The notes under the pieces were generated by a model that was not told the DNA's origin, ran no database searches, and was given only the letters and a program-made list of their open reading frames with translations. A DNA stretch of 37,116 bases from Flavobacterium sp. GTDB lineage: Bacteria; Bacteroidota; Bacteroidia; Flavobacteriales; Flavobacteriaceae. Below, piece by piece: positions 1-37,116 of this stretch. The translations under genes were made by a program, and so were the position numbers. Numbering within the stretch: the first letter of the stretch is position 1; each line of letters begins with the position of its first letter. Location of the stretch: positions 1 to 37,116 of the forward strand of contig NZ_JAQTPQ010000004.1 of the NCBI RefSeq assembly GCF_028712645.1. The letters are read 5' to 3'.

Positions 1-1
1 T

Positions 2-142
2 AATTGTTTAAAGGAAATTTACTTGTTTAGAAAACACAACCATATTAAGTTTGATGCTTCATCAGAAAAAGTAGCGCCTAAATTAGTTCCTTACGATTTA
101 GTGCTTTACAATTTCCATAAGAACGCCTTATTTATGGCATAA
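2..142 (+). CDS. 3' end of an unidentified gene (partial)
   Basis: An open frame enters from the left edge and ends at a TAA at 140-142, giving the last 46 residues of a protein (C-terminus reads ...NALFMA). It is absent from the ORF track because its start lies outside the window. The frame is immediately followed by a hairpin with A and T tracts on either side, which supports it being a real gene end. I do not recognise the family; the visible tail is mixed charged/hydrophobic with no clear motif. It converges with the acetyltransferase gene on the other strand. Confidence 0.6.
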   Translation, partial: NCLKEIYLFRKHNHIKFDASSEKVAPKLVPYDLVLYNFHKNALFMA

Positions 143-160
143 TTTATTTTGAAAAACATA

Positions 161-192
161 AAAAAAAGACTGTTCATTGAGCAGTCTTTTTT
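161..192. terminator. bidirectional hairpin terminator
   Basis: A GACTGTTC / GAGCAGTC stem (8 pairs, one G-T) with an ATT loop is preceded by a run of A and followed by a run of T. It therefore can act as an intrinsic terminator in both directions. It sits between the convergent partial gene and the GNAT gene. Confidence 0.8.
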
Positions 193-210
193 ATATTAAT
201 ACATCTTCTA

Positions 211-729
211 TCAAAAAGTTTTATGAAGCACTTTTTCAAATGCTTTTCTCGGACTTCCTCTGAAATATACTTCTCCACAGTAAGTGTAACCTGATTTTTC
301 AAAAATTTTCAACATTGCAATATTGTCGTAATTGGTGTCTGCTTTTACACTTAGAATATTGTTAGTAATCGCAAAATCTTCTATAAATTTGAATATCATT
401 TTAGCCAGACCTTTTCCTAAATATTTTTCAGAAATAGCTAATCGGTGAAACACAATAAAATCATCATTGGTTAACCACTTTCCCTCAATTTTTTTATATG
501 CAGGTTCGTTATTGACTACTACTGCGCAATAACCTACGATGGTTTTTCTATCAGTGAGAACATATCCTTCTCCTTTTTTAATGTCATTTTGCACAACTTC
601 AGGATTTGGATAACCATCTTGCCATTGATTACTACCGTCTGCTTTTCTTCGTACTATGGCTTGTTGTAAAATGTTCCATATTTGAGAGATTTCAGAAATT
701 TCAGCTTTTCTAAAGTGATAATTCATCAT
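211..729 (-). CDS. GNAT-family N-acetyltransferase
   Basis: A 172-aa protein with the layout of a single-domain GCN5-related N-acetyltransferase, which transfers an acetyl group from acetyl-CoA to an amine. The acetyl-CoA-binding motif A is visible around residues 93-116, including the pyrophosphate loop YLGKGLAK (103-110). Motif B follows at about 136-148 (NIAMLKIFEKSGY). Length is normal for the family and no signal peptide or membrane segment is seen, so it is cytoplasmic. The acceptor substrate cannot be told from the sequence. Two adjacent ATG codons are available at the start; the first is at 729. The gene stands alone, converging with the gene to its left and separated on its 5' side from a reductase relic. 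Confidence 0.85.
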   Translation of the reverse strand: MMNYHFRKAEISEISQIWNILQQAIVRRKADGSNQWQDGYPNPEVVQNDIKKGEGYVLTDRKTIVGYCAVVVNNEPAYKKIEGKWLTNDDFIVFHRLAISEKYLGKGLAKMIFKFIEDFAITNNILSVKADTNYDNIAMLKIFEKSGYTYCGEVYFRGSPRKAFEKVLHKTF

Positions 730-774
730 TGTAATTCGTTGTATTTTAGACTTTCGATTTTCATTCTGCCATTT

Positions 775-936
775 TTAAACATCGTCGAAATTTACAAAAA
801 TTTAGAAGAACGTTGTACAAGCTTGACAAGTAAGAATTAAACTTTCGGCAATTTCACTATCAGTCAAAATCGAGTTTTTTGTCTTTTTAGAGGCACCTGT
901 TTTTATTCGAGTTAAATAGCCACAGCAAACACCAAC
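775..936 (-). pseudogene. relic 1: C-terminal ferredoxin domain of a PaaE-like reductase
   Basis: Reading the minus strand gives about 54 codons that align with the last part of the intact reductase at 5227-6279. For example KNSILTDSEIAESLILTC corresponds to KNSILTDKEVADGLVLTC, and both end in FDDV followed by a stop. The relic has an in-frame TAA ten codons before its end and another stop just upstream of the homologous stretch. The third cluster cysteine (C304 in the intact protein) is replaced by tyrosine. No FAD or NAD domain remains. It is thus a decayed fragment, not a gene, and the ORF track does not show it. Confidence 0.85.
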
Positions 937-1000
937 TTAGTAAGAAAAATCTTAACTTTTTAATAACTAAAAAAATTAATTTTTTTGGTGGGAATAATAC

Positions 1001-1008
1001 TATTTTTG
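1001..1008 (+). promoter_or_regulatory. candidate -7 box (TATTTTTG)
   Basis: This matches the Bacteroidota -7 consensus TAnnTTTG and lies 119 bp upstream of the outer-membrane receptor start. A T-rich stretch with TTTG (984-987) lies upstream, but its spacing of 13 nt is shorter than the usual 18-20, so the -33 element is doubtful. A short AGTGC/GCACT dyad (1014-1018/1029-1033) follows the box. The rest of 937-1127 holds nothing else I can identify. Confidence 0.35.
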
Positions 1009-1127
1009 TTTTAAGTGCGTTAGATTTTGCACTCAAAGCTAACTTGAGGTGAAAGAGAATCGCTTTTTTGGATTAAGTTGCTTTTAGAAATCTTGAAATG
1101 CTAATACCATAAAAATAGAAACTATTT

Positions 1128-3914
1128 ATGTCAAAAACTACACTATTAATTACAATTTTATTTTTATTTTCTTTTTCCGTCTTTTCTCAAAAAGCAAACA
1201 TTTCAGGTGTTTTAACGGATGGTAACGAAAACACACCTGTTTATAATTCAGTTATTGCTTTACTAACTCCTAAAGATTCTATTTTATATAAGTTTACTCG
1301 ATCGGATAAAAAGGGAAACTTTGACATCAAAGATGTAAAAGCTGGAAATTATATTATGATGACATCACATAGGCAATATGCCGATTATTTAGAGGATATA
1401 ACCATTAATGAAACCGAAAAAAACCTAGGAACAATTGTTTTGATAAGCAAAATTAATGCGCTAAGAGAAGTAATTATAAAGACGGGTTCAATTAGAATTA
1501 AAGGAGACACAACCAGTTACAGAGCAAGTGATTTTGTTGTAAGTGCTAATGCTAATGTAGAAGAATTACTAAAAAAACTACCAGGAATACAAGTGGATAA
1601 AAATGGCACTATAAAAGCAATGGGTGAAACGGTACAAAAAGTATTGGTAGATGGAGAAGAATTTTTTGGAGATGATCCAGGTATGGCAGTGAAAAATTTG
1701 CGAGCCGATGCAGTAAAAGAGGTTCAAGTTTTTGATAAAAAAAGTGATCAAGCCGAGTTTACAGGGATAAATGATGGAGAAACTAAAAAGACAATTAACC
1801 TAAAATTAAAAGAAGATAGAAAGAAAGGGTATTTTTGTAAAATAGACGCGGCAAATGGACCATTAACAACTATCGATTCCAGATACAATAGCAATCTTAT
1901 GTTTAGTAGTTTTAAAGGAAAAAGAAAACTATCCGCTTTTTTATTAAATGGGAACACAGGACAAGATGGACTTGACTGGCAAGACAGTGATAAATATGGA
2001 GCACGAGATAATAATGTGAGTATGAGTATGGATGATGATGGAAATGTGAATTATGAATGGACTGGCGGCAATAATGACGAAGAACCTTATGTTGACACTC
2101 AAAATGGTTTTATCAAAAACACTAACGCAGGATTGCAGTACAGTAACAAGTGGAATGACAAACAAACATTGAATTTATCGCCAAAATATAATAATCAAAT
2201 TTACACAAACAATAATAGTAAGATTACCCAAACGCAAGTAGGAGAAACCCAATTAAACGAAAACAAATCCACGGCAAGCAATGTAAACAGAAGTAATTTT
2301 AAACTTAATGCTACTTATGACGTAAAGTTAGATTCTATAAACTCCTTAAAAATTACCGCTAAAACCAATTTTTATACTACCGATAGCGATGAATTTACAA
2401 ATGGAACTACAACAGGAGATGGTGGATTGTTAAAAAACAAACAACAAAAAACATTTATAACTAATTCTGACAAAACATCTTTGTCTGCAAGTGTTTTGTT
2501 TAAACATAAATTCGCCAAAGCACGTCGTACATTTTCTGTAAACAGTAGTTGGAACACTTTGAATACCAATTCAAATAATTTTTTAAAGTCTTCCAATGAA
2601 AGTTATGATGGAGGTATTTTTTCCTCTAAGGAAGATGTAGATCAAAATAAAATAGGAGAAAAAACAAATCAAAATATTGCCCTAAACGTTGCTTATACAG
2701 AGCCTATTGGCAAGAGATTTGCATTGCAAATTGCCCATCAAATTACATATAATAATGGCGAAAGTAATTATTTAACTTATGATTATTCAGATATTACAGG
2801 TAAGTATGATTTGGTTGTGAATTCTTTATCAAACCAGTTTAAACAGGCAATAACAACAAATAAGCCTAATATAAAATTGAGTTACAATTCCAAAAAAATA
2901 AATTATAGTTTTGGAAGTGGTTTTGGTTTTACTTCGTTTGATTTGCAAGATCAAACTTTAAACAAAGAATACAAGCGAAGCTATACCAATTTTTATCCAA
3001 ATGCGAATTTTTCCTATAAGTACAAAAGCAATAGTAATTTGCGTATCAATTATCAAGGTGCAACTACACAGCCGACTATCGATCAATTACAACCTTTAAG
3101 AAACAATCAAGATTTTTTCAATCAAATAGTAGGTAATCCAGATTTAAAGCAATCCTTTACCAATAGTGTAAGTATATTTAATAGTAGTTATAGTATTTTA
3201 ACCGAATCCCATTTTTACCAAAGTATTTTTCTTAGAGCCACGTCCAATTTAATTTCTTACAACAAAGATATAGATCCAGAAAGCGCTAAAACAATTACCA
3301 AACCCATAAACACAAACGGAAATTTCTCTGGAAATTTTTATTTTGGATATGGATTTAAGATAAAAAAAATTGATTTACAAGTAAGCCTTAATCCAACTGT
3401 TAGCTATAATAAATCAGTACTTAGTATTAACAATAAAATCAGCAATTCCAATACTTTAAATTCAGGATTTAGAGTTTATTTAAATAAATCAAAAGAAAAG
3501 AAATACGAAATTAGTTTAAGTAATAATTTTTCAAATAGCAGGAGCAGTACTTCTCAAAACAATGAAAAAAAATCATTTAACACCAATAATTTGGACTTGG
3601 ATATAGGGGTTTATTTCAATGAAAAATGGAAATTATCTACAGACTACAATTTATCTACAAGACAAAAAACAATCGATTTTCAGGACAATCTTACTAATCA
3701 ATTATGGAATGCAAGGCTACAACGCACTTTCAAAAACGATGAGTTTACAGCTTATATAATGGTTCGAGATATTTTGAATCAGAATATTGGCATAAAAAGA
3801 TCTGTATATGAAAATACAATTTCAGAAGAACAAAACGATAGACTCAAAAGATATGCTATGATAGGATTTACCTGGAATTTTAAAAACAAAGGCGAAAAAA
3901 CAAAAAATAAATAA
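1128..3914 (+). CDS. outer-membrane beta-barrel protein, TonB-receptor-like, with carboxypeptidase-regulatory-like N-domain
   Basis: A 928-aa outer-membrane protein. Residues 1-21 form a signal peptide ending in VFSQ. Residues about 24-110 resemble the carboxypeptidase-D regulatory-like beta-sandwich common at the front of Bacteroidota receptors. About 130-240 form a plug-like region (VEELLKKLPGIQVDKNG, then VLVDGEEFFGDDP). The remainder is an alternating, Asn/Ser/aromatic-rich beta-barrel of the type grouped as outer membrane protein beta-barrel family. The last residues are KNKGEKTKNK rather than the classical terminal Phe, as is frequent in this family. A GLPGLI-family gene follows 73 bp downstream (from its likely ATG), a pairing often seen in flavobacteria. 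The ligand is unknown. The pair lies between two reductase relics. Confidence 0.85.
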   Translation: MSKTTLLITILFLFSFSVFSQKANISGVLTDGNENTPVYNSVIALLTPKDSILYKFTRSDKKGNFDIKDVKAGNYIMMTSHRQYADYLEDITINETEKNLGTIVLISKINALREVIIKTGSIRIKGDTTSYRASDFVVSANANVEELLKKLPGIQVDKNGTIKAMGETVQKVLVDGEEFFGDDPGMAVKNLRADAVKEVQVFDKKSDQAEFTGINDGETKKTINLKLKEDRKKGYFCKIDAANGPLTTIDSRYNSNLMFSSFKGKRKLSAFLLNGNTGQDGLDWQDSDKYGARDNNVSMSMDDDGNVNYEWTGGNNDEEPYVDTQNGFIKNTNAGLQYSNKWNDKQTLNLSPKYNNQIYTNNNSKITQTQVGETQLNENKSTASNVNRSNFKLNATYDVKLDSINSLKITAKTNFYTTDSDEFTNGTTTGDGGLLKNKQQKTFITNSDKTSLSASVLFKHKFAKARRTFSVNSSWNTLNTNSNNFLKSSNESYDGGIFSSKEDVDQNKIGEKTNQNIALNVAYTEPIGKRFALQIAHQITYNNGESNYLTYDYSDITGKYDLVVNSLSNQFKQAITTNKPNIKLSYNSKKINYSFGSGFGFTSFDLQDQTLNKEYKRSYTNFYPNANFSYKYKSNSNLRINYQGATTQPTIDQLQPLRNNQDFFNQIVGNPDLKQSFTNSVSIFNSSYSILTESHFYQSIFLRATSNLISYNKDIDPESAKTITKPINTNGNFSGNFYFGYGFKIKKIDLQVSLNPTVSYNKSVLSINNKISNSNTLNSGFRVYLNKSKEKKYEISLSNNFSNSRSSTSQNNEKKSFNTNNLDLDIGVYFNEKWKLSTDYNLSTRQKTIDFQDNLTNQLWNARLQRTFKNDEFTAYIMVRDILNQNIGIKRSVYENTISEEQNDRLKRYAMIGFTWNFKNKGEKTKNK

Positions 3915-3987
3915 CACGTTTATTGGGTTGTAACTATTGCAAATTTCAATGGCAATTTCTCAACCCTCAAAACATTACCCACAACCT

Positions 3988-4749
3988 ATGAAATCAACCC
4001 TTTTTTTTATAGCAGCACTAATTTTTACAACTACATCAATAGCGCAGCAATTTATAGATAAAGCTGTAATTGAATATGAGGTAAATACCAATCTCAAAAA
4101 AACGATGAGCAATGATAGTTGGGACGAGATGATGAAAGACAACATCTCAGACCTAAAAACATCTTATTACACCTATACTTTTGCAGACAACAAAAGCATC
4201 TATAAATTTGATAGATGGAGTCCAAAAACAAGAGTTTCTAAACGCGAAAAAGATGCAGATGAAGAAAATATCTGGTATTTTGATTTTGGAGCCAAAAAAA
4301 TGATAATGCAAAAACAAATAGTAGGAACTAATTTTGTGATAGCAGATAGTATACAAAATATTCAATGGAAAATCACCAATGAAAACAGAGAAATAGCAGG
4401 TTATAACTGCCGAAAAGCCGTGGGCAAAATAATGAATGACGTGTATGTATTTGCTTTTTACACAGACGATATTACCATTTCCGGCGGTCCATGCTCTATA
4501 AATGGATTACCAGGTTTGATTTTGGGACTTTCAATACCAAGATTATACACCTCATTTATAGCAACAAAAATAGATTTAAATAACAATAATTCATCTGATA
4601 TAAAACCAATTACAGCCAAAAAAACCTATAACTTAATAGGTCTAAAGACCGAGATGGAAGAAAAAACGAAGGATTGGTTCAGTTATGGCGAGGATAAAGA
4701 AGAAAACAAAAGACAAAAAAATCTTTTTTTGTGGAATGCTTTTTTATAA
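3988..4749 (+). CDS. GLPGLI family secreted protein
   Basis: A 253-aa protein starting at the ATG at 3988. The ORF-track start at 3937 is a TTG and adds 17 residues before an otherwise perfect signal peptide (MKSTLFFIAALIFTTTSIAQ), so I reject it. The family-defining motif is seen in GPCSINGLPGLILGLSI, roughly two thirds into the protein. GLPGLI proteins are periplasmic or surface-exposed proteins of unknown function in Bacteroidota. They commonly sit next to TonB-receptor-like barrels, as here. The gene is probably cotranscribed with the barrel gene, and its 3' end overlaps a hairpin terminator. Charged, Asn/Lys-rich C-terminal segment; no membrane anchor seen. Confidence 0.88.
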   Translation: MKSTLFFIAALIFTTTSIAQQFIDKAVIEYEVNTNLKKTMSNDSWDEMMKDNISDLKTSYYTYTFADNKSIYKFDRWSPKTRVSKREKDADEENIWYFDFGAKKMIMQKQIVGTNFVIADSIQNIQWKITNENREIAGYNCRKAVGKIMNDVYVFAFYTDDITISGGPCSINGLPGLILGLSIPRLYTSFIATKIDLNNNNSSDIKPITAKKTYNLIGLKTEMEEKTKDWFSYGEDKEENKRQKNLFLWNAFL

Positions 4750-4773
4750 AATTTTTATCATTCCACCTTTTTT
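4731..4773 (+). terminator. terminator overlapping the end of the GLPGLI gene
   Basis: GTGGAATG (4731-4738) pairs with CATTCCAC (4759-4766) and a T run follows (4768-4773). The loop of 20 nt is long and contains the stop codon. The T run passes directly into reductase relic 2, so the terminator may mark the junction of the outer-membrane pair with older sequence. Confidence 0.55.
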
Positions 4774-4846
4774 AAACATCGTCGTAATCCACAAAAATTG
4801 CTGCGGATGTAGGACGTGCTTGACAACTAAGAATTAAACCTTCGGC
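4772..4846 (-). pseudogene. relic 2: last ~25 codons of a PaaE-like reductase
   Basis: The minus strand reads EGLILSCQARPTSAAIFV and then DYDDV-stop. This aligns with the C-terminus of the intact reductase (DGLVLTCQAHPTSAEIVV, DFDDV). Homology stops upstream of that, at about 4846. At the DNA level it is closer to relic 1 than to the intact gene: a 32-nt stretch (gcttgacaa..taagaattaaac.ttcggc) differs at only two positions between the relics. It retains the fourth cluster cysteine only and cannot encode a functional protein. Confidence 0.8.
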
Positions 4847-4862
4847 GTTCCTGACAATGACG

Positions 4863-5171
4863 CTATAAATAAATCTTTTCGTCTTGGCAACGCTTTAAAA
4901 TATAGCTTTTCAGGTTCGAAATGGTTGCAGGATAATGGGGCGCTTCAAAACCAAAACGCTCGTGTTCCATTTGTTCTTTCTCGATGGCATTGCAGCCTTT
5001 AATCACTTCTTTGAGCATATCGAGCATCGCCAATTCTTTATTGTTGGTTTTCTGAAATTTAAACTCCACGATTTCATCCTGCAATTGCTCGCAATAGTCC
5101 AAAAGTTGCGCCACTTCGAGTTCATCGAGTAGGGAAGGATTGGTTTTGAATATTTCTCGGGTGGATTTCAT
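4863..5171 (-). CDS. hypothetical protein, 102 aa
   Basis: A small, acidic, probably all-helical cytoplasmic protein (ELEVAQLLDYCEQLQDEIVEF is a heptad-like helix). I choose the ATG at 5171 (MKSTREIF). The ORF-track start at 5189 is a TTG and lies in a short aattccaa-type repeat. It follows the ferredoxin reductase on the same strand after a 55-bp gap, so the two are likely cotranscribed. I do not recognise the family. A conserved-looking segment HERFGFEAPHYPATISNLKSYI near the C-terminus could help a search. Function unknown; a role accessory to the reductase is only an inference from order. Confidence 0.7.
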   Translation of the reverse strand: MKSTREIFKTNPSLLDELEVAQLLDYCEQLQDEIVEFKFQKTNNKELAMLDMLKEVIKGCNAIEKEQMEHERFGFEAPHYPATISNLKSYILKRCQDEKIYL

Positions 5172-5226
5172 ATAAAATGGCGATTTCAATAATTGGAATT
5201 TGGAATTTCAACATTGGAATTTTACC
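5172..5226. repeat. short aattccaa-type tandem spacer
   Basis: The gap between the reductase and the 102-aa gene holds several copies of ttggaatt(t) in a row (aattggaatttggaattt, then cattggaatttt). It is a low-complexity repeat; similar stretches are frequent between flavobacterial genes. No gene is seen in it. Confidence 0.45.
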
Positions 5227-6279
5227 TTAAACATCATCAAAATCCACCACAATTTCTGCGGAGGTAGGATGTGCTTGGCAAGTTAAAACCAAACCATCGG
5301 CGACTTCTTTATCGGTTAGAATGGAGTTTTTTTTCATTTCGGCCGTTCCTGATTTTACTCGGGCGAGACAGCTGCTGCAAATTCCACCTTGGCAAGAATA
5401 GGGAGCATCGATGCCTTGTTTTAGGGCTGCTTCGAGGATGGTTTGTTTTTGCGACATTTCGAAAGTCGTTTCCTCATCGTCAACGAGAATGGAGATTTTC
5501 GTGTGACCTTCCAATGATTTTTCGATTTTATTTTCGGCAGTTGAAGTTGAAAATAATTCGAACTTGATATTTTTTTCAGCAATGTTATGTTCTTTTAAAA
5601 CAGTCGAAACGGTGTTAATCATTTCTTCGGGACCACACAAATAGAACTTGTCGAATTCCAATTCCTTGTGTTTGTTATTCAAGACAAAATTTACCACAGA
5701 TTTATCTATTCTTCCAAATAATTCGCCATTAACATTCGCTTGACTGAAAACATAATGCACAAATAATCGTCCTGTATATTTGAATTGTAAATCGTGTAAT
5801 TCTTGATGAAATATAGTTTCGTCAGCTGATTTATTTCCGTAAACCAAAACAAAAGAACTTCGAGGTTCGCTTTTCAAAACCGATTTTAGAATGGAAATTA
5901 CAGGAGTGATTCCGCTTCCAGCCACAAAAGCGGCGTAGTTTTTTTGTCGGTCAACTTGAGGTTCAAATGTGAATTTCCCTTCAGGTTTTCCTACCTCAAT
6001 TAAATCACCAACTTTTAGTTTTGTATTGGCAAATTGGGAGAAATTCCCGTTTTTAACTGCTTTTACAGCAATTCGCAATTCGCCACTATCGGGTGAAGAA
6101 CAAATAGAATAAGCTCGGCGAATTTCCTGTCCGTCAAGGGTCAATCTTAAATTAACATATTGACCTGCAATGAAGTTATAATTGGATTTTAATTCCTCGG
6201 GAATATTAAAAAGGATGGAAACTGCGGATGAAGTTTCGCGTTTTATCTCTTTTATAACAAGTTTCTTGAATGATGGCAT
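5227..6279 (-). CDS. FAD/NAD(P)-dependent 2Fe-2S ferredoxin reductase, PaaE-like
   Basis: A 350-aa three-domain electron-transfer protein. Residues 1-105 are an FAD-binding barrel with the flavin motif RAYS (55-58). Residues about 113-235 form the NAD(P)-binding domain, with GSGITP at 121-126 and YLCGPEEM at 213-220. Residues about 262-350 are a plant-type 2Fe-2S ferredoxin with Cys296, Cys301, Cys304 and Cys334 (C-x4-C-x2-C-x29-C). All cofactor residues are present. The order matches the reductase component PaaE of phenylacetyl-CoA epoxidase, but no paaABCD genes are in the window. I therefore call it only a PaaE-like ferredoxin reductase that passes electrons from NAD(P)H to an unidentified partner. 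It is divergent from padR, and two decayed relatives lie downstream. Confidence 0.9.
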   Translation of the reverse strand: MPSFKKLVIKEIKRETSSAVSILFNIPEELKSNYNFIAGQYVNLRLTLDGQEIRRAYSICSSPDSGELRIAVKAVKNGNFSQFANTKLKVGDLIEVGKPEGKFTFEPQVDRQKNYAAFVAGSGITPVISILKSVLKSEPRSSFVLVYGNKSADETIFHQELHDLQFKYTGRLFVHYVFSQANVNGELFGRIDKSVVNFVLNNKHKELEFDKFYLCGPEEMINTVSTVLKEHNIAEKNIKFELFSTSTAENKIEKSLEGHTKISILVDDEETTFEMSQKQTILEAALKQGIDAPYSCQGGICSSCLARVKSGTAEMKKNSILTDKEVADGLVLTCQAHPTSAEIVVDFDDV

Positions 6280-6359
6280 TTTAATAGTTTTTTACAAAGA
6301 TAGTAAACGCTTCAGGTTTCTAAAAATCAAAATTATTGAAAATTTTATACCTAAATTAA

Positions 6360-6387
6360 TTATGTATAAGTTTCTTATGTATATTTG
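6360..6387 (+). promoter_or_regulatory. candidate padR promoter with direct-repeat operator
   Basis: Two exact 9-bp direct repeats TTATGTATA lie at 6360-6368 and 6375-6383. The second overlaps a TATATTTG box (6380-6387) matching the TAnnTTTG -7 consensus, 22 bp before the likely padR ATG. PadR proteins usually repress their own operons through ATGT-containing sites, so autoregulation here is a reasonable inference. I see no convincing -33 element. Confidence 0.45.
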
Positions 6388-6409
6388 TGATTCAAAATTG
6401 AAAATGAAG

Positions 6410-6745
6410 ATGAAAAACTCACAATTATACAAAGGAAGTCTCAACACCATTATTATGAAATTGCTGGAAGAAAACGGCAAGATGTACGGTTACGAAATTA
6501 CCCAAAAAGTAAAAGCCATTACACAAGGCGAACTTAATATTACCGAAGGAGCCTTGTATCCTGCTTTGCATAAATTGGAAGCCGAAGGCTTGCTGGATGT
6601 TGAGATTGAAAAAGTGGATAATCGTTTGCGAAAATACTATAAACTCACCGAAACTGGAACAAAAGAAACGGTGAACCGTTTGAGCGAATTGGAAGATTTT
6701 ATTAGGAATATGCAGAGTTTAGTGAACCCAAAATTTGAATTTTAA
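6410..6745 (+). CDS. PadR family transcriptional regulator
   Basis: A 111-aa winged-helix regulator from the ATG at 6410; an ATG two codons upstream at 6404 is also possible. The ORF-track start at 6182 adds about 76 residues antisense to the reductase and is rejected, since PadR proteins begin just before the LYKGSL helix. Signature features are MYGYEI (25-30), EGALYPALHKLEAEGLL (46-62, recognition helix region) and RKYYKLTETG (74-83, wing), then a short dimerisation helix. The length fits the minimal PadR-s2 type. It heads a co-directional set of four genes: two related membrane proteins, a DUF5687 permease and an ABC ATPase. It is the likely local repressor of that set, with an inducer that cannot be predicted. 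Confidence 0.9.
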   Translation: MKNSQLYKGSLNTIIMKLLEENGKMYGYEITQKVKAITQGELNITEGALYPALHKLEAEGLLDVEIEKVDNRLRKYYKLTETGTKETVNRLSELEDFIRNMQSLVNPKFEF

Positions 6746-6748
6746 TGC

Positions 6749-6781
6749 AAACCTAACAGGTTTTTAAAACCTGTTAGGTTT
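6749..6781. repeat. 33-nt palindrome upstream of the first paralogue
   Basis: Arms aaacctaacaggtttt / aaaacctgttaggttt are perfect 16-bp inverted repeats around one central base. It lies 13 bp upstream of the ATG at 6794. A second palindrome with the same framework lies before the next gene at 7484-7516; the two differ by two base pairs changed on both arms. Confidence 0.9.
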
Positions 6782-6793
6782 AAAACAATAAAT

Positions 6794-7465
6794 ATGAAAC
6801 TATCCACCCAACAAATCGCTACAATAGACGAGACCTTAGTGTTGAACGGACTCATTTATGACGACATCAAACTAGAAGTTACGGATCATATTGCATCTGA
6901 AATTGAAACGAAAATGAAGGAAAACAAACTTTCGTTTGAAGATGCTTTGTATAAAGTTTTGCTGAATTGGAAAGAGCAAATGAAACCGAGTTACTCTTTT
7001 TGGTTAGGGAGTAAAAATGTGGCTCCTAGGATTGTGATTGATAAATTGATTTTAAATTCAAAACAACAACAATTAAAAGGAGTATTAATTGCATTTTTCA
7101 TTGCTGTTTTATTGACCATTTTTTCGAGAAATATAGATAATGAAATAGTATTTACAAATATGAGAATGGTATTAAAAACCATTTTTTCATTAGAACTTTT
7201 GTTGTTATTAGTGGGCAAATATCTGATTTGGAAATCAATAACAACAACATCTTTTGGATTTTTTTATAAAAAATTAGGATTTTCAATTATGTTATTCCTT
7301 TTTTATTTGGCAATAGGGATAATGCCAATGAGATTTGTTAATCCTGATTTAGTTTTAAATTTAGTTTTTAATTTTTTCCCAAGTTTATATTTAGTTCTTC
7401 CAATATATTATTTACAACTCGCTTACAAACATTTTCAATTCGAGAAAAAATTTAAATTATATTAA
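6794..7465 (+). CDS. membrane protein with N-terminal HAAS-like helical domain (paralogue 1)
   Basis: A 223-aa protein. Residues 1-75 look like a small helical bundle with the segment LEVTDHIASEIE. About four membrane helices follow (around LKGVLIAFFIAVLLTIF, TIFSLELLLLLVGKYLIW, LGFSIMLFLFYLAIGI and a last one near FPSLYLVLPIYYL). The N-terminal part is clearly paralogous to the next gene (MKLSTQQI... against MKLTTEQI..., and DHIA..IE against DHLA..IE). Helical domains of this kind next to PadR regulators recall the HAAS/DUF1700 class of Firmicutes, which is an analogy I draw and not a demonstrated relationship. It is probably a membrane-embedded sensor or accessory to the downstream ABC pair. 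Confidence 0.75.
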   Translation: MKLSTQQIATIDETLVLNGLIYDDIKLEVTDHIASEIETKMKENKLSFEDALYKVLLNWKEQMKPSYSFWLGSKNVAPRIVIDKLILNSKQQQLKGVLIAFFIAVLLTIFSRNIDNEIVFTNMRMVLKTIFSLELLLLLVGKYLIWKSITTTSFGFFYKKLGFSIMLFLFYLAIGIMPMRFVNPDLVLNLVFNFFPSLYLVLPIYYLQLAYKHFQFEKKFKLY

Positions 7466-7483
7466 AAACGAATCGTATCTCAC

Positions 7484-7516
7484 AAACCCGACAGGTTTTA
7501 AAAACCTGTCGGGTTT
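7484..7516. repeat. 33-nt palindrome upstream of the second paralogue
   Basis: Arms aaacccgacaggtttt / aaaacctgtcgggttt, perfect 16-bp inverted repeats around one base, 12 bp upstream of the ATG at 7529. It is the partner of the palindrome at 6749-6781, with TA replaced by CG in one arm and matching changes in the other. Confidence 0.9.
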
Positions 7517-7528
7517 AAAACAACAACA

Positions 7529-8227
7529 ATGAAATTAACCACCGAACAAATAGACCAATTATACACTTTTACCCGCCAGCATTATGTAGAATGGTATGAT
7601 TTGCAATCCGAACTAGTCGATCATTTGGCGAATGCCATAGAAACGCAATGGCAAGAAAACCCCAAACTTACTTTTGAAGAAGTCTTGAATAAGGAATTTG
7701 GAAAATTTGGTGTCTTTGGTTTTATGGATGTGGTCGAAGAAAAGCAAAAATTCTTGGGAAAGAAATACAATCGGTTGGTGTTCTCTCATATTGCAACATT
7801 TTTTACGCTTCCAAAGATTCTTTTGACAATTACGGCAACTTGGGCTTTGTTTCTCGTGTTTAAATGGAGTCGTTTCAACGGAGAATTTATTTTATTTTTT
7901 TATGTTTTGTTACTTGGGTTTGCTTTTTACGCCATTATTAAAAACCGAATGCAACGAAAACAGCAAATAAAGGAAAACCAAAAATGCTGGCTGTTTGACG
8001 AAATTATGAATCAATACGGCAGTTTTACTGGAACTATTATTTTTCCGCTCAATTTTTTCTTGCAAATTTTTAATCACGGAAATCGATTTTTAAGTAATGA
8101 TTATGCAATTGGTTTCACGAGTTTTTTTCTAGTTTTGATGACTTTGTTGCTTTATGTAATGTTTGTTTTAATTCCATCTAAATCAAAAGAGTACTTGATG
8201 CAAACTTATCCAGAATATTCTGTTTAA
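7529..8227 (+). CDS. membrane protein with N-terminal HAAS-like helical domain (paralogue 2)
   Basis: A 232-aa protein with the same plan as its upstream neighbour. A soluble helical N-domain (1-80) contains LQSELVDHLANAIETQW. About four membrane helices follow (near LLTITATWALFLVF, FILFFYVLLLGFAFYAI, IIFPLNFFLQIF and FFLVLMTLLLYVMFVLI). The transmembrane halves of the two paralogues are much less alike than the N-domains. It ends in a short cytoplasmic-looking tail. The function is not known; position in a PadR-led operon just before an ABC-2-like permease suggests regulation or assembly of that transporter. Confidence 0.75.
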   Translation: MKLTTEQIDQLYTFTRQHYVEWYDLQSELVDHLANAIETQWQENPKLTFEEVLNKEFGKFGVFGFMDVVEEKQKFLGKKYNRLVFSHIATFFTLPKILLTITATWALFLVFKWSRFNGEFILFFYVLLLGFAFYAIIKNRMQRKQQIKENQKCWLFDEIMNQYGSFTGTIIFPLNFFLQIFNHGNRFLSNDYAIGFTSFFLVLMTLLLYVMFVLIPSKSKEYLMQTYPEYSV

Positions 8228-8284
8228 TCTTTGTAACTTTTTTCTACTTTTATTAACTAATCACGAAATCCAAAACCACAATAT

Positions 8285-9769
8285 ATGTTCAAACATTTTA
8301 TCAATCTCGAATTTAAAGCTTTTTTCCGTTCGGCAAGTTTAGGGAAAAGCATCGGTCTAAAAATCCTGATGGGATTCTTGGCGGTTTATTTTTTGCTTTC
8401 TTTTCTAGTTTTGGGAATTGCGCTTTATCCCATTTTAGAGAAAAGTTTCCCAGGACAAAAACCTTTAACCATCGTAAATAATTTTGTAATTTTCTGGATG
8501 GCTGCTGATTTAATTTTGCGTTTTTTTATGCAAAGTTTGCCAGTTATGAACATTAAACCTCTGATGGTTTTGCCTATAAAAAAAGAAAAAGTAATTCACT
8601 TTGTGTTGCTAAAAAGCTTGACTTCGGTGTATAATATTTTCCCTCAATTGATGATTATTCCTTTCGGGATATTTTGTATTTTGAACGGGAATTATACCAC
8701 AATCAACATTATCGTTTGGATGTTGGCGATGTATTCATTGGCTTTAATTGTAAATTACACCAATTTTTTAATCAAGAAGAAGTTTGCCGAAAACATAAAA
8801 TTATTTCTTGTTTTCGTGGCTTTTGGGTTAGTTTTAGCAGCGTTGGAATATTTTGAAATTTTCAAAATCAGTACAACTATTGGTGCCGTTTTAAACACAT
8901 TGGTCGAACAACCGGTTTTGGCTCTTGTTCCAATTTTGATTTTGGTGGGAATGTACTTTTTGAATTTCAATTATCTAAAAAACAACTTTTATTTAGATAA
9001 CAGCTTACAATCAAAATCAAAAGAAGCAACAACAACTGATTTGGGCTGGACAAAACGCTTTGGCGAAATTGCTCCCTTTTTGCAATTGGATTTAAAATTA
9101 ATTTGGAGAAACAAACGACCACGAACCACGGTTTGGATGTCATTTATATTTTTGGCTTACGGATTAATTATTTACACCAATCCGCATTATAAAGATATGT
9201 CGGCCTTTTTTGTAGTTGTTGGTATCTTGATGACGGGAATTTTTATGCTCAACTTTGGGCAATTTATTCCTTCGTGGGACAGTAATTATTACGGAATGAT
9301 GATGTCGCAAAATATTCCTTTGAAACAATATTTAGCTTCAAAAGCGGGACTAATGTCAGTTTCGGTTGTTGTTTTGGCGATTTTGAGCACGCCTTATTTG
9401 TATTTTGGATGGCGAGTTTTGGCAATTAATTTAGCGTGTGCCACCTATAATTTGGGTGTGAATATTCCAGTTTTATTATTTGCAGGATCTTATAACAAAA
9501 AGAAAATCGACTTAGAGAAAAGTCCGTTTATGAATTATCAAGGAACAGGGGCGACTCAATGGATTGTAGGATTGCCTTTGATGGCATTGCCAGCATTGCT
9601 TTTTTATGGTGTTTCAACTATTTTTAATCCAGAAATTGCCATAATTGTTTTGGCATTATTAGGCATCATAGGAATTGGAATGAGAAATTTCCTGATTGAT
9701 AAAATCGCACAAGGTTTTCGTAAAAGAAAATATGCCACCATTGATGGCTTTAAACAACAAGAAAGCTAA
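8285..9769 (+). CDS. DUF5687 family ABC-type permease
   Basis: A 494-aa polytopic membrane protein of the Bacteroidota DUF5687 type. It has about 11-12 hydrophobic segments in two halves split by a soluble part near residues 240-280 (RFGEIAPFLQLDLKLIWRNKRPRT). The N-terminus FINLEFKAFFRSASLGKSI, an amphipathic lead-in to the first helix, is typical of ABC-2-like permeases. The ATPase gene follows after 59 bp in the same direction. This supports a permease of an export-type or lantibiotic-immunity-like ABC transporter. The substrate is unknown. No signal peptide beyond the first helix, and no frameshift seen. Confidence 0.85.
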   Translation: MFKHFINLEFKAFFRSASLGKSIGLKILMGFLAVYFLLSFLVLGIALYPILEKSFPGQKPLTIVNNFVIFWMAADLILRFFMQSLPVMNIKPLMVLPIKKEKVIHFVLLKSLTSVYNIFPQLMIIPFGIFCILNGNYTTINIIVWMLAMYSLALIVNYTNFLIKKKFAENIKLFLVFVAFGLVLAALEYFEIFKISTTIGAVLNTLVEQPVLALVPILILVGMYFLNFNYLKNNFYLDNSLQSKSKEATTTDLGWTKRFGEIAPFLQLDLKLIWRNKRPRTTVWMSFIFLAYGLIIYTNPHYKDMSAFFVVVGILMTGIFMLNFGQFIPSWDSNYYGMMMSQNIPLKQYLASKAGLMSVSVVVLAILSTPYLYFGWRVLAINLACATYNLGVNIPVLLFAGSYNKKKIDLEKSPFMNYQGTGATQWIVGLPLMALPALLFYGVSTIFNPEIAIIVLALLGIIGIGMRNFLIDKIAQGFRKRKYATIDGFKQQES

Positions 9770-9828
9770 ACTTTTTTTAGTTTAATTTCAGAACAAACAA
9801 TCTAATTAACCGAATAAACATTTTAATA

Positions 9829-10524
9829 ATGATACAAGTCAATCAACTTTCAAAAAAATACAACGGAACTACGGTTTTAAAAATAGATTCTTTAGAAATT
9901 CCTAAAGGACAAAGCTTCGGGCTGGTAGGTAATAATGGCGCAGGAAAAACCACTTTTTTCAGTTTGTTGTTGGATTTAATTCAACCTTCAACAGGAAATA
10001 TAATTAACAACGAAGTTCAGGTAAATATTTCTGAAAATTGGAAACCTTTTACATCTTCCTTTCTTGACGAAAGTTTCCTGATTGGTTATTTGACTCCCGA
10101 AGAATATTTTTATTTTATTGGTGATTTGCGCAATCAAAACAAAGCTGATGTTGATTCTTTATTAGCGAAACACGAGGAATTTTTTAATGGAGAAATCCTG
10201 AAAAACAAAAAATATCTTCGCGATTTATCCAAAGGGAATCAAAAGAAAGTGGGAATTATCGCCACACTCATTGGCAATCCAGAAGTGGTGATTCTTGACG
10301 AGCCTTTTGCTAATTTGGATCCAACAACGGTGAACCGATTAAAAAAAATTATCAAAGAACTCGCCGAAAACCCAGATGTTACTGTTTTGGTTTCAAGTCA
10401 CGATTTACAGCATACAGTTGAGGTTTGTGACAGAATAGTAGCCTTAAATAAAGGTGAAATTGTAAAAGATATTCAAACATCAACAGAAACCTTGCAAGAG
10501 TTGGAAACGTTTTTTGCGGTTTAA
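9829..10524 (+). CDS. ABC transporter ATP-binding protein
   Basis: A 231-aa nucleotide-binding domain. The Walker A loop is GNNGAGKTT (34-42), the signature is LSKGN (133-137, a variant of LSGGQ), Walker B is VVILDEP (153-159) with the catalytic Glu, the D-loop is ANLDP, and the switch His is His191 in SSHDLQH. All catalytic elements are present, so it should hydrolyse ATP. Together with the DUF5687 permease just upstream it makes a minimal two-gene transporter. It is the last gene of the PadR-led set; the next gene begins 77 bp later and encodes an unrelated T9SS lipoprotein. Confidence 0.93.
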   Translation: MIQVNQLSKKYNGTTVLKIDSLEIPKGQSFGLVGNNGAGKTTFFSLLLDLIQPSTGNIINNEVQVNISENWKPFTSSFLDESFLIGYLTPEEYFYFIGDLRNQNKADVDSLLAKHEEFFNGEILKNKKYLRDLSKGNQKKVGIIATLIGNPEVVILDEPFANLDPTTVNRLKKIIKELAENPDVTVLVSSHDLQHTVEVCDRIVALNKGEIVKDIQTSTETLQELETFFAV

Positions 10525-10601
10525 ATTTCCATATTTCAAAAAGAAACGTATTTTTACCAGTCATTATACTAAAACCGACTTTTAAAAGTTAAATGAAATA
10601 A

Positions 10602-13385
10602 ATGTTTCCATTGAAAACCAGCACTTACAAACACCTATTTTTTTTAGGATTTTTATTTTTCTTGATAGCTTGTTCTACCAAGAAAGACACTTTTTTGGCT
10701 AGAAAATCACATGCTCTAAGCACAAAATACAACATTTTATTTAACGGAGAAATAGGATTAGACAAAGGAATTGAAGGAATAAAAGCGAATAGCAAAGACA
10801 ACTTTTGGAAACGATTGCCTATCGAAAGAATGCAAATCAATGAGGATTTAGCTGGGGCAGACAAACCAAAAAATACTGATTTTGAACTTGCCGAAGCCAA
10901 AGCCACCAAAGCGATTCAAAAACATTCGATGAACATTGGTGGAAGAGAAAAAAACAGCCAAATTGACGAAGCTTATTTACTGCTTGGCAAGGCTCGTTAT
11001 TATGACCAAAGATTTATTCCTGCCTTAGATGCTTTCAATTATATTTTATACAAATATCCCAACAGTAGCAAGATTTATGAGGCTAAAATTTGGAGAGAAA
11101 AAACCAATATGCGTCTTGGTAATGACGAACAAGTTATAAAAAACATTAGCAAACTATTAGACGAAAAAAAGTTAAAAAATCAAGTTATTGCTAATGCTAA
11201 TGCATTACTTTCAGAGGCTTTTTTAAACATAGAAGAAAAAGACAGCGCTATTTCGAAATTAAAAATTGCTGAAAATTACACTAAAATAAATTCTGAAAAA
11301 GCTAGATATCGTTTTATTCTTGGGCAATTGTATCAGGAATTAGGCAAAAAAGACAGTGCTGTTTATTGCTTTCAATCGGTAATAAATAGGAATAGAAAAT
11401 CCGAAAGGAAATATGTAATTCAGGCTTATGCCAAAAAAGCTGAGCTGTTTGATTATGAAAGTGGAGATAAAAATGCTTTTGTAAAAACATTCGATAAACT
11501 TGCTGCCGATAGAGAAAACCGTCCATTTTTAGATATTATTTATTATGAAACAGGAGTGTTTTATGACAAAAACGACAATCAAAAATTAGCAAAAAAGTTT
11601 TATAATTCTTCCTTAAAAAGCAGATCGACAGATACTTATTTAGAAGCATCGAACTATAGAAATTTAGGAAATATGCATTTTAAAAATGCTGAATATCCTA
11701 TTGCTGCAAAATATTATGACAGCACATTAGTTAAACTTGAAGCTAAAACAAGAGAATTCATTCACATTCAAAAAGTCAGAAAGGATTTAGATGAAGTTAT
11801 TGAATACGAATCTATTGCTACAAGGAATGATAGTATATTAAATGTAGTTTCGAAGTCTGATGCTGATAGAATTTTATACTTTGAAGATTATATTGTTAAG
11901 TTGAAAAAGTCTGATGAAGACAAAAGAATTGCCGAAGAAAAACAAAAAAAGCTTCTTGAAAACATTGACAGGTTCAATAAAATTGGCTCTGACGATCCCG
12001 CTACAAGTGCTCAAGTTTTGGGAAAACAAACAAAAAAACCAGGACTTGCTCCACCTTCATTTGCTGATGCTTCTGCAAAAGCGGCAGCAAGCGTTTTTTA
12101 TTTTTACAATACTTCAACAGTTGCTTTTGGAAAATTAGAATTCAAAAAAAGATGGGGAAACAGGTCTTCAAATGGCTACTGGAGATTACCAAACATCAAA
12201 ATAGAATCTAGTGTTAATGACACTATCAATAGTGATAAATCAATAGCTAATAACAAATTAGCTGACGCAAAAATAATCGAAGTATACACAGTCGATTATT
12301 ATTTAAAACAACTTCCGAAAACACAAGCAGAAATAGACAGTATTGCTAAGGAACGAAATTTTTCCTATTATCAATTGGGAGTTATTTATAAAGAAAAATT
12401 CAAGGAGTATGAATTGGCTAGTAATAAATTGGAACAGTTATTAAAAAACAATCCAGAAGAAAAACTGGTTCTTCCATCGATGTACAATCTGTATAAAATT
12501 TATCAGATTACCGATAACGCTATGGCGGAAGATATGAAAATCAAGATTTCTAGTCAATTTCCGAATTCTCGTTATACACAGATTATCAACAACTCCAACT
12601 CGAATAACGCATTGTCAGGCGGAACACCAGAAGGAGTTTATGACGAATTATATAATCTGTTTCAAGAAGAAAGGTTCGTCTCTGTATTAAACAAAATTGA
12701 TGATCTGATTAATCAATTTTCAGGAGACGAAATTGTATCGAAATTCGAATTGCTAAAAGCAAACACCATCGGAAAACTTCAAGGATTAGAAGCCTATAAA
12801 AAAGCAATGCAAAATGTTGCTGATAATTATCCAAACAGTGAAGAAGGCAAGAAAGCACAAGAGATTTTAACGACTGAAATACCGTCTTTAGAACAAGTTA
12901 GTTTTAACAAAGTTGATACAAAAAAATGGAAAATTTTATATAGAATTAAAGCTTTAGACGATAAAACAGCAAATTCAATAGAAGAAAATATCAATAAATT
13001 TATTACCACTGAAAACCACAAAATTCTAACCTATTCGTGTGATAATTATACCGAAAAAGAAATGTTTATTGTTATTAACGGTATCAATTCAGAAGAATAT
13101 GCAAAGGCAATAGCCAAAACTTTAAATGAAAAATATAAGGTTACTGAACCTGTAATTACAATAACGAATGACAATTACAAAGTAGTTCAAATTAATAAAA
13201 ATATAGAAGAATATTTAGCTCCGCCAAAAGCAGAAGCGGTTCCTCAAACAGCAATTCCTCAATCAGTAATTCCAGAAAAAAGAACCCCAGCTTCAAAAAA
13301 ATCAGAAGCAAAAACACCTCCGGCAGGTATTCAAAACAGGCAGGATAAGAATAATCCAAATCCTAATTCACCTCAAATGAAATAA
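10602..13385 (+). CDS. sprE: SprE/PorW-like TPR lipoprotein of gliding motility and type IX secretion
   Basis: A 927-aa lipoprotein. The signal peptide ends in a lipobox, FLIAC, placing the lipidated Cys at residue 24. The body is rich in tetratricopeptide-type helical repeats (for example DEAYLLLGKARYYDQRFIPALDAFNYIL, and later QLGVIYKEKFKEYELASNKL). The C-terminal tail is Pro/Lys-rich and low in complexity. SprE of Flavobacterium johnsoniae and PorW of Porphyromonas are TPR lipoproteins needed for T9SS function and, in the former, gliding; size, lipobox and repeat layout agree. The name rests on recognition of this architecture rather than a search. It sits 2 bp upstream of a bactofilin gene and so is almost certainly cotranscribed with it. 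Confidence 0.75.
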   Translation: MFPLKTSTYKHLFFLGFLFFLIACSTKKDTFLARKSHALSTKYNILFNGEIGLDKGIEGIKANSKDNFWKRLPIERMQINEDLAGADKPKNTDFELAEAKATKAIQKHSMNIGGREKNSQIDEAYLLLGKARYYDQRFIPALDAFNYILYKYPNSSKIYEAKIWREKTNMRLGNDEQVIKNISKLLDEKKLKNQVIANANALLSEAFLNIEEKDSAISKLKIAENYTKINSEKARYRFILGQLYQELGKKDSAVYCFQSVINRNRKSERKYVIQAYAKKAELFDYESGDKNAFVKTFDKLAADRENRPFLDIIYYETGVFYDKNDNQKLAKKFYNSSLKSRSTDTYLEASNYRNLGNMHFKNAEYPIAAKYYDSTLVKLEAKTREFIHIQKVRKDLDEVIEYESIATRNDSILNVVSKSDADRILYFEDYIVKLKKSDEDKRIAEEKQKKLLENIDRFNKIGSDDPATSAQVLGKQTKKPGLAPPSFADASAKAAASVFYFYNTSTVAFGKLEFKKRWGNRSSNGYWRLPNIKIESSVNDTINSDKSIANNKLADAKIIEVYTVDYYLKQLPKTQAEIDSIAKERNFSYYQLGVIYKEKFKEYELASNKLEQLLKNNPEEKLVLPSMYNLYKIYQITDNAMAEDMKIKISSQFPNSRYTQIINNSNSNNALSGGTPEGVYDELYNLFQEERFVSVLNKIDDLINQFSGDEIVSKFELLKANTIGKLQGLEAYKKAMQNVADNYPNSEEGKKAQEILTTEIPSLEQVSFNKVDTKKWKILYRIKALDDKTANSIEENINKFITTENHKILTYSCDNYTEKEMFIVINGINSEEYAKAIAKTLNEKYKVTEPVITITNDNYKVVQINKNIEEYLAPPKAEAVPQTAIPQSVIPEKRTPASKKSEAKTPPAGIQNRQDKNNPNPNSPQMK

Positions 13386-13387
13386 AT

Positions 13388-13795
13388 ATGTTCGAATCAA
13401 AACCAAAAAAATATACAGAACTTTTAGGAAAGACGAATAGAATTGTAGAGGGAACAATTATCAAAGGAGATATTATTTCTCAAGCTGACTTTAGGCTTGA
13501 CGGAGAATTAATAGGAAATTTTCAATCGAAAGGGAAAATAGTTATTGGTCCAACAGGAAGTGTTACGGGTGATATTATTTGCAAAAATGCTGATATTGAG
13601 GGTAAATTTAATGGCAAGATTCAGGTTATCGAAATATTGAACGTAAAATCAAAAGCAAGTATTTACGGCGAAGTAACAGTCGGAAAATTATCTGTAGAAC
13701 CGGGTGCTGATTTTAGTGCTTCTTGTATGATGAAGACTAACACAAAAAACCTCAGTTTAAATGAAGGAAAGCCAAGAACCGAAGAAGCAAGCTAA
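13388..13795 (+). CDS. bactofilin (polymer-forming cytoskeletal protein)
   Basis: A 135-aa protein with the bactofilin core: IVEGTIIKGDIISQADFRLDGEL opens the series and glycine-spaced turns of a right-handed beta-helix follow (GKIVIGPTGSVTGDIICKNADIEG, SKASIYGEVTVGKLSVEPGA). Bactofilins polymerise without nucleotide and serve as scaffolds at the membrane. Here it begins 2 bp after the sprE-like stop. Its last 35 bp overlap the start of the AtpZ-like gene, so translation of the three is probably coupled. Length and the short, charged tails are usual for the family. It is the best candidate in the window for organising the neighbouring T9SS lipoprotein, though that is inference. Confidence 0.92.
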   Translation: MFESKPKKYTELLGKTNRIVEGTIIKGDIISQADFRLDGELIGNFQSKGKIVIGPTGSVTGDIICKNADIEGKFNGKIQVIEILNVKSKASIYGEVTVGKLSVEPGADFSASCMMKTNTKNLSLNEGKPRTEEAS

Positions 13796-13994
13796 TAATA
13801 AGTGGCTCGCCTTTATAAATATTCCTATACAAATGGGGGCAATCATTTTTTTGTTCTCCTATTTTGGAAATTGGCTGGACGAAAATTATCCAAATTCGCA
13901 TAATGTATTCGTCAAAATACTGACATTGGTGGGAGTTGCACTTGCCTTTTATAATTTAAACAGACAGTTAAAAGACATCAACAAATCTTCATAA
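13761..13994 (+). CDS. AtpZ/AtpI-like ATP synthase-associated membrane protein
   Basis: A 77-aa protein with two membrane helices (around FINIPIQMGAIIFLFSYFGNWL and VFVKILTLVGVALAFYNL) and short charged ends. The pattern GNWLDE between the helices is typical of the AtpI/AtpZ family. These proteins precede F0F1 operons, where they assist c-ring assembly or Mg2+/Ca2+ supply. The start overlaps the bactofilin gene by 35 bp in another frame. Position before atpB supports the call. It joins the SprE-bactofilin pair to the ATP synthase block. Confidence 0.8.
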   Translation: MKESQEPKKQANNKWLAFINIPIQMGAIIFLFSYFGNWLDENYPNSHNVFVKILTLVGVALAFYNLNRQLKDINKSS

Positions 13995-14000
13995 ACCTAA

Positions 14001-14399
14001 ATGAATTTAAAAAAATATCAGCCCTTACTTGAGGTTTTAGTGATTTCTCTTTTGTTTTACCTCTCCCACAAACTGTTTTTCATCCTGAATGAAACCAATC
14101 CAAAATTTCAAGATTTCCATTTTCCAATTGAATACATTTATGGTTTTTTCTTTACTTGCTCACTTGTTATTATTCTTATATTGATAAAAGTGAAGGAAAA
14201 AAGTATTGATAATGTAGGCAATACCTTCTTATTAACTACCTGTATCAAGATGGCAATTTCATATACGATTTTGTTGCCAATTTTACAATCTAAAAATTTA
14301 AATAGGGATGTCGAAAAAATTGATTTTTTCATCATTTTTGCCTTGTTTTTAACAATTGAAACCATTGTAACCATAAGAATTTTAAACAATAAGCAATAA
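14001..14399 (+). CDS. small four-helix membrane protein preceding atpB (possibly DUF6168)
   Basis: A 132-aa membrane protein with four hydrophobic segments (near LLEVLVISLLFYLSHKLFF, FFFTCSLVIILILIKV, TFLLTTCIKMAISYTILLPIL and FFIIFALFLTIETIVTIRIL). It starts 6 bp after the AtpZ-like gene. In Bacteroidota such a protein commonly occupies this slot, equivalent to the second AtpI-type gene of other phyla. I believe it belongs to the flavobacterial DUF6168 group but cannot confirm this. The probable role is assembly or stability of F0; no catalytic residues are expected. Confidence 0.7.
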   Translation: MNLKKYQPLLEVLVISLLFYLSHKLFFILNETNPKFQDFHFPIEYIYGFFFTCSLVIILILIKVKEKSIDNVGNTFLLTTCIKMAISYTILLPILQSKNLNRDVEKIDFFIIFALFLTIETIVTIRILNNKQ

Positions 14400-14444
14400 A
14401 TCGTATTTAAAACGACAATTCTTCCATTTTTTTTTATTTAATGC

Positions 14445-14475
14445 TTTTGGCATATAAATTTAAAATGTACCTTTG
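14445..14475 (+). promoter_or_regulatory. promoter of the atpBEFHAG operon
   Basis: TTTTG (14445-14449) and TACCTTTG (14468-14475) match the Bacteroidota -33 TTTG and -7 TAnnTTTG elements with an 18-nt gap. The -7 box ends 41 bp before the atpB ATG. This implies that the ATP synthase genes have their own start site despite the close upstream genes. Confidence 0.75.
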
Positions 14476-14516
14476 CACCCAATTTCAGAAAGTAAAAATT
14501 AAGATATTTAACAGAT

Positions 14517-15689
14517 ATGGTGATTTCAAACAAACCACTTAGATTTATAATAGCAATTTTAATAGCCTGTTTACCAATATTTGGTTTTGCAAACAATCCA
14601 TCAGAAGGTACTCCTGTACAAACTGAAACGACAGTCGTTGCGAATGAAGTTGCTCCAAAAGAAGCTGATGAATCTTCCGAAATTAAAGAACAAATTAAAG
14701 AAGTAATTGGTCATCACGTTCTTGATGGTCACGAATTTTCTCTTTTTGCAGACAAAGAAACAGGAGCTCACTACGGATTTGCATTGCCAATCATTCTTTG
14801 GGATAATGGAGTTCACTTTTTCTCTTCTTCAAAATTCAATCACGGAGAATCAGTTGCCGAATCTAACGGTAACTACTACAAATTACACCACGAAAAAATA
14901 TTCAAATCTGATGCTACAGGAAAAATTCTTGTTGAAGAGATAAAAACAATTAAAGACGGTAAAGAGATTGTTACTGAAAAAGAACTTCAGCCTATTGATT
15001 TGTCAATCACAAAAGGGGTTTTGACAATTATGGTTGTGGCAATGTTGATGTTTTTATTGTTTACCAGTTTAGCAAAATCATATACTAAAAACGGTGGAAT
15101 TTCTTCTGGTTTTGGAAGGCTTTTTGAACCAATTGTATTGTACATTCGTGATGAAATTGCTATTCCTAACATTGGCAAAAAGCACTATAAAAAATATATG
15201 AGCTATTTGTTGACCATCTTTTTCTTTGTTTGGTTTTTAAATATCTTTGGATTGACTCCGCTAGGAATCAACGTTACAGGAAATATTGCAATAACTTTTG
15301 GTCTTGCAATCATCACTTTTATAATCACAAATACTACCGCTAACAAAAATTATTGGGGACACATTTTCTGGATGCCAGGCGTGCCAGTTCCGATGAAAAT
15401 TATTTTGGCTCCAATAGAACTTTTGGGAGTATTTATTAAACCATTTGCTCTAATGATACGTTTGTATGCGAATATTTTTGCAGGACATATTGTATTGATG
15501 AGCTTAATTGGATTAATGTTTATTTTCAAAAATTGGTTGGGAAGTAGTTTGTCCTTTATGTTGTCATTCGCCATTTCAACAATTGAGATATTAGTTGCAC
15601 TGTTGCAAGCTTATATTTTCACAATGCTATCTGCCTTATATTTTGGATCGGCAGTAGAAGAACACGGGCACGAAGAGTCGCACGTTTAA
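14517..15689 (+). CDS. atpB: F0F1 ATP synthase subunit a
   Basis: A 390-aa subunit a, the proton-channel part of F0. It begins with a cleavable-looking signal (FIIAILIACLPIFGFA). An acidic N-terminal domain of about 130 residues follows, which is long compared with the roughly 270-aa E. coli protein but usual in Bacteroidota. The helices that form the half-channels follow. The essential arginine of helix 4 is in LMIRLYANIFAGH (Arg315, counted from the C-terminus). A His/Glu-rich tail EEHGHEESHV ends the protein. First gene of the atp block, under the promoter at 14445-14475, and followed by atpE 31 bp later. Confidence 0.97.
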   Translation: MVISNKPLRFIIAILIACLPIFGFANNPSEGTPVQTETTVVANEVAPKEADESSEIKEQIKEVIGHHVLDGHEFSLFADKETGAHYGFALPIILWDNGVHFFSSSKFNHGESVAESNGNYYKLHHEKIFKSDATGKILVEEIKTIKDGKEIVTEKELQPIDLSITKGVLTIMVVAMLMFLLFTSLAKSYTKNGGISSGFGRLFEPIVLYIRDEIAIPNIGKKHYKKYMSYLLTIFFFVWFLNIFGLTPLGINVTGNIAITFGLAIITFIITNTTANKNYWGHIFWMPGVPVPMKIILAPIELLGVFIKPFALMIRLYANIFAGHIVLMSLIGLMFIFKNWLGSSLSFMLSFAISTIEILVALLQAYIFTMLSALYFGSAVEEHGHEESHV

Positions 15690-15720
15690 TCAGAATGTTT
15701 AATTTTTAATACATATTTTT

Positions 15721-15915
15721 ATGGAAATTCCTAAAATCATTGGAGCAGGATTAGTAGTTATTGGAGCAGGTATTGGTATCGGTAGAATCGGTGGTTCTGC
15801 AATGGATGCTATCGCTCGTCAACCAGAAGCTACTGGAAAAATTCAAACAGCTATGCTTATTGCAGCTGCGCTTATTGAAGGTATTGGTTTTGCAGCTTTG
15901 TTTGCAGTAAACTAA
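15721..15915 (+). CDS. atpE: F0F1 ATP synthase subunit c
   Basis: A 64-aa hairpin protein forming the rotating c-ring. The glycine-rich first helix is seen as GAGIGIGRIGG, the polar loop as ARQPEA, and the second helix carries the ion-binding carboxylate Glu53 in ALIEGIGFAAL. The residue after the Glu is Gly, without the Ser/Thr and upstream Gln typical of sodium-binding rings, so proton coupling is likely. Short length is usual in Bacteroidota. A stable hairpin lies directly downstream of the stop. Confidence 0.97.
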   Translation: MEIPKIIGAGLVVIGAGIGIGRIGGSAMDAIARQPEATGKIQTAMLIAAALIEGIGFAALFAVN

Positions 15916-15922
15916 AAAAACA

Positions 15923-15951
15923 AAAAGCTGCAACGGTTGGTTGTGGCTTTT
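15923..15951 (+). promoter_or_regulatory. intercistronic hairpin between atpE and atpF
   Basis: aaaagctgcaac pairs with gttgtggctttt (12 pairs including two G-T) around a 5-nt loop, starting 7 nt after the atpE stop. It is followed by gtttctt rather than a pure T run. It may act as an attenuator or protect the atpE message, which would help the many-fold excess of subunit c over other F0 subunits. Confidence 0.65.
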
Positions 15952-15994
15952 GTTTCTTAAATTAAATTAAAAGATTACAATATAAAGATATATT

Positions 15995-16495
15995 ATGGAA
16001 AAGTTAATAAGTGATTTTTCGTTTGGGTTATTCATCTGGCAAACAATAATATTTGTAGGATTGGTTTTGCTATTGAAAAAATTTGCTTGGAAACCAATTC
16101 TTGATGCCGTTAACGAAAGAGAAGAAGGAATTAAAAATGCTTTGCTTTCAGCTGACAATGCTAGAAAAGAGATGCAAAATCTTCAATCTGACAATCAACG
16201 TATTTTGCAAGAAGCAAGAATGGAACGTGATTCTTTATTAAAAGATGCACGTGAAATGAAAGACAAAATGGTTGCTGATGCAAAAAACGAAGCTCAAGCA
16301 CAAGGTTTGAAAATGATCGAACAAGCAAAAGCAGCTATCGAAAGCGAAAAAAATGCAGCTATGGCAGAATTGAGAAAACAAGTTTCTAATTTGTCAATCG
16401 AAATTGCCGAGAAGTTATTAAAAGAAGAACTATCTAACAAAGAAGCTCAAGTAAAATTAGTGGAAAAAATGTTAGGCGACGCTAAATTAAACTAA
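15995..16495 (+). CDS. atpF: F0F1 ATP synthase subunit b
   Basis: A 166-aa peripheral-stalk subunit. One N-terminal membrane helix (FGLFIWQTIIFVGLVLLL) is followed by KKFAWKPILDAVNEREEGI, the standard turn into the long coiled coil. The rest is a continuous, charged Ala-rich helix that dimerises and reaches up to delta. Length and order are standard. It ends 1 bp before the atpH start, so translation is probably coupled. Confidence 0.97.
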   Translation: MEKLISDFSFGLFIWQTIIFVGLVLLLKKFAWKPILDAVNEREEGIKNALLSADNARKEMQNLQSDNQRILQEARMERDSLLKDAREMKDKMVADAKNEAQAQGLKMIEQAKAAIESEKNAAMAELRKQVSNLSIEIAEKLLKEELSNKEAQVKLVEKMLGDAKLN

Positions 16496-16496
16496 T

Positions 16497-17033
16497 ATGT
16501 CAAGTACAAGAGCAGCAATTCGTTATGCAAAAGCTATTTTAGATATAGCAGACTCTAAAAAAGTCGCTTCTGAAGTGAGTGCTGATATGGCATTGATTGC
16601 ATCAACTATAACATCGAATTCAGAATTGAGTTCTTTCATCCAAAATCCGCTAATCGTAACGGAAACTAAAAAGGATGTTGTTTCAGAGGTTTTTGTTTCA
16701 GTAAATGTTGTAACTAAAAGTCTTTTCCAATTACTATTGGAAAACAAAAGATTTGAAATTTTGGACGGCATTGCAGTAGAATATAACAAATTGTTTGATA
16801 TTATGAATGGTGTGGAAGTAGCGAAAGTTACTACAGCTATTCCAATGGATGCAGCTTTGGAAGCTAAAGTTTTGGCTAAAATAGCAACATTTTCATCAAG
16901 CAAAAAAATTACAATTGAAAACACGGTAGACCCTTCAATCATTGGAGGATTTATTTTAAGAATAGGCGACAAGCAATACAACGCTTCCATTGCCGACAGA
17001 TTACAAGTATTAAAGAGAGAATTAAGTAACTAG
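16497..17033 (+). CDS. atpH: F0F1 ATP synthase subunit delta
   Basis: A 178-aa stator subunit that caps F1 and binds the b stalk. The N-terminal helical domain begins AAIRYAKAILDIA. The conserved C-terminal signature is recognisable in DPSIIGGFILRIGDKQYNASI, near residue 145-165. Length is typical. It lies between atpF (1 bp) and atpA (16 bp). Confidence 0.96.
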   Translation: MSSTRAAIRYAKAILDIADSKKVASEVSADMALIASTITSNSELSSFIQNPLIVTETKKDVVSEVFVSVNVVTKSLFQLLLENKRFEILDGIAVEYNKLFDIMNGVEVAKVTTAIPMDAALEAKVLAKIATFSSSKKITIENTVDPSIIGGFILRIGDKQYNASIADRLQVLKRELSN

Positions 17034-17049
17034 TTATTTATAAATAATT

Positions 17050-18627
17050 ATGGCGGAAATTAAACCTGCTGAGATTTCAGCAATATTAAAAAAGCAAGTA
17101 GAAGGTTTTGAATCTGGTGCTACATTAGAAGAAGTAGGTTCTGTACTTCAAGTTGGGGATGGAATTGCTCGTGTTTACGGACTTTCTAATGTTCAATACG
17201 GTGAGCTTGTAGAATTTGACAATGGTCTTGAGGCTATTGTATTGAATCTTGAAGAAGACAATGTTGGGGTTGTACTTTTAGGACCATCAACAGGAATCAA
17301 AGAAGGTTCTACTGTAAAAAGAACACAACGTATTGCATCTCTAAAAACAGGAGAAGGAATTGTAGGTCGTGTAGTTAACACACTTGGTCAACCAATTGAT
17401 GGTAAAGGACCAATTGCTGGTGAATTATTCGAAATGCCATTAGAAAGAAAAGCTCCTGGAGTTATCTTCCGTCAGCCAGTAACTGAGCCATTACAAACAG
17501 GTATCAAAGCAGTAGATGCAATGATTCCAGTAGGTCGTGGACAACGTGAGCTAGTTATTGGTGACCGTCAAACAGGTAAATCAACTGTTTGTATCGATAC
17601 TATCTTAAATCAAAAAGAATTTTACGATGCAGGAAAACCTGTATTCTGTATATATGTTGCAATTGGACAAAAAGCGTCAACTGTAGCAGGAATCGCTAAA
17701 ATGTTGGAAGAAAAAGGTGCAATGGCTTATACAGTTATTGTTGCTGCAAATGCTTCTGATCCAGCTCCGATGCAAGTATATGCTCCTATGGCAGGTGCTG
17801 CAATTGGAGAATATTTTAGAGATTCAGGTCGTCCAGCTTTAATTGTTTATGATGATTTATCTAAACAAGCTGTTGCTTACCGTGAGGTTTCTCTTTTATT
17901 AAGAAGACCACCGGGACGTGAAGCATATCCTGGAGACGTTTTCTACTTACACTCTCGTTTATTAGAAAGAGCTTGTAAAGTAATTGCTGATGATGATATT
18001 GCTAAAAATATGAATGACTTGCCAGATACTTTAAAAGGTATCGTAAAAGGTGGTGGTTCATTGACTGCTTTGCCAATTATCGAAACTCAAGCTGGTGACG
18101 TTTCTGCATACATCCCAACTAACGTAATTTCGATCACAGATGGTCAGATTTTCTTGGATGGTGATTTGTTTAACTCAGGGGTTCGTCCAGCGATTAACGT
18201 AGGTATTTCTGTATCTCGTGTTGGAGGTAACGCTCAGATTAAATCAATGAAAAAAGTAGCGGGTACATTAAAATTAGACCAAGCACAATACCGCGAATTA
18301 GAGGCGTTTGCAAAATTTGGTTCTGATTTGGATGCTGTTACTTTGAACGTAATTGAAAAAGGAAAAAGAAACGTTGAGATTTTGAAACAAAATCTTAACG
18401 ACCCTTATACTGTTGAAAACCAAACTGCCATTATCTATGCAGGTTCTAAAAACTTGTTGCGTAATGTTCCTGTGAATAAAGTAAAAGAATTCGAAAAAGA
18501 TTACTTGGAATTCTTGAACAACAAAAACAGAGCAACACTTGATGCTTTGAAAGCAGGAAAACTGACTGACGAAATCACAGATGTTCTTGAAACAGTAGCA
18601 AAAGAAGTTTCGGCGAAATATAACTAA
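17050..18627 (+). CDS. atpA: F0F1 ATP synthase subunit alpha
   Basis: A 525-aa non-catalytic F1 subunit. The P-loop is GDRQTGKST (171-179). The nucleotide-interface stretches [20 protein letters not shown] and [17 protein letters not shown] carry the conserved arginines that reach the catalytic site of beta. The C-terminal helical domain is complete. Codon choice is noticeably cleaner (frequent cgt and ggt) than in neighbouring surface-protein genes, as expected for a highly expressed gene. Beta is not encoded nearby. Confidence 0.98.
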
Positions 18628-18631
18628 ATAT

Positions 18632-18678
18632 AGTTTATTGTTTTTAGTTTATTGTTTGTGGTTCGCCCAACAATAAAC
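18632..18678 (+). repeat. direct and inverted repeat between atpA and atpG
   Basis: agtttattgttt occurs twice in direct orientation (18632-18643 and 18646-18657). The second copy forms an inverted repeat with aacaataaac (18669-18678): a 10-bp stem gtttattgtt with a 12-nt loop. It is followed by a CAA-rich leader into atpG. It could modulate atpG translation or simply be a flavobacterial intergenic repeat. Confidence 0.6.
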
Positions 18679-18708
18679 GGAAAACAACAAACAACAAACA
18701 GCATATAA

Positions 18709-19569
18709 ATGGCAAATTTAAAGGAAATCCGTAATAGAATTACTTCCGTTTCATCGACGATGCAGATTACTGCTGCGATGAAAATGGTTTCTGCAGCAAA
18801 GCTAAAGAAGGCACAAGATGCCATCACAGCAATGCGGCCTTATGCCGAAAAATTAACGGAATTACTACAAAATCTTTCAGCTACTCTTGACGGAGATGTT
18901 GGGGGAGAATTCACAAAACAACGTGAAATCAAGAAAGTATTGGTTGTTGCCATCACTTCGAATAGAGGTTTGTGTGGTGCTTTCAATACCAATGTTATCA
19001 AAGAAGTTAAAAACCGTGCTGATTATTACGCAGGAAAGCAAGTTGATGTTTTTGCTATCGGAAAAAAAGGAAATGATATTTTGACTAAAACGCTTACGGT
19101 TGTAGACAATCAAAGTCACGTTTTTGATGCATTAACTTTTGAAAATGTTACTGTAATTGCTGAGACATTGACTCAGAAATTTGTTACTGGTGAGTATGAC
19201 AAAATAGAATTGGTATACAATCAATTTAAAAATGCTGCAACTCAAATCGTTCAAGTAGAACAATTTTTGCCTTTGGCTCCAATACAATCTGATAAGCCAG
19301 CTTCAACAGGTGATTATATCTTCGAACCTTCAAAAGAAGAAATTGTTTTGACTTTGATTCCAAAATCATTGAAAACACAATTGTACAAAGGAGTTAGAGA
19401 TTCATTTGCATCTGAACACGGAGCGCGTATGACTGCAATGCACAAAGCAACAGACAACGCAACCGAATTGAGAGATCAATTGAAATTAACATACAACAAA
19501 GCACGTCAAGCTGCGATTACTAATGAGATTCTTGAAATCGTTGGTGGAGCGGAAGCTTTGAAAGGATAA
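18709..19569 (+). CDS. atpG: F0F1 ATP synthase subunit gamma
   Basis: A 286-aa central rotor shaft. The N-terminal helix LKEIRNRITSVSSTMQITAAMKMVSAAKL and the C-terminal helix TELRDQLKLTYNKARQAAIT with ILEIVGGAEAL are the family-defining halves of the coiled coil. The Rossmann-like middle part contains TSNRGLCGAFN. It is the last gene of the block and is followed by a strong terminator. The operon therefore lacks atpD and atpC, as usual in Bacteroidota. Confidence 0.97.
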   Translation: MANLKEIRNRITSVSSTMQITAAMKMVSAAKLKKAQDAITAMRPYAEKLTELLQNLSATLDGDVGGEFTKQREIKKVLVVAITSNRGLCGAFNTNVIKEVKNRADYYAGKQVDVFAIGKKGNDILTKTLTVVDNQSHVFDALTFENVTVIAETLTQKFVTGEYDKIELVYNQFKNAATQIVQVEQFLPLAPIQSDKPASTGDYIFEPSKEEIVLTLIPKSLKTQLYKGVRDSFASEHGARMTAMHKATDNATELRDQLKLTYNKARQAAITNEILEIVGGAEALKG

Positions 19570-19591
19570 TATTTTTTTTAGAATATATATT

Positions 19592-19620
19592 AAAAAGTCC
19601 CGCAATTGCGGGACTTTTTT
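19592..19620 (+). terminator. terminator of the atp operon
   Basis: AAAAAGTCCCGCAA is followed by its exact reverse complement TTGCGGGACTTTTT and further T. It is a GC-rich palindrome with A and T flanks, so it probably works in both directions. It is the strongest intrinsic terminator in the window. Confidence 0.93.
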
Positions 19621-19778
19621 TGCTTTTTGTATTTTATTAAGGATATAAAATTTACATAAAATTGAATTTAACTCAAATTCAACAAATAATTATTGTTAAG
19701 CTCACAATAAATTAACCTTTAAGGTTTTTATTGAGAATTTGTTAATGTACAATTAACATTCACGATTTTCATTAAAAG

Positions 19779-19786
19779 TACTTTTG
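19779..19786 (+). promoter_or_regulatory. -7 box upstream of the TonB receptor
   Basis: TACTTTTG matches TAnnTTTG and lies 38 bp before the ATG at 19825. No clear TTG lies about 19 bp upstream. A GTTAAT/ATTAAC dyad (19741-19757 region) is near where an activator could bind. Nothing else is seen between the terminator and the gene. Confidence 0.55.
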
Positions 19787-19824
19787 TACCATATTTTAAG
19801 AGTTTTTTAATCAATATTATTTCA

Positions 19825-22797
19825 ATGAAACTATCTTTCCTTATTCCTTTTTTATTTCTTGTTTCTTCTGTGTTTTCTCAAAACTCATTTAAAGAGGAGA
19901 AAAAAGAATTTTCAAGAACTTTAACTAATACTAACGATGGCTCAATAATAAAAGGTACAGTGATTGAAGAAGCTACTGGAAAACCATTACCAGGTGTTCA
20001 AGTTATAGTAGTGGGAACAAAGTTGTTTACTGTTACAGATTCTGACGGGAGCTTTAACTTGAGAAAAATGGAAGCAGGTAAATACAACTTGCAATTTTCG
20101 TTATTTTCTTTTTCAACCAAAATTATTTCAGATGTAGAAGTTATTAATAACGAAGCAACAGTATTGACTGTTTCTTTATCGGAAATGAATGGAGTTCTTG
20201 ATGAAGTTGTAATAAAAACTGTTAAGGCAAAAGCAGAATCAATCAATTCACTTTTGACAATGCAAAAAAACAGTATTCGAGTTTCTGATGGAATTTCGGC
20301 CGAAAGTATAAAAAGAACCCCAGATAAAACTACTTCTGATGTTTTAAAACGTATTAGTGGTGCTAGTGTTCAAGACAACAAATTTGTTATTGTTAGAGGT
20401 TTGAATGAGCGTTATAATACGTCGTATTTAAATGGAGCTCCTCTTCCTAGTTCTGAACCAGATAGAAAAGCTTTTGCATTTGATATTTTTCCGGCTAATA
20501 TGATAGATAACTTAGTTATTTATAAAACAGCATCTCCAGATTTACCTGGAGAATTTGCAGGTGGTGTAATTGAAATTAATACAAAGGCAACTCCAGATAA
20601 AAATTTTCAAACAGTTTCAATTGGAGGTTCTTATAATACCATTACTACAGGTAAAAACCGATTATATTCTCAAGACACAAAAACAAGATTACCTTCCGAT
20701 TTTCCATCAACTGAAGCATTTCAAAGCATTCAAAAGAATCGTACAGAGAGCAATCTTTTGAATATTGCTGATTTATCCAAAACCTATCAAACGGATTGGA
20801 GCTTGAAATATAAAACTTTTAGTCCTAATACTAGTTTTCAATACACATTGGGTAGGTATTTTAAATTAAAAGGAGACGAAAGAGTAGGGATGTTACTTTC
20901 TGTAACCAATAATGTTTCTAATGATTATAATGTAATAATTAAAAGAACTTATGAAACTCCAGGAGCACTAAACAAAGACTTGGTGTTAAATAAATATAAC
21001 ACACAAAAGCTTTTTGCTGCTATTGCCAACGTTTCTTTAAAATTAAACACAAGAAATTCATTTAGTTTTAAAAACTTGTATAGTGTAAATAGTTTAAACA
21101 AAGTGATAGACGAAGATGGACGCTTGTCTCAAAATGATCCTATTTATGCTAGTACAACTACTCGATTTTATTCAATTAATAAGATTTATTCTGGACAATT
21201 AATTGGCGAACATTTCTTGCCAGTAAGTAAAATAAAAATAAACTGGGTTGGTTCTTATAATGCTGTAAATAGAGAGGTTCCTAATGAGCGCAGAAATTCC
21301 TATATCTATGTAAAAAATGATGACGGAACATTTACAACACCCTCTGCTTCATTTTCATTAAATGCCATAGGAAGTGAATATCCAGGTTCAATCTTTAGTT
21401 CAAAAAATGTAGAATCTATTTTTAGTACTAAAGTTGATGTAAGCAAAAAAATAAATTTTTCAGATTCTTTTAGCGCTGATATAAAAATTGGTGGTTTAAC
21501 TCAAGCAAGAAATAGAGACTTTCAAGCTAGACAATTGGGATATGTGAAGTTCAATGGTAGAATAGGGAATGTAAATTATGGTAATAGCACATTTTTATCT
21601 CCAATTTCTACTCAAGGAAACGAAACTATTTTTAACGCTTCGAATATGGGAATTCTTGGACCAAAATCTAGTGGATTAGTACTTTATGATGGTACAAAAG
21701 GAACAGATGCCTATACAGCAGAATCTAAATTAGACGCTGCCTATGTTATGGTAGATAATGCTTTTAATAAATTTAGGGTTATTTGGGGAGCAAGATTAGA
21801 AAATTATTCTCAAAAGTTAAATTCAAAAGAAGACTCTGGAAAACCAATTTTAGTTGACAAGTCTAAACTTGATATCTTGCCGTCTATAAATATAATTTAT
21901 AGTCTTAACAAAAAACAAAATATTAGATTAAGTGGTTCAAAAACTTTAAACCGTCCAGAGTTTAGAGAATTAGCACCATTTGTTTTTTATAATCCTGAGA
22001 CCGCACATAATACTGAGGGAAATCCAAATTTGAAAATTGCTACTATTGAAAATGCTGATTTGCGATATGAACTTTTCCCGGGGAAAGGGCAAGTATTTTC
22101 TGTTTCTACTTTTTATAAACGTTTTACAAATCCTATAGAAATTCAAGCCAAAGCGAATAATACTGATAAGTATGAAAATGCAAAATCAGGACGAAATTTT
22201 GGAGTAGAGCTTGAATATAGGACTTTATTCAGTTCCATATTTGGATCTAAAGAAACAAAAATATTAGATGATTTAACGTTTTTTACCAACTTGGCTGTTA
22301 TACGTTCTAAAGTAGATATTTCTAATTTAGTGAATTCTCCTACACTGGTAGATATTCCAATGCAAGGACAATCACCTTATGTTTTTAATGCAGGATTACA
22401 ATATATGAATAAAGAAAAAGGTTGGTCTTCGGCTTTAAATCTTAACAAAATTGGAAATAGAATTAATATCCACGGAAACCAAACAACAGGTAGTTCAACA
22501 CCAGCTTATTGGGAAAAAAGCAGAGCTTTTTTAGATTTTCAATTAGCTAAAAGTTTCTTGAAAAATAAATTAGAATTGAAACTTAATATTCAAAATATCT
22601 TGGCTCAAGATTTAATTATTTATCAAAATAATGATTTAGAAAGCACCCCAAAAATAAAAGGATTCAAATCAGTTATGAATTCAGTTTTTACGGGAGACTC
22701 TCAAAATAAAAATGGGTATAATAGCAAGGAAGACGATTTGAACTTTAGTACAAAATTTGGACAATCTTTTTCACTTACATTAAACTATAGTTTTTAA
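19825..22797 (+). CDS. TonB-dependent outer-membrane receptor
   Basis: A 990-aa receptor. Residues 1-19 are a signal peptide (FLFLVSSVFSQ). About 30-120 form a carboxypeptidase-regulatory-like domain (IIKGTVIEEATGKPLPGVQV). About 150-255 form the plug: TTSDVLKRISGASVQ, then VIVRGLNERYNTSYLNGAPLP, and SPDLPGEFAGGVIEINTK at its end. The rest is a 22-strand-type barrel ending in the classical terminal Phe (SLTLNYSF). It should import, with TonB energy, a ligand that the sequence does not reveal. The next gene, 180 bp downstream behind its own terminator and promoter-like box, encodes a T9SS-exported surface protein, possibly a substrate-capturing partner. Confidence 0.92.
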   Translation: MKLSFLIPFLFLVSSVFSQNSFKEEKKEFSRTLTNTNDGSIIKGTVIEEATGKPLPGVQVIVVGTKLFTVTDSDGSFNLRKMEAGKYNLQFSLFSFSTKIISDVEVINNEATVLTVSLSEMNGVLDEVVIKTVKAKAESINSLLTMQKNSIRVSDGISAESIKRTPDKTTSDVLKRISGASVQDNKFVIVRGLNERYNTSYLNGAPLPSSEPDRKAFAFDIFPANMIDNLVIYKTASPDLPGEFAGGVIEINTKATPDKNFQTVSIGGSYNTITTGKNRLYSQDTKTRLPSDFPSTEAFQSIQKNRTESNLLNIADLSKTYQTDWSLKYKTFSPNTSFQYTLGRYFKLKGDERVGMLLSVTNNVSNDYNVIIKRTYETPGALNKDLVLNKYNTQKLFAAIANVSLKLNTRNSFSFKNLYSVNSLNKVIDEDGRLSQNDPIYASTTTRFYSINKIYSGQLIGEHFLPVSKIKINWVGSYNAVNREVPNERRNSYIYVKNDDGTFTTPSASFSLNAIGSEYPGSIFSSKNVESIFSTKVDVSKKINFSDSFSADIKIGGLTQARNRDFQARQLGYVKFNGRIGNVNYGNSTFLSPISTQGNETIFNASNMGILGPKSSGLVLYDGTKGTDAYTAESKLDAAYVMVDNAFNKFRVIWGARLENYSQKLNSKEDSGKPILVDKSKLDILPSINIIYSLNKKQNIRLSGSKTLNRPEFRELAPFVFYNPETAHNTEGNPNLKIATIENADLRYELFPGKGQVFSVSTFYKRFTNPIEIQAKANNTDKYENAKSGRNFGVELEYRTLFSSIFGSKETKILDDLTFFTNLAVIRSKVDISNLVNSPTLVDIPMQGQSPYVFNAGLQYMNKEKGWSSALNLNKIGNRINIHGNQTTGSSTPAYWEKSRAFLDFQLAKSFLKNKLELKLNIQNILAQDLIIYQNNDLESTPKIKGFKSVMNSVFTGDSQNKNGYNSKEDDLNFSTKFGQSFSLTLNYSF

Positions 22798-22828
22798 AAA
22801 CAGAAAAAGTTTTAAAAATTTAATTATA

Positions 22829-22859
22829 AAAAACCTTGAAGTTATGCTTCGAGGTTTTT
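22829..22859 (+). terminator. terminator after the TonB receptor
   Basis: aaaaaccttgaag pairs with cttcgaggttttt (one G-T) around the loop TTATG, with A and T flanks. It separates the receptor from the following gene, so the two may be expressed independently. Confidence 0.8.
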
Positions 22860-22944
22860 GCTTTATTAGTCAACTTAACAATTAAATAACTTAATAATGA
22901 TGTTTCTATATTATTAAGATAACCCTGATTTTACATATCGACTC

Positions 22945-22952
22945 TATTTTTG
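22945..22952 (+). promoter_or_regulatory. -7 box upstream of the T9SS surface protein
   Basis: TATTTTTG matches TAnnTTTG and ends 25 bp before the ATG at 22978. The -33 region is not convincing. Its place after a terminator supports separate transcription. Confidence 0.5.
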
Positions 22953-22977
22953 CTTTATAACATAACAAAAAAACACA

Positions 22978-25900
22978 ATGAAAAAAATTTACGTTTTATC
23001 AATGCTTTTATTAGTAAGTTGCGTTGGTTTTGCACAATTCACCTCAACAACTTATCGAGGAGCATTTGCACCAGCACCAACTCCAATGTGGACAGACACT
23101 TGGACTAACTTCGACCCACAAAATGCAGTTTATCCAGCAACAAATGTTGATGTAACAGCAAATATTACAGTAGACACACACTGGACAGTAGGAAACACAT
23201 ACTATTTGAAAAATCAAATTTATGTAAAAAACAACGCGACTTTAACCATTGATGCAGGAGTAGTTATCAAAGGAGATCATCTTGCAACAGGAGCAGGTTT
23301 ATTTGTTACTAAAGGGTCAAAAGTTAATGCCATAGGAACAGCAACTAATCCAATTGTATTTACTTCAGATCAAGCTCCAGGAAATAGAGCAGCAGGAGAT
23401 TGGGGAGGAATAATATTGTTAGGAAAAGGATCATTTAATATCAATGGAGGTGTAAACAATATTGAAGGTATTACAGCCTCAGCAGATACACAATACGGTG
23501 GAGGTTCAACACCAGATGACAATGACAATTCAGGAACATTAAAATATGTTCGTATAGAATTTGCAGGATATGTTTATGCAGTAAATTCTGAAATCAATGG
23601 ATTGACATTTGGAGCAGTAGGAAGAGGAACGACAGTTGATTATGTTCAGGTTTCTTTTGCTAATGATGATTCGTTCGAATGGTTTGGAGGAACAGTAAAC
23701 TGTAAACACTTGGTAGCTTTTAGAGGATTAGATGATGATTTTGATACGGATAATGGATTCAGCGGAAACGTTCAATTTTGTTTAGGAGTAAGAGATCCAC
23801 AAATTTCTGATGTTCCAGCAATTTCAACATCAAATGGATTTGAATCAGACAATAATGCAACAAGTGATGCTGTATCACCATACACAAGTGCATTATTTTC
23901 AAATGTAACGATAGTTGGGCCACATAAGAGAGTTACTTTGCCAAATGGAGGAACTTTAGCAGTTGGTTTTGGTAGAGATGCGCAGTTGAGAAGAAACACT
24001 AAACAAAAAATATTCAACACTATCTTTATGGATTACAACAACGGTATTAACGTTGATGGTGAAACTACTGAAACAAATGCGTTTAATAATGAGTTAAAAT
24101 TCAAAAACAACATTATAGCAGCAACTGTTACAGGTAAAACTTATTACAAAGCAGCAGCGCCAAATAATGCAAGTTTTGATATTGCTTCTTGGTTCACAAC
24201 AAGCAACAATACAGCAGTAGCTTTAAGCGATGGAATACTTATTAAACCTTACGATTTGACAGATGCTCAAGTTTACACAGGATTAGATTACAGACCATCA
24301 ACAAGTTCAATTGCTGCAACTGGTGCTGATTTTACTGATGCAAGTCTAGTAGGAAATATTCAATCTACTTTCTACTACGTAGATGTAGATGGTGATGGAT
24401 ACGATTCAGGTACTGCAGTACTAAGCGATGCAACTCCGCCAACTGGGTATTCACTTACTACATTGGGTTCGGATTGTGATGATACAAATTCAGCTATACA
24501 CGCTAATTGTCCTACAATTACAACGGTTCCTTACAGAGGAGCATTTGCACCAGCTCCAATTCCAATGTGGACAGACACTTGGACTAACTTCGACCCACAA
24601 AATACAGTTTATCCAGCAACAAATGTTGATGTAACAGCAAATATTACAGTAGACACACACTGGACAGCAGGAAACACATACTATTTGAAAAATCAAATTT
24701 ATGTAAAAAACAACGCGACTTTAACCATTGATGCAGGAGTAGTTATCAAAGGAGATCATCTTGCAACAGGAGCAGGTTTATTTGTTACTAAAGGGTCAAA
24801 AGTTAATGCCATAGGAACAGCAACTAATCCAATTGTATTTACTTCAGATCAAGCTCCAGGAAATAGAGCAGCAGGAGATTGGGGAGGAATAATATTGTTA
24901 GGAAAAGGATCATTTAATATCAATGGAGGTGTAAACAATATTGAAGGTATTACAGCCTCAGCAGATACACAATACGGTGGAGGTTCAACACCAGATGACA
25001 ATGACAATTCAGGAACATTAAAATATGTTCGTATAGAATTTGCAGGATATGTTTATGCAGTAAATTCTGAAATCAATGGATTGACATTTGGAGCAGTAGG
25101 AAGAGGAACGACAGTTGATTATGTTCAGGTTTCTTTTGCTAATGATGATTCGTTCGAATGGTTTGGAGGAACAGTAAACTGTAAACACTTGGTAGCTTTT
25201 AGAGGATTAGATGATGATTTTGATACGGATAATGGATTCAGCGGAAACGTTCAATTTTGTTTAGGAGTAAGAGATCCACAAATTTCTGATGTTCCAGCAA
25301 TTTCAACATCAAATGGATTTGAATCAGACAATAATGCAACAAGTGATGCTGTATCACCATACACAAGTGCATTATTTTCAAATGTAACGATAGTTGGGCC
25401 ACATAAGAGAGTTACTTTGCCAAATGGAGGAACTTTAGCAGTTGGTTTTGGTAGAGATGCGCAGTTGAGAAGAAACACTAAACAAAAAATATTCAACACT
25501 ATCTTTATGGATTACAACAACGGTATTAACGTTGATGGTGAAACTACTGAAACAAATGCGTTTAATAATGAGTTAAAATTCAAAAACAACATTATAGCAG
25601 CAACTGTTACAGGTAAAACTTATTACAAAGCAGCAGCGCCAAATAATGCAAGTTTTGATATTGCTTCTTGGTTCACAACAAGCAACAATACAGCAGTAGC
25701 TTTAAGCGATGGAATACTTATTAAACCTTACGATTTGACAGATGCTCAAGTTTACACAGGATTAGATTACAGACCATCAACAAGTTCAATTGCTGCAACT
25801 GGTGCTGATTTTACTGGAGTTAGTCTTGGAACTGATAATTTCATAGCAAGTTCTGAATTTTCTTTAGTGGTTTATCCAAATCCATCTGCAAGTACTTTCA

Positions 25901-26100
25901 AACTAAACTATATCTCATCTAGTAATGAAAAGGTAAAAGTTGATGCTTATGATCTTACAGGTAGATTATTAGAATCTCGTAATGTAGAATATACTAATAT
26001 CAACAATCAAGAAATAGGTAATGGATATGCTCCAGGAGTTTATATAGTTGTTTTAAAACAAGGGAACATTACTAAATCTGTTAGAGTTATCAAAAACTAA
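22978..26100 (+). CDS. T9SS-exported surface protein with tandemly duplicated beta-rich domain
   Basis: A 1040-aa secreted protein. Residues 1-20 are a signal peptide (LLLVSCVGFAQ). Residues 29-453 and 522-946 are two copies of the same domain. It resembles the Bacteroidota parallel-beta-helix type (ATLTIDAGVVIKGDH, NPIVFTSDQAPG, GDWGGIILLGKG). Between them (466-511) lies YVDVDGDGYDSGTAV followed by SDCDDTNSAIHA, similar to the MopE-type putative metal-binding linker. Residues about 960-1040 are a type A T9SS C-terminal sorting domain (VVYPNPSASTFKLNY, then YAPGVYIVVLKQGN, ending SVRVIKN). The product is therefore likely carried across the outer membrane and attached or released by the PorU-type system. 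The partner may be the TonB receptor just upstream. Function of the domain is unknown. Confidence 0.88.
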   Translation: MKKIYVLSMLLLVSCVGFAQFTSTTYRGAFAPAPTPMWTDTWTNFDPQNAVYPATNVDVTANITVDTHWTVGNTYYLKNQIYVKNNATLTIDAGVVIKGDHLATGAGLFVTKGSKVNAIGTATNPIVFTSDQAPGNRAAGDWGGIILLGKGSFNINGGVNNIEGITASADTQYGGGSTPDDNDNSGTLKYVRIEFAGYVYAVNSEINGLTFGAVGRGTTVDYVQVSFANDDSFEWFGGTVNCKHLVAFRGLDDDFDTDNGFSGNVQFCLGVRDPQISDVPAISTSNGFESDNNATSDAVSPYTSALFSNVTIVGPHKRVTLPNGGTLAVGFGRDAQLRRNTKQKIFNTIFMDYNNGINVDGETTETNAFNNELKFKNNIIAATVTGKTYYKAAAPNNASFDIASWFTTSNNTAVALSDGILIKPYDLTDAQVYTGLDYRPSTSSIAATGADFTDASLVGNIQSTFYYVDVDGDGYDSGTAVLSDATPPTGYSLTTLGSDCDDTNSAIHANCPTITTVPYRGAFAPAPIPMWTDTWTNFDPQNTVYPATNVDVTANITVDTHWTAGNTYYLKNQIYVKNNATLTIDAGVVIKGDHLATGAGLFVTKGSKVNAIGTATNPIVFTSDQAPGNRAAGDWGGIILLGKGSFNINGGVNNIEGITASADTQYGGGSTPDDNDNSGTLKYVRIEFAGYVYAVNSEINGLTFGAVGRGTTVDYVQVSFANDDSFEWFGGTVNCKHLVAFRGLDDDFDTDNGFSGNVQFCLGVRDPQISDVPAISTSNGFESDNNATSDAVSPYTSALFSNVTIVGPHKRVTLPNGGTLAVGFGRDAQLRRNTKQKIFNTIFMDYNNGINVDGETTETNAFNNELKFKNNIIAATVTGKTYYKAAAPNNASFDIASWFTTSNNTAVALSDGILIKPYDLTDAQVYTGLDYRPSTSSIAATGADFTGVSLGTDNFIASSEFSLVVYPNPSASTFKLNYISSSNEKVKVDAYDLTGRLLESRNVEYTNINNQEIGNGYAPGVYIVVLKQGNITKSVRVIKN
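23062..24337 (+). repeat. tandem duplication copy 1 (1276 bp)
   Basis: This stretch recurs 1479 bp downstream at 24541-25816. By eye the two copies differ at four bases only, all within the first ~135 bp (cagcacc/cagctcc, actcc/attcc, atgcag/atacag, cagtagg/cagcagg). The remaining ~1.1 kb appears identical. The period keeps the reading frame (493 codons). Confidence 0.93.
24541..25816 (+). repeat. tandem duplication copy 2 (1276 bp)
   Basis: Second copy of the unit described at 23062-24337, separated from the first by a 203-bp linker that encodes the metal-binding-like segment. Homology ends at ...gattttactg on both, after which this copy leads into the T9SS tail. Confidence 0.93.
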
Positions 26101-26164
26101 ATAGTTTTTAAATTTGTCTCGTCCTAAAAAAACGATACAGATTATTAGATATAAATTAACTATT

Positions 26165-26200
26165 AAACAGTAGCAAAAACGTTTTTGCTACTGTTTTTTG
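26165..26200 (+). terminator. terminator after the T9SS surface protein
   Basis: AAACAGTAGCAAAAAC and its exact reverse complement form a 16-bp stem with essentially no loop, followed by TTTTTTG. The remaining intergenic sequence to 26530 is A+T-rich, contains no ORF of note, no clear -7 box and no repeat that I can support. Confidence 0.85.
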
Positions 26201-26530
26201 TTTTATAAGTTCTCATCTTACTTTTGTTTTGAGAATGCCTTTTGTTTTTTTAAAAGCTTGACGGATCCCCTAAAACCTATGGAGTAGCAAAATTTAAGCA
26301 TAAATATTAGTTAGCCTGAAAAGGAAGAATTCGGAGCCTCTTATGTTTAAACAAAAAACAAAACATCTCATAGACTATAATTCCCTTTAAAATTCATAAT
26401 AGTTAGACTAAAAATTGTCGATAAATTGGGTTATTAGTATTAAATGAAGTAGATTTTTACAGAATATTTACGTTGTTTTAAAGCGTATTTGTATAAATTG
26501 CGACACAGAATATTTAGAATTAAAGTCGAC

Positions 26531-29179
26531 ATGTCAAATATAAATGCAGAAAGATTACGTTTAAAATTAAGGAAAGATAATAAGGGTTGGAAAAAATGGG
26601 GACCCTACTTAACCGAACGTCAATGGGGAACGGTTAGAGAAGACTACTCAAATAATGGCGATGCTTGGAATCATATAACACACGATATGGCACGCTCTAA
26701 AGCCTATCGCTGGGGAGAAGAAGGCATTGGAGGAATTTCAGATAATAAACAACATATTTGTTTTGCTTTTGCTTTCTGGAATCATAAAGATCATATTCTA
26801 AAAGAACGCTTTTTTGGTTTAACCGGAAGCGAATCGAATCACGGGGAAGATGTAAAAGAAATCTATTTTTACCAAGATTCCACTCCCACTCATTCCTACC
26901 AAAAAATGCTCTACAAGTATCCGCAAGGTGCTTTTCCGTATAAAAAATTGGTTGATGAAAGCAGAAAACGCTTTCGATTAGAACCCGAATATGAATTGCT
27001 TGATACTGGAATTTTTGATAAAGATGCCTATTTTGACATTTCTATGGAATATGCTAAAGCGGATGAGCAAGATCTTTTAATTAAAGTTACCGTTGAAAAT
27101 CGCTCAAAAATTGCTGCGCCAATTACTGTTTTACCAACCGTTTGGTTCAGGAACACTTGGTGTTGGGGCTATGAAAAATACAAATACAAACCAAATTTAA
27201 AAGGTGTTGGCAATTCACATATTGAGGTAAATCACCAAGTGGTGGGTCGTTTCAAATTGTATGCTGAAAATGCAGATGAATTTCTGTTTTGCGATAACGA
27301 AACAAATTTCGAAAAATTATACCATTCTCCTAATCTAACGAATTATACCAAAGACGGTATCAATAACTACGTTGTAAATAAAGTTAATGAAGCAGTAAAC
27401 CTAAATCATATCGGGACTAAAGCTTCTGCAAAATATACTAAAACCATTCCCGGTAACGGAAAAAAAGTATTTAGACTTCGTTTTACCAATAAAACTTCAG
27501 CAAATGCTTTTGAAGATTTTGACGATGTTTTTGAACAACGCAAGATCGAAGCCGACGAATTTTATGCTGCTTTACAAAAAGGGATTGAAGACGAAAATTT
27601 AAAATCAATTCAACGTCAATCTTATGCAGGAATGCTTTGGACAAAACAGTGGTATTATTACAATGTTTTCGAATGGATAAAAGGGGATCCATCGATGCCC
27701 AAACCACACAAAGACAGAAAAAGAGGAAGAAACAACACTTGGAAACACCTTTATACGGCCAATATTATCTCGATGCCAGACAAATGGGAATATCCCTGGT
27801 TTGCTGCTTGGGATTTAGCTTTCCACACCTTGCCTTTGGCACGATTAGATCCCGATTTTGCCAAAAGACAATTGTCGGTTATTTTAAGAGAATATTACAT
27901 GCATCCTAATGGTCAAATTCCTGCCTACGAATGGTCTTTTTCGGATGTAAATCCTCCCGTACATGCTTGGGCAACATGGAAAGTCTATGAGATTGACAAA
28001 GAAATGAATGGAGGAAAAGGAGATACTGCTTTCTTAGAACGCATTTTTCATAAATTGTTACTCAATTTCACTTGGTGGGTTAATTTAAAAGATGAAGGAG
28101 GTAACAATATTTTTGGAGGCGGATTCCTCGGGATGGACAATATTGGAGTATTTGATCGTTCGGCTGATTTGCCAACAGGGGGTCATTTAGAACAAGCTGA
28201 CGGAACAGGCTGGATGGCGATGTACAGCTTAAATATGTTGCGTATAGCCTGTGAAATTGCCATCGAAAATCCGGTTTATCAAGATATGGCTTCTAAATTT
28301 TTCGAACATTATTTGCACATTGCAGGAGCTATGCAGTCTATCGGCGGAAGCAAATTAAATCTTTGGGACGAAGATGATCAATTTTATTATGATATGCTTC
28401 ATAAAGAAAATGGGGATGCCGAATTACTCAAAGTTCGTTCGATGGTAGGGTTAATTCCTTTATTTGCCGTTGAAGTATTAACACCAGAATTGTTAGAAAA
28501 ATTACCTGATTTTAAACGCCGTGTAGAATGGGTTTTAAATAACCGACCAGACTTAGCGAGTTTAGTGTCAACTTGGCATAATACAGGAACAGGAGAAACC
28601 CGATTACTAGCTATTTTGAGAGGACATCGAATGAAAATGATTATGAAACGGATGTTTGATGAAACCGAATTTTTATCCGATTATGGCATTCGTTCCCTTT
28701 CTAAATATCATAAAGAAAATCCATACAAGTTTAGTTATGAAGGCGGAACCATTCAAGTAGATTACACCCCTGCTGAAGCTACTGGTGATATGTTTGGAGG
28801 AAACTCCAACTGGAGAGGCCCTATATGGTTCCCAATGAACTTTTTGATTTTAGACTCATTAGAGAAGTTTTATAACTATTATGGTCCTGAATATGAGGTA
28901 GAATATCCAACTAACTCTGGAAATGTAATGACTATTGATGCTGCTGCAAAAGAAGTTTCTAAACGATTGTTGAGTATTTTTGTCCCAAATTCAGATAAAA
29001 AAATTCCAATGTATGGAGACTATGATAAGTTTCAAAAAGACCCTATGTTTAATCAAAATCATTTATTCTTCGAATATTTTGATGGTGATACCGGAAAAGG
29101 TCTCGGTGCCAATCACCAAACTGGATGGACAGGACTTATTTCAGAAATCATCCGTCATTTGTATGTAAAAAAGGAATAG
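26531..29179 (+). CDS. GH63-like glucosidase (MGH1-type (alpha/alpha)6 glycosidase)
   Basis: An 882-aa enzyme from the ATG at 26531 (MSNINAERLRL). The ORF-track start at 26489 is a TTG 14 codons upstream and is less likely. No signal peptide is seen, so it is probably cytoplasmic. The N-terminal half is beta-rich and starts WKKWGPYLTERQWGTVREDY. The C-terminal half is an (alpha/alpha)6 barrel with family motifs WFAAWDLAFHTLPLARLDP (near W427), YEWSFSDVNPPVHAW and NSNWRGPIWFPMNF (W761). These are hallmarks of GH63 and related mannosyl/glucosyl hydrolases, with acidic catalytic residues expected in the second and near the third. It likely releases glucose from an oligosaccharide or glucosylglycerate-type compound. 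The downstream sugar transporter and ROK gene suit that role. Confidence 0.83.
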   Translation: MSNINAERLRLKLRKDNKGWKKWGPYLTERQWGTVREDYSNNGDAWNHITHDMARSKAYRWGEEGIGGISDNKQHICFAFAFWNHKDHILKERFFGLTGSESNHGEDVKEIYFYQDSTPTHSYQKMLYKYPQGAFPYKKLVDESRKRFRLEPEYELLDTGIFDKDAYFDISMEYAKADEQDLLIKVTVENRSKIAAPITVLPTVWFRNTWCWGYEKYKYKPNLKGVGNSHIEVNHQVVGRFKLYAENADEFLFCDNETNFEKLYHSPNLTNYTKDGINNYVVNKVNEAVNLNHIGTKASAKYTKTIPGNGKKVFRLRFTNKTSANAFEDFDDVFEQRKIEADEFYAALQKGIEDENLKSIQRQSYAGMLWTKQWYYYNVFEWIKGDPSMPKPHKDRKRGRNNTWKHLYTANIISMPDKWEYPWFAAWDLAFHTLPLARLDPDFAKRQLSVILREYYMHPNGQIPAYEWSFSDVNPPVHAWATWKVYEIDKEMNGGKGDTAFLERIFHKLLLNFTWWVNLKDEGGNNIFGGGFLGMDNIGVFDRSADLPTGGHLEQADGTGWMAMYSLNMLRIACEIAIENPVYQDMASKFFEHYLHIAGAMQSIGGSKLNLWDEDDQFYYDMLHKENGDAELLKVRSMVGLIPLFAVEVLTPELLEKLPDFKRRVEWVLNNRPDLASLVSTWHNTGTGETRLLAILRGHRMKMIMKRMFDETEFLSDYGIRSLSKYHKENPYKFSYEGGTIQVDYTPAEATGDMFGGNSNWRGPIWFPMNFLILDSLEKFYNYYGPEYEVEYPTNSGNVMTIDAAAKEVSKRLLSIFVPNSDKKIPMYGDYDKFQKDPMFNQNHLFFEYFDGDTGKGLGANHQTGWTGLISEIIRHLYVKKE

Positions 29180-29204
29180 ATAAAAATTAAGGAAAAGACT
29201 TTTT

Positions 29205-29395
29205 TAAATGTGCCGTCCCCAAAAAGTTAAGCACTATTTGAGGACACGTCAAAAATAGCAATCAATGCAATATGTGATGGATGTGGTGGCAAAAAAGTAT
29301 GCCAACATAGGAAGTCTAACCAGCATTGGCGAAATTTTATATTGGTACATCAAGAAAAAAATATTGGAATCACAAGAATAAATCCAATGTTATAA
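29205..29395 (+). other. unidentified remnant, possibly an insertion-sequence end
   Basis: TGTGCCGTCCCCAAAAAGTT (from about 29212) resembles the termini of some Bacteroidota insertion sequences. A short frame (29231-29395, 54 codons, no ATG near its start) encodes CDGCGGKKVCQHRKSNQHW, a Cys/His-spaced stretch. A second overlapping frame (29265-29381, ATG start) gives 38 residues. Neither is recognised. It abuts the truncated end of the GntP relic, so it may mark the break. This is weak evidence. Confidence 0.3.
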
Positions 29396-29679
29396 AAAAG
29401 AGGAACACCTAATTATAAATCCCGTAAGCAACTTTCCCTACTGACTATATTTTCTTCCAAAAAGCTGAATTATACAATCCGCAATTACCTTTGCCGCGGC
29501 ACTTTTTGCTACTAACTTTCCTATCATTTCGCCAATACAAATAACAATTACTATTGAGCCATCCTATCACCAATCCCTTTTTGTACCGCAACTGTAATTT
29601 TCGAATAAGGAATCCCAAGTGCAAGTCCCGCAATTTTAGATAAACTTATAAAAAAAGTCGTTTTTGTATTGGATAACAT
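29390..29679 (-). pseudogene. relic of a GntP-family gluconate:H+ symporter
   Basis: From an ATG at 29679 the minus strand reads 42 codons (LALGIPYSKITVAVQKGIGD is recognisable), then TAG. After a one-base frame change it continues with ICIGEMIGKLVAKSAAAKVI and ADCIIQLFGRKYSQ, a TAG where relatives have Trp, then LTGFII. This matches the N-terminal part of GntT/GntP permeases (E. coli: ...[34 protein letters not shown]...LTGF, recalled, not searched). One frameshift, one nonsense codon and loss of about four fifths of the gene make it a pseudogene. The ORF track shows only shadows here. Confidence 0.82.
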
Positions 29680-29741
29680 TGTTGTTCAAAAAAAATAAAT
29701 AAAATTCCGAACTCAATGTTTGTGGCACATACTGACAGTTC

Positions 29742-29877
29742 GCTCCTCTGGAGCTTGTTTTGGGCGAGACTCACTTTTTCTACAAACAGTCTGTCCCGAT
29801 GGGACTGAAATAGCTCCGTTAGGAGTGAACTGTTTGTAGAAAACAGTAATTTTTGTTGAATAAAGCTCCGAAGGAGC
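29742..29877. repeat. cluster of four mini-hairpins, two enclosed by a 13-bp inverted repeat
   Basis: Hairpins: gctcc-tct-ggagc (29742-29754), gtccc-gat-gggac (29793-29805), gctcc-gtta-ggagt with one G-T (29813-29826) and gctcc-gaa-ggagc (29865-29877). The arms ttctacaaacagt (29778-29790) and actgtttgtagaa (29829-29841) enclose the second and third, giving a branched foldable unit. No gene is seen in it; 29880-30054 holds nothing identifiable. Confidence 0.85.
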
Positions 29878-30054
29878 GACCTGTTGATTATTCATAAAAT
29901 TTTATCGGACAACAATGATTGGATAAATAGTAATACTCTAAAAATAAACCCTTTGTTTTATTGCGCAATTTGCATATAAAAATACGCAGAACAAGTATTT
30001 AAAATCGAGAAGTTATGGTATTATTGCACAGTCTGATGGTGTATTCCTAATGAA

Positions 30055-30081
30055 TAATTTGTGAAAAAAAAGTAATTTGTG
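30055..30081 (+). promoter_or_regulatory. direct repeat upstream of the MFS transporter
   Basis: taatttgtg occurs at 30055-30063 and again at 30073-30081, 18 bp apart and 23 bp before the transporter ATG. The spacing suggests a possible two-site operator. No TAnnTTTG box was found. Confidence 0.3.
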
Positions 30082-30104
30082 GAAAACCATAAATTCAAAA
30101 AAAT

Positions 30105-31367
30105 ATGGAAAAAAATACTTCCCAACATAAAATTTATTACTCAATTATTGCACTGATAATGCTGATATTTTTTGTAATCTCATTTATTACTAATATCCTT
30201 AACTCTATCATAGTAGATGTTAAAACAAGTTTTGACCTGAGCTTGACACTTACTGGTTTGTTGCCATTCTCATTCTTTATTGCTTATGGTGTAATGTCAA
30301 TTCCTGCGGGATTTTTGTCCGAAAAATATAGTGATAAAAAATTATTAGCTGTTGCTTTCTTTGTAATGATGCTAGCGTCGTTACTTTTTGTTGTTTTCCC
30401 AGGGTATGCAGTCTTTAGCTTGACGCTTTTTAGTTTGGGATGTTGTATGGCGGTGCTGCAAGTAGTCATTAATCCAATGTTGCGAGTTGCGGGAGGTGAG
30501 GAACATTTTGCATTTAACTCCGTATTAGCACAAGTAGTTTTTGGTTTGGCCTCATTCGCCAGTCCTTATTTATATCAAAATTTGGGAGGCACGGTTACGA
30601 ATGATAATTATATAAGCAAGTTATTAAGAAGTTTAGTTCCCGAAAATCTGCCTTGGGCCTCTTTATATGTTGTTTTTTCCTTAATCTGTCTGGTGTTGTT
30701 TCTGGTTGTACTCTTAACTAAATATCCCGATTTTGAAAAGAATGAGGACGAAAGAGCCGGTGATTCAGGTTCTTATTGGAGTCTTTTGAAAAACAAATGG
30801 ACACTTCTTTTTTTCATTTCCATCTTTTGCTATACAGGAATAGAACAAGGAATAGGAAATTGGATTTCACAATTTTTAAAAGAATATCACGGCTTCGACG
30901 AAAAAATCATTGGCGCAAATACTGTAGCCTATTTTTGGGCAATGCTTACCATTGGTTGTTTATTAGGATTAGTCTTGTTGAAGATAATAGATAGTCGAAA
31001 GCTTTTAATAATAGCGTCAATTGCTGCAATCACGGCCTTGCTCTTTGCATTAAACGGAAGTGCAGAAGTCGCTTTGATTTGCTTTCCAATGGTTGGTTTT
31101 TTTATATCCGTTATGTGGTCGATCATTTTCTCTTTGGCCTTAAATTCTGTTAGCAGCCATCACGGCTCTTTATCCGGAATTTTATGTACTGGGATTGCTG
31201 GTGCTGCCATAATTCCTTTTATTGTGGGTTGGATAGGAGAATTGACAACACTAAAAATGGGGATGTTTTTCCTTTTAATTCCAATGGGTTTTGTTTTATC
31301 TATAGGATTTTGGGCGTCACCATTAGTAAATAATAAAACAATAAGTTTAAAAAAATCGGATTCATAA
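30105..31367 (+). CDS. sugar MFS transporter (FucP/GluP-like)
   Basis: A 420-aa protein with about 12 membrane helices in two groups of six. They are separated by a charged loop near residues 205-225 (KYPDFEKNEDERAGDSG). The first helices, with FVISFITNILNSIIVDVKTSFDL and then PFSFFIAYGVMSIPAGFLSEK, resemble the fucose/glucose-galactose:H+ symporter group. It would import a monosaccharide with protons across the inner membrane. The exact sugar is not determined. The ROK gene starts 2 bp after its stop codon, so the two form an operon for uptake and phosphorylation. The GH63-like glucosidase upstream may supply the sugar. Confidence 0.88.
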   Translation: MEKNTSQHKIYYSIIALIMLIFFVISFITNILNSIIVDVKTSFDLSLTLTGLLPFSFFIAYGVMSIPAGFLSEKYSDKKLLAVAFFVMMLASLLFVVFPGYAVFSLTLFSLGCCMAVLQVVINPMLRVAGGEEHFAFNSVLAQVVFGLASFASPYLYQNLGGTVTNDNYISKLLRSLVPENLPWASLYVVFSLICLVLFLVVLLTKYPDFEKNEDERAGDSGSYWSLLKNKWTLLFFISIFCYTGIEQGIGNWISQFLKEYHGFDEKIIGANTVAYFWAMLTIGCLLGLVLLKIIDSRKLLIIASIAAITALLFALNGSAEVALICFPMVGFFISVMWSIIFSLALNSVSSHHGSLSGILCTGIAGAAIIPFIVGWIGELTTLKMGMFFLLIPMGFVLSIGFWASPLVNNKTISLKKSDS

Positions 31368-31369
31368 TT

Positions 31370-32212
31370 ATGAATAGTATAGTATTAGGGATTGACATTG
31401 GAGGTACCGAATTAAAAATTGGAAGAGTTGAGAATGGTTTAATTGTAGAACAAATTTTTAGAACCGTTGATACAAAAGCGACAAAAGAGGAAACGCTTTC
31501 TTCTCTTTTTGAAGCAATAGATAGCACAATTAATTCAGAGGTAACTGCCATTGGAATTGGGGTTCCAGCAGTTGTTGATCCTGTTACTGGGATTGTATAT
31601 GATGTACAAAACATCCCTTCTTGGAAAGAAGTGGAACTGAAAGAACTAGTCGAGCAACGCTATAAGCTACCAGTTTTCATCAATAACGACGCTAACTGTT
31701 TTGCCTTGGGCGAAAAAATATATGGAAAAGGAAAGCATTATGAGAATTTCATAGGTCTTTCCATAGGAACTGGAATAGGAATGGGAATAATAATCAACGG
31801 ACGTTTATACAATGGCGTTCTTTGTGGTGCTGGTGAAATAGGTATGCTGAACTACAAAGATGGTATTATGGAAGATTATTCCAGCGGCCATTTCTTTACA
31901 TCTATTTACAAATCGAGTGCTAAGGAATTGAGTCAAAATGCTGCCGAAGGAAACGAAACTGCTCTAAAATCCTTCAATGAATTTGGATTCCATTTAGGCG
32001 AGTGTTTAAAAGCTATTTTATACACTTACGCGCCCGAAGCCATTATTTTAGGGGGTTCTATTAGTAAAGCATTTCCCTATTTCAAAAAAACAATGGAATT
32101 GTCTCTTCAATCATTTGCTTACCAAAAACAAATTCAGAATCTAAAAATAGAAACTTCAAACTATGAGGGAATTGCCATTTTGGGTGCTGCTTCTTTATGT
32201 TTACAGGAATAA
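31370..32212 (+). CDS. ROK family sugar kinase-like protein lacking the zinc site
   Basis: A 280-aa actin-fold protein. The phosphate-1 loop is GIDIGGTELKIG (7-18). The catalytic Asp is Asp107 in INNDANCFALGE. The second phosphate loop is GLSIGTGIGMGI (129-140), and GAGEIG follows at 153-158. In typical ROK kinases this is followed by a zinc-binding His and a CxCGxxGC motif. Here the His position is Met159 and the cysteine motif is absent (NYKDGIMEDYSSGHFF). There is no DNA-binding domain, so it is a kinase-type ROK protein. Likely it phosphorylates the sugar imported by the neighbouring transporter; loss of the zinc site is unusual but other ROK subgroups share it. Confidence 0.87.
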   Translation: MNSIVLGIDIGGTELKIGRVENGLIVEQIFRTVDTKATKEETLSSLFEAIDSTINSEVTAIGIGVPAVVDPVTGIVYDVQNIPSWKEVELKELVEQRYKLPVFINNDANCFALGEKIYGKGKHYENFIGLSIGTGIGMGIIINGRLYNGVLCGAGEIGMLNYKDGIMEDYSSGHFFTSIYKSSAKELSQNAAEGNETALKSFNEFGFHLGECLKAILYTYAPEAIILGGSISKAFPYFKKTMELSLQSFAYQKQIQNLKIETSNYEGIAILGAASLCLQE

Positions 32213-32502
32213 AATAGTCACTTTTATAATAACAATTAACTTAACGTTATTTATTGCCAAAGAGAAAACAGTTCTTTAGGTTTTAAAGTAATGTACTGAG
32301 TTATTATATTTATAGTCTATTTATACTCCTGAAAACAACAAACTATTTTATTACTAAAACCATACTCTTCTTCTCAATCACTCTATAAAGTTAATGGCCA
32401 AATATGCAAATAAAAACCTAGCTTTATTTTCATCTACTTTTTGGTTTTTTGATTATAAATAAACCGTAAAATTTTAATTAATCTCATTCTAAATTAAGGT
32501 AA

Positions 32503-32543
32503 AAATCATACGGTTTTAAAAAGTATGATTTAAATCATACTTT
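32503..32543. promoter_or_regulatory. candidate operator: 24-bp perfect palindrome plus a third half-site
   Basis: AAAGTATGATTT at 32520-32531 is followed directly by its reverse complement (to 32543). A further half-site AATCATAC lies at 32503-32510. Nearby are agataaacgg and ggataaacag copies (about 32550-32580). The 719-bp gap 32213-32931 is A+T-rich and otherwise empty of recognisable genes or RNAs. A regulator site for the following secreted genes is possible but unproven. Confidence 0.45.
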
Positions 32544-32931
32544 AAATATCAGATAAACGGTAATTTTATCGGATAAACAGCAAGTATTGTTCTTTTAATT
32601 CAGATTTGGTTAGTAAATATTACATACGCAATACTGAAGATAAATAGAATTTAAAAATTGTTACATATTATTAGTCAAAGCCCCTAGCTATGAAAAACTA
32701 TCCCCTTTTTTTTATATGTGCTTACTGTACTTATTGTGTAAATTTTATACATATCAAATTTCTGTCTAAACTTCGTCTTAAGCAATGAGGTAATTCAATT
32801 TGTAACATTGTGTTAGATTAAATTACCGCCTCCCTCAGTTCCAAATAAAAACTACTTGTTCTAAATGAATGACTGCATTTTACGCACCATCATATTAGGA
32901 TGAGACAATACGAATTAACAAATAACAAATA

Positions 32932-33369
32932 ATGAAAAAAATTTATTTATTTCTGTTATGTGGTATTATATTCCACGTACAATCGCAAACATCAGCTAAT
33001 TCTAATTTTTCATCCCCAGATAAAGATCAGCTAATTCAAAAATGTTTAGTATTTCAACCTTTAGTAGATAAAATACCAGTCGAAGTTCAAGCAAGAATTT
33101 CGGATTATTATATTCTAAATCACGGAATGGAGATTACTTTTTCTCAAGTTCTTAAAGTGAATGGTAAGGGAGTTTCCTTTCTGACCAAAGGCGAATTAAC
33201 CCCCACAAAACCTTATTTTCTTTTCCACACATTGAATATTGAAAATGATAAGGCATTCGTTAGATATTATTTTATTTACACTAATAATGGAAAGGAAACT
33301 ACAATTCCTATAACTATAGATTTTGTAAAAATAAACTCAGTATGGCAAGTGTTTAATTATACCATTTAA
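32932..33369 (+). CDS. small secreted hypothetical protein
   Basis: A 145-aa protein with a signal peptide (MKKIYLFLLCGIIFHVQSQ). The mature part begins Ser/Asn-rich and continues with alternating beta-type residues, including FLTKGELTPTKPYF and FVRYYFIYTNNGKETTIPI. It ends WQVFNYTI. I do not recognise the family; the fold looks like a small beta-sandwich or cystatin/NTF2-like domain, which is a guess. Only 12 bp separate it from the HYR protein gene, so cotranscription is likely. It may be a periplasmic helper or processing partner for that protein. No sorting tail of its own is seen. Confidence 0.65.
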   Translation: MKKIYLFLLCGIIFHVQSQTSANSNFSSPDKDQLIQKCLVFQPLVDKIPVEVQARISDYYILNHGMEITFSQVLKVNGKGVSFLTKGELTPTKPYFLFHTLNIENDKAFVRYYFIYTNNGKETTIPITIDFVKINSVWQVFNYTI

Positions 33370-33381
33370 AAGAAATAGATT

Positions 33382-36300
33382 ATGATACGAAAAATTACAT
33401 CAACCAATATTGTTTTAAAAATGATATTTGTTTTTTTGCTATTTTCTTTGCAAATAAACGCACAGTTTAAGATTTTAAATAACGGACAAAGAAGAATTGG
33501 AAACGGAGCAGAAAATTCAATAAACTCTTCCGGAAATATGCAACAACCGTTTTATTACAACAGTGCTTTAAGTACTTGGAGACAGTTAACTTATAGTACT
33601 TACCCATTAGATATTAGATGGGGAGTTGGCGGAGACGGCACCAATAATTGGAATATTAACGGAAGTATGCAAGATAACCCAATAGTGTCTAATCCTGTAT
33701 ATGACTACACAGGGTTTACAACTACAAATGCTGTCACTGGTGATGGTTATGGCGTCATTAAATTTTCTGGAAATATAACAATCAATTCTCAGTTATTTCT
33801 TTTAGAAAACACCTATACCCTTTTACAACCCGATGGGTTTTTTAGAATAAAAGTAAAAATCACTAATTTAAGCGGCACAACTGCTAGTAATGTTAGGCTT
33901 TGGGTGGGCACCCGTGACGATTGGGTTGGAGGTTCAGATGGACCAACTAAAGAGAGGGGTAATTTAGTTAATGGTGTATTTACATTAATACCAACTATGG
34001 CAACCCAAGCAAAAGCAATTAAGGTGTCTTCTGGAACAGAGGCTATTTTGTTTTTTAGTAATTCTCCTAGGGCATATTCAACTATAAATAGTTGCTGTTC
34101 CTTTACAAATGCTACAAACCAAGATCCCGCAACAAATACCATAACCCAAACAGGCGATGGTTCTTACGCTACGTATGTTCGATTTAATGATTTATTGTCA
34201 GGGCAAAGTGATGAACTAGATTGGTATTATGCTTCAGGAACATTAGTTGAAATTGCCGACATCATTCTTAAAGTAGCAGAAGCTGCATCTGCAGTAAGTA
34301 ATATTTCTTATACTTCGGCAGATTATTCTTATTCTGCTTCACAAACTGGAACGACAAGTTATCTTTTAGTTCCTGCTGGATCAACCGTGCCTACTGATGT
34401 GCAAATTGAAGCTGGAGTAAACTATTCTGGAGGCACCGTGATTTCTAGCAGCTCTATCCCTAGTGTTGCCAATGTGGCTCATATCTATAATTTTACAGGG
34501 CTTACCTATGATTCAAATTATAGTGTATATGCAGTTACAAAATTTTTTAACGGAGTTAGCAATGTATTCACTTCGGTACAGGCTACAAATTTTGCAACTC
34601 TTGCTAATGACTTACCTGTTGGTTCAGCAATTGCTAATCAAACAACTTGTATCAATGGTTCTATTAGCGACCTTTCTTTAAACATTACAGATGCATACCC
34701 TGGCGATAATACCTATACTGTTACCGGAAGTTCTTCTAATACTAGTTTAGTTCCTAACAGTAATATTGTTATTACAGGCACAGGTAGCTCAAGATCTATC
34801 GCTATAACACCAAGTGCCGGGATAAGCGGCACAAGTACTATTACAATTTTAATGACTGATAGTTTAGGGGCAATAGGAACACGAACCTTTAATGTGACTT
34901 TTAATGATATTATAGCACCAACAATTACAGCACCTTCAGCAGTTTCGGCAAACACAAATGTTGGTTGTACAGCTACAGGTGTTTCACTTGGAACTCCAGT
35001 AACAGCAGATAATTGCGCAGTGGTATCCGTAACAAACAATGCGCCTGTAGCTTTCCCAAAAGGAGTAAACACAGTTATATGGACTGTTACTGACATTGGA
35101 GGAAATACCGCAACCGCATCACAAATAGTAACTATTTTAGATGCACAAAATCCAACAATAGCAACATTGACAGCAATAAGTGTCAATGCTAGTGCTGGAG
35201 TTTGTAGCTATGACAGTTCACTATTAACCCCACCTACAACTGCAGATAATTGTAGTGTTGCAAGTGTGATAGCTTCTCCCGCAAGTTTAGTGCTAGGTGC
35301 AAATACCGTAACTTGGACAGTAACTGATAGTTCGGGATTAACAGCAACTTCTACGCAAACAGTAACCGTGGTAGATACCCAAAATCCAACAATTACAGCT
35401 CCTTCGGCCGTTTCTGCAACTACAAATTCAGGGTGTACTGCAACAGGTGTTTCACTTGGAACTCCAGTAACAGCTGATAATTGTACTGTTGCATCCGTTA
35501 CTAACAATGCTCCAATAGCTTTTCCTTTAGGAGCAACAACCGTAACTTGGACAGTAACAGATGGAGCAGGAAGAACTGCCACAGCGACCCAAACAGTAAC
35601 AGTAACAGACAATGTAAATCCAACGATTACAGCTCCTGCAACAGTAAATGCAACAACAAATTCAGGATGTACTGCAACAGGTGTTTCACTTGGAACTCCA
35701 GTAACAGCTGATAATTGTTCTGTTGCAAGTGTAACAAACAATCACGCATCAACCACCTATCCATTGGGAGTGACAACCGTAACTTGGACCGTAACTGATG
35801 GTTCAGGAAGAACAGCTACAGCTACTCAAACGGTAAATGTTACTGATAATGTGAACCCAACAATAACAGCTCCTGCTGACGTTTCTTCAGATGTAAATGG
35901 TTCTTGTGTGTCATCATCAGTAGTTTTAGGAACACCAGTAGCGACCGACAACTGTTCTGTTTCGAGTGTAACAAATGATGCGCCATCAACTTTCCCATTA
36001 GGTGTTACAACTGTAACTTGGACCGTAACTGATGGCAATGGTAATACCGCAACAGCGACACAATTAGTATCTGTCGGTGATGTGATTTATCCTATTGTCA
36101 AAACAAAAAATGCTACTGTTTATCTTAATGATTTAGGTCAAGCGTTAGTAACACCAGCAATGATAGATAATGGAACGACTGACAATTGCGATTTTTCACT
36201 TATCGTTTCGCCTAACAACTTCGTTTGTGGAAATGTGGGTGTAAATAATGTGATTCTTATAGCAACAGATGCTAGTGGAAACCAAACCATTAGACCTGCA

Positions 36301-37116
36301 TTTGTAACCGTTGTAGATAATCTACCACCTACAATAACAGCCCCAGCAGCGGTATCGGCTATAGCCAATGCCTCTTGTGGTGCAACAGGTGTTGTTTTAG
36401 GAACACCAATTACTGCCGATAATTGTTATATAGATACACCAGCGGTAAATAATGCTCCAGCTACTTTCCCACTAGGAGCTACAACAGTAACTTGGACGGT
36501 AACAGATCGTAATGGAAACAATGCAACGGCTTCACAAATTGTAACCGTAACAGATACTCAAAATCCAACCGTAGCTACATTAGACCCAATTAGTGTCAAT
36601 GCTGATGCTGGAGTTTGTACCTATGCAAGTTCTCAATTGACAGCACCAACAGCTACAGATAATTGCAGTATAGCAAGTGTTGTGTCTACCCCAGCTGTTT
36701 TAAGTTTAGGTGATAATACAGTAACTTGGACTGCAACTGATGGAAGTGGAAACACAGCAACCTCTACTCAAACCGTAACAGTTATTGACACTCAGAAACC
36801 AACAATTGCATTATCAAATGTTATAGTTTCAGCCAATGCTTCTTGTGAGGCAACAGGTGTAGATTTAGGAATTCCGGTTACAACTGACAATTGTTCTGTT
36901 GCAAGCACTTCAAATGATGCGCCAACTACTTTTCCTTTGGGAAATACAACTGTAACTTGGACTGTAGCTGATGGTAGCGGAAATACGGAAACTTCTACTC
37001 AAACAGTAACAGTTATTGATGCTCAAAATCCAACAATTGTTACATTAGTCCCAATTAGCGTAAATGCAGATGAAGCTGTTTGTACTTATGCAAGTTCACA
37101 ATTGACAGCTCCAGCA
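33382..37116 (+). CDS. large secreted adhesin-like protein with Fn3-like domain and HYR-type repeats (partial, runs off right edge)
   Basis: An open frame of 1245 codons from the ATG at 33382 with no stop before the window end; the ORF track omits it and shows only antisense shadows. Residues 1-29 are a signal peptide (IFVFLLFSLQINAQ). About 30-295 form an N-terminal domain, rich in Trp and Gly (IRWGVGGDGTNNWNING), not recognised. About 300-405 resemble a fibronectin type III domain (ISYTSADYSYSASQTGTTSY). From about 513 the protein consists of HYR (hyalin)-type repeats of 77-79 residues. Each complete repeat has two Cys, one early and one in DNC, except the sixth, which is divergent. Most end in TVTWTVTDG...GNTATATQTVTV. 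Nine complete repeats and a tenth, truncated, are visible. A T9SS sorting tail is expected but lies outside. It is probably a cell-surface adhesin. Confidence 0.87.
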   Translation, partial: MIRKITSTNIVLKMIFVFLLFSLQINAQFKILNNGQRRIGNGAENSINSSGNMQQPFYYNSALSTWRQLTYSTYPLDIRWGVGGDGTNNWNINGSMQDNPIVSNPVYDYTGFTTTNAVTGDGYGVIKFSGNITINSQLFLLENTYTLLQPDGFFRIKVKITNLSGTTASNVRLWVGTRDDWVGGSDGPTKERGNLVNGVFTLIPTMATQAKAIKVSSGTEAILFFSNSPRAYSTINSCCSFTNATNQDPATNTITQTGDGSYATYVRFNDLLSGQSDELDWYYASGTLVEIADIILKVAEAASAVSNISYTSADYSYSASQTGTTSYLLVPAGSTVPTDVQIEAGVNYSGGTVISSSSIPSVANVAHIYNFTGLTYDSNYSVYAVTKFFNGVSNVFTSVQATNFATLANDLPVGSAIANQTTCINGSISDLSLNITDAYPGDNTYTVTGSSSNTSLVPNSNIVITGTGSSRSIAITPSAGISGTSTITILMTDSLGAIGTRTFNVTFNDIIAPTITAPSAVSANTNVGCTATGVSLGTPVTADNCAVVSVTNNAPVAFPKGVNTVIWTVTDIGGNTATASQIVTILDAQNPTIATLTAISVNASAGVCSYDSSLLTPPTTADNCSVASVIASPASLVLGANTVTWTVTDSSGLTATSTQTVTVVDTQNPTITAPSAVSATTNSGCTATGVSLGTPVTADNCTVASVTNNAPIAFPLGATTVTWTVTDGAGRTATATQTVTVTDNVNPTITAPATVNATTNSGCTATGVSLGTPVTADNCSVASVTNNHASTTYPLGVTTVTWTVTDGSGRTATATQTVNVTDNVNPTITAPADVSSDVNGSCVSSSVVLGTPVATDNCSVSSVTNDAPSTFPLGVTTVTWTVTDGNGNTATATQLVSVGDVIYPIVKTKNATVYLNDLGQALVTPAMIDNGTTDNCDFSLIVSPNNFVCGNVGVNNVILIATDASGNQTIRPAFVTVVDNLPPTITAPAAVSAIANASCGATGVVLGTPITADNCYIDTPAVNNAPATFPLGATTVTWTVTDRNGNNATASQIVTVTDTQNPTVATLDPISVNADAGVCTYASSQLTAPTATDNCSIASVVSTPAVLSLGDNTVTWTATDGSGNTATSTQTVTVIDTQKPTIALSNVIVSANASCEATGVDLGIPVTTDNCSVASTSNDAPTTFPLGNTTVTWTVADGSGNTETSTQTVTVIDAQNPTIVTLVPISVNADEAVCTYASSQLTAPA
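34909..37116 (+). repeat. HYR-repeat array, 77-79 codons per unit
   Basis: Unit boundaries, measured at the Pro of xPT/PI: 34918, 35152, 35386, 35620, 35857, 36091, 36328, 36565, 36799 and 37030. Spacing is 231-237 bp. Two repeat types alternate irregularly: type A (ITAP..VSA..CTATGVSLGTPVTADNC) and type B (ATL..ISVNA.AGVC.Y.SSLLTPP). The sixth unit is divergent and reads IVKTKNATVYLNDLGQA. Units 3 and 4 share an almost identical 60-bp block (gtttcacttggaactcc...). Confidence 0.88.

Follow-up and report, generated by a model that had tools for sequence, protein, structure and literature searches.

The window (the whole stretch of 37,116 nucleotides analyzed here) encodes a Flavobacterium surface protein that carries two near-identical copies, R1 and R2, of a 427-residue domain (R). 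The explanation that best accounts for the data overall, and which we consider highly probable, is that a T9SS-exported protein with two beta-helices and an acidic linker works with a partner TonB-dependent receptor, and that its duplication is old while its copies evolve in concert. What looks like a recent duplication is thus re-read as long-term concerted evolution. In the proposed mechanism, the protein would present two right-handed beta-helix domains, connected by the acidic linker, beside the receptor. Homologous recombination between R1 and R2 would repeatedly overwrite one copy with the other, either by gene conversion or by unequal exchange followed by contraction. The same process would occasionally delete the linker and one copy, giving rise to single-domain relatives.

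Architecture and genomic setting

The encoded protein begins with a putative signal peptide, continues with R1, the linker and R2, and ends in a T9SS type A sorting domain (Table 1). The proposal in the preliminary description that this is a T9SS surface protein is borne out: the C-terminal TIGR04183 match (E=2.5e-10; 40.2 bits against a cut-off of 23) and the Por_Secre_tail match in Pfam (PF18962; 34 bits against a cut-off of 27) mark it as probable T9SS type A cargo. The putative signal peptide contains the motif LVSC, which looks lipobox-like. As F. soyangense lacks a cysteine at this position, type I cleavage ahead of T9SS export appears more likely than processing as a lipoprotein.

Table 1. 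Features of the two-domain gene and its upstream neighbor (window coordinates).
Feature	Position	Strand	Basis
TonB-dependent receptor, presumed partner	19825..22797	+	Plug, CarbopepD_reg_2, OMP_b-brl_3 (Pfam)
1040-aa T9SS surface protein	22978..26100	+	ORF and translation; TIGR04183 and PF18962 matches
Putative signal peptide MKKIYVLSMLLLVSCVGFAQ	22978..23037	+	Read by eye from translation
Copy R1, 427-residue beta-helix domain	23057..24337	+	Offset identity scan; AlphaFold2 model
R1 5' edge, site of all four R1/R2 differences	23057..23189	+	Copy comparison
66-aa unique linker between R1 and R2	24338..24535	+	Homologues in four or more other Flavobacterium genomes
DVDGDGYD, Ca-loop-like acidic motif of the linker	24382..24405	+	Read from sequence
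DCDD, linker, 3' of DVDGDGYD	24472..24483	+	Read from sequence
Copy R2, 1277/1281 identical to R1	24536..25816	+	Offset identity scan
T9SS type A C-terminal sorting domain	25870..26097	+	TIGR04183, residues 965-1040

R matches no Pfam or NCBIfam family significantly. Its AlphaFold2 model, based on a 71-sequence alignment, consists mostly of strands in ladder order (pLDDT 96.1, pTM 0.95). Foldseek searches with this model retrieved PL6 chondroitinase B, phage tailspikes and pectate lyase, the first two being the top hits in the PDB. As the TM-scores were low (about 0.3), the model supports placing R in the right-handed beta-helix fold class and leaves an enzyme assignment unsupported. A solved structure was sought by sequence with the A1 profile and none was found. 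The invariant residues of R between positions 158 and 267 are rich in Asp and Glu, a composition compatible with a candidate ligand or metal site. R relatives are encoded in at least 580 candidate stretches of Bacteroidota in one scan, and 48 of 60 related genomes contain a match. A domain of about 427 residues that is so widespread in Bacteroidota (window and loci L034-L113) deserves its own family model.

The 198-bp linker had been described as carrying a DxDxDG-type, metal-binding-like segment. The acidic motifs are present in the sequence, but Pfam returned no match to the linker above threshold, with Flg_new_2 (E=4e-4) and EF-hand_5 (E=0.07) both sub-threshold. A Cu-binding MopE domain was likewise considered for the linker and is unsupported by Pfam. 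In genome G160, two contigs (L145 and L146) end inside R. One of them stops in R1; the other begins within R and leads by way of a very short linker to R2, which looks like a loss of the acidic linker segment in this lineage.

The two-R gene lies directly downstream of its presumed partner receptor and after the ATP synthase genes, rather than beside phoBR. At the far end of the window (33382-37116), the gene of a large HYR/Ig-like repeat protein with eight HYR stretches is cut off where the contig ends; the assembly break probably lies within these repeats.

An old duplication with near-identical copies

Each copy in the window spans 1281 bp (427 codons), in frame and at an offset of 1479. 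Only four positions differ between R1 and R2 (23076 A/T, 23081 C/T, 23125 G/A, 23189 T/C), one synonymously and three non-synonymously, which leaves 99.3% amino-acid identity over 427 residues. All four lie in the first 133 bp and are followed by 1148 bp of unbroken identity. The chance of four random mismatches all falling in the first 133 of 1281 bp is about 1e-4, and the 5' clustering is not due to chance. The offset scan thus agrees with the preliminary description, which had reported about four differences clustered at the 5' end of two in-frame copies 1479 bp apart. It had placed the duplication at 23062-25816; the end is exact and the start falls 5 bp inside the true edge at 23057.

We looked for the R-linker-R layout in 401 Flavobacterium genomes, one of which is the source genome of the window. 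With a window-type linker, it was found in the window, F. soyangense (G169) and G303. It is also present in the metagenome-assembled genomes (MAGs) Ww45 (L036), where a 100-N gap lies inside R1, and Jr-20nov17-98 (Jr98b, L042), where it is truncated at the contig start. The linkers of the window, F. soyangense, G303 and Ww45 can be aligned over their whole length, and Jr98b also carries the linker. On matched stretches, the DNA of R1 and R2 is 99.5% identical in the window, 99.2% in F. soyangense and 85.2% in G303. The two assembled ends flanking the gap in Ww45 are 99.3% and 97.6% identical, and Jr98b shows 87.7% identity over a 350-bp stretch.

In the window species and F. soyangense, copies that are about 99% alike within a species differ by about 25% between the two. 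In the window, R1 and R2 are separated by a dS of 0.010, and in F. soyangense by a dS of 0.016. The R domains of the two species are about 1.05 apart, and most between-species comparisons involving either give 0.9-1.5. A maximum-likelihood tree built from 30 domain copies joins R1 with R2 in the window species (support 100/99) and likewise in F. soyangense (100/100). Constraining the R1 copies to a clade was rejected twice (dlnL 454, AU p 7.7e-5; dlnL 342, AU p 5.4e-6). Since the copies pair within species, the R1 clade is rejected and the linkers are alignable, we regard the duplication as old and its copies as homogenized separately within lineages. The R-linker-R layout was already in place when several Flavobacterium species diverged. 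Paralogues within a species are closer than orthologues between species despite their common duplication, as seen in dS, tree, AU test and linker; from this we infer that R1 and R2 evolve in concert.

These results weigh against a strain-specific, very recent tandem duplication without homogenization, which we regard as quite improbable. Taken alone, the dS of 0.010 and four mismatches in 1281 bp do look recent, and the nearest relative of the window, F. cellulosilyticum, has a single R copy and no linker. However, the same layout with a homologous linker occurs in F. soyangense, G303, Ww45 and Jr98b, and R2-specific 5' residues are common to several species. We rejected independent duplication in each species on account of the shared linker, which every such event would have had to introduce anew at an identical position. 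Of the two options offered in the preliminary description, "very recent duplication" finds no support, given a layout common to species whose R domains differ at a dS of about 1 or more. The other, ongoing gene conversion, finds support as homogenization in the within-species pairing and the rejected R1 clade. It is scarcely conceivable that purifying selection on both copies, instead of recombination, holds R1 and R2 identical. While dN is low in the family, synonymous sites are near-identical within species and near saturation between them, a pattern that selection at the protein level does not produce.

Concerted evolution is not universal among R domains. G303 retains the layout at only 85% identity between R1 and R2 (dS 0.73). 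Likewise, in a second two-domain gene type without the window-type linker (G010, G383, F. restrictum), the R1s and R2s form separate supported clades. Homogenization is therefore a property of some lineages and not of the R domain, and a single domain family combines lineages that homogenize, one lineage whose copies are only 85% identical, and another type of gene in which R1 and R2 stay distinct.

Possible recombination footprints, copy number and assembly limits

A position-specific signal that distinguishes R1 from R2 survives only at the 5' edge. The Ile of the motif (A/G)PIPMWTD is present in R2 of the window, F. soyangense and Jr98b and absent from R1 of the window and F. soyangense; the motif reads APIPMWTD in R2 of the first two and GPIPMWTD in Jr98b. 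In F. soyangense, ten mismatches within the first 66 bp are followed by 1239 identical bp. Asymmetric 5' divergence was considered as a general rule of the mechanism. It fits the window and F. soyangense but fails in G002, where R1 and R2 show 99.3% identity over their first 136 bp with the 5' edge included, and in Ww45, where R1 and R2 differ at both ends.

R copy number varies between species, with assembly caveats and one genome per species. In addition to F. cellulosilyticum, G419 has one R copy. The forecast that domain number would be variable holds at the between-species level, where sister species with one and two copies agree with it. Two single copies also have a mosaic appearance. 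That of F. cellulosilyticum matches window R1 at alignment column 28, a 5' site, and window R2 at column 72, with a base that no other compared row apart from window R2 carries; with very few sites, this would fit an R1/R2 junction. The G419 copy matches G303 R1 in its first quarter and leans to G303 R2 in the remainder (maximum chi-square permutation p 4e-4). G419 and G303 are sisters in the receptor tree and their receptors are almost identical. Single mosaic copies of this kind would fit recombinational loss of the linker and one copy. As several one-copy assemblies are drafts, this reading is suggestive only; a draft assembly that collapsed near-identical copies could also produce a single mosaic copy.

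Identical repeats longer than the sequencing reads break or collapse draft assemblies. The source assembly of the window is a draft (3.64 Mb, 389 contigs, 92% complete), and the other assemblies that show near-identical copies are likewise actual or possible short-read drafts. Single- or double-copy calls for the two-R gene in draft genomes are hence unreliable. Assemblers can merge isolated differences more than one k-mer apart, which could inflate the interior identity of 100% and part of the 5' clustering. Dense differences (four in 133 bp; ten in 66 bp) could hardly be hidden in this way. Given such merging, the true interior identity of R1 and R2 is better put, by our estimate, as about 99% or more, and the copy number in the window gene as at least two.

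A pure assembly artefact, in which one copy, or two clearly diverged copies, were duplicated or averaged by the assembler, is unlikely, and we assign it a very small probability. In its favor, the source genome is in 389 contigs, several relatives break or carry N inside the two-R gene, and merged isolated differences would mimic edge-only mismatches. Nevertheless, a unique 198-bp linker with R on either side is hard to derive from a single-copy gene, and assemblers are not expected to make dense differences identical. The same layout is found on an isolate contig of F. soyangense at 71x coverage, and G303 has it with clearly distinct copies. In G002 and G151, the contig breaks off about 140 bp after a second R copy begins, and this partial copy has 99.3% identity to the first, as expected of a real near-identical repeat. 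In a G151 locus (L159, approximately 6210-6280), R1 is about 43 nt shorter than R2 near the 5' edge and out of frame, reflecting either a real frameshift or a misjoin at the repeat edge.

There is a small probability that the assembler collapsed a longer (R-linker)n array to two copies. Near-identical repeats are prone to expansion and draft assemblies cannot count identical units longer than a read, but R never occurred more than twice per gene at the loci examined, including those of the single-contig genomes G010 and G383.

Receptor partners, phosphate loci and known systems

In nearly all loci checked, a TonB-dependent receptor adjoins the R gene. Across Bacteroidota loci, these receptors are 35-76% identical to that of the window, the best NCBIfam match of which is TIGR01782, below cut-off, and not SusC/RagA. 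A literature search for T9SS and TonB partners that carry a multidrug-transporter annotation yielded no match.

Single-domain R relatives are lipoproteins of about 390-470 aa. Eight loci (L170-L176, L179; Pfam check on L170) share the order phoR, phoB, TonB receptor, R lipoprotein. A further locus, L177, contains these genes too, but phoB and phoR lie downstream there (Pfam-checked), and L178 has the receptor without the phoB/phoR pair. The occurrence of this cluster in nine Flavobacteriales genomes suggests a conserved, phosphate-regulated pair of receptor and beta-helix protein. The same phoR-phoB-TBDT-R lipoprotein order is found in F. johnsoniae (Fjoh_0543-0546), where Fjoh_0546 (FII) is strongly induced on phosphate depletion (PMC8115612). 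Fjoh_0545 (PMC8115612) has the same three Pfam domains as the window receptor.

The F. johnsoniae exoproteins FI, FII and FIII (Fjoh_3856, Fjoh_0546, Fjoh_4889) are reported to be modest relatives of a Caulobacter low-phosphate lipoprotein (PMC8115612); the reference cited for the latter (PubMed 21152032) is the ElpS paper (PMC2996285). FI-FIII and ElpS of Caulobacter crescentus are surface lipoproteins. Like R by its model, FI-FIII have a predicted pectate-lyase/polygalacturonase-like (beta-helix) fold (PMC8115612), and the genes of FI and FII, like that of the window protein, adjoin a TBDT gene. The place that FII takes next to phoB/phoR is filled by the single-domain relatives of R. Judged by gene order and predicted fold, R may belong to the beta-helix family of the phosphate-starvation exoproteins FI and FII. 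In contrast to the single-domain FI-FIII and ElpS, the window protein combines two domains with a T9SS sorting domain, and it is no lipoprotein of a phoBR or other phosphate-regulated locus. The window protein family is probably linked to nutrient (phosphate) uptake. As the window gene does not lie beside phoBR, a phosphate role of its own would be extrapolated from relatives about 36-42% identical. R could, more speculatively, be a surface module that binds or processes a ligand and feeds its TonB receptor, and two copies might make this module bivalent or longer-reaching. The pairing resembles SusCD/PusCD in that a TonB-dependent receptor adjoins a surface protein, but the partner in the window is a beta-helix T9SS protein rather than a SusD lipoprotein.

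Among known kinds of protein, Periscope Proteins (SasG, Rib, Sgo_0707, CdrA) come closest. Their long and highly identical surface-protein repeats, which exceed 50 residues at 80% identity or more, readily recombine (PMC8201768). The window protein lies within these bounds (427 residues at 99.3% amino-acid identity), and its long, in-frame, highly identical repeats would likewise recombine and vary in number. In contrast to a head-to-tail stalk array, it consists of two large beta-helices and a unique 66-aa linker, is T9SS-exported and paired with a TonB receptor, and its length variation is seen between species only. We therefore class it as a new case of a bacterial surface protein undergoing concerted evolution, and not as a confirmed Periscope Protein; concerted evolution is a known evolutionary behavior, here in a little-studied family.

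R thus represents a large beta-helix family without a Pfam or NCBIfam model that is tied to TonB receptors and, via single-domain relatives, to phosphate-regulated loci. Tentatively, it may be a widespread, unnamed Bacteroidota family of TonB-receptor partners, akin to phosphate-starvation exoproteins; in some of its lineages, recurrent recombination would hold a pair of exported copies near-identical, so that copy number switches between one and two. If so, the R protein would be a periscope-like, length-switchable module for nutrient capture and not an adhesin stalk.
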